64,000 bases of DNA. Origin: Thermosynechococcaceae cyanobacterium Okahandja. Lineage in GTDB: Bacteria > Cyanobacteriota > Cyanobacteriia > Thermosynechococcales > Thermosynechococcaceae. The DNA lies in the NCBI GenBank assembly GCA_041530395.1, contig CP136945.1, positions 2,356,001-2,420,000 on the forward strand, written 5' to 3'. The first letter of the stretch is position 1. The number at the start of each line of letters is the position of its first letter. Shown here one piece after another: positions 1 through 64,000 of the stretch. The position numbers were made by a program, and so were the translations under genes. Under the pieces are notes generated by a model. It searched no databases. It was given only the letters and a program-made list of their open reading frames with translations, and was not told where the DNA came from.

Positions 1-953
1 TCGGCCACCCACTGGGGAAACTCTAGGCGCACCACTTCAGCACCCGCGTGCAGGTAGCAAAAATAAATGGCGTGGTCACCGTAGTGTTCGAGAATAGGGC
101 TATTACTCCGCCACAGGGGGCTGTACTGTTGCGGTGCTAGCTGCGCTTGCCACAGGAGCGTATCCCGCAACGGGTCAAAGACTTGACAGGGCAATCGCTC
201 ACCGTTGGGTGCGCAATGCACCGCACAGTTAGGAGTGGGGTAGGGACACACCCCTAACCGCAGAAAATTGAGGGTTTCATGGCTGCGGCAGGCGCTGATG
301 TAGCCTACTAACGGGATCCGCTGTGCTCGCAACTGTTGCCAAACCGCCAGAATCGGTGCCAATAGCTGATCACGGGCAGCGGGGGGCAGGGTCTCCCAAA
401 ACCAAAAAACTAAAGAGCCATCCACCAAGGCGAGGCTGGGCAACCCGGGGGTTACGGTTGCCGCCAATGCCCCAAGGGCAACCAGTTCCGCTTGGGTACG
501 GCGGTAACGCAGCCAATCTTCGGTGCGAATGCCCCACGATCGCGATCGCCCCAGTTCGGCGGGGTCATAAACTAATTGCGGCCAGCTATCCAACTGGGGC
601 CGCTGTTGCGTCCCGTAGGGAATGGCCACCCGGCCAATATTGATCAGGTAACAGTAGGCAATTTCGTGGTGACTGGGGGCAATCTGGGAGCCATCGGTGG
701 CCAGCACTGTGTAGGGGGGTGAAACAGAGGCTACCCTGTGGCAGCAGTCTAAAGGTTCAACGGGTTCGGCAACCGCAAAGGCTAGATGCTCGCGCCATGT
801 CCCTAAAAGGTCGCGGTAGTGTTCCAGTTGCCCGCTCATCTGGCCCAACACCTCAAGGGCTTGCACCTGTTTCTGCTGGCTGGCGATCGCCCCTTGGCGA
901 ATCACCTGACCCACCTGCCCCATTTGCGCTGCCACTTTCGTGAGATCGAGCAT
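1..953 (-). CDS. NurA-domain nuclease, C-terminus cut by window edge
   Basis: The minus strand is open from ATG at 953 to the window edge, about 317 residues, with no stop. The translation contains ATDGSQ (residues 85-90) and LVDGSL (about 176-181), the two Asp-centred strands expected of the NurA fold, an RNase H-like nuclease that binds divalent metal. In archaea and some bacteria NurA works with the HerA helicase in DNA end resection; no herA is visible here, so a partner is not shown. The N-terminal 60 residues are helical and Gln-rich. It diverges from the cobA-hemD gene across about 52 bp. The family call rests on the DGS motifs and overall pattern; the reaction is inferred. Confidence 0.75.
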   Translation of the reverse strand, partial: MLDLTKVAAQMGQVGQVIRQGAIASQQKQVQALEVLGQMSGQLEHYRDLLGTWREHLAFAVAEPVEPLDCCHRVASVSPPYTVLATDGSQIAPSHHEIAYCYLINIGRVAIPYGTQQRPQLDSWPQLVYDPAELGRSRSWGIRTEDWLRYRRTQAELVALGALAATVTPGLPSLALVDGSLVFWFWETLPPAARDQLLAPILAVWQQLRAQRIPLVGYISACRSHETLNFLRLGVCPYPTPNCAVHCAPNGERLPCQVFDPLRDTLLWQAQLAPQQYSPLWRSNSPILEHYGDHAIYFCYLHAGAEVVRLEFPQWVA

Positions 954-1005
954 TCTCTCCCTACAATTTGTTCTCAGTATAGTAAGGTGGTGGAACAATC
1001 ATTCA

Positions 1006-2529
1006 GTGACTATTTTTTTTGTTGGTGCGGGACTAGGAACCACGGCGCACCTCACCCTACGGGCGATCGCCTGCCTGCAACGGGCGGAGGTCATCCTTTA
1101 CGATGCCCTGATCCACCCGTCCCTTTTAGCCCTTGCCCCTGCCGATTGCCTTAAAATCCCTGTTGGCAAGCGGGCTGGCGGTGTGGCCATGCCCCAGAGC
1201 CAAATCAATCAACTTCTGTGTGACTACGGCCAGCGCTACGAGCGCGTTGTACGGCTTAAAAGTGGAGATCCCGGACTGTTTGGTCGCCTCCAGCCAGAGT
1301 TAGAGGCCGTCCGTGCCGTTGGGCTAGCGGTCGATGTGGTGCCCGGAGTTAGCTCCGCCTTGGCTGCTCCCTTACTGGCGGGGTTGTGTATCACCGCCAA
1401 GGATGTGAGTCAAGCGGTGGGGATTTTTTCGGGTCATGCCCCCGAGACCTTGCCGTGGGCGAGCGTGGTGGCTCTGGAAACCCTCATTTTTTTGATGGCC
1501 ACCCGCTCCCTACGGGTTATCCTTGAGTGTCTGATTGCGGCGGGGCGATCGCCCCACGATGGCCTTGCCATCCTGCAATGGGCCGGCCAACCACAGCAAC
1601 AGGAGTGGTTTGGCACCCTTGAGGAGTACTTGCAATCCGCAGAGTCTGTCGATAGGGCACCCGCCGTTGTCGTCATTGGGGCTATTGTTCAAAAGCGCTA
1701 CCCATTGGCTAGGCTAGATCTGGCGCTACCCTCCTTGCCAGCCTCAACACAACCCATGCCTGACCTCTCTGGCCAAACTGTCCTTGTGACCCGCGCCGCT
1801 AGCCAAGCCAGTACCTTTACGGAGCAGCTTATGGCGGCAGGGGCAACCGTCCTTGAACTGCCCACCCTAGAAATTGGGCCCCCAAGCTCTTGGCAGCCCC
1901 TTGACAACGCCTTAAATCAACTGTCCCAATTTGATTGGCTCATTCTTACTTCCCACAATGCCGTTACCTTTTTTATGGAACGGCTGCAACAGCAGGGTAA
2001 GGATAGCCGCGCCTTGGCCACCCTCAAAATTGCTGTGGTGGGTGAAAAAACAGCTCAAACCCTGCACAATTACGGCATCGTGGCCGACTTTATCCCCAGT
2101 GAATTTGTTGCCGATGCCCTTGTGCGTGAGTTCCCCGTGCCGGTCACCGGATTGCAGATTTTATTTCCACGGGTAGAAAGTGGCGGTCGGCCCATCTTGG
2201 TTGAAACCTTTACCGCGGCAGGCGCAACGGTGACTGAGGTGCCTGCCTATGAGTCGCGCTGCCCAGCGCAGATTGACCCCACAATTCTCAACGCTTTGCG
2301 CAAGGGACACGTGACCATCGTGACCTTCACCAGTTCTAAAACCGTGAAGCACTTTTGTAAACTGGTGGGGGCAGAGGCCGCCGCGCTGCTGCAATCGGTA
2401 CAGATTGCCAGTATTGGCCCGCAGACCTCCCAAACCTGCCGCGAGTTGCTCGGACGGGTGGACTGCGAAGCCCAAGAGCATAGCTTACACGGACTCCTCC
2501 AGTGCTTGATATCCAAGATGAGCCGATGA
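1006..2529 (+). CDS. CobA-HemD fusion: uroporphyrinogen-III methyltransferase-like / uroporphyrinogen-III synthase
   Basis: About 507 residues. The first ~235 are a tetrapyrrole methylase (VGAGLG at 4-9, RLKSGDP, VVPGVSSA); residues ~250 onward are a HemD domain beginning LSGQTVLVTRAA with the SHNAV signature. HemD closes hydroxymethylbilane to uroporphyrinogen III; CobA/SUMT methylates it toward sirohaem and cobalamin. I choose GTG at 1006 because the methylase fold normally starts a few residues before VGAG; the frame is open upstream to ATG 940, but that would overlap the start of the divergent nuclease. The methylase half is unusual: the common GAGPGDP loop reads GAGLGTT and the later GRGGEE-type segment is GRLQPE. 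HemD activity is more secure than methyltransferase activity. Confidence 0.85.
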   Translation: MTIFFVGAGLGTTAHLTLRAIACLQRAEVILYDALIHPSLLALAPADCLKIPVGKRAGGVAMPQSQINQLLCDYGQRYERVVRLKSGDPGLFGRLQPELEAVRAVGLAVDVVPGVSSALAAPLLAGLCITAKDVSQAVGIFSGHAPETLPWASVVALETLIFLMATRSLRVILECLIAAGRSPHDGLAILQWAGQPQQQEWFGTLEEYLQSAESVDRAPAVVVIGAIVQKRYPLARLDLALPSLPASTQPMPDLSGQTVLVTRAASQASTFTEQLMAAGATVLELPTLEIGPPSSWQPLDNALNQLSQFDWLILTSHNAVTFFMERLQQQGKDSRALATLKIAVVGEKTAQTLHNYGIVADFIPSEFVADALVREFPVPVTGLQILFPRVESGGRPILVETFTAAGATVTEVPAYESRCPAQIDPTILNALRKGHVTIVTFTSSKTVKHFCKLVGAEAAALLQSVQIASIGPQTSQTCRELLGRVDCEAQEHSLHGLLQCLISKMSR

Positions 2530-2619
2530 CCGTGCCAATTCTTTGGGCCGTGCTCCTAGAGCCACTGGCGATCGCCCCTCGCTTTGATAAAGTTGGGGGC
2601 ACTAATTTGTTATTGTTTG

Positions 2620-3081
2620 TTATTGCAGCGTAGGATTAGCCCTAGGCGATCGACCGATCAGCGTCAGGGTTTCGGTATCGAGTTCCCCCTGAAAGTATTG
2701 GTCGAGCAGTTGGTGAAACACAGAGCCTGCGGGCGATACCTGAGCAAACAGCGTGGCGCACGAACGCAGCTTCATATCATCGGGTGAGCCAAAGACATCA
2801 TAAGCAGATGTCCCCTCTAGCCTAAGAACTGCCTTGGTGCATTCAACCAGTCGAGCGCCTAAGATTGGATGTTGCAGGTATGCCTTGGCTTCGGCAAGAC
2901 TTTTGATCGCGTAGTACTGAGACATACTACTGAAGCCCAGCCCTGCGTATTGCGGAAAGATGTACCACATCCAGTGCGATCGCTTTTTTCCCTGCCGAAG
3001 TTCCGCCAGCGCTCTCGCATAGTCAGATGTTTGCGCCTCCACAAAGCGATTCAGGTTAAAGCGGTCGTCTTGCTCTGCCAT
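2620..3081 (-). CDS. DUF1810 family protein
   Basis: This 153-residue protein begins MAEQDDRFNLNRFVEAQ and has the DUF1810 hallmarks: a start NLxRFVxAQ, then HWMWYIFPQ near residue 36, GLGFSSMSQYYAI, and LRSCATLF near residue 107. Length is typical for the family, which is a compact helical domain of unknown biochemical role found widely in bacteria and often horizontally spread. It ends 12 bp before the CAP-domain gene begins its own stop region, on the same strand, so the two may be co-transcribed. No membrane segment or signal is visible. I cannot assign a function. Confidence 0.85.
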   Translation of the reverse strand: MAEQDDRFNLNRFVEAQTSDYARALAELRQGKKRSHWMWYIFPQYAGLGFSSMSQYYAIKSLAEAKAYLQHPILGARLVECTKAVLRLEGTSAYDVFGSPDDMKLRSCATLFAQVSPAGSVFHQLLDQYFQGELDTETLTLIGRSPRANPTLQ

Positions 3082-3092
3082 GATCTAGATAC

Positions 3093-3494
3093 CTACGGTT
3101 CTGGAGGGGAGAAGTTCTGCACTGCATAGGCTCTTCCAGTGCTTGGGTCAGCCACAATTCCATAGCCGAAGCGAGTGTACTCTGGATTCAGAAGGTTTTC
3201 CCGATGTCCTTGACTATACATCCAGCTTTTCTGAAACTGTTCAATCAGCTTGTAATTCAGGGTTATCCCAATTGATCCAGTTAGTTGAACGATGTTTTCA
3301 CCAACCCCACCTCGTCCTCCCAGTTGGGCAAAGCGGTCTGTTGGGGTCTTCCCTTCTGGAGTAACATGGGCGTAGTAGTTTCGGGTCAGCATATCTTGAG
3401 CATGAAGTTGAGCAGCTTGGGACAAGAGCGTATCTTCAACTAGAGGTGGCAGTCCATTAAGCCGCCGATCCCTGTTGACCAGTCGTAGTGCCAA
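3093..3494 (-). CDS. CAP (SCP/PR1) domain protein, N-terminally truncated
   Basis: The 133 residues form a CAP domain: LRLVNRDRRLNGLPPL at the start, HAQDM and NYYAHVTPEG with the family His, GVGENI, and GHRENLLNPEY near the end. Bacterial CAP proteins are normally secreted or lipid-anchored with unknown ligands. The best start I find is TTG at 3494, giving no signal peptide. In the same frame the reading continues upstream for about 28 codons to a stop at 3579-3581, through Pro/Arg-rich residues that do not resemble an export signal. An IS630 transposase fragment lies just upstream on the same strand, so the original 5' end was probably lost by insertion and decay. It may be non-functional. 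Confidence 0.75.
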   Translation of the reverse strand: MALRLVNRDRRLNGLPPLVEDTLLSQAAQLHAQDMLTRNYYAHVTPEGKTPTDRFAQLGGRGGVGENIVQLTGSIGITLNYKLIEQFQKSWMYSQGHRENLLNPEYTRFGYGIVADPSTGRAYAVQNFSPPEP

Positions 3495-3589
3495 TTCTCT
3501 ATTTTCAGGCAGCGATCTCGGCTGGTGAGCATTGAGTATGCTAATTTGCGGTGGTCCGATCCGCCAACCACTCCCACCCTACCCATTAT

Positions 3590-3690
3590 CAAAGTAGAAC
3601 AAATCTTTGGCGTTAACCCCCACCACCAATGCTCAATGGGACTCAACTCTCGGGAATAGGGCGGTAAATACAACCGCGTTTAGGCGCTCT
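3590..3690 (-). pseudogene. IS630-family transposase remnant (DDE C-terminal motif)
   Basis: Reading the minus strand from about 3679 to 3620 gives RLYLPPYSRELSPIEHWWW, close to the conserved LPPYSPDLNPIEHxW block that carries the last acidic residue of IS630/Tc1-type transposases. A stop codon lies two codons before it and similarity fades after WWW, so only this fragment survives. No terminal inverted repeats or TA target duplication are recognisable. The fragment sits between the truncated CAP gene and a short antitoxin-like fragment on the same strand, consistent with an old insertion that has mostly decayed. Confidence 0.65.
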
Positions 3691-3886
3691 TCAAACACCA
3701 CCCATTGGCTGACTTTACCCCCTGTTGCAGGTAATTGATATTTACCAAAGCCAGTCGATCGCTTAGTGACAATTTAGAGGCTTGTTCTTTAACTTCTTGG
3801 AGTGACATAGAGGAATGGTAACCAGCGCTAGTATCTAAAATACTAGCCGTCATTACTCCACAAGGGTAACTGAACCTAAAATCCAA
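3680..3886 (-). pseudogene. Small antitoxin-like ORF, probably truncated
   Basis: The frame from 3886 contains, from an internal ATG at 3808, MSLQEVKEQASKLSLSDRL, which resembles the N-terminus of short cyanobacterial proteins (about 70-90 residues) often found as putative antitoxins, with the pattern LQExxxxAxxLxxxDRxxLV. After about 24 such residues the similarity stops and the frame runs into sequence next to the IS630 remnant. No toxin gene is adjacent. I read it as a broken fragment; expression is doubtful. Confidence 0.4.
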
Positions 3887-4019
3887 ACAAACAAGCTAGC
3901 TATACTGCTACCTCTGAGAGACAAAGCAGCCCAACTATTCATTAGGCAGCGATCGCCAGTCTAACTCTTCGACGCTTGATAGAATGCCAAAGCCTTAAAC
4001 CCTAGGTATAGCACGGGAC

Positions 4020-6764
4020 TTATCGCTCTTTATTCTCCCCAACCGTTAACGCTGCTAGCCGCTTAGAGGCAACGGAGAGGTACCCTTGCTCTACGACGGC
4101 ATCGGCATCCATGATATTTAGCCCCATGAGTATCCGGGCAATTAGCCCTGTCCAACCGGTTTGGTGACTTGCCCCCAGCCCTGCGCCATGATCACCGTGG
4201 AAGTACTCATAAAAGAGAATTAAATCGCGCCAGTGGGGATCCCGTTGGAATTTTTCGGTTGCACCGTAGAGGGGACGTTCACCAGCCGCATTACGCAGAA
4301 AAATATTGGCCAGTCGCTGCGAAATTTCTGTGGCCACCTCCCACAAATTTAACCAGCGCCCCGACCCCGTTGGGCACTCAATTGTAAAATCATTGCCATA
4401 GTAGCCGTACATCTTCCGCAATGACTGCCCTAGGAGTGCATTCACCGGCATCCAGATAGGGCCGCGCCAGTTGGAATTTCCACCAAATAGCCCCGTAGAA
4501 GATTCCCCCGGCTCATAGCTGACACGATAGGCTTCGCGACCCAGTTGAAATGTGTAGGGATGGTCGTAGTGGTAGCGCGAGAGGGCACGGATGCCATAGT
4601 CGCTCAAAAATTCGCTTTCGTCTAGCAGGCGGGTTAGAATGCGCCGCAGCTTGACCGCGTTGACCGGCGAGAGCAACCGTCGCTGTTTGACGCCCGGCAG
4701 ATCAATGGCATTGATATTGACCAGCAATTCGGGATGGCGGGCATTAAACGCAGCCACCCGCTCCTTAAACGTGGGCAGTGCCTCAATCACCTCTTCGGAA
4801 AATACTGCGGTGGCGCACAGGGGCAATAGCCCAACCATCGAACGCACTTTCAGTCGCTGGGCACGACCATCGGGCAACCGCAGGAGATCGTAGTAAAAAC
4901 CATCGTTCTCATCCCAGAGTTCGTCTTTGTGAACCCCCACCCGATCCATCGCACTGGCGATATAGACAAAGTGTTCGTAGAATTTGCAGGCCATCTCTTC
5001 ATAGACCGGGTTCTCTTGGGCCAACTCCAACGCCATCGAGAGCATATCGAGGGCAAACATGGCCACCCACGCTGTTCCGTCCGCCTGCTCAAGGGTACCC
5101 CCCGTAGGCAATGGCGCACTGCGATCAAATACGCCGATGTTATCAAGGCCTAGGAAGCCCCCTTCCATGACGTTGTTGCCGAGGGAGTCCTTGCGGTTGA
5201 CCCACCACGTAAAGTTGAGCATGAGTTTATGAAAAATACTTTCCAGAAAGGCTAAATCGCCTTTGCCTTGGTTCAGCGCCTTATCGAGGAGATAAATTTG
5301 CCATGTGGCTGCCCCGTGCACCGGTGGGTTGACATCGCCAAAGTTCCACTCGTAGGCAGGAATCTGCCCGTTGGGATGCAGGTACAGTTCGTTGACCATC
5401 AGCCTGAGTTGCTCTTTGGTAAAGTCCATATCAAGAACGGCCAGAGCAGCACAGTGAAATGCCAAATCCCAGGCGGCAAACCACGGGTACTCCCACTTAT
5501 CGGGCATGGAAATAATGTCGGCGCTTTCTAGGTGGAACCAGGAGCGATTGCGGCAGATCACCCGCTCCTCCACATCGGGGGGCAGCATCTGATCTTCTAG
5601 CCACTGTTTTACGGGGTAGTAGTAGTACTGCTTTGTCCACATCATGCCTGCGCAAGCTTGGCGAATGATGTTGCGCTGATCGGCGGTGCACTCGCTGGGA
5701 ATGAGGCGATCGTAGAAGGCATCGGCATCGGCACTGGCAGTTTGCAGTTGTTTGCTGAAGGGTTCGCCAAATTCGGCACTGGCGGCACTGCCTTGGAACA
5801 GGCGCAGTTGGATGGTCTCTACCCCTTGTGCCGGAATGGTCAGTTTGTAGTGGGCGGCAACTTTGGTGCCCACCTTGCCGGGGTTGACGGCCTCCTGTTC
5901 GCCTTGGATGATATAGTGGTGAATGCCATCCTTAACGTAGGGAGAGGGGTTGGGCTGACCAAAGAGACGCTCGAAGTTCGTTTCGTTTTCTGTAAATAAA
6001 AAGGGGACGGGGTGATCGCTGACGAATGAGTACTCACCGAGGGTCTCATGGCGTGCCCGCACGAGGGTGGGGTTCATTTGTTTGAGTTCTGGCTTTGGCG
6101 GTTTATGGCTAGGCTGCCAACTCCAAGTGTTACGAAACCAGAGGGTGGGGAGGACGTGTAGGTCTGCCGCTTGATCGCCGCGATTGTAGATACTGAACTG
6201 AATCAACAGATCGTGGGGAGCCGCCTTGGCGTACTCTATAACGACATCAAAGTAGCGATCGCCCTCAAAAATACCCGTATCCAGTAGCTCATACTCCAGA
6301 TCCATGCGGGTACGGTGGCGGTTGGTGGTTACTAAATCGTCGTAGGGATAAGCCTGCTGTGGGTACTTGTAGAGGTACTTCATGTACGAGTGGGTCGGTG
6401 TACTGTCAAGGTAAAAATAATATTCCTTGACATCTTCACCCCGGTTCCCCTCGTTATTGGTGAGGCCAAACAGCCGCTCTTTGAGGATGGGGTCTTGGCC
6501 GTTCCACAGAGCCAGCGCAAAACACAAACGCTGTTGTTCATCACAAATGCCGCCGAGGCCATCTTCGCCCCAGCGGTACGCCCGCGATCGCGCCTGATCG
6601 TGGGGAAAATACTCCCACGCATTGCCATCGGTTGAATAATCTTCCCGTACGGTGCCCCACTGTCGCTCACTCAGGTAAGGCCCCCAAAACTTCCATGGGT
6701 TGGCCTGCCCGCGTGCCTGCTGAAGCCGCTCTAACTCCGCCAGCCCAGTAGCCGTTGTCGCCAT
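4020..6764 (-). CDS. GH63-like glucosidase (MGH1-type glycoside hydrolase)
   Basis: About 914 residues from ATG 6764, which is preceded by AGAGG at 6 bp; the open frame extends 21 codons further to 6827 without a ribosome site. The N-terminal third (NPWKFWGPYLSERQWGTVREDYS, then a beta-rich region with YFDVVIEYAKAAP) and the alpha/alpha-barrel C-terminal part (KWEYPWFAAWDLAFHC, RGPIWMPVNALL, HQTGWTGLIA) match the large cytoplasmic proteins annotated as glucosidases of the GH63/MGH1 group. Family members hydrolyse alpha-glucosidic or glucosylglycerate-type linkages; the substrate here is not determinable. No signal peptide is seen. Downstream neighbours are unrelated, so it looks monocistronic. 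Confidence 0.8.
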   Translation of the reverse strand: MATTATGLAELERLQQARGQANPWKFWGPYLSERQWGTVREDYSTDGNAWEYFPHDQARSRAYRWGEDGLGGICDEQQRLCFALALWNGQDPILKERLFGLTNNEGNRGEDVKEYYFYLDSTPTHSYMKYLYKYPQQAYPYDDLVTTNRHRTRMDLEYELLDTGIFEGDRYFDVVIEYAKAAPHDLLIQFSIYNRGDQAADLHVLPTLWFRNTWSWQPSHKPPKPELKQMNPTLVRARHETLGEYSFVSDHPVPFLFTENETNFERLFGQPNPSPYVKDGIHHYIIQGEQEAVNPGKVGTKVAAHYKLTIPAQGVETIQLRLFQGSAASAEFGEPFSKQLQTASADADAFYDRLIPSECTADQRNIIRQACAGMMWTKQYYYYPVKQWLEDQMLPPDVEERVICRNRSWFHLESADIISMPDKWEYPWFAAWDLAFHCAALAVLDMDFTKEQLRLMVNELYLHPNGQIPAYEWNFGDVNPPVHGAATWQIYLLDKALNQGKGDLAFLESIFHKLMLNFTWWVNRKDSLGNNVMEGGFLGLDNIGVFDRSAPLPTGGTLEQADGTAWVAMFALDMLSMALELAQENPVYEEMACKFYEHFVYIASAMDRVGVHKDELWDENDGFYYDLLRLPDGRAQRLKVRSMVGLLPLCATAVFSEEVIEALPTFKERVAAFNARHPELLVNINAIDLPGVKQRRLLSPVNAVKLRRILTRLLDESEFLSDYGIRALSRYHYDHPYTFQLGREAYRVSYEPGESSTGLFGGNSNWRGPIWMPVNALLGQSLRKMYGYYGNDFTIECPTGSGRWLNLWEVATEISQRLANIFLRNAAGERPLYGATEKFQRDPHWRDLILFYEYFHGDHGAGLGASHQTGWTGLIARILMGLNIMDADAVVEQGYLSVASKRLAALTVGENKER

Positions 6765-6926
6765 AACTGCCTCTTTCCCAGAAAACCTGAAATGCCTAAG
6801 CTCCGGTGGCTTTTGCCACTTCGCCAACAGTGCTGAAAGTCGCGGCAGAATTCACCTAAGCCAGGATAAGACTACCAAAGCATCCCCGAGCCAAGGCAGG
6901 AAAAAAAGCTTAAGGGTTGCGCTGTG

Positions 6927-8228
6927 CTAGCGATGACCATAGAAGCGGGTTGCAAAGTTTTGCGATCGCGTCGGTGAGAGTTGGCGTGCTTTGAGAATAG
7001 CGGCGGTTAAAAACAGGTAGGCCAAAATCCCGACCACCGCTAAACCCATCGGACCAAAGCTGGCCGCGGAGGCATTCCAAAGGGCGTGCAAAAACGCCGA
7101 TAACCCCAGCCCCACGACGACGATGAGCAGGGCATGGCGGGGGCGCAGCACACTGAGGCCAATGCAGTAGCCTAGGTAGCCGGTGTAGGCCATATGACCG
7201 GTTAGGGAGCCGAGCACCCGTGGAATGAGGACCTGCAAGCCAGCGAGATCCCCAAACTGGCCGGTAATCCCGGGCACATAGTGTCCCAGGGTTTCCATCC
7301 AGGTAAAGCCTAGCCCTGAGGCGGCTCCCAGCAAAATCCCATCCAGTGGCTCCCAAACACCAATCTTTTGCTTCCACGGGCTGGGCAACCAACGTCCCAA
7401 TCCGTAGGCCACCCCAATGGGAACCGCTTTGAGCAGTTCTTCCATGAGTCCTGCTCCAATGAAATTACGCCCCAAGAGCACCAAAAAGGAGGAATCCGGG
7501 GGCCGGAGTTGGCCGGGGAGCACCGTCCGAAAGACGTAAATCATGGCGGGTAAGATGGGGCTTTGTAGAATCAGAATCTCAAGGGTGAGACTGGCCAAGA
7601 GCACCCACCAAGGCTTGCGTTTGCCGCAGAGTTGATAAATGAAGTAGTAGGCAGCGCTGCCTAAATACAGCGCCAAAATGACCTTAAAGGCATCGGGCTT
7701 CCCCGCGGTGGCAAAGAGCAGAATCACGGCAATGACGGTGATAATGCCCGGCACCAGATACGCTTTGCGTACCCAGTCGGGATGGATGGCAAAAATGGGC
7801 AGCAGTTGGGTGAGGGTCAGTTGCTGGTCGGGGGTGGTGCTAACTACATCGGTGAGGGGCAGATACTCCAAGACAAATTCCGGCCCTTGGCGACCCAACT
7901 GAATGCGATCGCCCACTTGGAGTAACATTTCCTGCTCGATTCGTTGTTGGTTGACGTAGGTGCCATTGACACTGCCCAAATCCCGAATTGACCACTGGGG
8001 AATGCCTTTGCTGGCGGTAGTGGCACAGTCAAGTTGTGCGTGATGACGGGAAACCGAGGTGTAGAGTTGGGCATCAAGGACAATGTGACAGGTATCTGGA
8101 TCGCGCCCAATAATGGTGGGTTCCTGTTGCGAGAGCCAAAACTGCGCCATTTCCGGCGCCACCTGCCGCAGCACACCCGCATACTTGAGGTGGGGGTTTA
8201 AGGAAAAACGGGAGCGATCGCCAGTCAT
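6927..8228 (-). CDS. FHA-domain PrsW-family intramembrane protease
   Basis: About 433 residues from ATG 8228. The open frame reaches back to 8324 but would run over the divergent start at 8312, so I use 8228; no strong ribosome site supports it. Residues ~35-115 are an FHA phosphothreonine-binding domain (IIGRD, SVSRHHAQL, DLGSVNGTYV). The rest is a multi-pass membrane region with PrsW-type motifs: GLMEELLKA (likely catalytic Glu pair), GFTWMETLGHY, LTGHMAYTG and FLHALWNA. PrsW proteins are site-1-type membrane metalloproteases; in Bacillus one cleaves an anti-sigma factor. The FHA fusion suggests phosphorylation-controlled recruitment of a substrate. Substrate unknown. Confidence 0.8.
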   Translation of the reverse strand: MTGDRSRFSLNPHLKYAGVLRQVAPEMAQFWLSQQEPTIIGRDPDTCHIVLDAQLYTSVSRHHAQLDCATTASKGIPQWSIRDLGSVNGTYVNQQRIEQEMLLQVGDRIQLGRQGPEFVLEYLPLTDVVSTTPDQQLTLTQLLPIFAIHPDWVRKAYLVPGIITVIAVILLFATAGKPDAFKVILALYLGSAAYYFIYQLCGKRKPWWVLLASLTLEILILQSPILPAMIYVFRTVLPGQLRPPDSSFLVLLGRNFIGAGLMEELLKAVPIGVAYGLGRWLPSPWKQKIGVWEPLDGILLGAASGLGFTWMETLGHYVPGITGQFGDLAGLQVLIPRVLGSLTGHMAYTGYLGYCIGLSVLRPRHALLIVVVGLGLSAFLHALWNASAASFGPMGLAVVGILAYLFLTAAILKARQLSPTRSQNFATRFYGHR

Positions 8229-8311
8229 AGGAGAGAGTCCAATACCTGCATTTGAGCACAGGTGGTCAAAGACTAGAATACCTATACATACTCCGGTGTA
8301 TTTCTGCCAGC

Positions 8312-8743
8312 ATGACATCCTCAAACACGCTGCAACTGTTTGTCTATGGCACTCTGAAGTCAGGGTATGCCCCCCATGCCAAGCTGTGCCAACCTTGGTT
8401 ACACGCCTTGCAACCCGCCCTTGCCAAGGGGCGAATCTATCACTTACCCATGGGGTATCCGGCCATGACCGCCGAGGAGGGTTGGGTGCAGGGGGAACTG
8501 CTGCTGTTTATGAACCCGCCTGACACGGTACTACAACGGTTGGATAATTTTGAAGGCTATCGACCGGAATTACCCCAAGAACGCAATCCTTACCAGCGGC
8601 AGGAAATTCCCATCTACGATCTGGAGCGCAACCCCTTAACCACCGCTTGGGCCTATATTATGCCCGTGTTCCTGGTGCAGCAAGTGCAGGGAGAGTGGCT
8701 ACCCGACGGTATCTGGAACCGACCAACGCAGCTACGCGCCTAG
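8312..8743 (+). CDS. Gamma-glutamylcyclotransferase-like (AIG2/BtrG) family protein
   Basis: 143 residues from ATG 8312: [15 protein letters not shown] at the N-terminus is the defining YGTLK-G loop of the GGCT fold, followed by [17 protein letters not shown] and the DNFEGY segment with its acidic catalytic candidate. The fold covers gamma-glutamyl cyclotransferases and related amidotransfer enzymes; the substrate is not predictable. It is divergent from the FHA-PrsW gene, about 80 bp apart, and its TAG shares a CTAG tetramer with the stop of the convergent aspS gene. Confidence 0.85.
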
Positions 8744-10536
8744 GGAGTGTTGCCTTTGGGGCGTTTGATTGAGCTAACGTGCAGTTCCTTAAGCTGCTGC
8801 GGCTCCACGCCACTGGGGGCACCCGTCAGCAAACAGCGAGCCTGCTGGGTTTTGGGAAAGGCAATGGTATCGCGAATGGATTCTTCGCCGGCCAAGAGCA
8901 TGACGAGGCGATCGAGGCCGTAGGCAATGCCACCATGGGGCGGCGTGCCAAACTCAAAGGCTTCCAGTAAAAAGCCAAATTTTTCCTGGGCTGCGGCCTC
9001 ATCTAGGCCAATGGTTTCAAAGACTTGCCGCTGCAGTTCCGGTTGATGGATGCGCAGGCTGCCTCCCCCCACTTCGTAGCCGTTATAAACCAAGTCGTAG
9101 GCTTGGGCGCGCGCCGTTTTTAAGTCGTCTAAGTCCTCTGGATGAGGGGCGGTAAAGGGATGGTGCAGGGCTTCGAGGCGCTTCTCCTCGGCGTTCCACT
9201 CGAACATGGGAAAGTCCACAATCCACAGCAGGTTAATGGCCGCCGGATCAATGAGGGCAAATTCACGGGCAATGGTTTGGCGCAGCCGATCTAAGGTTTT
9301 GTTAACGGTGGCAACCTCCCCTGCCCCAAAGAGGAGTAGATGTCCCGCTTTGGCGCCTGTTCGCGCCAGTAGTTCAGCTTTTTGCTCTGGCGAAAGATTG
9401 TCTTTAATGGCACCAATGGTATCAATGTCGCCGTTGTCGCGCACACGGATATAGGCTAGGCCCTTGGCACCCGCTGCGGTGGCGGCCTGGAACAAATCGC
9501 CGCCGGGTTTAATGCGCACATTGGAAATACGCTCGTTGCCGTTGGGAATCGGCAGAATTTTAACGATGCCCCCTTGGGCGATCGCGCCGCTAAAGACCTT
9601 AAAGCCCGAGTCTTTGAGTAAATCCGAGACATCGACTAGTTCCAAACCGTAGCGGGTGTCCGGCTTATCGGTGCCGTAGCGATCCATGGCCGCTTGGTAG
9701 CTGAGGCGGGGGAACGGACGGGGCAGGTCAATCCCCTTAACGGTTTTGAAGATATGGCACACGAGGGCTTCGTTGAGGCTGAGGATTTCCTCTTGGCTCA
9801 TGAAGCTCATTTCCATATCCAGTTGGGTAAATTCCGGCTGGCGATCGGCGCGGAGGTCTTCATCGCGGAAGCAGCGGGCAATTTGGTAGTAGCGATCGCA
9901 CCCCGCCACCATCAGCAACTGCTTAAACAACTGCGGCGACTGAGGCAAGGCAAACCATTCCCCCGGGTTAACGCGGCTGGGTACGAGGTAGTCGCGGGCA
10001 CCTTCGGGGGTCGAGCGGGTGAGGATGGGGGTTTCCACTTCCATAAACCCGGCCTCATCCTCAAGAAAGCGGCGCATGGCCTGCACCACCCGATGGCGTA
10101 ATTGCAAATTCTGTGCCATGCGTTCCCGCCGCAAATCGAGGTAGCGGTAGCGTAGCCGCACCTCTTCGCGCACCGGCTCGTGCTCACTGGCCGAGATGCT
10201 AAAGGGCAATTGCTGCCGCACCGGATTCAGCAGTTCAATGTGGTCGGCGTACACCTCAATGTCGCCCGTGGCCAGTTTGGGGTTCAACGAATCGGCAGGG
10301 CGTTGGCTCACCCGACCCACCACCTTAACGACGTACTCGCTGCGGAGCCGATCCGCCTGCGGATAGGACTCAGGGGTGCGCTGCGGATCACTCACAACCT
10401 GGACAATGCCGGAGCGATCGCGCAAGTCAATAAAGATGACCCCACCATGATCTCGCCGCCGATCTACCCAGCCGTAGAGGGTGATCGTTGACCCAACATC
10501 GCTGACACGGACACTGCCGCAGTAGTGCGTTCGCAT
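8740..10536 (-). CDS. aspS: Aspartyl-tRNA synthetase
   Basis: About 598 residues, full length for bacterial-type AspRS. The N-terminal OB-fold anticodon-binding domain begins RTHYCGSVR and contains [19 protein letters not shown]; class II motif 2 is seen in [18 protein letters not shown] and motif 3 near the C-terminus in GIAYGLDRL; the bacterial insertion domain lies between (about residues 290-410). It charges tRNA-Asp with aspartate in the cytoplasm. Start chosen at ATG 10536 (MRTHYCG), as in family members; an in-frame TTG lies 9 bp upstream. A TAAAAT hexamer at 10566-10571 (minus strand) could be its -10 box. Confidence 0.97.
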
Positions 10537-10703
10537 AAACCCCAAGTGGTAAGTAAAGCCTTACTATTTTAGCGGTTTCCCCTCCCCTAAAACGGCAATG
10601 CCCTCGTGACAAGAATCACCGCCATCTGTGCCTCCAGTCACACCGTCCCCCCCTAAGGCGGTGCCATAGTAGGCTTACCCAGTTGAATTCAGTGCATGAG
10701 TCT

Positions 10704-10934
10704 ATGACCCTGATGAGCATTGTCCAACGGATCAAGGCGACCCGCATTGTCACCCCCAGCCAAGAGCGGCAAATCAATGAGTTACTGTGGCGAACCTCCA
10801 TGGGCACCCCTGAGTACGAGGCCATGCGGGAACTGGCCATGGAGATTATTGCAGGTCGGATTCGGGTGCTTTCGCAAATTGAGCGGTTTGGCAGTTCTCG
10901 TGGCGGCGAAAATGATGGAGTAGAATTGGCGTAG
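10704..10934 (+). CDS. Small conserved cyanobacterial protein of unknown function
   Basis: A 76-residue frame from ATG 10704 (an in-frame ATG is also present at 10683). The sequence RQINELLWR followed by MRELAMEIIAG resembles a family of ~60-80 residue cyanobacterial proteins with the pattern sQExxIxxLLWx, predicted all-helical and cytoplasmic. No catalytic motif or membrane segment is present. It faces away from aspS and precedes the cysteine desulfurase gene by about 90 bp on the same strand. Function unknown. Confidence 0.65.
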   Translation: MTLMSIVQRIKATRIVTPSQERQINELLWRTSMGTPEYEAMRELAMEIIAGRIRVLSQIERFGSSRGGENDGVELA

Positions 10935-11021
10935 GCCACTGGCGATCGCCTCAGCCCTTTGAGGAGTGGATGGCAGCAATGCTTCAGGCCAGTGCCAACC
11001 TGCTGTGATTAGCGCCTACCC

Positions 11022-12191
11022 ATGCAACTGTATTTTGACTATGGTGCGACGACCCCCTGCCGCGCCGAAGCGTTAGCGGCAATGATGACGGTGTATCAGC
11101 AGCAGTGGGGCAACCCCGCCAGTGTGCACGAGTGGGGTCAGCGCTCGGCCACTGCCCTTGAGCAGGCACGGCTACAGGTGGCCGACCTGATTAACGCCCA
11201 TGCGGATGAAATTATTTTTACCTCCGGTGGCACGGAAGCGGATAATTTAGCCCTGTGGGGCATCACCCAGCAGTACGCAACCCCCCAACACGTCATTGTT
11301 TCTGCGGTGGAACACTCCGCCATTGCCAAGCCAGCCGCTGCCCTTGCCGCCCAAGGGTGGCAGGTGACGTATCTGGGGGTGAATCGTTGGGGACAGGTGG
11401 AACCCGCCCAACTCCGCCAAGCCCTACGGCATAATACGGTGCTGGTTTCTGTGATCTATGGCCAAAGTGAAGTGGGCACGCTCCAACCCATTGCTGAGCT
11501 AGCGTCAATTTGCCAGGAGGCGGGGGTTCCCATTCACACCGATGCCGTGCAGGTGGCCGGACGCTGTGCCATTGATGTGCGGCACTTAGGGGTCGATTTG
11601 CTCTCGTTGTCGAGCCACAAGCTCTACGGGCCGCAGGGGGCGGGTGCGCTGTATGTGCGCTCGGGGCTAACCCTCGAAGCGCTGTTGCGCGGCGGTGGTC
11701 AAGAATTGGGGCGGCGATCGGGTACTCCGGCGGTGCCTACCCTTGTGGGCTTTGGGGTGGCGGCGGAGCGGGCAGCGTCGGAACTGGCGACAGAACACTC
11801 GCGACTCATCCACCTGCGCGATCGCCTCTGGCAGCAATTGCGGGATCATCCCCAAGTGGAACTGACCGGCCATCCATGGCAGCGCTTGCCCCATCATCTG
11901 AGCCTGATTCTGCGCGATCGCCACGGGCAACCCCTCAACGGCAAAACCATGGTGCGGCAACTGAATTTAGCAGGGATTGCCATTAGTGCTGGCTCAGCCT
12001 GCCAGAGTGGTCAAACCCAACCTAGCCCTACCCTCTTGGCCATGGGTTACGATTCGGAAACCGCCAAGGCGGGAATTCGCATCACCCTAGGGCGGGAGAC
12101 CACCGCTGCGGATGTGGATTGGTTGGCGATGGTGCTCCGGCAATATCTCGCCGACGCGATTGCTCCGCCGGTGCCTGTGTCCCTTCGCTGA
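11022..12191 (+). CDS. Cysteine desulfurase (NifS/IscS class V aminotransferase)
   Basis: 389 residues, typical length. It begins MQLYFDYGATTP (the YFDxxATTP signature), has TSGGTEADN at 68-75, HTDAVQ at 172-177, the PLP Schiff-base lysine in SSHKLYGP (Lys200), and the persulfide cysteine loop SACQSG (Cys327). The enzyme moves sulfur from L-cysteine to iron-sulfur assembly or thiolation acceptors. The segment before EVGT reads VIYGQSEVGT where most relatives have NNEVGT, a mild divergence. No iscU or sufE is adjacent. The next gene starts 10 bp downstream, suggesting an operon. Confidence 0.92.
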   Translation: MQLYFDYGATTPCRAEALAAMMTVYQQQWGNPASVHEWGQRSATALEQARLQVADLINAHADEIIFTSGGTEADNLALWGITQQYATPQHVIVSAVEHSAIAKPAAALAAQGWQVTYLGVNRWGQVEPAQLRQALRHNTVLVSVIYGQSEVGTLQPIAELASICQEAGVPIHTDAVQVAGRCAIDVRHLGVDLLSLSSHKLYGPQGAGALYVRSGLTLEALLRGGGQELGRRSGTPAVPTLVGFGVAAERAASELATEHSRLIHLRDRLWQQLRDHPQVELTGHPWQRLPHHLSLILRDRHGQPLNGKTMVRQLNLAGIAISAGSACQSGQTQPSPTLLAMGYDSETAKAGIRITLGRETTAADVDWLAMVLRQYLADAIAPPVPVSLR

Positions 12192-12201
12192 GGGCGCAAC
12201 C

Positions 12202-12663
12202 ATGCTATTGGCAACCCTCTCAGAGCAAGGTTCTTGGGCACTGACGTTGTACGGCACAGGTGTCACCGCCGCCTTGTTATTCAGCCTCTGGCGATGGGTG
12301 CAACGCCCCTCGCAGCTACAGCAGGAGCGCGATCGCTACCACAACGATCTGCACGCCTGCCAGCAACAATGTACCCAACTGCGGCAGCAACTCGAGCACA
12401 TCACCCGGGAAAACGAATCTCTGAGGAGCGATCGCAACCATTGGCACCAGCAATACCAAACCCTCAGTGAACAGTTAGCCGCCCTAGAAGCCACCTATGA
12501 GCAACTGGAGCAGCAACTGCACCGCCTTGAGCAGGAGCGCGATCGCCTCCAAGAGGCCCTGAATCACCCGCCGGACTGGTGGCAGGAAATTACCAAGAAC
12601 TACCAAGCGTGGTGGGACAACCTCCCCTTTTTGCCCCACGAGGATCCAGGCTCCAAGTCTTAG
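12202..12663 (+). CDS. Membrane-anchored coiled-coil protein
   Basis: 153 residues from ATG 12202, the first start after the desulfurase stop (10 bp gap). One hydrophobic segment at residues ~10-28 is followed by a long Gln/Glu/Arg-rich coiled coil (about 33-120) with leucine heptads such as LEATYEQLEQQLHRLEQERD, and a Trp-rich tail (DWWQEITKNYQAWWDNL). This layout suggests a bitopic inner-membrane protein with a cytoplasmic coiled coil. I do not recognise a family. Co-transcription with the desulfurase gene is likely from spacing. Confidence 0.7.
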   Translation: MLLATLSEQGSWALTLYGTGVTAALLFSLWRWVQRPSQLQQERDRYHNDLHACQQQCTQLRQQLEHITRENESLRSDRNHWHQQYQTLSEQLAALEATYEQLEQQLHRLEQERDRLQEALNHPPDWWQEITKNYQAWWDNLPFLPHEDPGSKS

Positions 12664-12730
12664 CGGCAGATAGCCAAGGGGAATTCAGATACACTGAGAA
12701 CAGTATCCTTGGGTGAAATGTTCTGGGTTC

Positions 12731-15322
12731 ATGTCTGGTTTTGACCTCCCCACTAGCCGCGCCTTTTTCCTCAGTGGTGCTCGCCCCCACTACAGCCCCG
12801 ATCGCCCCGTGCGGGTTGAGCATATTTTTCTCGATTTAACGCTGGATCCGGCGCAGCAACAGTGCTGGGGACAGTGCCAACTCCAGTTGCGGCCTCTGCA
12901 TCGCCACCTGGGGCACCTCCGCCTAAATGCCGTGGGTCAACAGATTAAAGGGGTCACCCTTCAGCATCAGCCCCATCCCTACACCTACGATGGTGAACAC
13001 TTAGACATTGCCCTTGCCCCCAGTCTTTTAGAGCCTGATCACAGCCTGCTGCTCACGATTGACTACCACCTCGATCGCCCCCAACGCGGCCTGTATTTTG
13101 TCGGCACAACCCAAGCGTGGACGCAAGGGGAAGATGAAGACTCCCGCTACTGGTTTCCCTGCTTTGACTATCCGGGACAGTTAGCCACCTCTGAAGTGCG
13201 GGTACGGGTGCCCCAGCCCCTACAGGCCATTTCTAATGGTGAACTCCGCGCCAGCTACAGCGAAGGCGAATGGCAGGTGTTCCACTGGTATCAACCCCAA
13301 GTGCACCCCACCTACCTGATGACCTTAGCCGTGGGAGACTTTGCCGTCTTTGACGACCAGTGGCAAGGTAAACCCGTCACCTACTATGTGGCCAAGGATC
13401 GAGCCGCAGATGCCCGCCGCAGTCTGGGGAAAACCCCCCAAATGATTGACTTTTTTAGCCGCATCTATGGCTACCCCTATCCCTACCCCAAGTACGCCCA
13501 AGTCTGTGTGGCGGATTTTATTTTTGGCGGGATGGAAAACACCTCAACCACACTGCTCACTGATCGCTGTTTGCTAGACGAGCGGGCCGCGCAGGAGGAT
13601 TTCCGCACCGAAAGTTTAGTGGCTCATGAGTTAGCCCATCAGTGGTTTGGCGACTTGGTAGTCATCAAGCACTGGTCCCATGCGTGGTTGAAGGAGGGGA
13701 TGGCCTCCTATGCGGAGGTGCTCTGGTTTGAGCAGGCCTACGGCGCGGAGTTTGCCGCCTACTACCGTCTTGGAGAGCTACGCAACTACCTCAGCGAAGA
13801 TAGCGATCGCTACCGCCGTCCCATTGTCACCCACATCTATCGGGATGCCATTGAACTGTACGATCGCCACCTCTACGAAAAGGGGGCGTGTGTGTATCAC
13901 ATGATCCGCCAAGAACTCGGGGAGGAGTTGTTCTGGAGCGCAATCCAAACCTTTGTCAAAACCTATGCCCACCAAACCGTGGAAACGGTGGACTTGCTGC
14001 GCGCCATTGAAAGCGCTACGGGCCGGAACCTGCTGCCCCTCTTTGACCAGTACGTGTTTCGCGGTGGCCACCCGGATTTTCACGTTACCTATCGCTGGGA
14101 AAGTGCCGATCAGTTAGCGGTACTCACGATCAAGCAGCAACAAGCCACCGATGGCATCAGTCCTTTAGAGCGGAATTTATTTGATCTGCGCATTCCGGTC
14201 GCCATCGGTACCGTGGATGAGGGGGGCCACCTGTCGCTGCAAACCCTTAGCCTGCGGGTGTATGAACCCGAGCACACGTTCTATCTGCCCCTGCCACAGC
14301 AGCCGAGTTTTGTGAGTTTTGATGCTGGGAACCACACCCTAAAGACCGTCACGCTGGAGTATCCACTACCGGAACTCAAGGCTCAGTTGCGCCATGACCC
14401 GGACGTGTTAGGACGGATTCAGGCCGCTATTGCCCTGGGCAAAAAAGGCAACCTAGAGGTGGTTCATACCCTCGCCACCGCTCTCAAGGAGGAGCCATTC
14501 TGGGGGGTGCGCCAAGAAATTGCCACCGTTTTGGGCACCATCCGCCTCGATCAAAGCCTTGATGCTTTGGCCATTGCCCTTGCGGATCCGCAGCCACAGG
14601 TGCGCCGTGCCGCCGTGGAAGCCATTGCCAGTTTTAAGAGTGCGGCGGCTTACAACTTGCTCAAACCCTTGGCCAAGCACGGTGACCCCAGCTATAGTGT
14701 CGAAGCGGCAGCCCTTAAAGGCATTGGCCTGATTGCCGCCGCCAAGCCCCAGCCGAAGCCCAGCCCAGAAAAAGTCCTCAAGCGGTTGCGCCATGCCCTA
14801 GAAACCCGCCCAAGCTGGAATGAAGTGATCCGCTGTGGGGCGATCGCTGGTGTGGGTCAACTGAAGGATTTACCGGAAGCCGTTGAACTGGTGCTGGCCT
14901 ATACGGCGGAAACCGTGCCCCAACCCCTGCGCTTGGCCGCCATTCGGACGCTGGGTGTCATGGGCGATCGCCACCATCCCCAACTGCGCCAGATCCTAGA
15001 ACGATTAGGGCAGTTGAGCCACGAGACCTTTTTCCTCACCCAAGTGGCGGTGGTACATGCCCTCAGTCAAATTGATCATCCTCGCGTGTTACCGCTGTTG
15101 CAGACCTTGGGCGATCGCAGCCGCGATGGTCGGGTCAAGCGATTAGTCGATGAAAGTATCGCCAAAATTCAGAACGCTCTTGGCAGCGATGAGCGCCTGA
15201 AAACCCTTGAGCACACCCTCAGCGAGGTACAAAAGGAAAACCAAACCCTCAAAAGCCGCCTTGAGCAACTCGAAGCTAAAACCAAGGCAACGCCTACACA
15301 TCCGGAATCAAGGCCAAGTTAG
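12731..15322 (+). CDS. M1-family zinc aminopeptidase with C-terminal HEAT repeats
   Basis: About 863 residues from ATG 12731 (an in-frame GTG lies 18 bp upstream). The M1 catalytic part shows GGMENTST, a variant of the GAMEN exopeptidase loop, then HELAHQWFGD (HExxH at 299-303) with the third zinc ligand Glu in KEGMASYAE. M1 enzymes remove N-terminal amino acids from peptides. After the catalytic region come HEAT-like repeats (VRQEIATVL, VRRAAVEAIASF and similar, ~560-820) in place of the usual M1 helical cap, and a short coiled coil at the C-terminus. No signal peptide, so probably cytoplasmic. Confidence 0.9.
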   Translation: MSGFDLPTSRAFFLSGARPHYSPDRPVRVEHIFLDLTLDPAQQQCWGQCQLQLRPLHRHLGHLRLNAVGQQIKGVTLQHQPHPYTYDGEHLDIALAPSLLEPDHSLLLTIDYHLDRPQRGLYFVGTTQAWTQGEDEDSRYWFPCFDYPGQLATSEVRVRVPQPLQAISNGELRASYSEGEWQVFHWYQPQVHPTYLMTLAVGDFAVFDDQWQGKPVTYYVAKDRAADARRSLGKTPQMIDFFSRIYGYPYPYPKYAQVCVADFIFGGMENTSTTLLTDRCLLDERAAQEDFRTESLVAHELAHQWFGDLVVIKHWSHAWLKEGMASYAEVLWFEQAYGAEFAAYYRLGELRNYLSEDSDRYRRPIVTHIYRDAIELYDRHLYEKGACVYHMIRQELGEELFWSAIQTFVKTYAHQTVETVDLLRAIESATGRNLLPLFDQYVFRGGHPDFHVTYRWESADQLAVLTIKQQQATDGISPLERNLFDLRIPVAIGTVDEGGHLSLQTLSLRVYEPEHTFYLPLPQQPSFVSFDAGNHTLKTVTLEYPLPELKAQLRHDPDVLGRIQAAIALGKKGNLEVVHTLATALKEEPFWGVRQEIATVLGTIRLDQSLDALAIALADPQPQVRRAAVEAIASFKSAAAYNLLKPLAKHGDPSYSVEAAALKGIGLIAAAKPQPKPSPEKVLKRLRHALETRPSWNEVIRCGAIAGVGQLKDLPEAVELVLAYTAETVPQPLRLAAIRTLGVMGDRHHPQLRQILERLGQLSHETFFLTQVAVVHALSQIDHPRVLPLLQTLGDRSRDGRVKRLVDESIAKIQNALGSDERLKTLEHTLSEVQKENQTLKSRLEQLEAKTKATPTHPESRPS

Positions 15323-15491
15323 CCGTATCCACCGTATAAAATCCGGCAGGCACCCTTGCTGTGGGGCGAGCACAAATTATGCTATCAGACGGCCCATAAA
15401 TGACAACCAAGTTGGTGCTACTAAGGAAACGGCAGAGAACTCCCCCAAGCGGGGCAATATCGTTACTCTCTCCAAACACCACAAGGGGTTA
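15294..15491 (-). pseudogene. Second in-frame copy of the module, cut off by a TAA
   Basis: Directly after the TAA at 15491-15489 and in the same frame, the sequence reads PLVVFGES, then STNLVVIYGPSDSIICARP and VPAGFYTVDT, clearly homologous to the C-terminal module of the upstream protein (NLVVIxGPxxSxICAxPTAxVPxGxYxVD). The simplest reading is one two-module protein in which a CAA glutamine codon became TAA. Translation could also restart at the GTG at 15482, giving 62 residues without a signal peptide. The end overlaps the 3' end of the convergent aminopeptidase gene by 29 bp. Confidence 0.6.
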
Positions 15492-16100
15492 CTGGGGCAC
15501 AAGGGAAAGGGTTTCCGGGTCAACAATATAGACACCACTGGGCACGGTGGCCGTGGGTTGAGCACAGATCACACTCCCCTCCGGCCCGCGGATAACTACC
15601 AAGTTGGTGGTGTTGGCACTGTTACAGGGCACCTGCACCAAGTTATAGCTAGAGAGCAACTGTCCTCCCGGACTGGTGACCACCACTGTCGGTTCCGATT
15701 GTGCTGCGGCGACGCTGCCTGCCACTGCCGCAGTGGCAATATTGCCCCAAAAGCCACCGCCCCAATACACCCGATTGGGATACCAAGGACGATTACCGTT
15801 CCACCACCAATTCCCTAAGCCCGGATTCCAGCGGGGATTGACAATGGCGTTATTGTACCGATAGCGGGGAGCAGTAGGCGTAACATCAACACCCCCACGG
15901 GGTGGGTTGCCGGGGGTAGCGGGTGTAACATCAACGCCACCGCGAGGGGTCGTATCCACAGGCCCACGGGGTGGGTTGCCCGCAGGTCTGCCACGGCCAC
16001 GGGGCGCTGCAAGTGCCGCTAGATCGCTGCTGACCAAAAGAGTGATGCCGGTCACCAGCAGAATTAGGGGAACGGAGCGGCAGCGCGGTGGCCAAAGCAT
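15489..16100 (-). CDS. Secreted Gly/Pro-rich protein with C-terminal module
   Basis: 203 residues from ATG 16100. An N-terminal signal-like segment (basic CRSVPLILLVTGITLLV, then ALAAP) is followed by a Pro/Arg/Gly-rich low-complexity region with three PRGG/VDVTP-type repeats, a Trp/Asn-rich stretch (GLGNWWWNGNRPWYPN), a Gly/Ala helix, and a C-terminal module of about 60 residues containing TNLVVIRGPEGSVICAQP. I recognise no named family; export is inferred. The same frame resumes right after its TAA with a second copy of the C-terminal module (see next entry). Downstream of its start there is no operon partner. Confidence 0.7.
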   Translation of the reverse strand: MLWPPRCRSVPLILLVTGITLLVSSDLAALAAPRGRGRPAGNPPRGPVDTTPRGGVDVTPATPGNPPRGGVDVTPTAPRYRYNNAIVNPRWNPGLGNWWWNGNRPWYPNRVYWGGGFWGNIATAAVAGSVAAAQSEPTVVVTSPGGQLLSSYNLVQVPCNSANTTNLVVIRGPEGSVICAQPTATVPSGVYIVDPETLSLVPQ

Positions 16101-16351
16101 GATTGATCGACCTCAAGGTATAAGGAGGGAAATCGCCCTAGGATTTAAGAATCCTCTTTTCCACTCTAGCCAACCCCCTGAAGAGCCATCCCTCGGTTGT
16201 AACTGACTGTTACATTTCGCCAAGGAATGCAGCAATTTTTCATATTTCGATGGAATGAGAGCCTAGGGCTGCCTGAGAAAATGGGGGGCGATCGCCGGAT
16301 TGGTCGCAGTCCCCGATAGCATAGAAAAGGAAGGAATCACGGGAGAGTCGG

Positions 16352-17359
16352 GTGACGAAAAAACGGGTATTATCGGGGGTGCAGCCCACGGGCAGTTTGC
16401 ATCTGGGCAATTACTTGGGGGCAATTCGCAATTGGGTGGCCGGTCAGGCCAACTACGATAATTACTTCTGTGTGGTTGATTTACACGCCATTACGGTGCC
16501 CCACGATCCAGCCGTGCTGGCGGCCAATACCTATACTGTTGCGGCGCTCTACCTTGCCTGTGGCATTGATCCAAACCATGCCACCATTTTTGTGCAGTCC
16601 CACGTCAGTGCCCACGCGGAACTCACATGGCTGCTGAATTGTATTACCCCCCTCAACTGGCTCGAGGACATGATCCAGTTCAAGGAAAAAGCCGTCAAAC
16701 AGGGGGAAAATGTCGCGGCGGGGCTGTTGGACTATCCGGTTCTGATGGCGGCGGATATTTTGCTCTATGATGCGGATCTTGTACCCGTTGGCGAGGATCA
16801 AAAGCAACATTTGGAGCTCACCCGCGATATTGCCGCCCGCGTCAATTATCTGTTTGCCCGCAATCAAGCGCCAATTCTAAAATTGCCGGAGCCGTTGATT
16901 GCCAAGGCGGGGGCACGGGTCATGAGCCTGACCGATGGCACCAAGAAAATGTCGAAGTCGGATCCCTCAGACTTCAGTCGCATTAACCTGTTGGATCCAC
17001 CGGATGAGATTCGCAAAAAAATTAAACGCTGTAAAACGGATCCGATCCGCGGCCTCACGTTTGATGACCCCGACCGCCCCGAAGCCAATAACCTGTTGGG
17101 GTTGTACCAAGTCCTCAGCGGCCAAACCAAAGAAGCCGTCGCAGCAGAGTGTGCCGAGATGGGGTGGGGGCAGTTTAAGCCTCTGCTCACGGATGCCATG
17201 ATTGCTGCCCTGACACCGATTCAGCAGCGCTACCACGAGATTATGGCGGATCCGAGTTATTTGAAGGACTTACTCAAAGCGGGACGGGACAAAGCGGCAA
17301 CGGTTGCGAATGCGACGCTTGAGCGGGTGAAATTGGCGTTTGGCTATGCTCTGCCATGA
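16352..17359 (+). CDS. trpS: Tryptophanyl-tRNA synthetase
   Basis: 335 residues from GTG 16352, preceded by GGGAGAG. The class I signatures are present: HIGH-equivalent TGSLHLGNYLGA near residue 12 and KMSKSDP near residue 199, plus DLHAITVPHD and the GEDQKQH segment that contacts substrate. It charges tRNA-Trp. Length and motifs are normal for the bacterial enzyme. It overlaps the next gene by 4 bp (ATGA), so the two are probably translationally coupled. Confidence 0.96.
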   Translation: MTKKRVLSGVQPTGSLHLGNYLGAIRNWVAGQANYDNYFCVVDLHAITVPHDPAVLAANTYTVAALYLACGIDPNHATIFVQSHVSAHAELTWLLNCITPLNWLEDMIQFKEKAVKQGENVAAGLLDYPVLMAADILLYDADLVPVGEDQKQHLELTRDIAARVNYLFARNQAPILKLPEPLIAKAGARVMSLTDGTKKMSKSDPSDFSRINLLDPPDEIRKKIKRCKTDPIRGLTFDDPDRPEANNLLGLYQVLSGQTKEAVAAECAEMGWGQFKPLLTDAMIAALTPIQQRYHEIMADPSYLKDLLKAGRDKAATVANATLERVKLAFGYALP

Positions 17360-18606
17360 GGATTGGGCGGCAATTACGTCGAGTCTGGCGCACCTTCTGG
17401 CGGCGATCGCGCCTTGTCAATAACGAACCCCTGAATCGGGTGAGTTTAATTGTCATTATTTTGGTGGATATTTTTATCCTCATTAATGTCTTTAGTGGCT
17501 TGGCCGACATTGGCAATTGGCTGTTGAGTCCGAGCCAAGCCCAGCCCTGCTACGCCCCGTGGCAGGCCTATCGTCAGGATACCGAGGGCGATCGCGACTG
17601 GCGCTTTATTGAGCAGCACCTTCAAAATAGCCTTTCCCCCTCCGGAGCCGCCGCAACCGTTGTAGAGTCCCTAGAGCGCAGTGCCGTTGGCAAACTGGGG
17701 GACATTTCCGAGATCTGTTTCACCTACGCCCGTCATCAGGATGCGGTGAATACAGGGGTGAATCAGGAGCGATTGCGCCGCCTTGGCCAATTACAACAGG
17801 AAATAGATACCCTCGAAGCCACGAACCGGCGAATTCGCCAGGAGTACGATTCAACGCTACTGGAGCAGTTAGCGGGGCAACCCAGTGACCAATCCATCAA
17901 CCTTGTCGAGGCTGCAAAGGCCAAGGCAACCCTTGAGGCCAACAACCGTGCCATTGCCCGCCTAAAGCAAGACCAGCAAGCCCTACAGGCAACGATTCTC
18001 AACGAACCCGCCAGCCAAGCCTTTCTCCAGTTTCTTGCCAACGCGGCCACGTTTGCCACCCTTGAGGCGCAGTACCAACAGTCCCAGTTTTGGTACCCCA
18101 GCCTGCGATTTTTGCTGCAAGCCCTGTTTTTAGTGCCCTTGATTGCCCTTGCTTGGGCGGTGAACCACTACGCCGATCGCCGCCAGTACGGCCTGATGGC
18201 CTTAATGAGTTGGCACCTGCTGGTGATTTTCCTGATTCCGCTCCTGCTGAAAATTTTTGAGCTATTGCAGGTGGGGGTGCTGTTCCGCTGGCTCTCAGCG
18301 CTGGTGCTCAGGCTGTTTGGTGGCCTCCTCTTTCTTGTCAGTTACCTCTATATCCTGCTCATTCCTGCGGTTGGCTTTGGCATCATTAAGCTGGCGCAAA
18401 CCCTCTTTTTGAACCCACAACGTCAAGCGGCGGCACGGGCACAAAAGCAGCGCTGCCTCCGCTGTGGCAAGCGACTGCCCCAGAGCGACCGGTACTGCCC
18501 CCACTGTGGTTACTTGCAGTGGCAACCCTGCCCGGCCTGTCAGCAGCCGACGTACCGACATCTGCCCTACTGCCGCCATTGTGGCGCTCAAACCAGTCCC
18601 CCCTGA
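17356..18606 (+). CDS. Multi-pass membrane protein with two C-terminal zinc ribbons
   Basis: 416 residues. A basic N-terminus precedes a hydrophobic segment (~26-50), then a soluble helical region with coiled-coil character (about 130-225), then three or so membrane segments (~235-340), then a tail with two zinc-ribbon motifs: CLRCGKRLPQ...CPHCG and CPACQQP...CRHCG. Four Cys-pair knuckles in the last 60 residues suggest metal-bound, cytosol-facing ribbons. I do not recognise a named family. Its start overlaps the trpS stop (ATGA) and a class V aminotransferase begins 8 bp after its stop, suggesting a three-gene operon. Confidence 0.75.
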   Translation: MRIGRQLRRVWRTFWRRSRLVNNEPLNRVSLIVIILVDIFILINVFSGLADIGNWLLSPSQAQPCYAPWQAYRQDTEGDRDWRFIEQHLQNSLSPSGAAATVVESLERSAVGKLGDISEICFTYARHQDAVNTGVNQERLRRLGQLQQEIDTLEATNRRIRQEYDSTLLEQLAGQPSDQSINLVEAAKAKATLEANNRAIARLKQDQQALQATILNEPASQAFLQFLANAATFATLEAQYQQSQFWYPSLRFLLQALFLVPLIALAWAVNHYADRRQYGLMALMSWHLLVIFLIPLLLKIFELLQVGVLFRWLSALVLRLFGGLLFLVSYLYILLIPAVGFGIIKLAQTLFLNPQRQAAARAQKQRCLRCGKRLPQSDRYCPHCGYLQWQPCPACQQPTYRHLPYCRHCGAQTSPP

Positions 18607-18614
18607 GAGATGCT

Positions 18615-19781
18615 ATGGATCTTGAGACCCTCTACGCCTACCATCAGAGTTATCCGGCTTTGCTCAATAAAACCTACCTGAATTACGGTGGTCAAGGCCC
18701 GCTGCACCAAGAGACTTGGCAGGCCATGATCCAGAGCGATCGCCACATCCAAGAGCAAGGCCCCTTTGCCAATCGGGTGTTCCCGTGGCTGTCGCAGCAG
18801 TTACAGGATCTGCGCCACGCCCTTGCCAATTTACTGCACACCACTGCCGACACCATTGCCCTCACGGATTCTGTTACCACTGGCTGCAATATTGTCCTCT
18901 GGGGCATTAACTGGCAGGCGGGCGATCATCTGTTGATCTCCAATTGCGAGCATCCGGGGGTTGTGGCCATCGCCCAGCAACTTGAGCGCCGCTTAGGCAT
19001 TGTGGTGGATCGGGTGGATGTTTGGCCGTGGTGCGAAGACGACGTTGCGGCCATTGCGGCACGGCTGCATCCCCGGACCCGCCTCGTGGTGCTCAGTCAC
19101 CTGCTGTGGAATACGGGCAAGCTGCTGCCCCTACAAGAGATTGTGCAACTGTGCCACCAGCGGGGCATTCAGGTGTTGGCGGACGCGGCCCAGAGTGTGG
19201 GCATGGTGCCCCTGAACTTACCCGCGTTGGGGGTCGATTACTATGCCTTTACGGGGCACAAATGGTGCTGCGGGCCAGCGGGGCTTGGCGGGCTGTATAT
19301 CCGGCGCGATTGCCTCGAGACCCTTGAACCGACGTTTGTGGGCTGGCGGGGGATTCATCAAACCCGCGATGCTCAGCCCGCTGGCTGGAAAGACGATGCC
19401 AGTCGCTTTGAAGTGGCCACCACTGCTTTTTCCTTGGTCAGTGCCCTCACGACTGCGCTGGCGGTACACGAGCAATGGGGCAGTGGGGGCGATCGCTACC
19501 GCCGCATTTGCTATCTGAGTCAGTACCTGTGGCACCAGTTACAGGGGATGGGGGGCTTAACCTGCCTCAGTCCGGTGCCACCCCCGTCTGGCCTCATCTC
19601 GTTTCAGCTTGCCAATGGGCAGCACCGCCAATTGGTGCAAGATCTCGAAGCACAGGATATTCTGGTGCGGGAGTTGTTATTCCCCCCCTCCGTGCGAGCC
19701 TGTGTGCATTACTTTACGCTGCCCGAGGAGTGCGATCGCTTTGTCCTTGCCCTGAAACACTGGTTACAGGCGCATCCCTAG
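18615..19781 (+). CDS. Class V aminotransferase, possibly cysteine/cystine C-S lyase
   Basis: 388 residues from ATG 18615, preceded by GAGAG; the open frame extends upstream inside the previous gene. It begins DLETLYAYHQSYPALLNKTYLNYGGQGPL, has TDSVTTGCN, ADAAQSVG and the PLP lysine motif TGHKWCCGPAG. The lack of a NifS-type Cys loop near the C-terminus and the GHKWCCGP motif place it with the cyanobacterial C-DES and isopenicillin N epimerase-like branch rather than with true desulfurases. C-DES cleaves L-cystine to a persulfide, pyruvate and ammonia. The substrate is inferred. Third gene of the putative trpS operon. Confidence 0.8.
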   Translation: MDLETLYAYHQSYPALLNKTYLNYGGQGPLHQETWQAMIQSDRHIQEQGPFANRVFPWLSQQLQDLRHALANLLHTTADTIALTDSVTTGCNIVLWGINWQAGDHLLISNCEHPGVVAIAQQLERRLGIVVDRVDVWPWCEDDVAAIAARLHPRTRLVVLSHLLWNTGKLLPLQEIVQLCHQRGIQVLADAAQSVGMVPLNLPALGVDYYAFTGHKWCCGPAGLGGLYIRRDCLETLEPTFVGWRGIHQTRDAQPAGWKDDASRFEVATTAFSLVSALTTALAVHEQWGSGGDRYRRICYLSQYLWHQLQGMGGLTCLSPVPPPSGLISFQLANGQHRQLVQDLEAQDILVRELLFPPSVRACVHYFTLPEECDRFVLALKHWLQAHP

Positions 19782-19853
19782 GCGAGCGTGGTACATCCCC
19801 GGCTCTCCACTCAATTCGATAAAATCAGTACATTTGTTGCGGATAACGTTGGC

Positions 19854-20297
19854 GTGAACCATACATTTTTAGTCGATGCCGGACGGTGGCTCCTAAATGG
19901 ATACTGGCTGGAGCCGGATCAAGAACCCATTACCGTTACGGGCAAAATTTTGGTCTCCTATAGCCAAGATGACTGGTTTTCAATGGCCGCAAAGGTGACC
20001 TTCGCAGGGCAAGTCAAACCGGATTTGATGTTGCAGTCGCGGGGCAAGCTAGAACTCGACGAGATGATTTTTACCTACGTCCTGCAACACAGCTTACTGG
20101 GTCGGGTTGAAGGGGAAGGCTGGATTACCCCCCATGGCATTGTGCAGCAATTTCTCCTTTTAGGTGATACCAACCGCTGTACTGGTTTTGAACACTACTG
20201 GCAGGTGGATGCCAACCACTACACCCTCTTAAGTGGTATCCACAAAAGCCATAAATTAAAGCATCTACTGGAAGCCACCCTAGAGCGCGTTCCCTAA
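19854..20297 (+). CDS. Conserved cyanobacterial protein of unknown function
   Basis: About 147 residues if GTG 19854 is used; the open frame reaches back to 19788. I prefer the GTG because the recognisable family pattern begins there: TFLVDAGRWLLNGYWLE, then DDWFSMAAKVTF, VLQHSLLGRVEGEGWI and a C-terminal TLERVP. This pattern matches a family of about 145-residue cyanobacterial proteins with a predicted beta-sandwich and no catalytic motif. It follows the aminotransferase gene by about 70 bp and precedes the convergent rbcS. Function unknown. Confidence 0.7.
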   Translation: MNHTFLVDAGRWLLNGYWLEPDQEPITVTGKILVSYSQDDWFSMAAKVTFAGQVKPDLMLQSRGKLELDEMIFTYVLQHSLLGRVEGEGWITPHGIVQQFLLLGDTNRCTGFEHYWQVDANHYTLLSGIHKSHKLKHLLEATLERVP

Positions 20298-20349
20298 CAC
20301 CTACAGGAAAGATTTATCGAAGCTAAGCGTCAGGTAGTTTACACAACAC

Positions 20350-20380
20350 AAAAAGCCCCCTCCACTACGGCAGAGGGGGC
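20350..20380 (-). terminator. Rho-independent terminator of the rbcLXS operon
   Basis: An 8-bp G/C-rich stem (20355-20362 with 20373-20380, GCCCCCTC/GAGGGGGC) around a 10-base loop is followed on the minus strand by five T residues (20354-20350). It lies about 40 bp beyond the rbcS stop, in the right orientation to end the rbc transcript. Confidence 0.85.
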
Positions 20381-20421
20381 AGCGTCAAACAATTAGGTTA
20401 AATAGGTTTATCTTGGTCGCC

Positions 20422-20778
20422 TTAGTAGCGGTAGCCGCTGTAGCCGCTATTCCCTTGGTTAGGCTTGTGGACAATAAAGCTCATCACTTGACACTGCTTG
20501 ATATTGTCAAAGGCAACCACACGGATGTAGCAGTTGGGGTATTCTGAGCGGCACTGTTGCACTTCGTTGAGCACCTCTTGGGGGCTGGTGCAGTTGAACA
20601 AGGGCAACTTCCACATGGTCCAGTAATAAATTTCAGCATCCGAGCTTTCGTTAAACTCGACACAGGGGTGATAGCCTTGCTCGATGGTGTACTGAATTTG
20701 CCGCGCAATTTGGGCATCGCTGAGGGGAGGCAGGTAAGAGAAGGTTTCGTAGCGACGCTCTTTGGGTAGTGTTTTCAT
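20422..20778 (-). CDS. rbcS: Ribulose bisphosphate carboxylase small subunit
   Basis: 118 residues, starting [21 protein letters not shown], with the conserved [11 protein letters not shown] block and [16 protein letters not shown]. It caps the octameric large-subunit core of form IB Rubisco (L8S8) in the carboxysome. The C-terminus [12 protein letters not shown] is a short Gly/Tyr tail. It is the last gene of rbcL-rbcX-rbcS and is followed by a strong terminator. Confidence 0.98.
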
Positions 20779-20828
20779 ACTTTCCTCAAGTGATCAGAAC
20801 GAGTGAACAACAAGCGAGTTAGACGCCT

Positions 20829-21215
20829 TTAATCGGTGGTTGACCCAGGGGGTGGGCTGCCCTCAGTAGGAGCCTCTGACACTTGGGTCATGCGCTCTAA
20901 TTGCTGGCAGCGTTGGTGTCGGTTTGCCTGCTGGATGCCAGACCGCAACATTTCCGGTAAGTAATCGGCCACCATTTCGGCCAAGTGCTCCCGCACCGTC
21001 AGGATGCGAAACCCTAGATCCGGCTGCTCGCGAAAAAGAGCCTCAAGGTAGCGTTCACCATCTTGGACGTTTTCGCGACTGGTGAATTGCTGCAACCACA
21101 GCGATCGCGGTGGATCGGTCTCTGTAAGTTGGGCAATTACCGTGCGCACCGCCTGATACGTTAGGTAACTAATCAGGGTTTTGCTGGTTTGCTTGGCAAT
21201 GTGTTTGACATCCAT
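20829..21215 (-). CDS. rbcX: Rubisco assembly chaperone RbcX
   Basis: 128 residues from ATG 21215 (MDVKHIAKQTSKTLISYLTYQA); the open frame to 21242 adds nine residues with no family support. RbcX is a helical homodimer that clamps the C-terminal tail of newly folded RbcL and helps form the L8 core. The typical YLTYQAVR and QFTSRENVQDGERYLEAL segments are present. The last 25 residues are a Pro/Ser/Thr-rich tail. It sits between rbcL and rbcS, the usual cyanobacterial order. Confidence 0.95.
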   Translation of the reverse strand: MDVKHIAKQTSKTLISYLTYQAVRTVIAQLTETDPPRSLWLQQFTSRENVQDGERYLEALFREQPDLGFRILTVREHLAEMVADYLPEMLRSGIQQANRHQRCQQLERMTQVSEAPTEGSPPPGSTTD

Positions 21216-21279
21216 AGGCGTGGGGAAAAATCGTAGTAGCAAGGTATGCTTAGCTCCGATTTAACCCCATTACCACCCT

Positions 21280-22707
21280 CTAAATCGTGTCTTGAGCTTC
21301 AAACTCAAACTTGATTTCTTTCCACAGTTCGCAGGCTGCCGCCAACTCAGGACTCCAGCGGGCGGCTTCACGGATGATGTCGCCACCTTCGCGCATCAGG
21401 TCGCGGCCTTCGTTGCGAGCTTGGACACAGGCTTCAAGGGCGACGCGGTTGGCCGTTGCACCGGGAGCGTTCCCCCACGGGTGACCCAAGGTACCGCCGC
21501 CAAATTGCAGCACCGCATCATCGCCAAAAATATCCACTAGGGCTGGCATGTGCCAAACGTGAATACCACCGGAGGCCACCGCCATCACGCCCGGCATCGA
21601 TGCCCAGTCTTGGGTAAAGTAAATCCCTTTGGAGCGATCTTGCTCGATGTAGTTCTCCCGCAGCAGATCCACAAACCCTAGGGTAACGGCTTTGTCCCCT
21701 TCGAGTTTACCGACCACGGTACCCGTGTGGATATGGTCACCGCCAGACATCCGCAGACACTTGGCCAAAACGCGGAAGTGCATCCCATGGTTTTTCTGGC
21801 GGTCAATGACGGCGTGCATGGCACGGTGGATGTGCAGTAGCAGGCCATTGTCGCGACACCACTTCGAGAGGGTGGTATTGGCGGTAAAGCCAGCGGTTAA
21901 GAAGTCGTGCATGATAATGGGCATTTCGAGTTCTTTGGCAAACTCGGCCCGCTTCAGCATTTCTTCGCAGGTGCCAGCGGTCACGTTCAGGTAGTGACCT
22001 TTGATTTCACCGGTTTCTGCTTGGGCTTTGTGAATCGCATCCGCCACAAAAAGGAAGCGATCGCGCCAGCGTTGGAACGGCTGCGAGTTAATGTTCTCGT
22101 CGTCTTTGGTGAAGTCCAGACCACCGCGCAAGCACTCGTAAACCGCACGGCCATAGTTTTTAGCCGACAGACCCAGCTTGGGTTTAATGGTACAGCCCAA
22201 CAGGGGACGGCCATACTTGTTGAGTTTGTCCCGCTCAACTTGAATGCCGTGGGGTGGCCCTTGGAAGGTTTTCAGGTAGGCCACAGGAATCCGCAAGTCT
22301 TCGAGGCGCAGGGCTTTCAGGGCTTTGAAACCAAACACGTTCCCCACAATCGAGGTCAGCATGTTGGTAACAGAGCCTTCCTCAAACAGGTCAAGGGGAT
22401 AGGCAATATAGGCAATGAACTGATTGTCCTCGCCGGGCAGGGGTTCAATGTCGTAGCAACGACCTTTGTAGCGATCCAAATCCGTGAGGAGATCCGTCCA
22501 CACCGTGGTCCATGTACCGGTGGAGGACTCAGCGGCAACCGCCGCACCCGCTTCTTCGTAGGGCACCCCCGGCTGCGGTGTCACCCGGAATGCCGCTAGA
22601 ATGTCCGTATCTTTCGGGGTGTAGTCCGGTGTGTAGTAGGTGAGGCGGTAATCCTTTACCCCAGCCTGATACCCAGCTTTCTGGGATTTTGATTGCGTAT
22701 AGGCCAT
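21280..22707 (-). CDS. rbcL: Ribulose bisphosphate carboxylase large subunit (form IB)
   Basis: 475 residues. It catalyses CO2 fixation onto ribulose 1,5-bisphosphate. Active-site residues are in place: Lys175 in TIKPK, the carbamylated Lys201 with Asp203 and Glu204 in [11 protein letters not shown], and loop 6 in VVGKLEGDK. The N-terminus with [18 protein letters not shown] is form IB. A ribosome site AGAGGA lies about 10 bp before ATG 22707. The long AT-rich region upstream carries palindromes that may be regulatory sites. Large antisense open frames over this gene are shadows of its codon bias. Confidence 0.99.
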
Positions 22708-23105
22708 AGACGTTTTTCCTCTTTAACAGTTAATGTGCCGTTTAGAGCAGCCTTTGCGATGGATATACAACGCTACGATGTCTCCCCAGCTTGGGGCAAA
22801 ATTTAGCAGTACGAAACTAGGCGAGATGGTCAAACATCCGCAAGTCTGTTGTGTCGTCGTAGGTCTCATGCTTAAGCATCAGCTTAGTTGATACCCAGCG
22901 CAATAACTTTTGCTTTGGAGATTCTTAATTATTGTATAGGTTTGAGTTATCAATCTTTAGAGTTGTTTATGGGTTTCTAATCAAACCATTCTTTTCATAG
23001 CCTTAAATCTATTTATTGAGCCTAAGATATTGTCCTCAATCAATTAAGAAGATCGTTTATCGGCGATCGCTCTATTGTTAGTGCAAAAAAGGGAGTGGAA
23101 TTTCT
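22708..23105. promoter_or_regulatory. rbc operon upstream region (divergent intergenic)
   Basis: About 400 bp without a gene separates rbcL from the RbgA-like gene. Two symmetric elements stand out: a perfect 12-bp palindrome ATGCTTAAGCAT (22868-22879) and CCCC-AGCTT-GGGG (22784-22796). A TATATC hexamer on the minus strand (about 22761-22766) could be an rbcL -10 box, but no good -35 accompanies it. The part from 22900 to 23050 is AT-rich and featureless to me. LysR-type RbcR/CbbR control is known for rbc operons, but I cannot define its site. Confidence 0.45.
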
Positions 23106-23951
23106 ATGAGTCCAGTGATTCAGTGGTACCCCGGCCACATTGCCAAGGCGGAGCGGGCGCTGCGGGAGCAATTGAAGCTGGTGGACGTGATCCTAGAGGT
23201 GCGGGATGCCCGCATTCCCTTAGCCAGTTGTCATCCGCACATGGGGCAGTGGGCCAAGGGGAAGCAGCGGTTACTGGTGCTGAATCGGGTGGATATGATT
23301 CAGGAGGGCGATCGCCAACGCTGGTTGCAGTGGTTCATGGCTCAAAACGAAACTCCCTTCTTTACGAATGCCCAGCGGGGGCAAGGGGTACGCCTGTTGC
23401 AGCAGGCAGCCCTAAACGCAGGCCGCACGATTAACCAACGTCGTCAGCAGCGGGGGATGCAGGCCCGTGCCGTTCGGGCGGTGGTGTTAGGTTTTCCCAA
23501 TGTGGGCAAGTCAGCCCTCATTAATCGCTTATTGCAGCAGCGGGTGGCTGAAAGTGCGGCTCGCCCGGGCGTCACGCGACAATTGCGCTGGATTCGGATT
23601 TCTCCCACCCTAGAGTTACTCGACACCCCTGGAGTACTGCCCCCCAACCTGAAGGATCAGCAGGCGGCAATTAAGCTGGCCATTTGCGACGACATTGGCC
23701 AAGCAGCTTACGATCCATGCCGCATTGCACCGGAGCTAGTGGTGTTGCTGAAGCACCTACAGCAGGAACAGCGACTGGCAGACCGCTACGATCTGGCCCT
23801 AGGGAATCACTCCGGTGAAGGGTATCTCTACGACCTTGCCCAGAAACGCTACCAAGGGAACCTTGAGCGGGCGGCGCGGCAACTGCTACAGGACTACCGA
23901 CGCGGGCAACTGGGGGCGATCGCCCTCGAGCAGCCGCCCCAAAATTCCTAA
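23106..23951 (+). CDS. RbgA/YlqF-type ribosome biogenesis GTPase
   Basis: 281 residues with circularly permuted GTPase motifs: the G4 motif NRVD (60-63) comes before G1 GFPNVGKSA (129-137) and G3 DTPG. The N-terminus IQWYPGHIAKAERAL is the YlqF signature (WYPGHMxKA). RbgA promotes late assembly of the 50S subunit. GGGAGTG lies about 9 bp before ATG 23106. The stop codon is embedded in a 13-bp tandem duplication (23945-23970). It is convergent with psaX. Confidence 0.92.
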   Translation: MSPVIQWYPGHIAKAERALREQLKLVDVILEVRDARIPLASCHPHMGQWAKGKQRLLVLNRVDMIQEGDRQRWLQWFMAQNETPFFTNAQRGQGVRLLQQAALNAGRTINQRRQQRGMQARAVRAVVLGFPNVGKSALINRLLQQRVAESAARPGVTRQLRWIRISPTLELLDTPGVLPPNLKDQQAAIKLAICDDIGQAAYDPCRIAPELVVLLKHLQQEQRLADRYDLALGNHSGEGYLYDLAQKRYQGNLERAARQLLQDYRRGQLGAIALEQPPQNS

Positions 23952-23988
23952 GACAATTTCCTAAGACAATGATGTTATCTTGAGTGTT

Positions 23989-24099
23989 TTATTTGAGGAT
24001 GCCAAAGTAGTAGGCGGCAACGAGGAAGTTAATTGCCAGCAGCAGAACCGCCCAAAAGGTACGAAACGCATAGGTGGGCTTTGCAGATTTGGTTGCCAT
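23989..24099 (-). CDS. psaX: Photosystem I subunit PsaX
   Basis: A 36-residue protein from ATG 24099 to TAA 23991-23989, starting MATKSAKPTYAF and ending YYFGILK, with one transmembrane helix (RTFWAVLLLAINFLVAA). This matches, as I remember it, the Thermosynechococcus PsaX polypeptide seen in the photosystem I trimer structure, where it lies at the periphery and helps bind a chlorophyll. A GAGGA ribosome site is upstream and an extended -10 promoter lies at 24135-24143. The gene is below most length cut-offs. Confidence 0.95.
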   Translation of the reverse strand: MATKSAKPTYAFRTFWAVLLLAINFLVAAYYFGILK

Positions 24100-24134
24100 A
24101 GTGAACATCCTCATCAGTCGGAAACGGCACCCCG

Positions 24135-24143
24135 ATTATACCA
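24135..24143 (-). promoter_or_regulatory. Extended -10 promoter of psaX
   Basis: On the minus strand the sequence reads TGGTATAAT, a consensus TATAAT with the TGn extension, about 36 bp before the psaX start codon. I see no good -35 hexamer at 16-18 bp, consistent with an extended -10 promoter. Transcription start would be near 24128. Confidence 0.6.
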
Positions 24144-24248
24144 AACGGCCTTACCAAAGAGGCACGTCTGCTGCAAGCAAGAAAGGGGAGCCGCGCAGAA
24201 CCACCTGCTGCCGACCCCCCACAGACTAAGGGTTCACAAGGTTGGGAA

Positions 24249-24842
24249 TTAGCCAACGGCCTCAAAATAAACCTTGGACTTCACCGGATCAGGGTTCATG
24301 GTTTTGTCACCGGGTTGCCAACCGGCCGGGCACACTTCGTCGGGATGGGCTTGCACGTACTGAATGGCTTGCAGCGTCCGCAGGGTTTCGTCAACGCTGC
24401 GACCAAAGGCCAAGTTATTGATGGTGGCGTGCTGAATGACCCCCTCTTTATCAATAATGAACAGTCCCCGCAGGGCAACCCCTTCCTCTGTCAAGACGTT
24501 ATAGGCACTACTAATTTCTTTTTTCAGATCCGACACCAGTGGGTATTTGAGGTCGCCAACGCCACCGGATTTGCGGTCGGTTTGCGTCCAAGCCAAGTGG
24601 GAAAATTGGCTATCCACCGATACCCCCAGCACCTCCGTGTTGAGCTTGGCAAACTCATCGTAGCGATCGCTAAAGGCGACAATTTCGGTCGGGCAAACAA
24701 ACGTAAAGTCAAGGGGATAGAAAAAGAGGACAACGTATTTACCGCGATAGTCCGACAGCTTGATGGTTTTAAATTCTTGGTCATACACGGCAACCGCTTC
24801 AAAGTCCGGGGCGGCTTGGCCAACACGCAAACATTCAGACAT
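24249..24842 (-). CDS. 2-Cys peroxiredoxin (AhpC/Prx type)
   Basis: 197 residues from ATG 24842 (MSECLRVGQ). Peroxidatic Cys50 is in DFTFVCPTE and resolving Cys171 in DEVCPAGW, the classical typical 2-Cys layout; [10 protein letters not shown] is the GGLG-like motif linked to overoxidation sensitivity. The enzyme reduces H2O2 and alkyl peroxides, recycled by thioredoxin. The open frame extends eight codons upstream without support. An inverted repeat CTGTTA-N8-TAACAG at 24897-24916 and a TATAGT hexamer lie upstream. Confidence 0.95.
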
Positions 24843-24896
24843 AAAACCTTGTGCTCCTAACGACAATAGGTGTGCATAGGACAGATCAACATCAGA

Positions 24897-24916
24897 CTGT
24901 TAACAATTTTTAACAG
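24897..24916. promoter_or_regulatory. Inverted repeat upstream of peroxiredoxin gene
   Basis: CTGTTA and TAACAG (6-bp perfect arms, 8-bp A/T spacer) lie between a candidate -10 box (TATAGT on the minus strand, 24930-24925) and the peroxiredoxin start. It could be an operator in the leader region, but no regulator is identifiable from sequence. Confidence 0.35.
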
Positions 24917-24951
24917 CTATGCCTACTATATCATACTCATAACGGTTTTGA

Positions 24952-25818
24952 CTATGAGGTGTGAGCGGGCGTAAAGCGGTGTTCAAAGTAGCGGGAGAGG
25001 CGGGAGAGGGGGTAGCAGAGGCCAAAATAAAACAGCGCCCCTAGGACATAGATAAAGAGCTTGCGCTGCGGGTCAGTAATTGGATTGGCAAAGCTACTGG
25101 TCATGTTTTGGAGTTCTGGCACACCAATAACGGTCAGGAGGGCGCAATCTTGGATCAGGGTAATAAAGTTATTGGTAAACGGCGGCAGAATAATTAAAAT
25201 TGCCTGAGGAAGGATAATCCGTGCCATGGTTTGCCGTTCCGAAAGCCCCAAACTGAGACTGGCTTCGGCTTGCCCCTTGGGAATACCTTCAATACCGCTG
25301 CGAAAGACTTCACTGAGGTAAGCCCCGTAGTTTACGCCAAGGCCAACACTGCCGTAGAACATAAAGTTAAATAGGGGTGAGACTAGGCGGTTATTTTGCA
25401 GCACCGTCATCACCTCAAAGGCAATTTGCCGTGGATCAAACCCGAGCTGCCCCAGCAGACCGCCAATGCCAAACCCCCACACCAAAAGCTGCACCAAGGT
25501 GGGGGTGCCACGGATAAATTCAATATAAATGGTGCTGGCCTGCCGTAAGGGCTGCGCCGGATGTCGCCGTGCCCAGGTGGCGATCGCCCCTAAAATGACC
25601 GCCAGCAACAGACTAAATAGGGAAATAAGGAACGTCGTGACCGCCGCTTGCAGCAGAAAGGGCGCGTAAAGGACAAGCGTAGCGCGATAGTGGTACAGGT
25701 AACCCCCAAAGGCCACAAGTCCTAACCCCACCGCCACCAAAAACAGACCATTCAGCCCAACCACCCATGGCGGCGCTAAAGGGGGCGCAATTAATCCTTG
25801 TAGCCGGGCACGCAACAC
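24952..25818 (-). CDS. Amino-acid (polar) ABC transporter permease, HisM type
   Basis: About 288 residues. I place the start at GTG 25818 because AAGGAG sits 8 bp before it; the alternative GTG at 25827 overlaps that ribosome site. It has five to six membrane helices and the permease EAA loop (EASLSLGLSERQTMARIILPQA) that docks the ATPase, plus FIRGTPTLVQLLVWG typical of the polar amino-acid uptake family. The substrate-binding protein and ATPase are not adjacent, so the specificity is open. It starts 37 bp after the radical-SAM gene on the same strand. Confidence 0.88.
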   Translation of the reverse strand: MLRARLQGLIAPPLAPPWVVGLNGLFLVAVGLGLVAFGGYLYHYRATLVLYAPFLLQAAVTTFLISLFSLLLAVILGAIATWARRHPAQPLRQASTIYIEFIRGTPTLVQLLVWGFGIGGLLGQLGFDPRQIAFEVMTVLQNNRLVSPLFNFMFYGSVGLGVNYGAYLSEVFRSGIEGIPKGQAEASLSLGLSERQTMARIILPQAILIILPPFTNNFITLIQDCALLTVIGVPELQNMTSSFANPITDPQRKLFIYVLGALFYFGLCYPLSRLSRYFEHRFTPAHTS

Positions 25819-25855
25819 GTTGGGCACTCCTTATGATTCGGTTGATGATTCGGTG

Positions 25856-27196
25856 TTATGAGGAACTGGCGGTACAGGCGGCAATCAGCCCCGCTGCGCC
25901 TTCGCTCACCACTTGAATGGGCACGTTTAGAGCCTCAGCAACGGTATCAAGGGAAACATCGTCCAGAAAAATAGGTTGGTCGTGCTTCAGCATGATACTC
26001 GGCAGCAGCAGGCGATCGCCGAGGAGCTTCCCCTGCAAATGATGAATGAGGTCATGGCCGGTGAGCAACCCCGTTACTGTCATCGTCTGCCCCCAGTAGT
26101 CACTGGCTAACGGATAGAAATCTAGACGCAGGTTCTCAATTTGGTTGAGGCGGGTCACAAGGGGCTGGAACACCTCACCAACCGTATTCCCCACAACCCA
26201 ACTCAGGTGGCGCGGTGTTCGAAGACGGCTTGGTAAGTCTTGGCTGTGGGCGGCAAACTCTTCTAAAAACAGCCGAATAGTGCCGACCCCATTGCTCAAT
26301 TGCGGATAATCTTGGTAATGGTCAGCAGGGGGTAAGGGCACCCCGGCAATCAAAAACCACTCATCTGCCAGCCATGCAAACGGGGTACCCCATTGGCGCT
26401 GAAATTGTTCTTGGAGGGTTTGTACCTGTTGAATCACCCGCTGGGCGTGGGCGGCACTCACGGGTACCAGTTCATCCTCAGCAGGCCGAAACCGGGTTAA
26501 GCCCACCGGCACCACGGCCACCGAGAGAACCGTCGGCCACTCCGGATCGTAAAAGGCGACTAAATCCTGTAACGTTTGCTGCAGGCATTCCCCATCATTA
26601 ATGCCTGGGCACACTACCACTTGGGCATGGAGTTGGAGTCGCTGCTCCTGAAACCAAGCAATTTGCCGCAGAATCTCTGCCGCCCGTGGGTTTTTCAGGA
26701 GCCGTTCTCGCACATGAGGAAGGGTGGCATGAACCGAGACGTAGAGGGGTGACAGGCGCAGTTGGGCAATCCGTTGCCACTCGGCAGCCGTGAGGTTGGT
26801 GAGGGTGAGGTAACTGCCGTAGAGAAAACTGAGGCGATAGTCGTCATCCTTGGCATAGAGGCTTTGGCGCTTGCCGGGCGGTTGTTGATCAATAAAGCAA
26901 AAGGGACAGCGATTGTTGCACTGCAACAGCCCATCAAACAGCGCCGTGGTAAATTCCAGACCAAGGTCGTCATCCACCTCTTTTTCAATTTCTAGGGTGT
27001 AGGTTTGGCCATCTTTGCCGAGCACCTCTAGCGTTAACACCTCATCAGCGCACAAAAAGCGATAGTCAATGAGGTCGCGGGGGCGATCGCCATTAATAGC
27101 CACCAAGGCATCACCCGCTTCAAACCCCAACTCGGCAGCAATCGAGTTCGGTTCCACACGACTGACAATAGCGGGACGAACAGCACGCTGATTCAT
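25856..27196 (-). CDS. TIGR03279/DUF512 PDZ-radical SAM iron-sulfur protein
   Basis: About 446 residues from ATG 27196 (MNQRAVRPAIVSRVEPNSIA). A short PDZ-like N-terminus (GFEAGDALVAING) is followed by a radical-SAM-type cysteine cluster CNNRCPFCFIDQQP and the DUF512 region (SVHAT, CPGINDGE, LADEWF). The family is described as a putative iron-sulfur oxidoreductase conserved in cyanobacteria; no reaction is established. It lies between an orphan ABC permease and a duplicated-module protein on the same strand; functional linkage is unproven. Confidence 0.88.
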   Translation of the reverse strand: MNQRAVRPAIVSRVEPNSIAAELGFEAGDALVAINGDRPRDLIDYRFLCADEVLTLEVLGKDGQTYTLEIEKEVDDDLGLEFTTALFDGLLQCNNRCPFCFIDQQPPGKRQSLYAKDDDYRLSFLYGSYLTLTNLTAAEWQRIAQLRLSPLYVSVHATLPHVRERLLKNPRAAEILRQIAWFQEQRLQLHAQVVVCPGINDGECLQQTLQDLVAFYDPEWPTVLSVAVVPVGLTRFRPAEDELVPVSAAHAQRVIQQVQTLQEQFQRQWGTPFAWLADEWFLIAGVPLPPADHYQDYPQLSNGVGTIRLFLEEFAAHSQDLPSRLRTPRHLSWVVGNTVGEVFQPLVTRLNQIENLRLDFYPLASDYWGQTMTVTGLLTGHDLIHHLQGKLLGDRLLLPSIMLKHDQPIFLDDVSLDTVAEALNVPIQVVSEGAAGLIAACTASSS

Positions 27197-27272
27197 AACG
27201 ATCTTCAAATTCTTAGGTTGATGGAACGACCACAGCCTGACACTTAGGCAACCAAGACCAGACCCCACAGCA

Positions 27273-27806
27273 CTAATTCAGCCATTTCAGGTCATCTAGG
27301 TCAATATCTGCCAGATCCTCAGGATCAATAATCGGCTGTTTCTGTCCCGTATAGGTTTGTTTAGCACGAGCTAGCTCAGGAATTGTCGTGCGGGAAATAT
27401 CCGACAAGGTTGCCTTTTCAATGCGCGTGCTTTCTTTGAGGGCGTTAGGGTTAACGTGTTGCAGGAAAAAGTTGATTGTTTCTTGCTTTAACCAGCCATT
27501 CAAGACCACTAGGGCACCAAAGCGATAGCTAGCTTGCCACTGCTCCTTGAGAATTTGTTGAATTTGTGCCTCTGTCAGTAAAGCGGCACGCTGCAAATAA
27601 AACCCCAAGGGGTGCTTCTCTTTCGTTTGAAGGAGTTGTGGCCATTCCTCGACAAAGAAATCAATCGTCTCCTGCGCCAGCCAGCCGTGCAGGGCAATGA
27701 TTTCCCCTAGGCGATAGTTGGCATAAATGTCTTGCTCCATCAGTACCACTTGCAACTGTCCGGTATTGATTAGAGATGCTTTTACCAGTAACTCACCAAT
27801 TTTCAT
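27273..27806 (-). CDS. Two-module protein resembling type II secretion E N-terminal domains
   Basis: 177 residues from ATG 27806, preceded by a G-rich run; the frame opens at 27881. Two homologous ~50-residue modules are visible: IGELLVKASLINTGQL...RLGEIIALHGWLAQETIDFF and FYLQRAALLTEAQIQ...RFGALVVLNGWLKQETINFF. The LGExL-xxG-L-xxxxL pattern resembles the N-terminal (MshEN/T2SSE_N-like) domain that binds c-di-GMP in some pilus ATPases. That link is an inference from pattern only. The acidic C-terminus (DPEDLADIDLDDL) may be flexible. Confidence 0.65.
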   Translation of the reverse strand: MKIGELLVKASLINTGQLQVVLMEQDIYANYRLGEIIALHGWLAQETIDFFVEEWPQLLQTKEKHPLGFYLQRAALLTEAQIQQILKEQWQASYRFGALVVLNGWLKQETINFFLQHVNPNALKESTRIEKATLSDISRTTIPELARAKQTYTGQKQPIIDPEDLADIDLDDLKWLN

Positions 27807-28154
27807 GCTGCCCCCCAAGACCGCGTTGTTGCCATGCTGAATGTTTTTAAGAGGTTTGGGGAACGGAATCTGTGGTTGCACTCGTCTAAACTAGGTTTGC
27901 TACCCACTATACTCAGCCTGTCTTAGATCCGTTCCATTGATTACAAAAATCAATAAAAATTTATAGACGTAAGTTGTATTGCTAGAGTTATGGATTTTAT
28001 CTGCAAGAAGTAAATTATTGCTGTTGCCATCGCGCTAGGATCTCTCTTGAAGGTTTGGGTCTGTACCCATCATTATTCCCCTGCGGTTGACCAATCTTTC
28101 CTGTGGGGGCATTTTTCACTTTCTTTGATTCAGGATTGTTTGTGCCCTTGGGTT
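27807..28154. other. Divergent intergenic region, no gene seen
   Basis: About 350 bp separates the two divergent starts. A TATAGT hexamer on the minus strand (27911-27906) may serve the module protein; on the plus strand TTGTAT (27974) with TTATCT about 17 bp on is a weak promoter candidate. I see no small ORF with family similarity and no structured RNA. Confidence 0.4.
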
Positions 28155-30875
28155 ATGGATCTGGTACTGTGCCATCAAATTGCTGATTTTGACACGCTGG
28201 GGGCAGCAGTGGGTCTGGCACGGCTTTATCCGGGCACAAAAATTGTGTTAACGGGGGGAACCCATCCAAAGGTGGGTGAATTTTTGGCCTACCACCGGGA
28301 TGAATATCCCCTGATTGAGGCGCGGGCGGTAGATCCCACCCAGCTTCGCCAAGTCTGGATTGTGGATACCCAATGGTGCAAGCAGTTGGGGCCAGCAGCG
28401 GCATGGCTGGCGCAACCCCAAGTCGAGATTACCGTTTACGATCATCATTTGGAAATCAAGGGGGATATTGCCGCTACCACTCTTTGTCTTGAGCCGGTCG
28501 GAGCGACCAGCACGATCATTACTGAGCGGTTGCAGGCTGCCAATGTTGCTTTAACGCCGACAGAAGCAACGGTTCTAGCTCTGGGTATTCATGCGGATAC
28601 GGGATCCCTGACGTTTGAGCAAACGACGGTGCGGGATGTGCAGGCGCTGGCTTGGCTGCTGAGCCAAGGTGCCCATCAACGGGCGATCGCCACCTATAGT
28701 GAGGCCGGTCTCAGTCGCGATCTGCAGCCCCTCTTACGCCAAGCATGGGCAGATTTACACCACCAAGAGCACCACGGCTATCGCGTCGGTTGGGTATTGT
28801 TGGCCACAGAGGACTATCTGCCCGGGTTGTCGCGGCTCATTACCCAACTGGCAGACCTCAGTGAGTGTGATGCCATCCTCTTGGGCCATGCCTACCGCCA
28901 CAACCATCTGGCGGTGATTGCCCGCAGCCAGATTCCGGGGGTCAATGTGGCACAACTGCTCCAGACCATTGGGGGTGGGGGTCATGCCCAAGCGGCGGCG
29001 GCCACAATGATCAGCCCAACGCCGCAGCAGGTACTCAAGGATCTCTATGAGGCCCTGTGCCAACAGATTCCCCACCCCCCCACGGCGGCTGAACTCATGT
29101 CCTCGCCGGTGCGCACGGTGCGTCCGGAGACGCCCATTGCCGATGCCCATCGGGTGCTGCTGCGCTATGGTCACTCGGGCTTATCGGTGGTAGATGCCAC
29201 CGGCGAATTGCTGGGAATTATTTCGCGGCGCGATTTGGATATTGCCCTACACCACGGCTTTGCCCATGCCCCTGTCAAGGGTTACATGAAAGCGCCGGTG
29301 CGCACGATTCGTCCCGAGACCCCTTTGCCGGAGATCCAAGCCTTGATGGTGCAGTACGATATTGGGCGACTGCCCGTGATGAATGCCCAAGGAGATCTCC
29401 TAGGGATTGTTACCCGCACTGATGTGTTGCGCCATGTCTATGCCCTGACTGCGGAGACGGAAACCGTGTGCCCGCTGCCAACGCTAAATCTTTACACGGC
29501 GCTGCGCCAGCGGCTGCCCTCGTTGCTATGGGAACTGCTACAACACGCTGCCAAAATTGCGAAGGAACGGGGCTGGCAACTGTACCTTGTTGGGGGGGCG
29601 GTGCGGGATCTGCTGTTGGCGATCGCCCAAGGCTCCGATGCGGTTCCCACCCGCGAGTTTGATCTGGTGGTGGATGGGGTACAGCAGGAGGCGGCAGCGG
29701 GGGTACAGCTTGCCCAAGCCCTCCACGGGATGTATCAGGAGACGGATCTACAGGTGTATGGTCAGTTTCAGACCGCTGCCCTGCACTGGCCGAAGTCCTC
29801 TGAGTTGGCGGGCTTTGCCGTGGATATTGCCACTGCCCGCAGCGAGTTTTACCCCTACCCGGCGGCGCATCCGGAAGTGGCTGCCAGTTCTATTCGCCAG
29901 GATCTTTACCGCCGTGACTTTACAATTAATGCCTTGGCGTTGCGCCTGACGGCACCCCGGCACGGAGAAGTCCTAGACTTTTTTGGCGGTCGGGACGATT
30001 TAGAGCGACGTTTAATTCGGGTGTTGCACCCCAATAGCTTTATTGAAGACCCAACCCGGATTTTTCGGGCGGTGCGCTTTGCGGTGCGTCTGGGGTTTGC
30101 GATCGAGACCCAAACCCGCCAGTACATTGAGTACGCCCTCACCAGTGGTGTTTTTGAGGGGGTGGATCGTGCCACGGCCAAACGACCGTCCCTCCAAAGC
30201 CGCCTGCGTAATGAGTTGCGTCACCTACTAGAGCTACCTGTTGCCCCCGGGGAAGCCTTTGCGGGCGATCGCGCCCTAACCCTATTGGCGGAGCTGGGGG
30301 CACTGCAGTGCTTAGACCGGCAGGTGCGCTTTACGGCCACCGAGCGCGGTCAGTTGGAATTGGTGTGGCAGTGGTGGCCGCATCTCCCCCAACGGCAAGA
30401 GTGGCAAACGTTTCCCCTTTGGCAATTGCTGCTGTTAGCCTTAATCGTGAATGTGCCCAGTGCCGTGGCGATCGCCCGTCAACTGCAACTGAGTGAGGAA
30501 GCGGTTCGCTGGCTAGAGACATTACCCCACCTGCGCCAGCACTGGCAGACCACTGTTGCCACCACCCGCCGTTTGAGTACCTACTGTCAATGTTTAGAGG
30601 GCTATCCGCTGCCGTTGTTGGTGCTGCTGGCGGCTCAATTACGGGGGGATTCGGCGGCACCGCACCTGATTGAACGGTTACGGCACTACCTCTGGCAGTG
30701 GCGACTGCAAAAAAGTATCCTCAACGGTCATGATCTGCAAGCCTTGGGCTACAAGCGTGGCCCCCAGTTACGGCAGATCTTGGAGGAGTTACGGGCGGCA
30801 ACCTTAGATGGCCTCGTGAGCGATCGCGCCAGTGCGGTGGCCTATGTGCAACGCCATTACCCGTTGCCTTCCTAG
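28155..30875 (+). CDS. DHH-CBS-poly(A) polymerase fusion (tRNA nucleotidyltransferase type)
   Basis: About 906 residues from ATG 28155 (MDLVLCHQIADFDTLGAAVGL). Domains in order: DHH phosphoesterase-like (DFDTLGA, DHHLE, HADTGSLTFE, GGGGHAQAAA; ~1-300), two CBS repeats (~315-435), and a class II nucleotidyltransferase (LVGGAVRDLLL, FDLVVDG, RDFTINALALRL, PTRIFRAVRFAVRLGF; ~460-906). Such enzymes add A, or CCA, to tRNA 3' ends; in some bacteria CC- and A-adding activities are split, and CBS-bearing versions have been A-adding. The CBS pair may bind adenosine nucleotides. A glycosyltransferase gene follows 24 bp downstream. Confidence 0.9.
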   Translation: MDLVLCHQIADFDTLGAAVGLARLYPGTKIVLTGGTHPKVGEFLAYHRDEYPLIEARAVDPTQLRQVWIVDTQWCKQLGPAAAWLAQPQVEITVYDHHLEIKGDIAATTLCLEPVGATSTIITERLQAANVALTPTEATVLALGIHADTGSLTFEQTTVRDVQALAWLLSQGAHQRAIATYSEAGLSRDLQPLLRQAWADLHHQEHHGYRVGWVLLATEDYLPGLSRLITQLADLSECDAILLGHAYRHNHLAVIARSQIPGVNVAQLLQTIGGGGHAQAAAATMISPTPQQVLKDLYEALCQQIPHPPTAAELMSSPVRTVRPETPIADAHRVLLRYGHSGLSVVDATGELLGIISRRDLDIALHHGFAHAPVKGYMKAPVRTIRPETPLPEIQALMVQYDIGRLPVMNAQGDLLGIVTRTDVLRHVYALTAETETVCPLPTLNLYTALRQRLPSLLWELLQHAAKIAKERGWQLYLVGGAVRDLLLAIAQGSDAVPTREFDLVVDGVQQEAAAGVQLAQALHGMYQETDLQVYGQFQTAALHWPKSSELAGFAVDIATARSEFYPYPAAHPEVAASSIRQDLYRRDFTINALALRLTAPRHGEVLDFFGGRDDLERRLIRVLHPNSFIEDPTRIFRAVRFAVRLGFAIETQTRQYIEYALTSGVFEGVDRATAKRPSLQSRLRNELRHLLELPVAPGEAFAGDRALTLLAELGALQCLDRQVRFTATERGQLELVWQWWPHLPQRQEWQTFPLWQLLLLALIVNVPSAVAIARQLQLSEEAVRWLETLPHLRQHWQTTVATTRRLSTYCQCLEGYPLPLLVLLAAQLRGDSAAPHLIERLRHYLWQWRLQKSILNGHDLQALGYKRGPQLRQILEELRAATLDGLVSDRASAVAYVQRHYPLPS

Positions 30876-30898
30876 GAGCCAAGGTTGAGACTGAGCTT

Positions 30899-31672
30899 AT
30901 GACAGAGGGCTACATTTTAGGCACCCGTGTTGTTGTGACCACCTATGAGCAGGTGTGCGATCGCCTCGGTGAATGGATTGCCGCCGCCAGTGGTGGCTAT
31001 ATCGTGGCTGCCAATGTTCATGTGGTGATGACAGGAGTGTGGCAGCGGGACTTCCAAGCGGTGGTGAACGGTGCCCGTGTGGTGACTGCCGACGGGATGC
31101 CCTTGGTGTGGGGGTTGCGCTTACTGGGCTGTCGAGAGGCGCAGCGGGTCTATGGGCCACAGTTAATGTTGGCGGTGTGCGATCGCGCCGTTCGGGAAGG
31201 CTGGCGCATTTTTCTGTACGGCAGTGAGCCATGGGTACTAGAGCGCTTGCAAACCCAGCTTGAGACGTGGTTTCCGGGGCTAAAAATTGTCGGGAGCTAT
31301 GCCCCCCCCTTCCGTTCCCTAACACCGGCGGAGGAGGCTGCCGATCGCCAGCGCATCCGTGCGAGTGGTGCCGATGTGGTCTTTGTCAGTTTAGGCTGTC
31401 CCAAACAGGAACGGTGGATGGCGCGGCAAAGCCCATTCCTGCCCGCTGTTTTACTTGGGGTCGGTGCCGCCTTTAACTTCCACAGTGGCGTGGTGGCGCA
31501 GGCACCCCCTTGGCTCATGGCGCTAGGGCTAGAGTGGCTGTTTCGCCTCTGGCAAGAACCGCGCCGCCTTTGGCAACGCTACCTGATCAATAACCCGGCC
31601 TTTATCGTGCTTTTTTGTGGTCAATTACTGGGGCATACGTTCCACCGTTGGCGGCGGCACCATCCCCACTAA
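30899..31672 (+). CDS. WecG/TagA/CpsF family glycosyltransferase (GT26)
   Basis: 257 residues with the family core: NVHVVMTG, RVVTADGMPLVW (GT26 active-site region), RVYGPQLM, FLYGSEPWVLE and VSLGCPKQERWM. GT26 enzymes transfer N-acetylmannosaminuronic acid or related sugars to lipid-linked intermediates in surface polysaccharide synthesis, at the inner membrane face. Donor and acceptor cannot be told here. It follows the nucleotidyltransferase gene closely and overlaps the convergent next gene by 48 bp. Confidence 0.9.
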   Translation: MTEGYILGTRVVVTTYEQVCDRLGEWIAAASGGYIVAANVHVVMTGVWQRDFQAVVNGARVVTADGMPLVWGLRLLGCREAQRVYGPQLMLAVCDRAVREGWRIFLYGSEPWVLERLQTQLETWFPGLKIVGSYAPPFRSLTPAEEAADRQRIRASGADVVFVSLGCPKQERWMARQSPFLPAVLLGVGAAFNFHSGVVAQAPPWLMALGLEWLFRLWQEPRRLWQRYLINNPAFIVLFCGQLLGHTFHRWRRHHPH

Positions 31673-32872
31673 GGCCCCAAGGGTTTGCAGGGGCGATCGC
31701 CCCACCTGCTGCCGCGCCCACTGCACACTCCGACGCAGGTGTAGGGCAAAGGGAACAGCATTGGCTGTGGGCACCGTTTCAAAATAGTGGATTAAACTCA
31801 GACCACTCAGGCGCAACACGTAGGCCGCCGTAGATCCCTGTAAACAACTGCCAGCGAGATAGGTTAGGGAATTTCCCTTTAGCCACTGCCCCACTGATTG
31901 GCTGCCCAGTTCCACCGCACCCAGCTGCACCATCAGCCGCAGTAGCTCCTTCGCCACCGGCTCGGCATCTGCCAAACGAAAAGAGCGCTGGTAAATTTGC
32001 CCTAGCTCCCAAGTCAGGCGCACCAGTAAGCCACCCGCCACAACTAAATCGACTAACGGTAGCGGGTTGATGGCCGTAGCGGCAGCGGCCAACCATTGGT
32101 ATCGCTCCATAATCGGCTGTGCCCGCTCACGGCGGTAACCATTTAAGGCCGTTTGCGCCTGCTGATACAGTTGCTGAGCGCGGCGGTAGGTTCCCGCCCA
32201 CACTAACCGAGAGCGCTCTTGGCCAAGAATCTGGGTAAGGGTTGTGGCCAAGGGCTGGGTCTGTCCCTCACTCAGCCAGAGCAGGTGCTCTGTGCCAAGG
32301 TTCAACTGCCGTAGTTGCTGCTGCAAATAGACGCGCACTCGCTCCGCCTCAGCACTGCTCTCCGGCCAGCCGACAACCACAAGGCGATAGTGATTTGCCA
32401 CCAACACCCGCAGCATCTCAAACTCGCTGGCGGTTAGGGCACCTGACACAACAAAGACCACCAGATCCGCTTGGGGTACAGTGCTTAGGGATTGCTGGTG
32501 GAGATGACAGTCCGGGAGGTTAAAGGCCGCGACAACCCGGGCAAGATCGGCGACGCAGCGATGAGATTGACCGAGGATACAGAGTTCGACGGTGGGGGTT
32601 TCAAGGCGATGCTGCAACTGCTCATAGGTTTGCTGAAACGGCGCTTGCGTTGTTGCCGGTAGTTCTTGGAGTAGGGCATGGGCTTCGGCCAACTCGGCTT
32701 TCACCTGCTGCGGTTGCAGAACCCGCGGGGGGGTGACGAGGGTAGGGGTTACGGGCGATCGCCGCCAGTACCAGTAGCCGAGCCCCAGCCCGAGGAGCAC
32801 TAGCCATCCCCAAGGGTGTTGAGCAACCCAACCGCTAAGCGCCAACAAAATTACAACTGCCGCAATGGCCAT
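31625..32872 (-). CDS. Membrane protein with degenerate GTPase-like and DUF697-like regions
   Basis: 415 residues. One or two hydrophobic segments lie in the first 40 residues, then a cytoplasmic region (VELCILGQSHRCVADLARVVAAF, QADLVVFVVSG, RLVVVGWPES) that looks like a GTPase fold lacking a proper P-loop (no GxxxxGKS/T), followed by a helical C-terminal half (NPLPLVDLVVAGGLLVRLTWELG) that resembles the DUF697/YcjF membrane region of cyanobacterial GTPases. Function unknown. Its C-terminus overlaps the convergent glycosyltransferase gene by 48 bp. Confidence 0.65.
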   Translation of the reverse strand: MAIAAVVILLALSGWVAQHPWGWLVLLGLGLGYWYWRRSPVTPTLVTPPRVLQPQQVKAELAEAHALLQELPATTQAPFQQTYEQLQHRLETPTVELCILGQSHRCVADLARVVAAFNLPDCHLHQQSLSTVPQADLVVFVVSGALTASEFEMLRVLVANHYRLVVVGWPESSAEAERVRVYLQQQLRQLNLGTEHLLWLSEGQTQPLATTLTQILGQERSRLVWAGTYRRAQQLYQQAQTALNGYRRERAQPIMERYQWLAAAATAINPLPLVDLVVAGGLLVRLTWELGQIYQRSFRLADAEPVAKELLRLMVQLGAVELGSQSVGQWLKGNSLTYLAGSCLQGSTAAYVLRLSGLSLIHYFETVPTANAVPFALHLRRSVQWARQQVGRSPLQTLGALVGMVPPPTVERMPQ

Positions 32873-32947
32873 GCCTAGAACCTAAACACATTCGCCCTTG
32901 TGTTAGCTTACCCTGACAAGTCCAGTAAACTCAAATCACCACGACCG

Positions 32948-33580
32948 CTAACGGCTGGCAGCAGCAGCCACTTGGGCGATCGCCTGCTTGAGAATGCGAT
33001 GCTCTTGCACCTGAATACGGGCGTGGAGCGTTTCTGGGGTGTCATCCGCCAGCACGGGCACAGCCGCCTGTACCAAAATTGGGCCGCTATCCACCGCTTC
33101 TTCCACCAAGTGCACCGTACAGCCGGTAATTTTCACCCCCGCTGCCAAGGCTTGCTCAACCGCATGCAGCCCCCGAAAACTGGGCAGCAAACTGGGGTGG
33201 AGATTCAGCACCCGCTGCGGATAGGCATTGAGGAGCACGGGGGTGACAATCCGCATCCAGCCCGCCATCACCACCCACTCGACTTGGTGGGCCTTGAGGG
33301 TGTCAACAATAGCGGTATCTAAGCTCTCGCGGCTATCGTAGTGGCGATGGTTCAGGAGCACACGGGGAACCTGCCACCGCTGTGCCCGCTCAGCTACCAG
33401 AGCCTGCGGGTTGTTGTAGATCAAGACCTGAATCGTTGCGGGTAGCTCACCGTTGGCGATCGCCTCGGCTAACGCTGCAAAATTCGTGCCACTACCGGAA
33501 GCAAGCACCCCTAACCGGAGGGGCGCAGAAGGCGTGGGCAAGGGGGCAGGAGCAGGAGAAATTAAAGTATCAGGGGACAT
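32948..33580 (-). CDS. purN: Phosphoribosylglycinamide formyltransferase
   Basis: 210 residues. After a Pro-rich start, GVLASGSGTNFAAL is the nucleotide-binding loop; MAGWMRIVTPVLL, NLHPSLLPSFRG with catalytic His/Asn, and TVHLVEEAVDSGPI complete the family set. It transfers a formyl group from 10-formyltetrahydrofolate to GAR in purine synthesis. Its first codons overlap the 3' end of the upstream protease gene by 11 bp on the same strand, indicating coupled translation. Confidence 0.95.
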   Translation of the reverse strand: MSPDTLISPAPAPLPTPSAPLRLGVLASGSGTNFAALAEAIANGELPATIQVLIYNNPQALVAERAQRWQVPRVLLNHRHYDSRESLDTAIVDTLKAHQVEWVVMAGWMRIVTPVLLNAYPQRVLNLHPSLLPSFRGLHAVEQALAAGVKITGCTVHLVEEAVDSGPILVQAAVPVLADDTPETLHARIQVQEHRILKQAIAQVAAAASR

Positions 33581-34865
33581 TGGCAGAGCGGCGATCGCTA
33601 ATTTTGGTGTTCAACAATTCTAGAGCCTTGACCATGACCGGATCCGTGGGACGCGCCAAGAGATTTGGATTCAAGCGTAGCTCTAGGTCCACGCTCGGAT
33701 CTGTGGCCACGATAACATCAGGGGTAATCCCGCCCGCGGAAAGATCGGTGCCCCGCGGGGTTAAGTAGCGGGCAATGGTAACCACGAGGGCAGAACCGTC
33801 GCCCATTTCGTGGACGGCCTGTACCCGCACTTTGCCGAAGGTACGGGTGCCCACCACCGTGGCTCGCCCTTGATCTTGGAGGGCACCGGCTAAAATTTCG
33901 CTGGCACTAGCAGAGGTTTGGTTCACCAGCACTACAAGGGGGAGTTGACTGATGGCAGTGTGCCGCGCGCGGATGGCTTCTTCGCCTTGGTGCTGTTGAA
34001 TGCGGACAATGACCCCCGAGTCTAGCCATTGGCGGGTAATTTCAATCCCGGCTTCCAGTAGCCCGCCCGGATTATGGCGCAAATCGAGGATAAATCCCTG
34101 CACCCGCTCGCCTTTCAGGACATCAATGGCCTCCTTCATCTGCTGTACCGAACGGCTATTAAAGCCACTCAGGCGAATGTAGCCCACCCGTTGCTGCCCC
34201 ACGGTCAGGGTTTGAAAATTAACGGTGCGGGGAATATCGCCAGCGCGGGTCAGTTCAATGCTAAAGGGTTGTGCTTTGCCCTCCCGACGCACTAACAGCC
34301 GCAGCCTTGTGCCTGCCGGACCTCGCAGGGCAAGGGTTGCCCGCTCTAACGTGAGGCGATCGCTACCGCGGCCATTAATGGCCAGAATTTCATCACCAAC
34401 TTTCAGATCACTTTTGGCTGCCACAGAGCCTGCTTGGATGCGACTGACGCGAAAGAGTTCCCCCGACTCCACAAGGGTAATGCCCACATCCACCTGCTGG
34501 CCTTGGGTTTGTAACAGTAGTTGACTGTACTCTTGGGGTGGCAAAAAACGAGTATAGGGGTCATTCAGGCGCATCAGGGTTTGCTGAATCACCCGATGGG
34601 CAGCTTCGCGGTTGGGGTACGGCCGTGCAAGCAAGTCTGTGCGAATTGAGCGCCAGTCCAACTGATTAAAACTCTGGTCAATATAGCTTTTGTAGATGAC
34701 TTGCCATGCCTCATCCACAAGCGCTTTGGGAGAATCTTTGAGGGTGGATGTCGCCGCGATCGCACCCGGCATCCATAGGAGCGCGATCCCTAGCCCCAGC
34801 GCCGACGAGCAACGTGTCCAACACCACTGCTCACTCACGATAGCAACTAACACCAAACGCCACAT
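33570..34865 (-). CDS. CtpA-like carboxyl-terminal processing protease (S41)
   Basis: 431 residues. A signal-type N-terminus (hydrophobic ALGLGIALLWMPGAIAA) precedes a helical region, a PDZ domain (VGDEILAINGRGSDRL, ~150-225), and the S41 catalytic part with the Ser in TSASASEILAGAL and the Lys in GTRTFGKVRVQ (commonly FGKGxVQ). In cyanobacteria CtpA trims the C-terminus of D1 for photosystem II assembly, while CtpB/CtpC paralogues have other substrates; which paralogue this is cannot be decided from sequence alone. Its 3' end overlaps purN by 11 bp. Confidence 0.9.
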   Translation of the reverse strand: MWRLVLVAIVSEQWCWTRCSSALGLGIALLWMPGAIAATSTLKDSPKALVDEAWQVIYKSYIDQSFNQLDWRSIRTDLLARPYPNREAAHRVIQQTLMRLNDPYTRFLPPQEYSQLLLQTQGQQVDVGITLVESGELFRVSRIQAGSVAAKSDLKVGDEILAINGRGSDRLTLERATLALRGPAGTRLRLLVRREGKAQPFSIELTRAGDIPRTVNFQTLTVGQQRVGYIRLSGFNSRSVQQMKEAIDVLKGERVQGFILDLRHNPGGLLEAGIEITRQWLDSGVIVRIQQHQGEEAIRARHTAISQLPLVVLVNQTSASASEILAGALQDQGRATVVGTRTFGKVRVQAVHEMGDGSALVVTIARYLTPRGTDLSAGGITPDVIVATDPSVDLELRLNPNLLARPTDPVMVKALELLNTKISDRRSANVP

Positions 34866-35228
34866 CTATTCTATAGTGAACCTCATTTCAATTATCTTGA
34901 GGCTCTTGAGGCGAAGAGCGCCCCATGAGTCGCCTGCCGCGCTTTATAAATCATCCATGGCCGTAATCACTGGCCACGGGCACGGGTTCGTCAAGCGTCT
35001 GTTGTCTGCCCGGATGCCTACTGGATCTATCGTCTCTCAAATACTGGCACACCGACCCTAGGGCTTCACCCCCAACCGCTATGGCAGCCCCAACGACTGG
35101 CGGAACGGTGGGGCTTACCCCTCTCGTTTTGCTTTTCACTCAGGAGTGGGTCGGGGGCGATCGCCACGGCTGCGGCAACGGTAAAATAACTCATAAAGTT
35201 TTCATATCGTTACTGGGAGGTCAAAGTT
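34866..35228. other. Intergenic region upstream of psbY
   Basis: About 360 bp without a recognised gene, divergent from the protease gene. A 7-bp inverted repeat (AGCCCCA at 35086-35092, TGGGGCT at 35109-35115, 16-base loop) could form a hairpin. A TAAAAT hexamer at about 35191-35196 is the best -10 candidate for psbY. I see no known small RNA signature. Confidence 0.4.
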
Positions 35229-35354
35229 ATGGATTGGCGTGTACTCATTGTGTTGCTGCCGGTACTGTTAGCAGGAGCGTGGGCAGTTCGTAACATCCTA
35301 CCCTTTGCGATTAAGCAGTTCCAAAAGTTCTTCCCTTCCCTCGGTAAGCGCTAA
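35229..35354 (+). CDS. psbY: Photosystem II protein PsbY
   Basis: A 41-residue protein from ATG 35229 to TAA 35354, beginning [20 protein letters not shown] and continuing [10 protein letters not shown], with a single transmembrane helix. The N-terminal pattern matches cyanobacterial PsbY, a small peripheral photosystem II subunit near cytochrome b559. GGGAGG lies 9 bp upstream. The Phe/Lys-rich C-terminus (KFFPSLGKR) differs from the Lys/Ala tail I remember for T. elongatus. A strong hairpin follows at 35386-35421. Confidence 0.9.
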
Positions 35355-35385
35355 GGAGGGTAGCACCCCCTGCACTAAACCGCTC

Positions 35386-35421
35386 CCCCAAAGTGCCAGT
35401 CCTGCCTGCGCCACTTTGGGG
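35386..35421. terminator. Perfect 10-bp hairpin after psbY
   Basis: CCCCAAAGTG (35386-35395) pairs perfectly with CACTTTGGGG (35412-35421) around a 16-base loop, 32 bp beyond the psbY stop. No T-run follows on the plus strand (AAAATTCTT), so it may pause, terminate weakly or stabilise the 3' end. It ends 9 bp before a TATAAT hexamer. Confidence 0.55.
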
Positions 35422-35429
35422 AAAATTCT

Positions 35430-35435
35430 TATAAT
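35430..35435 (+). promoter_or_regulatory. TATAAT -10 element upstream of HEAT-repeat gene
   Basis: A perfect TATAAT, about 47 bp before the HEAT-protein start at 35482. No good -35 hexamer is present; that position is occupied by the right arm of the psbY hairpin. Confidence 0.45.
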
Positions 35436-35481
35436 AGGAGGTGTATTGTTAAATTTTGTAAATTAATTTCAGGTTAACCCT

Positions 35482-36144
35482 ATGGTATCCCTCGAGCAGC
35501 TTGCCACCCAGCTTGAAAGTCCCAATTCCCGGGATCGCCTTTTAGCCTTAGCGGCCTTACGGGATGTGCCCCCACCCGATGCCGTTCCCCTCATTAAAAA
35601 AGTTTTGTGGGATGACAACCTGCAAATTCGTTCCATGGCGGTGTTTGCTTTAGGGGTGAAGCCCACGCCCGAGTGTTTTGACATCTTGGTGCAACTCCTC
35701 GAAACAGAGCCGGACTACGGCATTCGCGCCGATGCCGCGGGTGCCTTAGGCTACCTAGAAGATGAGCGTGCCTTTGCCCCTTTGGTGCGTGCCTTTTACG
35801 AAGATACGGATTGGTTAGTGCGCTTTAGTGCCGCCGTGTCCCTCGGCAACCTCAAGGATCCGCGGGCCGTAACGGTGCTGCGCTCCGCCCTAAAAAGTCA
35901 AGAAGTGGTGATGCTGCAAGGGGCGATCGCCGCCCTTGGGGAAATTGGTGACCCCAGTGTGGTCGAAGATCTCTTGTCCTTTGTCACCGCCGAGGACTGG
36001 CTCATTCGCCAGCGCCTTGCGGAAGCCCTAGGGAACCTCCCCAGTGCCAAAACCCGAGCGGCTCTCGAGTACTTAGCCAAGGATGAGCACCCCCACGTGG
36101 CTGCCGCCGCAGAGATTTCATTGCAACGGCTCGCCCAAGGTTAG
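35482..36144 (+). CDS. HEAT-repeat protein (NblB / bilin-lyase-like superfamily)
   Basis: 220 residues built of about six HEAT-like helical repeats of ~31 residues (IRSMAVFALGV, IRADAAGALGYLEDERA, VRFSAAVSLGNLKDPRAV, LQGAIAALGEIGDPSV, IRQRLAEALGNL). In cyanobacteria such proteins include NblB, which acts in phycobilisome/chlorophyll breakdown, and the CpcE/F-type lyase subunits; no residue here separates these options from a generic scaffold. Soluble, no signal peptide. A TATAAT element lies 47 bp upstream. Confidence 0.75.
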   Translation: MVSLEQLATQLESPNSRDRLLALAALRDVPPPDAVPLIKKVLWDDNLQIRSMAVFALGVKPTPECFDILVQLLETEPDYGIRADAAGALGYLEDERAFAPLVRAFYEDTDWLVRFSAAVSLGNLKDPRAVTVLRSALKSQEVVMLQGAIAALGEIGDPSVVEDLLSFVTAEDWLIRQRLAEALGNLPSAKTRAALEYLAKDEHPHVAAAAEISLQRLAQG

Positions 36145-36230
36145 GATAATCTTGCCTGAAGGCTGCGATCGCGGCGCTGAATCTCTACACTGGATAAGTA
36201 ACGACGCGGCGCTGGCAGCAAACTTTCTTT

Positions 36231-36737
36231 ATGGCAATCCGAATTAAATTTTTACCGTACCTCGTCGCAGTCGTGATCGGGGTCATCGGTGCAATCGTGC
36301 TGTCCCAACTGCACTTTACCCTCTGGTGGGAGCCGGATATCTTCACGCAACCCCCACCCATTGTTGAAACGGAACCGGAGATTGTCTCCCCTGCGCCCTT
36401 ACCGCCACCGCAACCCCCGGCCATGCCCCAGCCCGACGGATTGCGCATCAGCAATCAGACGGCATTTCCGGTGCGCGTGGTACTACTAGCGGCAGAGGAT
36501 CGCTTCCGTCCCGATAGTGAAACCATCCACTGGGATTTTGCCCCCATGGAGGGCAGTGTCAAGGGGTTGTTGCTCTCGTTGCCGGACGGTACCCTAAAAC
36601 TCCGCGAAGGGGATATTGTTCTAGCCTTTACCCTTGACGGCTCGAAACGTTACTGGGGGCCTTACGTGATTGGGGAAAACGAGCAACTCCAGCGCGATCG
36701 CCAAACCAATGAATGGCAGCTTACCCTCCGCCCTTAG
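36231..36737 (+). CDS. Membrane-anchored protein with Pro-rich linker, unknown function
   Basis: 168 residues: a hydrophobic N-terminal segment (LPYLVAVVIGVIGAIVLSQL, ~8-27), a Pro/Glu-rich linker (~38-68), then a soluble beta-rich domain (GLRISNQTAFPVRVVLLA, HWDFAPMEGSVKGLLLSLPDG, RYWGPYVIGENEQ). The arrangement suggests an uncleaved anchor with a periplasmic or luminal domain. I recognise the type from other cyanobacteria but no function. Its stop overlaps the convergent receiver gene by 4 bp. Confidence 0.65.
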   Translation: MAIRIKFLPYLVAVVIGVIGAIVLSQLHFTLWWEPDIFTQPPPIVETEPEIVSPAPLPPPQPPAMPQPDGLRISNQTAFPVRVVLLAAEDRFRPDSETIHWDFAPMEGSVKGLLLSLPDGTLKLREGDIVLAFTLDGSKRYWGPYVIGENEQLQRDRQTNEWQLTLRP

Positions 36738-37147
36738 GGGCTGTCGGGGGAGAGGCCAGAGCGAATCGTCTCCACCAGTTCATCACTGTGCCAGGGTTTA
36801 TACAGGCAGCGGTGCAAATTGGCCTGCTCTACGGCGCGCTGAATGGCCGCCTCGTCCGCTTGCCCTGTCAGCATCACCTTGACCACTTGGGGAAACCGCT
36901 GATGCACCTGAATTAAAAATTCATCTCCCCGCACCTTGGGCATCAACCAGTCCGAGACAATGACAATAATATCGGCACTGTCCCCCTGCAACTCGTCAAT
37001 AATTTCTAGGGCTTCCTCTGCGCTTTCTGCCGTTTCGTAGAGATAGCGCTCACCAAAGGCAGTTCGTAACTGGGTGCGTAGGCTTTCTAAAATAACGCGC
37101 TCATCATCCACGCAAAGAATCACCGGCTTGGGCATAGGGGTCACCAC
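36734..37147 (-). CDS. Stand-alone response regulator receiver domain
   Basis: Up to 137 residues if GTG 37147 is used, whose first base is shared with the kinase TAG; ATG 37135 is an alternative. Receiver residues are intact: acidic DDE (14-16), phosphoacceptor Asp66 in VSDWLMP, Thr in LTGQ, Lys in YKPW. No output domain is present. The LTGQADEAAIQRAVEQANLHRCLYKPW stretch is typical of receivers paired with cyanobacterial PAS kinases. Translational coupling makes the upstream kinase its likely phosphodonor. Confidence 0.88.
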   Translation of the reverse strand: MVTPMPKPVILCVDDERVILESLRTQLRTAFGERYLYETAESAEEALEIIDELQGDSADIIVIVSDWLMPKVRGDEFLIQVHQRFPQVVKVMLTGQADEAAIQRAVEQANLHRCLYKPWHSDELVETIRSGLSPDSP

Positions 37148-38577
37148 TAAAGGGGTAAATGAACGGAAAATTGGGTGCGCCCGGGTTGGGAGTTCACCGC
37201 AATGTGGCCTTGGTGCTTATCAATAATTTTGCGGACAATATCGAGACCTAAACCATTCCCCTCACCAATGGGTTTTGTGGTAAAAAATGGCTCAAAAATC
37301 CGGGGCAGTACCGCCTCAGGGATGCCGCAACCACTGTCGATAATTTCAACACAAAGCTGTGCCTGCTCCTGACGGACGACAATTTCTAACCGTCCGCGAT
37401 CCTCCATGGCATGGAGAGCATTGTGAATCAGGTTAGTCCACACCTGAGTGAGTTCGTCCGGGTAGCACTGGATTTCTGGGACAGGCTCGTAGCGCCGCAC
37501 CACCTCGACACCATGCTTCAGTTTATTGTGGTAGAGGGTGAGGACGGTTTCAATACCATCAATGACTTGAGCCGGTACTTTTTGGCTATGTTGATCCACC
37601 CGCGCATAGGTTTTGAGGGCAAAGACCACCTTGGCAGCCCGCTCAATGGCCGTCGTAATGGTGTGGGTACTCCGCTCTAGCAGGGCCAGTTGATGGGCAA
37701 GGGTTACGGCCTCTTGGCCTTGAGCCGTCTGGAGAAGGTTCACGGGTACAGCAGCCTCTGAGAGTACCCCCAGATCGACCAGTGTTTCCGCCCACACGTC
37801 GGCATCTGGAATGCCATGGTTCTCAAGGAGGGCCATGAGTTGGCGCTTGTACTGCCGCCGCTCGCGACTAGACAGGGCAAGGGAGTCTGCCCGGGACAAG
37901 GCGCATAGCGCTAGAAATTGGTTAAACGTGGTTTCAGGGAGTTGCCGCACCAAGGTGGGCAGTAGGGGGAGCGATCGCTCGGTGCAGAGGTTAATGGTTT
38001 CAATGGAGGAGCGAATGGCGCCTAAGGGGGTATTAATTTCGTGGGCAACCCCGGCCACTAGCTGCCCCAAGGCGGCCATTTTTTCGGAGTAAATGAGTTC
38101 CTGCTGCGCTTTTTGCAGTTGGCTGAGGGTGTCCTCCAATTCTTGGTTTTTTTGTTGTAAGCGCTGCTCTGCCACTTGCAACCCCACTAGGGCCTGATGC
38201 TGCGCGGTAATGTCCTGCACAAACCCCTCAAAGTAGAGGATCTGCCCCTCCGGGTTGCGCACCACGCGGCAGGTTTCAGAAATCCAGCAGCGGGAGCCAT
38301 CCCGACGATAAACTTCCGACTCAAAGTTCGTGAGGGTATCTTGACGGGCCATCAGGTCAATAAACCGCTGTCGCTGCTGTGGATCAACGTAAAGACAGGC
38401 CCGGGCATTGGGTTGCTCGTCTAGCAATTGCGTGGGGGAATCATAGCCGTAGATGCGGGCGAGGGCGCGGTTGGCACGGATATAATTCCCCTGCAGATCG
38501 GTTTGGAAAATTCCCACAACGGCGTTCTCAAAGATGCTCTGGAAGCCAAATTCATCGGTGGGGGACCCAGAGGTCAT
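37147..38577 (-). CDS. PAS-domain sensor histidine kinase
   Basis: 476 residues from ATG 38577, with GGGAG 8 bp upstream. A PAS/PAC unit occupies ~10-125 (FENAVVGIFQTD, IYGYDSP, FEGFVQDITA), then a coiled coil, the H-box VAHEINTPLG (His179), and a HATPase domain with N-box IHNALHAME, DSGCGIPE and GEGNGLGLDIV. Between the H-box and the ATPase there is an unusually long (~110-residue) helical insert rich in leucine. No transmembrane helix, so a cytoplasmic sensor; the ligand is unknown. Coupled to the receiver gene that follows. Confidence 0.92.
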   Translation of the reverse strand: MTSGSPTDEFGFQSIFENAVVGIFQTDLQGNYIRANRALARIYGYDSPTQLLDEQPNARACLYVDPQQRQRFIDLMARQDTLTNFESEVYRRDGSRCWISETCRVVRNPEGQILYFEGFVQDITAQHQALVGLQVAEQRLQQKNQELEDTLSQLQKAQQELIYSEKMAALGQLVAGVAHEINTPLGAIRSSIETINLCTERSLPLLPTLVRQLPETTFNQFLALCALSRADSLALSSRERRQYKRQLMALLENHGIPDADVWAETLVDLGVLSEAAVPVNLLQTAQGQEAVTLAHQLALLERSTHTITTAIERAAKVVFALKTYARVDQHSQKVPAQVIDGIETVLTLYHNKLKHGVEVVRRYEPVPEIQCYPDELTQVWTNLIHNALHAMEDRGRLEIVVRQEQAQLCVEIIDSGCGIPEAVLPRIFEPFFTTKPIGEGNGLGLDIVRKIIDKHQGHIAVNSQPGRTQFSVHLPL

Positions 38578-38653
38578 AGGGAGGACTCCCGCTTACTAGC
38601 CATTAGCCGCCTCTCCTAACCTACGCCCGTCATGGGAATTTGCGCAACTCTCC

Positions 38654-39268
38654 CTAGTGGGCAGACTTGGCGACGGCTTTAGGGCGGTGGTGAGGGTTCC
38701 CCGAGGTGGGCCGGGGTTGAATGACCCCAAAGCCGCCGTGGTTGCGCTCATAGACCACATTGATTTCGCCAGTCTCTTGATTGCGGAACACGTAGAAATC
38801 GTGATCTACCATTTCAAGGTGCTCAAGGGCTTCTTGGATTGTCATGGGGGGCATGGCAAAGTACTTCATCCGCACCACTTGCTCCGGTAGTTGGGGGGTG
38901 CGATCGCCCACGAGATCCCCCACCACGGGTGCTGCCGTTACGGTACTGTCATCTTTGGTGCGGGCTTTATCTTGGCGTTTTTCTTTGAGTTTGCGCAGTT
39001 TGCGGGCAATTTTATCCGCCACCAGATCAATACTGGCGTAAAGATTTTCACTACTTTCTTCAGCGCGAATCACTGACCCATTGACAAATAGGGTAACTTC
39101 AGCGGTTTGTTTCGGGGCAGTGCTGCGGTTGCGAGCCACGGAAAGGTGGACATCAATTTCGTTAATGACATTTTGAAAATGATTGGCCGCCCGCTCAATT
39201 TTTTGATTCACGTAGCTGCGGATGCCATCGGTAATGTCAATGTTTTTACCATGAATCACTAGCCTCAT
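38654..39268 (-). CDS. Ribosome hibernation promoting factor, long form (LrtA)
   Basis: 204 residues from ATG 39268 ([17 protein letters not shown]), with GGGGAGG 8 bp upstream. The N-terminal ~105 residues are the HPF/YfiA domain that binds the 30S decoding site; a charged linker leads to the C-terminal dimerisation domain ([49 protein letters not shown]), which drives 100S ribosome formation. In cyanobacteria the gene is lrtA, whose transcript accumulates in the dark. Divergent from lipB across about 160 bp. Confidence 0.93.
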
Positions 39269-39430
39269 AGGGTTGCCTCCCCTGAGCAAAAAACGAAAAA
39301 ATCAAAGGCTGATCTACCCTCACCCTAGCATTTTCGTATTGGGGATTACAGGCCATCCCAGCCCTCTTCACCTTTATTCGTGTTCTGTGATAATTCTTAT
39401 CCTCTAGCCCTTGACAAAGCGTAGCGTTCT

Positions 39431-40114
39431 ATGGATAAGCCCATTGCTTGGTACTGCCCCCTTGGCCTCATCCCCTATCCCCAAGCCTGGGCATGGCAGC
39501 GGCAACTGGTGGCGCAACGGCGGCACAATCCCGATTTGCCCGATGTGCTCTTAACGCTGCAACACCCACCCATCTATACCCTTGGGCAAGGAGCCACGAC
39601 GGAGCATGTGCAGTTTGCCCCAGAGAGCAGCGCTATCCCCGTGCTGCGGGTGGAGCGTGGCGGGGAGGTGACCTACCACTGCCCAGGACAGCTTGTGGCC
39701 TACCCGATTTTGAACCTGCGGCGACACCGCTGCGATTTGCACTGGTATCTCCACCAGTTGGAGGAAGTCATCATCCAAACCTTAAGGCTATACAACATTA
39801 CAGGGGTGCGCCTGGCTGGCCTCACGGGTGTTTGGGTGGAGGGGTACAAGGTGGCCGCTATTGGCATCAAAGTTAGCCGCTGGCTCAGCTTCCACGGCCT
39901 TGCCTTAAATGTCACTAACGACTTGCGCGGCTTTGGTCAAATTGTCCCCTGTGGCATTGGCGATCGCCCCGTGGGGAACCTTTTGCAGTTCCGACCCGAC
40001 ATTGACCTTGAGTCGGTGCGTCAGCAGTTGAGTCAGTCCTTTGCGAGGGTCTTTAACCTGCATTTAGAAGCGCGATCCCTTGGAGAGATCCTTGAGACCA
40101 CCCCCATGTTTTAG
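39431..40114 (+). CDS. lipB: Octanoyltransferase LipB
   Basis: 227 residues. The family blocks are clear: [19 protein letters not shown] (75-93), [14 protein letters not shown] with catalytic Lys140, SFHGLALNV and the acyl-thioester Cys174 in VPCGIG. LipB moves the octanoyl group from acyl-carrier protein to lipoyl domains, the first step of protein lipoylation. Start at ATG 39431; a weak ribosome site only. A micro-ORF with a good ribosome site starts 11 bp after its stop. Confidence 0.95.
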
Positions 40115-40420
40115 GGAGAGACCCATGATCCCCACCTGTCCTCACTGTCAGGGTTATCCTTGGCTGACAAAATTTAACTTTTATTTCAGAAGTTGGCTGT
40201 TATGAATTGGCAACTTTAGGGGCACAATTTAAGTCTAAGTAGATTAGGATACAGGTCGCAAAATTTACTCCTGCTAGGCTACCTCTAAACCTTAGTCTCA
40301 ACCTTAGTTATAGCGAGTTATAGCGAGTCGTCATCGTCCCTAACGTTGAACCCCTTAAATACCTCAGGTTCTTGGCCTACTACTGCTATCCCTTTGAATA
40401 CCGTTGGAATTTGTGCTGCT
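40115..40420. other. Intergenic region upstream of sigma factor gene
   Basis: About 305 bp. It holds a 26-codon micro-ORF (40125-40205) and a perfect 10-bp direct repeat GTTATAGCGA x2 (40307-40326). No convincing -35/-10 pair for the sigma gene is visible to me, and no structured RNA. Confidence 0.4.
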
Positions 40421-41401
40421 ATGATGAACTCCGCTGCAAAATCGATGACCACCCCCAGTATCAGCACGGACATGGTGCGCACCTACCTCCAAGAAATTGG
40501 GCGGGTGCCGCTCCTGAGCCACGAACAGGAAATTATTCTGGGTAAGCAAGTTCAGCAAATGATGGCTCTGCGGGACACCCACGATGCCTTAGCCGAGTCG
40601 CTGGGGCGCGAACCCACCGTTGAGGAATGGGCGGCGGCCTGCAACCTCAGCCCCAAAGAATTGCACAGCACCCTGAAGCGGGGTCAGCGCGCTAAGCAAA
40701 AGATGATTGAGGCCAACCTACGGCTGGTGGTCTCGGTGGCTAAAAAGTACCAAAAGCGGAATCTGGAACTGCTGGATTTGGTGCAGGAGGGAACCCTTGG
40801 CCTAGAGCGGGGGGTGGAAAAGTTTGACCCCACCCGGGGCTACAAGTTTTCCACCTATGCCTACTGGTGGATTCGCCAAGCCATTACCCGGGCCATTGCC
40901 CAGCAGGCGCGCACGATCCGCTTGCCCATCCATATTACCGAGAAACTCAACAAAATTAAGCGGACGCAGCGGGAACTCTCGCAGCAACTGGGGCGCAGCG
41001 CTACCCCCGCGGAAGTGGCCGCTGCCCTCGAACTGGAGCCGGAGCAAATTCGCGAATACCTCACCCTGGCGCGGCAGCCGGTCTCCCTTGACCTGCGGGT
41101 GGGGGACAACCAAGATACGGAGTTGGGTGAGTTGCTCGAAGACAATAGTATTTCACCGGAGCAATTTACCACCGTCGAGTCGCTGCGGGATGATGTGCAT
41201 CTGTGGTTGGCGGAACTGACCCCGCAGCAGCGGCAAGTGCTCACTCTCCGCTATGGTCTCAGCGATGGCCAAGAACTCTCCTTGGCCAAGGTGGGGGAAC
41301 AGCTTAACCTGAGTCGGGAGCGGGTGCGGCAACTGGAACGGCAAGCCTTAGACCATCTGCGGCGCCGCCGCCAGCAGATGTATGAATACCTCGCAAGCTA
41401 G
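40421..41401 (+). CDS. Group 2 sigma-70 factor
   Basis: About 326 residues from ATG 40421; the frame is open back to a TTG at 40346. Region 1.2 (MVRTYLQEIGRVPLLSHEQE), region 2 (IEANLRLVVSVAKKY, LDLVQEGTLGLERGVEKFDPTRGYKFSTYAYWWIRQAITRAI), region 3 and region 4 (TPQQRQVLTLRYGLSDG, LSRERVRQLERQAL) are all present with no region 1.1 acidic extension, which is typical of cyanobacterial non-essential group 2 factors. Which of SigB-SigE it is cannot be fixed here. These factors respond to light, nitrogen, heat or stationary phase. Confidence 0.9.
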   Translation: MMNSAAKSMTTPSISTDMVRTYLQEIGRVPLLSHEQEIILGKQVQQMMALRDTHDALAESLGREPTVEEWAAACNLSPKELHSTLKRGQRAKQKMIEANLRLVVSVAKKYQKRNLELLDLVQEGTLGLERGVEKFDPTRGYKFSTYAYWWIRQAITRAIAQQARTIRLPIHITEKLNKIKRTQRELSQQLGRSATPAEVAAALELEPEQIREYLTLARQPVSLDLRVGDNQDTELGELLEDNSISPEQFTTVESLRDDVHLWLAELTPQQRQVLTLRYGLSDGQELSLAKVGEQLNLSRERVRQLERQALDHLRRRRQQMYEYLAS

Positions 41402-41410
41402 GGCGGGGGC

Positions 41411-41929
41411 ATGCTGATGGGGGCACAGGAGTGGGTCAGGGCACTGCAACTACAGCCCCATCCGGAGGGGGGCTACTTTGCTGAGGTGTACCGCGCCTCG
41501 GGGAGCATTCCCGCCTCGGTGTTGCCCCCTGAGTTTGCCGGGGGCGATCGCGCCTACAGTACCAGCATTTATTTTCTGCTGCGGTCGGGGGAGCGATCGC
41601 TACTACACCAAATTGCCAGTGATGAGGTGTGGCATTTTTATACCGGCAGTCGTCTCACCCTTCACGTCATTTATCCCGACGGTGCCTACCAGCGCCTCCC
41701 CTTGGGGATCAACGTTGACGCGGGCGATCGCCTGCAACAGGTGGTACCCGCCATGACTTGGTTTGGTGCCACCGTCAATGATCCCGATAGTTTTAGCCTT
41801 GTGGGTTGCACTGTTGCTCCGGGGTTTGACTTTCGCGATTTCCGCCTCGCCAACCGTTACGATCTGCAACAGCAATTTCCACAGCACGCCGACCTCATTG
41901 CCCAGTTAACCCCCGCTCCTAAACGCTAA
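41411..41929 (+). CDS. DUF985 cupin-fold protein
   Basis: 172 residues. PHPEGGYFAEVYRAS at the N-terminus, TSIYFLL, SDEVWHFYTG and VGCTVAPGFDFRDF are DUF985 hallmarks. The cupin barrel carries His residues (HQIASDEVWHF) that could bind metal, but no activity is established. An alternative ATG lies 6 bp after the first. It follows the sigma factor by 9 bp on the same strand, so may be co-transcribed, and overlaps the 3' end of the convergent channel gene by 11 bp. Confidence 0.88.
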   Translation: MLMGAQEWVRALQLQPHPEGGYFAEVYRASGSIPASVLPPEFAGGDRAYSTSIYFLLRSGERSLLHQIASDEVWHFYTGSRLTLHVIYPDGAYQRLPLGINVDAGDRLQQVVPAMTWFGATVNDPDSFSLVGCTVAPGFDFRDFRLANRYDLQQQFPQHADLIAQLTPAPKR

Positions 41930-43715
41930 ACAACGTGCGCAGGCGGTGGCGGATCCAGTGTAATGGGGGCAGAGAGGAGCGGTCTTTGCCATTGATGCCC
42001 ACCAGCCCTAGCTCTTGCAGGACCTGCTGGCGAGCCGCTAATTCATGGGCAATCTCTTCCGCGAGTTGGGGCTGTGCCTGTAGGAGTCGCTGCACGGCGG
42101 TGCGATGCACCACAAAGAGAATCGTATCTTCAAGGGCACGTACAGTTGCCGAGCGCCGCATCCCTGTCAATACGGCAATTTCGCCAAAGAACTCCCCTTG
42201 GTAGAGGGTCGCCAGAATTTGATCCAAGTGCTCAGAGCGCACTTCTACTGCCCCTTCCAAGACAATGTAAAAGGCATCGCCGGGATCCCCTTCCTTGCAG
42301 ATAATTTCACCAACGCCATAAAATTGGCGGGTTCCTAACTCGATCAGCATTTGCAAGTCAGCATTAGAGCAGCGGGAAAAGCAACTGATGTTGCGCAAGA
42401 GATCCGCCAAGGTCGGCAGGGGCGTGCTGGACTTGGGCTTGGCCACACTGACCTCTGTGACTTCTGTAACCTCGGAAACTTTTGGGGTAGAGCGGCGATA
42501 ATAGCGGGCAATAGAGCGCAACTCGCCAACGTCCCGCAGGCGCAGATCCAGCTGAGGAAAGGGAATTTCAATATCCCGCTGACGTAACTCCTGTTCAATT
42601 AAGAAGTTCAGCGCGCTTTTGATCGGTTCTGAGTCTTGGGGGCGGTTAATCCACACCAGTAGCTCGAAGATATAGGCGCTTTCGCCAAAGTTGCGAAACC
42701 AAACACTCGGAGGTGGACTTAGGAGGACCCGTGGGTCTTGGCGGGCGGCACTCAGGAGCGCCTCGGTCACCAGCACGGTGTCGCTGCCGTAGGCCACACT
42801 GACGGGAATATGAATGCGGCTATCGGGGCTGCCATAGCTCCAGTTGACAACGTTCTTTTCAATAAAGCGGTTGTTGGGCACGATCACGTACTGGCTATCG
42901 TTGGTGCGGATAATCGTGGCGCGAATGGAAATTTTTTCCACCGTGCCCAGCAGGCCATCCACTTCAATAAAATCCCCAACCTTGATCGGGTGCTCTAGGA
43001 GAATGGCCAAGCCACTGATAAAGTTACTGGCTAAGGTTTGTAAACCAAAACCAAAACCAATCCCCAGTACCCCCGCCAGCACCGTCAAGGAGCTAAGGTC
43101 AATGCCAGCGGTTTGTAAAACAATAATAAAGCCAATAAAACTGAGGCTGTAGCTCACCACCCGCGTGATGGTTTCCTGACTGCCGCGATCCACCCGTAGT
43201 TCTATCAGGATGCGGTTTTTAATCCACTCACTCACCCAGCGGGAGGTAAAAATAACGCTAACCGAGAGAAACAGAATGATAAAGAGGAAGTTGAGCGTGA
43301 TTTCTGTGCGCCCCAACTGCATAAAGGGGGTATTGAAAATCACGTCAATTTGTTTCATTAAGAAGGAAACGGTGCTATCAATGCGGTCGTGCCACGGAGA
43401 TAGGCTTTCCACCGATTGCAAGACCCATGAGAGCACCAGCGCCCACAGCAGAATCCGCAAGGTTAGGCGCAGGAAACTGAGGCCGAGGCTGAGCCATGGC
43501 CGTGCTGTCGCGTCCAGTTGTTGATTGAGTCGTTCCTGTAGCCGCCTCAAGCCCATCTGGATCAGGAGCCAATCCCCAAAGATGGCGATCGCCACAATGA
43601 CCACAATTTGTACGGCTTCAAGGAGTGCAAATCGTAAGCGCTCATTGCGAGACGCTTGAGCCAGCAAAATACTGACGGGTGTCGTTGCCAAAACTAGGCC
43701 AACGTGTTTGATCAT
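41919..43715 (-). CDS. MscS-type mechanosensitive channel with cyclic-nucleotide-binding domain
   Basis: 598 residues. Several N-terminal membrane helices (~1-190) lead to the MscS pore and beta domain (AGVLGIGFGFGLQTLASNFISGLAILLEHPIKVGDFIEVDG, ~215-260), the C-terminal alpha/beta domain, then a linker and a CNMP-binding domain (~440-560: GEIICKEGDPGDAFYIVLEGAVEV, FFGEIAVLTGMRRSATVRA). The CNBD has the phosphate-cassette-like GEIAVLxxxRRSATV. Channels of this class are proposed to be ligand-gated rather than purely tension-gated. Its ATG overlaps the ankyrin stop (ATGA). Confidence 0.93.
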   Translation of the reverse strand: MIKHVGLVLATTPVSILLAQASRNERLRFALLEAVQIVVIVAIAIFGDWLLIQMGLRRLQERLNQQLDATARPWLSLGLSFLRLTLRILLWALVLSWVLQSVESLSPWHDRIDSTVSFLMKQIDVIFNTPFMQLGRTEITLNFLFIILFLSVSVIFTSRWVSEWIKNRILIELRVDRGSQETITRVVSYSLSFIGFIIVLQTAGIDLSSLTVLAGVLGIGFGFGLQTLASNFISGLAILLEHPIKVGDFIEVDGLLGTVEKISIRATIIRTNDSQYVIVPNNRFIEKNVVNWSYGSPDSRIHIPVSVAYGSDTVLVTEALLSAARQDPRVLLSPPPSVWFRNFGESAYIFELLVWINRPQDSEPIKSALNFLIEQELRQRDIEIPFPQLDLRLRDVGELRSIARYYRRSTPKVSEVTEVTEVSVAKPKSSTPLPTLADLLRNISCFSRCSNADLQMLIELGTRQFYGVGEIICKEGDPGDAFYIVLEGAVEVRSEHLDQILATLYQGEFFGEIAVLTGMRRSATVRALEDTILFVVHRTAVQRLLQAQPQLAEEIAHELAARQQVLQELGLVGINGKDRSSLPPLHWIRHRLRTLFSV

Positions 43716-44197
43716 GATCGGAGTTGCTGTGCCCGCGCTGCTTTAATGACGTCAATCACCTCGGTATGTTTCCCCTCTAGCGCCCACACTAAGGCCGTCC
43801 ACGAGTTCTGATCCTTGGCATTGAGATCTGCCCCAGCCGCAATGAGTTGTTGCGCCGTCTTGGCCTGTCCTTTTGCTGCCGCGGCCATGAGGGGGGTCAA
43901 GCCAAAGTCGGTTTTGGCATTCACCTGTGCCCCGGCCCTAAGCAGGTGTTCAACAATTGCCGTAAAGCCTCCGCCGGCGGCGGCCATGAGGGGTGTCCAC
44001 CCTTCATTATCCCGCTGATTGGCATTGGCACCGGCGGCTAAGAGGACATCCACAATCTCGGTATGCCCTAGCTCTGCCGCCATGGCAAGGGGGAAAACCC
44101 CCGCTTCATTGGCAGCGTTGAGATCAGCCCCACTGGCGATCGCCGCTGCAACCGCCTTGGGATCACCCGTTTCAATGGCTGTGAACAACTCACCCAT
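43712..44197 (-). CDS. Ankyrin-repeat protein
   Basis: 161 residues composed of four to five ankyrin repeats (GADLNAANEAGVFPLAMAAELGHTEIVDVLL, GANANQRDNEGWTPLMAAAGGG, GAQVNAKTDFGLTPLMAAAAKG, GADLNAKDQNSWTALVWALEGKH). Cytoplasmic, no other domain. It ends in a 4-bp overlap with the MscS-CNBD channel gene, so the two are probably co-translated and may interact; that is inference from context. Confidence 0.9.
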   Translation of the reverse strand: MGELFTAIETGDPKAVAAAIASGADLNAANEAGVFPLAMAAELGHTEIVDVLLAAGANANQRDNEGWTPLMAAAGGGFTAIVEHLLRAGAQVNAKTDFGLTPLMAAAAKGQAKTAQQLIAAGADLNAKDQNSWTALVWALEGKHTEVIDVIKAARAQQLRS

Positions 44198-44305
44198 ACG
44201 TTATGCAACTAGCACCTCGCTGTTCAAACATATCTTAATTTCGATATGAGAGTGCTTGCTGCCTCAACCGGATTGAACCGGTGGGAAAATAATTCTAGAT
44301 GAGTC

Positions 44306-44335
44306 TTGTCACGGCCTAGCCGTGGTTGCTATGAT
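44306..44335 (+). promoter_or_regulatory. tRNA-Phe promoter with palindromic spacer
   Basis: TTGTCA (44306-44311) and TATGAT (44330-44335) are each one mismatch from consensus, spaced 18 bp, and end 16 bp before the tRNA. The spacer contains CACGGC-CTA-GCCGTG (44310-44324), a perfect inverted repeat overlapping the end of the -35 box. Confidence 0.7.
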
Positions 44336-44351
44336 CATAAAGCACTTTTGC

Positions 44352-44424
<73 letters not shown>

Positions 44425-44426
44425 TT

Positions 44427-46979
44427 TTAGCCAGCGCCCCTAAAGCACTGGGGATCGACTTTGAGGCGTTTGGCAAGGGCTTGCAGCGCGCGCAGGTCTG
44501 TCTCGTTTAGCTCAGGGTGGCGCTGCACGAGGGCAATTAAGCCATAAAGCTGCTCTTGGGCAGGATCAAGAGCCAAGGTAAAGCCCAAGGCATCCCCCAC
44601 GGTCACCAGATCCTGCACCAAAGGGCTGAGTTGGGCAATGGTGGTGCCCTCTAGATGGTGGGCTAAGTACCGCAAGCAGGTACAAATTTGCTGCTCCAGT
44701 AAGCGCTGCTGTTCCTTGAGGCTGAGGTGGCAGTTGAGAAGGCGTGCCTCCCGGGCGATCGCCCCCAATTCCGTGAGATGGTTGCGGATCTCGGCCATGG
44801 GTAGGGCACTAGGATCACTGAGATCCTGCTCCAAATGGCGCAGATGGGTAATGGCGCGATGGGTTAAGGCCACAGCCGCCGCCACCTGCAACTCTTGGGG
44901 GACACTGAGGCCATCCCGCTGAAACCCCATCAAAATGCCGTAGTTATCCCGATAGACTTGGGTATAAAGCTGATCTAAGCGGGTGAGGGTTTCCCGCGCC
45001 AGTACCCCCATGAGGCGGTGCCGTTCCTCGGCAAACAGATCATTGAGACCATAGGCAACGCTGCCAAAGGCTTCGGTGATGGCCATCACCACCCGGGCGG
45101 CGCTGCCCTGGAGGAGCACTTGCAGCAGGGCGGTTTTCATTTGGCTGTACTCACGCCGCCCTTGGAAGGGTTGAATGGCACAGTGGAAATCCCAGCCGCC
45201 AAGGTGCAGCACGGCAAAGACCAAGGCTTGGCTCTCGGTGGTGATCGTGGAGGTGAGGTGAATTTGCCCGATCGCCAGCGTGAGGCTGCCCATGCGTTGG
45301 AGGTGATAATCCACCTGTTCAATGTCGTAGCAGTAGAGGTGATGCTGGCGCGCATAGGTGCTAAACAGAGAACTCATGGCGTAGTGGGCCGCCACTTGGT
45401 GTAGGCTAATTTGCGCTGTTTTGACCAACTGCTGATAGACGGTGGCACCATCGCCAAAGAGGGGCACATTGCTAGGTGCCGCTGCCAACTGACGGATAAA
45501 TTCCTCTTCGAGGTGTACACCGGCCACATCCCCGGCCAGTTCGATGGCTCGCGCCGCATAACGGAGAATTTGTACCCCTTCAGGTCGGGACAGTTCATCA
45601 AAGAACCAGCCACAACTGGTAAACATCAGCAGGGCGTGGTGTTGCATCTCCAGTAGCCGCAGGGCATCAATGCGCTCGCTTTGGCTAAGGGGACGGCGTT
45701 GGTGGCGCTCAAAAAAGGTGGCGATCGCCTCGGGGGAGCGCTCCTGAAGCAGATCGATGTAGCTATCCCGTGCCGCCCAAACATCCCGGAACAGTTCTAT
45801 GCCAAGGGTTTCGTAAATGTCAATCAGTTCATCCCGCAACCAGTTCAGGCTCTCCCGTAGTGGCCGTCGCCAGTGTTGGTGCCACTCGCCCCCGCCGCCA
45901 CAGCCACAGTTCGCCTGCCAGCGATCCACCCCGTGGGCACAACTCCATGCCGTTACCGGCTTCAGTTCCACTTCCCAAGTGGGGGGAAAGAGGCTGAGGT
46001 AATGGGCAAAGTTCGTGACTGTCCAGCCCCGCTGCGGAAACTCAACCTTGAAGGCGTAGGCTAGGGCCTTTTCGCCGCCCCGCTTGTGGTGGCCAAAGGT
46101 TTCGCCATCGGTGGCCACGGCAATAATTTGGCTGGGGCGATGGTCGCCGCGTACCGCTTGTCCGAGTCGTCCGGCCAAAAATTGCGAGCTGGTGAGCAGG
46201 TCGCTAAAACCAAGGTCACGGGAAATGGGGCCATCGTAAAAGAAAATATCCAAGTAGTGGCGATCGCTTCCGGGTAAATAGCAGCGATAGGGGCGGGTAG
46301 GATCAATTTGGCCGCCGCTCACCTCCTGCCAGTCTCCCTCACCCTCCGGCCGGATGGGACGGCAGCGTTGGGCTTGGGAGGGTGCCAAAATGGTAAAGCG
46401 GATGCCCTCTTCAATCAGCGCCGCCACCGTTTCATAATCAATGGCGGTTTCGGCCAGCCACATTCCTTCTGGATCGCGACCAAACCGCCGCCGAAAGTCC
46501 GCCTTCCCCCAGCGAATCTGGGTGAGTTTATCGCGCCGATTGGCTAGGGGTAAGATAATGTGGTTATACACTTGGGCGATCGCGTTGCCGTGGCCATTAA
46601 AGCGCTCACAACTGAGGCGATCGGCTTCGATAATGCGCTGATACACCTCCAGATCGTAGCGCTCCAGCCAGCTAAAGAGGGTCGGGCCGATATTAAAGCT
46701 CAGGTACTCAAAATTATTGACAATATCAATGACATCGCCGCAGTCATTCAAAATGCGGGCAAAGGCATTGGGGCGATAGCACTCGTAGTAAATCCGCTCA
46801 TTCCAGTCATGAAAGGGCTGGGCACTGGGCTGCTGCTCAATCGCCCCCAGATAAGGGTTTTCGCGGGGAGGTTGATAAAAGTGGCCGTGAATCGTTACGT
46901 ACACCCCCAAGGCCGAGGCTGGCTCAGTGCTGGGTAAGGCATCGGCTGACCGCGGGGGACTCTCTGGCGTATTTAACAT
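44427..46979 (-). CDS. GH57 family glycoside hydrolase with DUF3536 C-terminus
   Basis: 850 residues from ATG 46979 (MLNTPESPPRSADAL); an in-frame upstream start at 47000 is less convincing. The GH57 barrel starts VTIHGHFYQPPRENPYL with WNERIYYECYRPNA, NNFEYLSFNIGPTL, and GMWLAETAIDYETV; the second half (LLMFTSCGWFFDELSRPEGVQILRYAARA) is the DUF3536-type region. GH57 enzymes are retaining alpha-glucanases or transferases on starch and glycogen; the exact reaction here is unknown. Cytoplasmic. The convergent tRNA-Phe abuts its stop codon. Confidence 0.9.
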   Translation of the reverse strand: MLNTPESPPRSADALPSTEPASALGVYVTIHGHFYQPPRENPYLGAIEQQPSAQPFHDWNERIYYECYRPNAFARILNDCGDVIDIVNNFEYLSFNIGPTLFSWLERYDLEVYQRIIEADRLSCERFNGHGNAIAQVYNHIILPLANRRDKLTQIRWGKADFRRRFGRDPEGMWLAETAIDYETVAALIEEGIRFTILAPSQAQRCRPIRPEGEGDWQEVSGGQIDPTRPYRCYLPGSDRHYLDIFFYDGPISRDLGFSDLLTSSQFLAGRLGQAVRGDHRPSQIIAVATDGETFGHHKRGGEKALAYAFKVEFPQRGWTVTNFAHYLSLFPPTWEVELKPVTAWSCAHGVDRWQANCGCGGGGEWHQHWRRPLRESLNWLRDELIDIYETLGIELFRDVWAARDSYIDLLQERSPEAIATFFERHQRRPLSQSERIDALRLLEMQHHALLMFTSCGWFFDELSRPEGVQILRYAARAIELAGDVAGVHLEEEFIRQLAAAPSNVPLFGDGATVYQQLVKTAQISLHQVAAHYAMSSLFSTYARQHHLYCYDIEQVDYHLQRMGSLTLAIGQIHLTSTITTESQALVFAVLHLGGWDFHCAIQPFQGRREYSQMKTALLQVLLQGSAARVVMAITEAFGSVAYGLNDLFAEERHRLMGVLARETLTRLDQLYTQVYRDNYGILMGFQRDGLSVPQELQVAAAVALTHRAITHLRHLEQDLSDPSALPMAEIRNHLTELGAIAREARLLNCHLSLKEQQRLLEQQICTCLRYLAHHLEGTTIAQLSPLVQDLVTVGDALGFTLALDPAQEQLYGLIALVQRHPELNETDLRALQALAKRLKVDPQCFRGAG

Positions 46980-47076
46980 GCAATTGCTACAAAACAGCAC
47001 TCTTTGATCATCGGTGGCGAACCCCGTCCTTGGCCACCCTGTGATGAAACTTCAATTTTTGCAATACAGATTTACC

Positions 47077-47466
47077 CTAGGGCACCACCAACACCGGGCA
47101 GGGAGCCAAATTAATGACGCGGTTGCTGACACTTTCTTGGAAGCCCTCCGGTGTCAAGCCTGTGCCCCGGCACCCCATGACAATTAAACTGGCGTTAATT
47201 TCATCGGCAACATCGCAGATCACAAAGGCCGCCTTACCGCGGCGCAGCAGCGTCTCAGCGGTAATCTGCTGCTGGGCAAAGGCCTCCTTGGCGGAAGCTA
47301 AAAAACTGGCGATCGCCGCCTCTAGCTCGGCATCTGGCTCAGGGGCTTCTTCCACCGACAGTAACACCAACTCACTTTGGCAGAGCTTGACCAGTTGCAC
47401 CACAGTAGGGATGGCTTCTTGGGTATCGCGGCTGCGGTCAATGGGGAAGAGAATCGTTTTGAACAT
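47077..47466 (-). CDS. Universal stress protein (UspA family)
   Basis: 129 residues from ATG 47466 (MFKTILFPIDRS), with GAGGTGAT upstream; two further in-frame ATG codons lie just before. The Usp fold is shown by ILFPIDRSRDTQEAI, the central acidic helix, SLIVMGCRGTGL and the C-terminal VSNRVINLAPCPVLVVP. The ATP-binding G-2x-G-9x-G(S/T) motif is partly kept (GCRGTGL). Usp proteins act in stress tolerance. Divergent from pgk across about 150 bp. Confidence 0.92.
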   Translation of the reverse strand: MFKTILFPIDRSRDTQEAIPTVVQLVKLCQSELVLLSVEEAPEPDAELEAAIASFLASAKEAFAQQQITAETLLRRGKAAFVICDVADEINASLIVMGCRGTGLTPEGFQESVSNRVINLAPCPVLVVP

Positions 47467-47618
47467 GGGCATCACCTCTGAGATTCGTTGCTGGGGTACA
47501 CCGTTCGGTAGAATGAGGGCTAGGTGAGGGATTTGTAACGTTTCACTCCATCGCTGGCCGGGATTTCCATGCCCCTAGTACTATCATCCATGTTTTAACG
47601 CATTTAGGAGGCTTAAGC

Positions 47619-48821
47619 GTGTCTAAAAAATCGGTTGCTCAGTTATCTGCCGCAGACTTAACCGGAAAGCGAGTCTTGGTACGCGCTGACTTTAACGTTC
47701 CCGTTGATGGGAATGGTGTCATTACGGATGATACCCGCATCCGCGCTGCCCTCCCTACCATCCAAGACTTAATCAGCAAAAATGCCAAAGTCATTTTAGT
47801 GAGTCACTTTGGGCGACCCAAGGGGGTTGACGATAAACTGCGCCTGACCCCGGTGGCACAGCGGCTCTCGGAACTGCTCCACAAGCCGGTGCCGAAGTTA
47901 GATGACTGCATTGGTGAGGCGGTGGTAGCCCACACCCAAGCCATGGCCAATGGGGATGTGTGCCTGTTGGAAAACGTGCGCTTTCATCCCGAAGAAGAGA
48001 AAAATGATCCGGAGTTTGCCAAGCAACTGGCGGCCTGTGCCGATGTCTATGTGAACGATGCCTTTGGCACGGCGCACCGCGCCCATGCCTCTACCGCCGG
48101 GGTGACCCAATTCCTGCGCCCGGCTGTGGCTGGATTTTTAATTGAAAAGGAACTGGAGTATCTACAAAATGCCATTGAGCACCCACGGCGGCCCTTGGCG
48201 GCCATTGTCGGTGGCTCTAAAGTGTCCTCGAAAATTGGCGTTATTGAATCTCTTTTAGAAAAAGTTGATAAGCTACTCATTGGCGGTGGCATGGTGTTTA
48301 CCTTCTATAAGGCGCGCGGCCTCAATGTGGGTAAATCCTTAGTGGAGGACGACAAGTTAGAGTTAGCTCGCCACCTAGAAGCGAAAGCCAAGGAAAAAGG
48401 GGTCGAGTTCATTTTGCCGACTGATGTGGTGGTGGCCGATGCCTTTGCCCCTGATGCCAATAGCCAAGTGGTGAGTGTTGAGGCCATTCCCGAGGGGTGG
48501 ATGGGGCTAGATATTGGCCCGGCCTCGGTTGAACTGTTCCAAGCGGCACTCAAAGACTGTAAAACGGTGATCTGGAATGGACCAATGGGGGTCTTTGAGT
48601 TTGATCAGTTTGCTAAGGGAACCGAGGCGATCGCCCGCTGCCTTGCGGAACTGACCAGTGAAGGCGTTTCTACGATTATTGGCGGCGGTGACTCTGTTGC
48701 CGCAGTGGAAAAAGTGGGGGTTGCCGATCGCATGAGCCATATTTCCACCGGTGGCGGTGCTAGCCTTGAACTGCTGGAGGGCAAGGAACTTCCCGGCATT
48801 GCTGCCCTTGACGATGCCTAG
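47619..48821 (+). CDS. pgk: Phosphoglycerate kinase
   Basis: 400 residues from GTG 47619, with AGGAGG 8 bp upstream. Signatures: [13 protein letters not shown] (20-32), [35 protein letters not shown] and the nucleotide loop [10 protein letters not shown] near the C-terminus. It interconverts 1,3-bisphosphoglycerate and 3-phosphoglycerate, serving both the Calvin cycle and glycolysis. A strong terminator follows. Confidence 0.98.
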
Positions 48822-48846
48822 GTTGCTGCACCGCTGACCCAAGAGT

Positions 48847-48871
48847 GCCCCACACCGCTGGGGCTTTTTTT
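48847..48871 (+). terminator. Rho-independent terminator of pgk
   Basis: GCCCCA (48847-48852) and TGGGGC (48859-48864) form a 6-bp stem with a 6-base loop, followed by seven T residues, 26 bp after the pgk stop. Confidence 0.88.
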
Positions 48872-49145
48872 GGGCGATTGCCACCATCAGTAATAATTCT
48901 TAACTTGCCAGAAAAGGTTAAATCTACGGCGAGGGTTTGGGCTATAACCCTTGACTGACAGGGGTTTTCGCTATTTCTAATACATAAAAATGCCCCAAAG
49001 CCATATATCTTAAAGGTTTCACGGTTCCAGTTTTAGACTTGCTGTTCTAGAATGAGGCTTGAAAGCAAGTATAGGCAAGGGTTTCATGCCTTTTACCCAA
49101 TTGCCACTGAAACCAGACAACTTTTAACGTTTTTGGAGTATTTGC
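48872..49145. other. Intergenic region upstream of HU gene
   Basis: About 270 AT-rich bases after the pgk terminator. TAGAAT at about 49047-49052 is a possible -10 box for the HU gene, leaving a ~90-base leader; no good -35 is seen. I looked for a structured RNA and found none I recognise. Confidence 0.35.
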
Positions 49146-49460
49146 ATGAATAAAGCTGAGTTAGTGGATGCGGTGTTTGGGCGCGCCCACAGTGCCAACA
49201 ATGTCACCAAGAAACAAGTGGAAGCCATTATCTCCGCAACAGTGGAAGAAATTATGGAGGCGGTTTCTAAAGGCGATAAGGTAACATTGGTGGGGTTTGG
49301 TGCTTTTGAACCGCGGCAGCGGAAGGCGCGGGAAGGTCGGAATCCCAAAACAAAGGAAAAAATGCAAATTCCGGCCACCACGGTTCCTGCCTTTTCGGCG
49401 GGTAAACTGTTCAAGGAAAAAGTAGCCCCGCCCGCTCCGGCAAAAGGGAAGAAAAAATAG
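49146..49460 (+). CDS. HU-family DNA-binding protein
   Basis: 104 residues from ATG 49146 with GGAG 8 bp upstream. MNKAELVDAV, VTKKQVEAIISATVEEI, GDKVTLVGFGAFEPRQRKAREGRNPKTKEKMQIPATTVPAFSAGKLFKEKV follow the HU/IHF fold, with the DNA-intercalating arm and its Arg/Pro tip. The C-terminal tail (APPAPAKGKKK) is longer and more basic than in enterobacterial HU. The last two codons are AAA AAA before TAG, and the -1 frame continues into the downstream aminotransferase. Confidence 0.95.
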   Translation: MNKAELVDAVFGRAHSANNVTKKQVEAIISATVEEIMEAVSKGDKVTLVGFGAFEPRQRKAREGRNPKTKEKMQIPATTVPAFSAGKLFKEKVAPPAPAKGKKK

Positions 49461-49552
49461 GTACCCAGCCACCGCGGCATGGTGGCAATGTTGTCTGGGC
49501 AGCAGCGATCGCCCGGTGTCAGCCTCAGGAACTGCTGGATTTTTCCGCCAGC

Positions 49553-50539
49553 TTGAATCCTTTGGGGCCACCTGCCTCTGTGGTTGCTGCCCTACAGCGG
49601 GCGATTCCCACCATTCGCGATTATCCCGACCCCAATTGCACGACCCTTGTCCAAGCACTGGCCGCCACCTACGGGCTTGCGCCGGAGACTCTCTTAGTGG
49701 GCAACGGTGCCGCAGAACTGTTGACCTGGATCGGGCGCGACTGTGCCACCTGTCGGCGGGTGTACCTAATTAGTCCGTACTTTCAGGACTATGGGCGTGC
49801 ACTGCGAGCCTTTGCCGCACCCATGGCGGCCATTCCCCTTGAGCGGGTGCGCCATGGCCTAGAGCCGCTAGCGGCACTGCTGCAACCCGATGATGCCGTC
49901 ATTGTCAATAATCCCCATAATCCAACGGGGCATTTGTGGCGGCGATCGGCGCTGTTCCCCCTGTTAGAGACGGGGGCAACAGTGGTGGTGGATGAAGCCT
50001 TTATGGACTTTTTGGTGCCCGCTAGCAGTCAAACCCTCTTACCCCAAGTGTCGCAGTACTCCAATTTAATTGTGCTGCGATCGCTGACGAAGTTTTATGG
50101 CTTGGCCGGGCTGCGCTTGGGCTATGCCGTCAGTCAGCCGGAACGCTTGCACCGCTGGCGACAGTGGCGCGATCCGTGGAGTGTCAATACCCTTGCCCTT
50201 GTGGCCGGTACCACAGCCCTTGGCGATCGCCCCTTTCAGGAGCAAACGTGGCAATGGTTGGCACCCGCCCGTGCTGCACTGCAAACAGCCCTAGAGCAAA
50301 TTCCCGGCTTAAGGGTTATCGGTCCTAGCCATGGCAACTTTCTTTTAGTCGCTACCGCAGACTCGGTGTTGCCCCTGCAACGCTACCTCCTCGAGCGCCA
50401 TCGGCTGTTGATCCGCGATTGCCTTAGCTTTCCGGAACTGGGGGAGCGCTACTTCCGGGTGGCGGTGCGGCAGCCTTGGGAAAACCAACAGCTGCTAACC
50501 GCGTTGGCGGATTACGTGGGCGTGTCTCAACAGCGCTGA
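49553..50539 (+). CDS. CobD/HisC-like class I aminotransferase (threonine-phosphate decarboxylase type)
   Basis: 328 residues from TTG 49553, but the true N-terminus almost certainly lies upstream: the same frame encodes HGGNVVWAAAIA (from 49478) and DFSASLNPLGPP, the conserved start of CobD-like enzymes, and the frame is open back to within the HU gene with no ATG, GTG or TTG. PLP-enzyme features: NNPHNPTG, VVDEAFMDF, and the Schiff-base lysine in RSLTKFYGLAGLRLGY. CobD makes aminopropanol phosphate for the cobalamin side chain; HisC-like transamination is the alternative. It follows HU on the same strand. Confidence 0.82.
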   Translation: MNPLGPPASVVAALQRAIPTIRDYPDPNCTTLVQALAATYGLAPETLLVGNGAAELLTWIGRDCATCRRVYLISPYFQDYGRALRAFAAPMAAIPLERVRHGLEPLAALLQPDDAVIVNNPHNPTGHLWRRSALFPLLETGATVVVDEAFMDFLVPASSQTLLPQVSQYSNLIVLRSLTKFYGLAGLRLGYAVSQPERLHRWRQWRDPWSVNTLALVAGTTALGDRPFQEQTWQWLAPARAALQTALEQIPGLRVIGPSHGNFLLVATADSVLPLQRYLLERHRLLIRDCLSFPELGERYFRVAVRQPWENQQLLTALADYVGVSQQR

Positions 50540-50547
50540 ACGTGCCG

Positions 50548-51552
50548 TTAGGGGTTCCCCAAGAGGGTGCGTACGGCCTTGCGAATGGCGACAGCATCGG
50601 CGGGGTGTTGCCGTGGATTGCCAGCGCGGTGCCCCCAGATCGAATCCAGCACCTGAAACCGGGCATTGGGAATGAGGGCCGCTTCGGCAGCGCAGTCCTC
50701 GGGCGTAAAGTAAAGGTCGGTACTGGCGGCCATGACAAGGGTTTGAGCCGTAATCTGTCCCAAGGCGGCGGCGTAGTTGCCATCGGGGCGGAGTTGCCCC
50801 ACATCACAGGCCAGCCACGTGTCAATCATGGCCAGCAAATCGTGGGGGTCACGGCGGCGATAGTTGGCTTCCCAGCCCCGCTCGATGTAGTCCCTCAGGG
50901 AGGTATAACCCAAGTCCCGGTAGAGGGCGTGGCGATAAAAGGCTTGGGAGGCGGCCCAACTGGCATAGATATAGCTAAAGGCACGGTAGCCCCGCTCGGG
51001 AATGGCTTGAAAGCGTTGCCCATCCCAAGCCGGATCCGCCGTCAAGGCTGCCCGTAAACTTTCCAAGAAAAGCTGGTTATGGGGTGTGGTGCGGGCGGTA
51101 CCACACAGGGCGGCTAACCGCTGGACGCGATCGCCAAAGTAAACCCCCCAATAGTAGGCCTGCTGCGCCCCCATTGACCAACCGTAGATGAGGGCTAGCT
51201 CCTCAATGCCAAGGACCTCCTCCAGCAATTGGGACTGGGCACGGATATTGTCCCAATGGCTAAACCAGAACCCGGTTTCCCGCAGACCACAGTGGCGATC
51301 GTTACTGGGGGAGGTGGATAGGCCATTCCCCAGCATATTGACAATCACAATAAACCACTGCTCTGGGTCAAGGATGCCCTCCGGCTGAATGAGCCAATCA
51401 ATATCCCCGTGCTGGGCACCGTAGGAGGTGGGGTAGAGAATGGCATTATTGCCGCGATATTCCCCATAGGTGGCATAGACCAGTCTTAGGGTGGGCAGCG
51501 TCACGCCGCAGGCAAGAGGAAAATCAGGGGTTTCCCAAACACTAACCCTCAT
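50548..51552 (-). CDS. MetX-like alpha/beta hydrolase (homoserine acetyltransferase family)
   Basis: 334 residues from ATG 51552; the open frame runs further upstream inside the desaturase gene. LRLVYATYGEYRGNNAILYPTSYG, NMLGNGLSTSP, the nucleophile elbow IYGWSMGAQQAYYWG, a late acidic STDLYFTPED and WGHRAGNP with the catalytic His are MetX-family features. MetX proper acetylates homoserine, but the relaxed sequence suggests a hydrolase or other acyltransferase. Its ATG overlaps the desaturase TGA (ATGA), indicating a two-gene operon. Confidence 0.8.
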   Translation of the reverse strand: MRVSVWETPDFPLACGVTLPTLRLVYATYGEYRGNNAILYPTSYGAQHGDIDWLIQPEGILDPEQWFIVIVNMLGNGLSTSPSNDRHCGLRETGFWFSHWDNIRAQSQLLEEVLGIEELALIYGWSMGAQQAYYWGVYFGDRVQRLAALCGTARTTPHNQLFLESLRAALTADPAWDGQRFQAIPERGYRAFSYIYASWAASQAFYRHALYRDLGYTSLRDYIERGWEANYRRRDPHDLLAMIDTWLACDVGQLRPDGNYAAALGQITAQTLVMAASTDLYFTPEDCAAEAALIPNARFQVLDSIWGHRAGNPRQHPADAVAIRKAVRTLLGNP

Positions 51553-52457
51553 GCCGTACCAAAGCGAGCCACAATTTGGCGGTGGACGTTGAGATAGCCG
51601 CTGACGCAGTGCTGGAGATGGGGTTTGAGGAGGGTATGGGCAGCCCCCAAGGCATGGAAGGGAATGGAGGGGTACAGATGGTGCTCGGCATGGTAGGGCA
51701 TATTCCACATCAGGAGGCGCACCGGCCAGAGGGTAAGCGTCGTCCGCGTATTGGTGAGACCATTGCTATCCTCACTACAGTGGGTGTGCTCCGCCAGCAA
51801 AATGAAGCGCAGTACCGGCTGTCCCACCGCCAAGGGCAACACCCACCCCACCAGAATCCACGGATACCCAAGTACAACGGAGAGTACTCCGGCCACCCCA
51901 TACACAAAAAGCTGCCAGCGAGCAGAACGGATCACCTCGGGGCGGGCCTCGGCACTAATGTAAGGGTAGCCCTCTAACTCACCCCGCACCAAGTTGGCAA
52001 AGGTTTGAATTTTGCCCCACCACCAGGGCAGGCCGCTCAGTTCCCACAGGTACTCTGACCAGTTCGTGGGTTTGGGATCAGCGAGTTCCGGGTCTTTGCC
52101 GGGAAGTTGAGTGTAGCGATGGTGCCACTTGTGGTAACGGCGATAAAAGTCACTGTTGTAAAAGCAGAGTACCCCTGCCACCCATGCCACCGTATCATTG
52201 AGGCGCTGACTGGCAAAAGCAGTGCGGTGGGAGCACTCGTGCAGAGCCGCAAAGAGGGTTGCCAAGCTGGTGCCGTAAAGCAGAAGGGCTGGAATGGCTA
52301 ACCACCAGCGATGTCCCAGTTGGGTTAACCAAACACTGCCACTGAGGAGCAGGATGCCCAAATGCAGGGCGAGTTGCCGCAGCCCAGCCCAGTTGGAGCG
52401 CTGGTTTAGGGTTTGCAGTGTCGCCGTATCAATGAGGGGAGGCGCAAACGTGGTCAT
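51549..52457 (-). CDS. Membrane fatty-acid desaturase / hydroxylase family di-iron protein
   Basis: 302 residues, four membrane segments, and the three histidine clusters of membrane di-iron oxygenases: HECSHRTA, HKWHHRYT and HAEHHLYP, plus an additional EHTHC. The family includes acyl-lipid desaturases and carotenoid hydroxylases and ketolases (CrtR, CrtW); the HECSH and HxxHH spacing does not let me choose. Substrate is in the thylakoid or plasma membrane. Start from ATG 52457. Coupled with the MetX-like gene through ATGA. Confidence 0.83.
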   Translation of the reverse strand: MTTFAPPLIDTATLQTLNQRSNWAGLRQLALHLGILLLSGSVWLTQLGHRWWLAIPALLLYGTSLATLFAALHECSHRTAFASQRLNDTVAWVAGVLCFYNSDFYRRYHKWHHRYTQLPGKDPELADPKPTNWSEYLWELSGLPWWWGKIQTFANLVRGELEGYPYISAEARPEVIRSARWQLFVYGVAGVLSVVLGYPWILVGWVLPLAVGQPVLRFILLAEHTHCSEDSNGLTNTRTTLTLWPVRLLMWNMPYHAEHHLYPSIPFHALGAAHTLLKPHLQHCVSGYLNVHRQIVARFGTA

Positions 52458-52531
52458 GGCACCAAGGAATGTTCATCAGGGGTTGCTAATCCGCTAGCTT
52501 AGCGCGTTTTCCCCGTTGTGACCACCGAGTC

Positions 52532-54997
52532 CTAGCGGCTTTTGCGCCATTGCAGACCGGTGGCGATCGCGCCGTAAATCAGGCTGTGGAGCAGCAGCAT
52601 TCCCCAGTTCAGCAGCAGGTTGGCTAGGGTTGGTTCATACACCGGACTCGGATCAAAGGGTTGGGGGGGCGGCTCAAACAGGCCAAAATCAGGCGGGGGT
52701 GGCACCATGGCATTGACGTTAATCAGGGCACCATAGGCTCCCATCGCCCAGCGACCAATGGTCAGCCACGAGAGCGCAACCGCTAGACCTTGCAGCTTAA
52801 ATAATACTCCCGCAAAAATAATTTGTGGCAGGAGCAGCGGCGGCAGCACTTTACTGGCCTGATCGCTATTGCTGACGGCACTAGAAATGAACAGACCAAG
52901 GCTGAGGCTGGCTACCAAGGTGAGAAATGTGGTGATGGCAACCCCCACGGGCCAGAGCAGTAGGGCACCCGCGGGCCGGCCAAACCCCAGTACGACGACT
53001 AGGGTAATCAGGAGGGTTTGAGCAGCGGCCATGAGTTTGCCAAGGGTGAGCTTGGCGGCCATGTAGGCCCATAAACTGAGGTTGGCAAGGCGTTCGCGGC
53101 GGTAAATGGCCACTTCCGTAATCAGCGCCTGTGCCCAGCCGGATAGCCCCACCCACAAGCAGGCACAGGTAAAGACAAACAGCACTCGCAGGGTTTGCGC
53201 CGCCTGAAGCAGCGAGGGCGGATCCTGGGGTAAAAACGGCGAGGTTTCGAGGGCAAAACGAGTGAGCAGCAGGGCAATCGGCACGCTCACCAGATTCAGG
53301 GCTAAACTGAGGCGATCGCGCCCCATGAGGCACCACTGGCGTTGGCAGAGCACCCGCCACTGATAGAGATGATTGGGAGCCGGTTGTTGCCCCTCAGCCG
53401 TCAGTTGGGGGGGAACCAAGGGAACATCAGTGGTGTCGGGGGTGCGGCTGGCACTGAGGCGATTTTCAAGGTAATTTTTGTAGTCTGGGGAGTGGCGAAA
53501 ACGCTGGCTCCACTCGTAGGCGGTGCGATCGCTCTCCCCTTGCGCCAAAATGCCGTAGATTTCGGCAATAGAGCTTAGCGGTGTGGCTCCCTGAGGGCTA
53601 AAAAACTGGCAGGCGCGCTGGGGTGGGCCAAAATAGCAGAGGCGACCCCCCCGACCAAAAATTGCGAGGCGATCGCACAGATGTACATGGCTGGTGGCAT
53701 GGGTAACCAGAATAATTGTGCGCCCTTCATCCGCTAGTTGGCGCAGCAACTGCATCATCGATAGATCAAGGCCGGGGTCAAGGCCAGACGTGGGTTCATC
53801 TAGGAAAAATAGCTTGGGATTGGCTAAAAGTTCGACCGCAATACTGACCCGCTTGCGCTGGCCACCACTCAGATCCGCCACAAGTTGGGCTTGGGCAGAA
53901 GTGAGTTGTACCTGAGTGAGGACCCGCTGAATGGCCTCCTGACGACTCTTGGCATCGGTATCCGCGGGGAGCCGGAGTTGAGCCGCAAAGGTCAGCACCT
54001 CGAGCACCGTTAAGCGGGTATGGACAATATCGTCTTGGGGCACATACCCCGTGTGGTGACGATAGGCGCAGCGATTTTGGTAGAGGTTTTGACCGTTGAG
54101 CAGCACCTGACCGGACTGGGGCGGCGCTAACCCCATCAGAACCTTCAGCAGGGTGGATTTGCCGGTGCCACTGCCGCCAACCACCCCAATAAGCTGTCCG
54201 GGTTCAGCCACAAACGTCACATCCGCCAGCAGCAGGCGATCGCCCTGGGGCGTGGTGACCCGCCGTTGCAGTTGGTAGGCATCCAAGCGAATTTGACTGC
54301 CCTGATCGGTAACCTCCAGTACCTCATGGCGGTAGAGCAGCGTAAACGGACCAATGCGAATTTGATCGCCATTTTGCAGGGTGTGGGGGCTTTTAAGGAG
54401 TTGGTTATTAACGTAGGTGCCGTTACTGCTGTTGAGGTCCCGCAGCACGTAAAGACCGGCAGGGGTGCGATCTAAACTGGCATGGCGCTGGGACACCGTA
54501 GGGGCATCCAACTGCCAGTGCTGATAGTGGGTTATGGCTTCCCGGCCCAACGTCAACGGCCATTGGGTCTGTTTTTTGAGATTAAGCTGCCGCTGCTGTG
54601 GTAAGGGTGGGGGGGGTGCCGAACCGGTGGACTGTACCTGAACCAGTAGCTGCACTTTGTTACTGGGGTCTTGGCCAATTTCAAGGCGCAGGGTGTCCCT
54701 AAGTGGGAACCCTTCCCCAACGCCGACGCGGGTATGCTCATGGAACACCCCATTGGTGCTGCGCCGCTGCTGGCCATCCCCATCCCAGAGGTAGTAGCTC
54801 TGCCCCTCTTTAATAAAGACCGCATGGCGACTAGAAATAACCCCCCAAATGGGATCATCGGGAACTGCCAGATCGGCCCAGTGGCGATCGCGCCCGAGGC
54901 GATGCTGCGGCTGCGTCAAGCGATAGACCAGCTTCTGGCCTTGGCTTGCCAAGGTTAGGGTGACGGTGGGTAGCTCAAAAACCGTTTTAGCAGGCAT
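52532..54997 (-). CDS. ABC transporter of the ABCG type with two N-terminal FHA domains
   Basis: About 821 residues from ATG 54997 (MPAKTVFELP); a GGGAGG-like run precedes it. Two FHA domains come first (~15-100, weaker, with SSRHAVFIK; ~150-230, LGRE, SQRHASL, DLNSSNGTYV). The ATPase (~255-480) has Walker A VVGGSGTGKST, signature LSGGQRKRVSIA and Walker B LFFLDEPTSGLDPG. Then an ABC2 membrane domain with about six helices (~560-821). Half-transporters of this kind dimerise to export lipids or hydrophobic compounds. FHA domains imply control by Ser/Thr phosphorylation. Confidence 0.92.
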   Translation of the reverse strand: MPAKTVFELPTVTLTLASQGQKLVYRLTQPQHRLGRDRHWADLAVPDDPIWGVISSRHAVFIKEGQSYYLWDGDGQQRRSTNGVFHEHTRVGVGEGFPLRDTLRLEIGQDPSNKVQLLVQVQSTGSAPPPPLPQQRQLNLKKQTQWPLTLGREAITHYQHWQLDAPTVSQRHASLDRTPAGLYVLRDLNSSNGTYVNNQLLKSPHTLQNGDQIRIGPFTLLYRHEVLEVTDQGSQIRLDAYQLQRRVTTPQGDRLLLADVTFVAEPGQLIGVVGGSGTGKSTLLKVLMGLAPPQSGQVLLNGQNLYQNRCAYRHHTGYVPQDDIVHTRLTVLEVLTFAAQLRLPADTDAKSRQEAIQRVLTQVQLTSAQAQLVADLSGGQRKRVSIAVELLANPKLFFLDEPTSGLDPGLDLSMMQLLRQLADEGRTIILVTHATSHVHLCDRLAIFGRGGRLCYFGPPQRACQFFSPQGATPLSSIAEIYGILAQGESDRTAYEWSQRFRHSPDYKNYLENRLSASRTPDTTDVPLVPPQLTAEGQQPAPNHLYQWRVLCQRQWCLMGRDRLSLALNLVSVPIALLLTRFALETSPFLPQDPPSLLQAAQTLRVLFVFTCACLWVGLSGWAQALITEVAIYRRERLANLSLWAYMAAKLTLGKLMAAAQTLLITLVVVLGFGRPAGALLLWPVGVAITTFLTLVASLSLGLFISSAVSNSDQASKVLPPLLLPQIIFAGVLFKLQGLAVALSWLTIGRWAMGAYGALINVNAMVPPPPDFGLFEPPPQPFDPSPVYEPTLANLLLNWGMLLLHSLIYGAIATGLQWRKSR

Positions 54998-55024
54998 GGC
55001 CCCCTCCCCCATAGCGGTCTTGGG

Positions 55025-57613
55025 TCAGGCCCACAGCACTAAGCCCATCTCGTAGGGATGGCTGAGGTAGGCATGGCGGGGCAACAGTTGTAGGGCAATT
55101 CCCTGATAACCGCTGCTTTCGTAGCTCACTTGGGCGGTATAGAGACTATGCCCTTCCGGGGTGGTTCGCACAAACGTCATCAAGGTTGGGCACGCCTCCT
55201 CAAGCAACCCTGCCTCATTGACTCGCCCTTGAAAGAGGGTCACCTGAATATCCCGTGGATCAAGTTCACCAAGGGCAATCACCGCCTTGACTTCGAGCAC
55301 GTCCCCCACCTGCAAGGATTGCTCCCGCGAGGTTTCGACCGCAAGGATTTGAATGGCATACCAATGCTCCAGCAGCCGCTCCTTCCACTGGGCAAGCTCC
55401 TTGGCGGCAGCATAGTTGTTATCCCGTAAAACAAAGTAGCGATCGCTGGCCGGAAAATACGCACGATGGGCATACTCGCGCACCATCCGCGCCGTATTAA
55501 ATTGGGGTGTATTTAATGACAGCGCCGCCTTCATTTTTTGTACCCAGCGGCGGGGAATATCGTTCTCATCGCGATCGTAAAAGAGGGGCACCACGTCCCG
55601 CTCCAGCCGTTCGTAAAGGGCATTCGCTTCCACCTGATCTTGGTAGTGGCGATCGCCGTAGTTTTCGCCATGGCCAATGGCCCACCCCGTGCGTGCGTAA
55701 TCCGCTTCATCCCACCAGCCATCCAGAATGCTGAGGTTGAGCAGCCCATTCATTGCCGCCTTCATGCCACTGGTTCCCGAGGCCTCTTGGGGTCGCAGCG
55801 GCGTATTCAGCCAGACATCACAACCCGCCACCATCATTTTGGCCACGTGCATATCGTAGTCTGGCACAAAGGCAATGTGGTGGTGCATACCCTCTTGGCG
55901 GGTAAACTCAATAATCTGTTGGATGAGTTCCTTGCCCGGGTTATCGTTGGGGTGCGCTTTACCGGCAATCACAAACTGGACGATTGGGCGGCGTTGCTTG
56001 CCACTGCTTTTAATGGGTACCGACCCCAGTAAAATGCGTCGCAAGCGCTCAACATCCCGCAAAAATAGTGTGGCGCGCTTGTAGGTAGCAAAGCGGCGGG
56101 CAAAGCCAATGGTCAAGGCGGTAGGATCCAGCACTTCCGCTGCTTGAGCCAGTTCCGCGGCTGTGGCACTGCGGGCTTGTAGCATCCGTTGCAGGCGCGA
56201 TCGCACAAACATTACCAGTTGATAGCGGCAAATTTCATGAATCCGCCACAGTTCTTCATCGGGAATGCTTTCCACCCGCTCCCACAAGGCATCCGTCATT
56301 GTGGCTTCCGACCACTGCGGTCCGAGATAAATATCGAGGAGGTACTGCAAGGATTCAGCAACACGGCTGCGGGCATGAACGCCATTGGTAATTGACGTAA
56401 TGGGTACTTCAGTCGCGGGTAAATTCGGCCATAGCCCCTGAAACATCTGCCGCGATACCTCACCGTGCAGGGCACTCACGCCATTGACAAAGCTGGCGGT
56501 GTGGATGGCTAAATTGGCCATACTAAACGGCTCCTGAAATGCCCCCGGGTTGATGCGACCTAGGGAGAGAAACTCCTGCTGGGAAAGGTTAAAGGCTTCG
56601 GCGTAGTGCCCCACGTAGTAGGTAATTTTATCGGCAGCAAACAGGTCAATCCCTGCGGGCACAGGGGTATGGGTGGTAAACACCTGACTGGCCTGGACCA
56701 CCTGGAGGGCTTCATCGTAGCTGAGGTGGTCTTCACTCATGAGTTGGCGGATGCGCTCAAGCGAGAGAAAAGCCGAGTGTCCTTCATTCATGTGATACAC
56801 CGTGGGGTGTAGCCCGAGGGCGTGCAGCAGCTTCACGCCGCCAATGCCCAGTAACATTTCCTGATGAATGCGCAGATCCGCATCGCCACCGTAGAGGTAG
56901 TCCGTAATATCTTGGTCGTAGGTGCTATTGACGGGAATATTGGTATCGAGTAGGTACAGCGGCACCCGACCCACCTGCGCTTGCCACACCCGTGCCTGCA
57001 CGTCGCGATTGGGGTAGGGAATGGTAATGCGAACTTCGGCCCCCCGATCATCCCTGACGAGGGTTACTGGCAGGTTGTAAAAGTCATTGACCGGGTAACG
57101 CTCCTGCTGCCATCCCTCGGCGCTCAGGTACTGGGAGAAATATCCTTTTTGGTACAGTAGCCCCACCCCCACCAGCGGTAAACCTAAGTCACTGGCGGAC
57201 TTGAGGTGATCCCCGGCCAACACTCCTAATCCGCCAGAGTAAATGGGCAGGCACTCCGTCAGGCCAAATTCAAGGGAAAAGTAGGCAATGCACTCGTGCA
57301 GGGTTGTGCCCCGTACCCGCTGATACCAAGTTTGTTCGGGATGGCAGTACTCGTGAAACTGCGCTAAAGCACGCTCCATTTGGGCTAAAAAGCCGTTATC
57401 CGCCGCTGCTTCCAGTAAGCGATCTTGACGAATCTGTCCCAGTAGGCGCACGGGATTATGGTTCGTTTGCTCCCAGAGTTCGGGGTCTAGGCGGCGAAAG
57501 AGGGCGATCGCCTCGGTATTCCAAGTCCAATAGAGGTTATAGGCGAGGTGGCGCAGTTGTTCTAGCCGTTCCGGTAGGCAGGGACTAACGCTAAAGGTGC
57601 GGATAGGCTTCAT
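55025..57613 (-). CDS. Alpha-glucan (glycogen) phosphorylase, TIGR02094 type
   Basis: 862 residues from ATG 57613 (MKPIRTFSVSPCLPERLEQL). NLYWTWNTEAIALFRRLDPELW, IAYFSLEFGLTECLPIYSGGLGVLAGDHLKSASDLG, and the PLP-lysine block RPQEASGTSGMKAAMNG place it in the short, non-allosteric alpha-glucan phosphorylase family found in cyanobacteria and thermophiles. It releases glucose-1-phosphate from glycogen, which phosphoglucomutase (encoded at 60.7 kb) converts to glucose-6-phosphate. Divergent from lepA. Confidence 0.93.
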   Translation of the reverse strand: MKPIRTFSVSPCLPERLEQLRHLAYNLYWTWNTEAIALFRRLDPELWEQTNHNPVRLLGQIRQDRLLEAAADNGFLAQMERALAQFHEYCHPEQTWYQRVRGTTLHECIAYFSLEFGLTECLPIYSGGLGVLAGDHLKSASDLGLPLVGVGLLYQKGYFSQYLSAEGWQQERYPVNDFYNLPVTLVRDDRGAEVRITIPYPNRDVQARVWQAQVGRVPLYLLDTNIPVNSTYDQDITDYLYGGDADLRIHQEMLLGIGGVKLLHALGLHPTVYHMNEGHSAFLSLERIRQLMSEDHLSYDEALQVVQASQVFTTHTPVPAGIDLFAADKITYYVGHYAEAFNLSQQEFLSLGRINPGAFQEPFSMANLAIHTASFVNGVSALHGEVSRQMFQGLWPNLPATEVPITSITNGVHARSRVAESLQYLLDIYLGPQWSEATMTDALWERVESIPDEELWRIHEICRYQLVMFVRSRLQRMLQARSATAAELAQAAEVLDPTALTIGFARRFATYKRATLFLRDVERLRRILLGSVPIKSSGKQRRPIVQFVIAGKAHPNDNPGKELIQQIIEFTRQEGMHHHIAFVPDYDMHVAKMMVAGCDVWLNTPLRPQEASGTSGMKAAMNGLLNLSILDGWWDEADYARTGWAIGHGENYGDRHYQDQVEANALYERLERDVVPLFYDRDENDIPRRWVQKMKAALSLNTPQFNTARMVREYAHRAYFPASDRYFVLRDNNYAAAKELAQWKERLLEHWYAIQILAVETSREQSLQVGDVLEVKAVIALGELDPRDIQVTLFQGRVNEAGLLEEACPTLMTFVRTTPEGHSLYTAQVSYESSGYQGIALQLLPRHAYLSHPYEMGLVLWA

Positions 57614-57817
57614 CGAAAACCCCTTTAACCGCTGAGAGGACTGTTGCCAATATTGGCCACCGATTGCCATTATCGGTGATTCTGCCGCCGGTAACAGGGG
57701 GGCGATCGGTGTTTATTCTCCCCAGAGAACCGGCGACCTCACTGCGCCAGCGTAACGAGTGTGTCAAAATCAAGTCAGGGGCTTTTTACATTTCTACAAG
57801 GTTGCGGCTGTAGCTTT

Positions 57818-59629
57818 ATGACTGACGTTCCAGTATCCCATATTCGCAATTTTTCGATTATTGCCCACATTGACCACGGTAAATCCACCCTTGCCGATCG
57901 CCTACTGCAATTTACGGGCACGGTGGATGCGCGGGAGATGAAGGAGCAGTTCCTTGACAACATGGATCTGGAGCGCGAGCGCGGCATTACCATCAAGCTA
58001 CAAGCTGCCCGCATGACCTATACCGGGCGCGATGGCGACACGTACATCCTCAACCTCATTGATACCCCCGGTCACGTGGACTTTTCCTACGAAGTCTCCC
58101 GCTCTTTGGCCGCCTGTGAAGGTGCCTTGCTGGTGGTGGATGCCTCCCAAGGGGTCGAGGCGCAAACCCTTGCCAATGTGTATCTGGCACTGGAGCACAA
58201 TCTGGAAATTATTCCGGTGCTTAATAAAATTGATCTGCCGGGAGCCGAACCGGACCGAGTCAAGGGAGAAATTGAGGACATTGTCGGTCTCGATTGCTCC
58301 CAAGCCGTACTGGCTTCCGCTAAAGAGGGGATTGGCATTGAAGAAATTTTGGAATCAATCATCCATCTGGTGCCACCGCCACGGGATACGGTGACGGATC
58401 CCCTGCGCGCCTTGATTTTTGACAGCTACTACGACCCCTACCGTGGGGTGATTGTCTATTTTCGGGTGATGGATGGGGTAGTGCGCCGGGGCGATCGCAT
58501 CCGCCTGATGGCCTCCGGTAAAGAGTACGAAATTGATGAACTCGGGGTACTGGCTCCCAACCAAACCCCCGTCGAGAGTCTCCATGCGGGCGAAGTGGGC
58601 TACCTCGCCGCCGCCATTAAAGCCGTAGGGGATGCGCGGGTGGGCGATACTATTACCCTTGCCACTCAGCCTGCCAAGGAACCGCTGCCGGGCTATACCG
58701 AAGCCAAGCCAATGGTGTTCTGCGGCTTATTTCCCACCGATGCCGCCCAGTTTGAAGATTTGCGAGAAGCCCTTGAAAAACTTAAGCTCAACGATGCCTC
58801 ACTCCACTACGAACCGGAAACCTCCAGTGCCATGGGCTTTGGCTTTCGCTGTGGCTTTTTGGGGCTGCTGCACATGGAAATTATCCAAGAGCGCCTAGAG
58901 CGAGAATACAACCTTGATCTCATTATTACTGCCCCCTCTGTGGTCTATCGGGTCACCACCATCAAAGGGGAAGTGCTCACCATTGATAACCCCAGCCTGC
59001 TGCCAGACCCCCAGTACCGCGAAAAAATTGAAGAACCCTACGTCCAAGTGGAAATGATTACCCCCGAAACCTACGTCGGCACCCTAATGGAGTTGGCGCA
59101 GTCGCGGCGCGGCGTGTTCAAGGATATGCGCTACCTCACCCAAGGGCGCACCACCCTTGTGTACGAGCTACCCTTGGCGGAAATTGTCACCGACTTTTTT
59201 GACCAAATGAAATCGCGATCGCGGGGCTATGCCAGTATGGAGTATCACCTCATTGGCTATCGTGAGAACGATCTGGTAAAACTGGATATTCTCATTAACG
59301 GCGACCCGGTGGATTCCCTTGCGGCGATTGTGCATCGGGATAAGGCCTACTACGTGGGGCGTGCCTTAGTGAGTAAACTCAAAGACCTGATTCCCCGCCA
59401 CCAGTTCAAGATCCCGATTCAGGCTGCGATTGGATCCCGCATTATTGCCAGTGAGAGTATTCCCGCCCTACGCAAGGACGTGCTGGCCAAATGTTACGGT
59501 GGCGATGTGTCACGCAAACGTAAGCTGCTGGAAAAGCAAAAGGCGGGGAAAAAGCGCATGAAGGCGATCGGTAGTGTCGATGTGCCCCAAGAAGCCTTTA
59601 TGGCGGTACTCCGCCTCAAGGATGAGTAG
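57818..59629 (+). CDS. lepA: Elongation factor 4 (LepA)
   Basis: 603 residues from ATG 57818 ([24 protein letters not shown]); frames open upstream to 57761 but the family starts here. GTPase motifs: G1 AHIDHGKS (16-23), G3 DTPGH, G4 NKID. The LepA C-terminal domain ends [33 protein letters not shown], the tRNA-contacting signature that separates LepA from EF-G. It back-translocates stalled ribosomes or aids 30S assembly. A small membrane protein follows 11 bp downstream. Confidence 0.98.
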
Positions 59630-59640
59630 GGAGCCAGTAC

Positions 59641-59802
59641 ATGTCTAAGTCTAAATGGGTGGCAGTGGTCACAGGCGTTATCTCATTGTTGTTGGGGGTA
59701 GGCTACCTCCTGCTGGTGCAGTTTTTGGATTGGCGGGGCGACTTCCAGCCCGCACCCCTAGGGCTGTTATTGTTTCTGGCAGCATACCCCATCCATCTTT
59801 GA
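59641..59802 (+). CDS. Small conserved cyanobacterial membrane protein
   Basis: 53 residues from ATG 59641 to TGA 59802, with two hydrophobic stretches (WVAVVTGVISLLLGVGYLLL and LGLLLFLAAYP) flanking LDWRGDFQPAP. The pattern VxxGVIxLxLGxxYLLLVQxLDxRGxxxPAP matches a short family of cyanobacterial membrane proteins. It lies 11 bp after lepA on the same strand, so probably on the lepA transcript. Function unknown. Confidence 0.75.
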   Translation: MSKSKWVAVVTGVISLLLGVGYLLLVQFLDWRGDFQPAPLGLLLFLAAYPIHL

Positions 59803-59916
59803 AACCAGTGGCGTGAGGGTATCAATGGGATGGCTAGATAGCGTTCTGCCTTCGTTGTACCCTGCGTGTCGCTATCCTAGAGATCACTAAGCTATCCAGA
59901 CTCTAGGTGCAAGGCC

Positions 59917-60600
59917 ATGGCAACCACTGCCGATGATGTGTGGCGTTTACTGGCTGAACTCGTTGAGGCGCAAAAAGAAACCGAGCGCCGCTTCCAAGAA
60001 GCGGAACGGCTGCTCAGGGAGCAAACTCAAGAAACAGAGCGGTTGCTCAGGGAGCAATCTCAGGAAACAGAACGGCTGCTCAGGGAGCAATCTCAGGAAA
60101 CAGAGCGGCTGCTTAAGGAGCAAGCTCAAGAAACAGACCGGCTGCTTAAGGAGGAAGCTCGCCACCTAAACCAACAAATCGGCAAACTCGGCAACCGCCT
60201 TGGAGAGTTTGTTGAATGGCAAGTCCGACCTGCTGTGCTGCGACTGTTTCAGGCCCGAGGCATTGCCGTGAACCAACTCTATGGTGAATTAATTCTCCAA
60301 GACGGGAACGACAGTATTGAAATAGATTTGCTGGTGGTTAATGGGGACACCGCCATCTTAGTTGAGGTCAAAAGCAAGCTCTCCCAAGCGGATGTCAATG
60401 ATCATCTGGATCGCATTCGCAAATTCAAACAACTGGCCCACCAATACCAATCCACCAAAATCCTTGGCGCTGTGGCTGGTATGGTGGTTCCCCCAGAGGT
60501 TGCTCGCTACGCCTATCGTCAGGGCCTGTTTGTTTTGGCTCAGTCTGGGGATGGGGTGGTAATTCTCAATGACGATAAATTTCAACCCAAGGCATGGTAG
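59917..60600 (+). CDS. Coiled-coil PD-(D/E)XK nuclease-like protein
   Basis: 227 residues. The N-terminal third holds five tandem 11-residue repeats (28-82; EAERLLREQTQ, ETERLLREQSQ twice, ETERLLKEQAQ, ETDRLLKEEAR), forming a parallel coiled coil. The C-terminal part (~95-227) has IEIDLLVVNGDTAILVEVKSKL, the D-x-EVK core of PD-(D/E)XK nucleases, and LDRIRKFKQLAHQY. Such proteins are widespread in thermophilic bacteria and cyanobacteria, annotated as DUF3782-like; a nuclease role is inferred from motif only. It stands alone between lepA and pgm. Confidence 0.72.
   Translation: MATTADDVWRLLAELVEAQKETERRFQEAERLLREQTQETERLLREQSQETERLLREQSQETERLLKEQAQETDRLLKEEARHLNQQIGKLGNRLGEFVEWQVRPAVLRLFQARGIAVNQLYGELILQDGNDSIEIDLLVVNGDTAILVEVKSKLSQADVNDHLDRIRKFKQLAHQYQSTKILGAVAGMVVPPEVARYAYRQGLFVLAQSGDGVVILNDDKFQPKAW
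59998..60162 (+). repeat. Five tandem 33-bp coding repeats
   Basis: Five in-frame 33-bp units with consensus GARACAGARCGGCTGCTYAR GGAGCAATCTCAG encode the 11-residue ERLLREQSQET coiled-coil period. Units 2 and 3 are nearly identical at DNA level, pointing to recent unit duplication; unit number is likely to vary between strains. Confidence 0.9.
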
Positions 60601-60626
60601 GGAGCAGGGTATCGCTGAACCTGTAG

Positions 60627-62321
<1,695 letters not shown>

Positions 62322-62330
62322 ACCTGCGCG

Positions 62331-63611
62331 ATGAACGTCCTCCATCTTGCGGATATTCACCTTGGCAGTGGCTTGGCCCATGGTCACCTCAACCCGGTTA
62401 CGGGCTTGAATACGCGCCTCGAGGATTTTATTGCCGCCCTAGCCACCTGCATCGATCGCGCCCTCGCTGAGCCGGTGGATCTGGTGCTGTTTGGCGGCGA
62501 TGCCTTTCCCGATGCCACACCGCCGCCCCTAGTCCACGAAGCCTTTGCGCGGCAGTTTTGTCGCTTAGCGGCTGCCCGTATTCCCACGGTGCTGCTGGTG
62601 GGGAACCATGATCAACACGCCCAAGGGCAGGGGGGCGCCAGCTTATCGTTGTACCGCACCTTGGGGGTACCGGGTTTTATTGTGGGCGATCGCCTCGCCA
62701 CCCATCGCATCCAAACCCGCGCCGGAGCCGTGCAAGTGATTACCCTGCCGTGGCTGACCCGCTCGACCCTCTTAACCCGACCGGAAACGGTAGGGCTATC
62801 CCTAGCGGATGTCCATCAACTGCTGCTGGAGCGCCTGAGTCTTGCCTTAGAGGGGGAAATTCGCCAGCTTGACCCAGCGCTGCCCACGGTGTTACTGGCT
62901 CACGCGATGGTGGATACCGCCCAGTATGGCTCAGAGCGCTACCTGAGCGCGGGTAAAGGGTTTACGCTGCCCCTCAGCCTGCTGGCCCGCCCGTGTTTTG
63001 ACTACGTGGCCTTGGGGCACGTCCATCGCCACCAAGTGCTCTGTACCCAGCCACCGGTGGTCTATCCGGGCAGTATTGAGCGGGTGGATTTTGGCGAAGA
63101 GGGGGAAACCAAAGGCTACGTGCTTGTGGATCTGCAAAAGGGAAATACCCAGATTCAGTTTTGCCCGCTGCCCACCCGCCCCTTTCAGACCCTTCGAGTG
63201 GATCTCACCGCCATCGAGGGCAATCCCCAAACCGCCCTCCTGGAGGCGATCGCCCACCATCCGACCGCCGATGCCGTGGTGCGCCTGATCTACCAACTCC
63301 GCAGCGATCAACTCTCCCAGATTAATCTAGGCCAATTGCAACAGGCTCTTGCCAGTGCCCATAGTGTTAGTTTTTTACCCCAACTGGTCAATACCCAGCC
63401 CAGCGCCCGCTTCCCTAGCATTGCCCTAGAGCAAGCCCTCGACCCTGACCATGCCCTCCACCTCTATTTGGATCACCATCCCGACCTAGAACCCCTGCGG
63501 CAAGAGCTATTGAACGCGCTGCACAGCCTCCAACCGGCAGAACCGGAACTCACTGCCCCACCGGAGGAGCCGGACATCGAGATCGAGCAGCTACGATTAA
63601 CATTAGGTTGA
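62331..63611 (+). CDS. SbcD-type metallophosphoesterase (DNA repair exonuclease)
   Basis: 426 residues. Calcineurin-type metal motifs: LADIHLGS (7-14), FGGDAF, VGNHDQHA, LAHAMV and LGHVHRHQ. The rest follows SbcD/Mre11: an internal nuclease barrel and a C-terminal capping region with low conservation. SbcD works with the ATPase SbcC on hairpins and DNA ends. No sbcC is adjacent in the window. The start overlaps closely with the pgm end (9-bp gap). Confidence 0.9.
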   Translation: MNVLHLADIHLGSGLAHGHLNPVTGLNTRLEDFIAALATCIDRALAEPVDLVLFGGDAFPDATPPPLVHEAFARQFCRLAAARIPTVLLVGNHDQHAQGQGGASLSLYRTLGVPGFIVGDRLATHRIQTRAGAVQVITLPWLTRSTLLTRPETVGLSLADVHQLLLERLSLALEGEIRQLDPALPTVLLAHAMVDTAQYGSERYLSAGKGFTLPLSLLARPCFDYVALGHVHRHQVLCTQPPVVYPGSIERVDFGEEGETKGYVLVDLQKGNTQIQFCPLPTRPFQTLRVDLTAIEGNPQTALLEAIAHHPTADAVVRLIYQLRSDQLSQINLGQLQQALASAHSVSFLPQLVNTQPSARFPSIALEQALDPDHALHLYLDHHPDLEPLRQELLNALHSLQPAEPELTAPPEEPDIEIEQLRLTLG

Positions 63612-63632
63612 GGAGTTTACGAAAAAGCTTTC

Positions 63633-64000
63633 ATGAAAGCGATCGCTATCACTGAATTTGGCTCTCCCGAGGTACTGACCCTGCGGGATGTCCCCGAACC
63701 TTGTATCGAAGCTCCCGATGACGTGAAAATTCAACTGCGGGCCGCCAGTGTCAACCCCATTGATACCAAACTGCGGCAGCGGGGTACATTCTTTCCAGAT
63801 CGGCTGCCCGCCATCTTGGGCTGTGATGGCGCGGGGGTAGTGGTGGAAACGGGTGCGGCGGTCCAACGTTTCAAGGTGGGGGATGAGGTCTATTTTTGCT
63901 ACGGCGGTCTGGGCGATCGCGGCGGCTGCTACGCCGAATATACGGTTGTGCCGGAACTGGCAGTTGCCCCCAAACCCACCCGTCTCTCCTTTGTCGAAGC
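63633..64000 (+). CDS. Quinone oxidoreductase / MDR-family dehydrogenase, partial
   Basis: Begins at ATG 63633 (GGAG lies upstream) and runs off the window after about 122 residues. MKAIAITEFGSPEVLTLRDVPEP, ASVNPIDTKLRQR and GCDGAGVVVETGAAVQRFKVGDEV are the N-terminal GroES-like domain of medium-chain dehydrogenase/reductases of the zeta-crystallin type, usually NADPH-dependent and zinc-free. The nucleotide-binding part is outside the window. Confidence 0.9.
   Translation, partial: MKAIAITEFGSPEVLTLRDVPEPCIEAPDDVKIQLRAASVNPIDTKLRQRGTFFPDRLPAILGCDGAGVVVETGAAVQRFKVGDEVYFCYGGLGDRGGCYAEYTVVPELAVAPKPTRLSFVE

Follow-up and report, generated by a model that had tools for sequence, protein, structure and literature searches.

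In the window, which here means the whole 64,000-nucleotide stretch of Thermosynechococcaceae cyanobacterium Okahandja that was analyzed (contig CP136945.1, positions 2,356,001 to 2,420,000), a cobD gene that follows an HU gene appears to have lost its canonical start codon by substitution. On balance, we favor the reading that it is a working gene translated through termination-reinitiation from HU, with the AUA codon that overlaps the HU stop as its most likely start (Table 1). The cobD frame lies in −1 relative to HU and is open from 49406 to its stop at 50537–50539; upstream of TTG 49553, back to the in-frame stop at 49403, it contains no ATG, GTG, or TTG, though the sequences encoding the conserved HGGN and DFSAS motifs are intact. 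The preliminary description of this DNA had reported this absence, together with the coordinates, the −1 frame, the ATAG overlap (ATA at 49457–49459), the A6 run, and HGGN from 49478, and all of these were right on rechecking.

Table 1. Features of the HU–cobD locus, in positions of the window
Feature	Position	Strand	Remarks
HU-family DNA-binding protein gene	49146..49460	+	ATG to TAG (MNKAEL...KGKKK), upstream partner; PF00216, E 9.9e-31
HU stop	TAG 49458-49460	+	HU 3' end reads GGG AAG AAA AAA TAG
TAA, in-frame stop 5' of the cobD frame, within HU	49403..49405	+	
AAGGGA, Shine–Dalgarno-like	49444..49449	+	7 nt before ATA 49457; by inspection
A6 run, HU codons AAA AAA	49452..49457	+	Possible but weak slippage site
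ATA, most likely cobD start (inferred)	49457..49459	+	Overlaps HU stop as ATAG
CAG where the canonical start was apparently lost	49466..49468	+	G003 has TTG; six further relatives have ATG
cobD, threonine-phosphate decarboxylase frame	49457..50539	+	360 aa from ATA; TIGR01140 above cut-off; 1lc5, E 6.7e-62
HGGN, conserved N-terminal motif	49478..49489	+	
TTG, earliest in-frame canonical start	49553..49555	+	Starting there removes HGGN and DFSAS

The enzyme is predicted to be CobD rather than HisC, with decarboxylase activity likewise predicted: the protein scores 313.7 bits against TIGR01140 (cut-off 290.55), as compared with 208 bits against the hisC model, which is below the cut-off of 276.55. 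The first half of the earlier label "CobD/HisC-like" is thereby retained and the second is not. Its best relative among solved structures is L-threonine-O-3-phosphate decarboxylase (1lc5), in which an HGGN lines up with the one at 49478. In five of the genomes searched (G013, G018, G038, G045, and G056) the CobD match is split in two, inside a single open frame, around query residues 123–147, which suggests an insertion in some cyanobacterial CobD proteins. Elsewhere in the window, the minus-strand ORFs 50548–51708 and 51549–52457 overlap by 160 bases, and the GTG start of the former may have been set too far upstream; GCGATCGC, which we take to be the HIP1 palindrome of cyanobacteria, occurs 95 times in the window, as compared with 1.19 occurrences expected from shuffles.

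Comparison within the genus indicates that a canonical start of cobD is ancestral and was then lost by substitution in the window. The window's genome (G000; a single contig of 2.8 Mb, completeness 100) was compared with ten same-genus relatives (2.1–2.7 Mb), and all ten have a canonical start at this junction: ATG in six (L003–L008) and TTG in four (L002, L009–L011). These starts lie 12 or 15 nt before HGG, five bases past the HU stop in seven relatives (L002–L008) and one base past it in three (L009–L011). The nearest relative, G003 (80% protein identity), aligns without a gap from the HU stop to HGGN; by eye, its junction reads ATA GGT GCC TTG CCT CCG CGC CAT and that of the window ATA GGT ACC CAG CCA CCG CGG CAT, so that the start differs by two adjacent substitutions (TTG to CAG). 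An indel or sequence error is unlikely because the alignment is free of gaps and the start differs by these substitutions. An error of sequencing or assembly at the start, one of the options in the preliminary description, is thus the least credible of the explanations considered here. The species is represented by only one genome—a scan of genome contigs for a second isolate returned none, giving four distant loci—but that genome is a complete single contig, and a canonical start is equally absent in five other cyanobacteria.

The junction itself is otherwise unremarkable. The preliminary description had drawn attention to its A6 run and ATAG overlap; set beside the related genomes, the loss of the start is real, but A6 and ATAG are not special, being the Lys-Lys-stop end of HU, and AAAAAATAG (the HU end including the ATA) is also present in eight of the ten same-genus relatives. 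The AAGGGA upstream of the ATA is also simply HU coding sequence. Among the 11 genomes of the genus, only those of the window and G003 have the ATA in a frame open to HGGN and cobD; in the other relatives this frame is closed by a TGA (six) or the ATA lies in a different frame (three).

To place this junction in context, 236 cobD loci were gathered from cyanobacteria, comprising 58 genomes of relatives, 11 of the genus, a class-wide draw (252 genomes at least 90% complete, 225 of them matching), four named loci, added families, and 100 short stretches. Dropping five loci without the motif and 49 repeats (identical over 90 bases) left 182 distinct junctions. The loci were not sampled at random but are the best-scoring rows of each search, and family f16, once it had yielded its first case, was oversampled on purpose; the counts are therefore not prevalences. 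HU adjacency was defined as an HU sequence motif within 300 nt upstream of cobD, and the start scored was the nearest one that preceded HGG by at least 9 nt without lying deeper inside HU than a short overlap. A canonical start is found in the expected stretch in 175 of the 182 junctions, which places the absence in the window beyond chance; one junction has an ATG only directly before HGG, and six, including the window, have none.

HU lies within 300 nt upstream of cobD in 139 of the 182 junctions, and start codon choice differs sharply between these and the remainder. The HU-adjacent genes start with TTG (78), ATG (27), or GTG (27), with six lacking a canonical start and one ambiguous (L020); the 43 others start with ATG (39), GTG (3), or TTG (1). 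ATG is thus used in 27/139 HU-adjacent junctions, as compared with 39/43 elsewhere (Fisher, p 1.6e-17), and the contrast persists after similar sequences are merged (p 1.0e-9 with 113 clusters, 4.6e-8 with 86, and 6.6e-4 with 41). One of the 43 nonadjacent loci, L124, has only 56 nt of upstream sequence; dropping it gives 27/139 versus 38/42 (p 3.9e-17). An earlier, less sensitive HU detector, which missed many HU genes, gave ATG in 15/58 adjacent and 37/68 other junctions (p 0.0019). The HU genes of the HU-adjacent loci themselves start with ATG in 137 of 138 cases and with GTG in the remaining one, a further locus being cut; since HU almost always has its ATG, these loci are not simply poor sequence. 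Taken together, HU-adjacent cobD genes of cyanobacteria appear to have weak starts in general. Absence of a start is not by itself significantly associated with HU adjacency (6/139 versus 0/43, p 0.34).

The six junctions without a canonical start offer differing codons, given here by position from HGG: ATA at −21 in the window, ATC at −15 in G121, ATC at −21 in G169, CTG at −18 in G272, and ATT at −24 with CTG at −36 in G305; G262, from a fragmented genome 82% complete, has none of ATA, ATC, ATT, or CTG. In G169 and G262 there are TTG codons further upstream, inside HU, while the window, G121, G272, and G305 have no canonical codon back to the in-frame stop. At least four of these losses are independent, because those same four junctions each have same-genus relatives with canonical starts. 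In G121 the change can be seen directly (ATC AAT CGT CCT, versus ATG AAC CGT CCT in the same-genus G157); G272 has CAG at −30 from HGG, a place occupied by TTG in L147 and L151 of the same genus; and in G305 the stretch between HU and cobD is shorter than in its relatives. A further junction, L020/L155 (G043), has as its sole canonical start between the HU stop and HGG an ATG that immediately precedes HGG; at −12, a position used as the start in 12 other junctions, it has GTC. This is possibly a seventh lost start.

HU is generally an abundant protein. If cobD is translated by coupled reinitiation, ribosomes ending HU would restart on cobD without a canonical start codon; the AUA at 49457 would offer them, as AUAG with the HU stop, the same four-base arrangement as the common AUGA overlap, and even weak restarting would be sufficient, as HU is presumably made in large excess over the B12 enzyme. 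We infer each element of this scheme—the coupling of initiation, AUA as the codon, and HU abundance as the explanation for the tolerance of the loss. According to excerpts of PMC10666635, reinitiation is most efficient at overlaps, with −4 nt the commonest distance in Escherichia coli and H. volcanii, and is almost abolished in reporter work by a gap of about 20 nt. With ATA as its start, the window would have such a short overlap. Where an HU-adjacent cobD has a start, the median distance between it and the HU stop is 20.5 nt; given that reinitiation fades by about 20 nt, many HU–cobD pairs would lie at or beyond the edge of its range. In one locus, L144 (G266), the only canonical cobD start is a TTGA overlapping the HU stop by four bases, 69 nt before HGG.

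An AUA start by reinitiation, one of the options first proposed for this locus, stands as the best reading, with AUA as the most likely codon; AUA itself is unproven, near-cognates not being enriched over background. In-frame ATA, ATC, ATT, or CTG codons occur between the HU stop and HGG in 59 of 132 control junctions that have a canonical start, and in four of the six start-less junctions (five of six if the stop-overlapping ATA is counted), which is no clear excess; near-cognates in the start-less junctions consequently prove little. In 16 loci an ATA overlaps the HU stop and stands in an open frame with cobD; the 15 other than the window also have a canonical start. The G262 junction, which offers no near-cognate of these four kinds, counts against a near-cognate reading, and is more easily accommodated if reinitiation takes place at another noncanonical codon near the HU stop, such as the CAG at 49466, with HU termination, and not the codon, positioning the ribosome. 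The seven relatives with the same frame start exactly at that site, and CAG likewise stands in G272 where its relatives have TTG. CAG, however, mismatches the initiator anticodon at two positions, and codons with two such mismatches initiate near background. We regard initiation at CAG or a similar codon as unlikely, though it is the foremost of the alternatives to AUA.

The A6 run directly before the UAG would permit a different route into cobD: Lys-tRNA could slip back one base and re-pair fully, and the −1 frame, which is open into cobD, would yield an HU–CobD fusion protein. All six start-less junctions have a cobD frame that is open into HU, as compared with 65/132 of those with a start (p 0.028). 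This openness, however, tracks the relative frame of the two genes: among frame-2 pairs that have a start, 36 of 43 are also open, and frame 2 accounts for five of the six start-less pairs (versus 43/132, p 0.019), an excess that we tentatively put down to the oversampled family f16. Other observations also count against a fusion. The 0-frame heptamer, G AAA AAA, is not a standard X XXY YYZ slippery site; A6 follows from the lysine codons of HU; the TGA in frame in six same-genus relatives would end a −1 product; and no RNA structure beyond that of shuffles was found at or downstream of the junction (z 0.04; z 0.75). The frame of cobD relative to HU varies among species (classes of 66, 49, and 24 among the 139), and a frameshift fusion was rejected as a shared device on this ground. 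Little support remains for the −1 frameshift fusion raised in the preliminary description, and we consider it improbable for the window.

Whether the gene is still functional bears on two further readings. Omega between G000 and G003 comes to 0.103 for the stretch of 25 codons that runs from HGGN to TTG 49553 and to 0.107 for the remaining codons, values that average over the periods preceding and following the loss; the 25 leading codons of the conserved part thus appear as constrained as the remainder, omega being no proof of translation today. Translation from TTG 49553, which would give a 328-residue CobD, is very improbable in this light. TTG 49553 is the first canonical codon in frame and the expected choice of a gene caller, but a start there cuts off the constrained codons together with HGGN and DFSAS. 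That such a start would delete conserved residues, as had been claimed, is confirmed: HGG is present in 182/182 sequences and DFSAS in 177/182—both favored by the search motif itself—and HGGN is also found in 1lc5.

Decay of the gene, with no useful CobD made or only a trace, is somewhat easier to entertain but still decidedly improbable. Loss of the start codon is a classic first step, and the 5' 25 codons carry two residue changes specific to G000 and none specific to G003, as compared with 12 and 21 elsewhere (p 0.15); the two changes could be early decay. Against this, the frame is full length without a stop, omega is about 0.1 in both parts, and in five other lineages the cobD frame is open yet has no canonical start. 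A search of G000 for two other genes of the cobamide pathway, cbiB (TIGR00380) and cobS (PF02654), found both above cut-off, and no second cobD that could take over appears among the listed matches in this genome, which has a single match at E <= 1e-60, the next listed being 32% identical (E 7.6e-17). Judged from these data, the window's cobD looks intact and is probably working. The −1 fusion, the truncated TTG start, and decay are all less likely than termination-reinitiation from HU.

What deserves follow-up is the wider pattern of weak starts, and of their repeated loss, in HU-adjacent cobD genes. A search of the open-licence literature found no paper on the HU–cobD junction. We tentatively suggest that the HU–cobD pair may be a conserved expression device of cyanobacteria, in which ribosomes that come off the abundant HU message supply cobD and the start is kept weak and repeatedly lost, initiation then falling on near-cognate or unrelated codons according to position. 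In that case, a set of conserved genes that follow very highly translated ones may have no recognizable start and be misannotated, and gene callers may trim the N-terminus off such genes. A position at which canonical starts have been lost repeatedly would also be a natural series on the importance of the start codon when ribosomes arrive by coupling.

Several known systems bear comparison with this locus. The window's protein is homologous over its full length, including HGGN, to CobD as represented by TIGR01140 and PDB 1lc5, and differs in that its gene has no canonical start. Among genes with near-cognate starts, infC of E. coli reportedly begins at AUU. In excerpts of PMC13009471, AUA starts are reported from ribosome profiling for Staphylococcus aureus infC and ccpN; AUA reporters of ccpN and citZ gave about 10% of AUG in poor medium, and ccpN up to 30% in rich medium. 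An ATT start in E. coli is cited at only 0.3% of AUG in the excerpted text of PMC10666635. The S. aureus near-cognate starts (infC AUA, ccpN AUA, citZ AUA, and cvfC1 AUU) resemble the case proposed here in that each, as excerpted from PMC13009471, concerns a conserved protein and a third-position near-cognate of AUG. They differ, in the same excerpts, in that they come from profiling and reporters, with an extended Shine–Dalgarno sequence in infC, ccpN, and cvfC1, whereas the window's AUA is a predicted start and lies in a stop–start overlap. That overlap within four bases is shared with AUGA-type termination-reinitiation, which in the excerpted parts of PMC10666635 uses canonical starts, whereas the window would use AUA.
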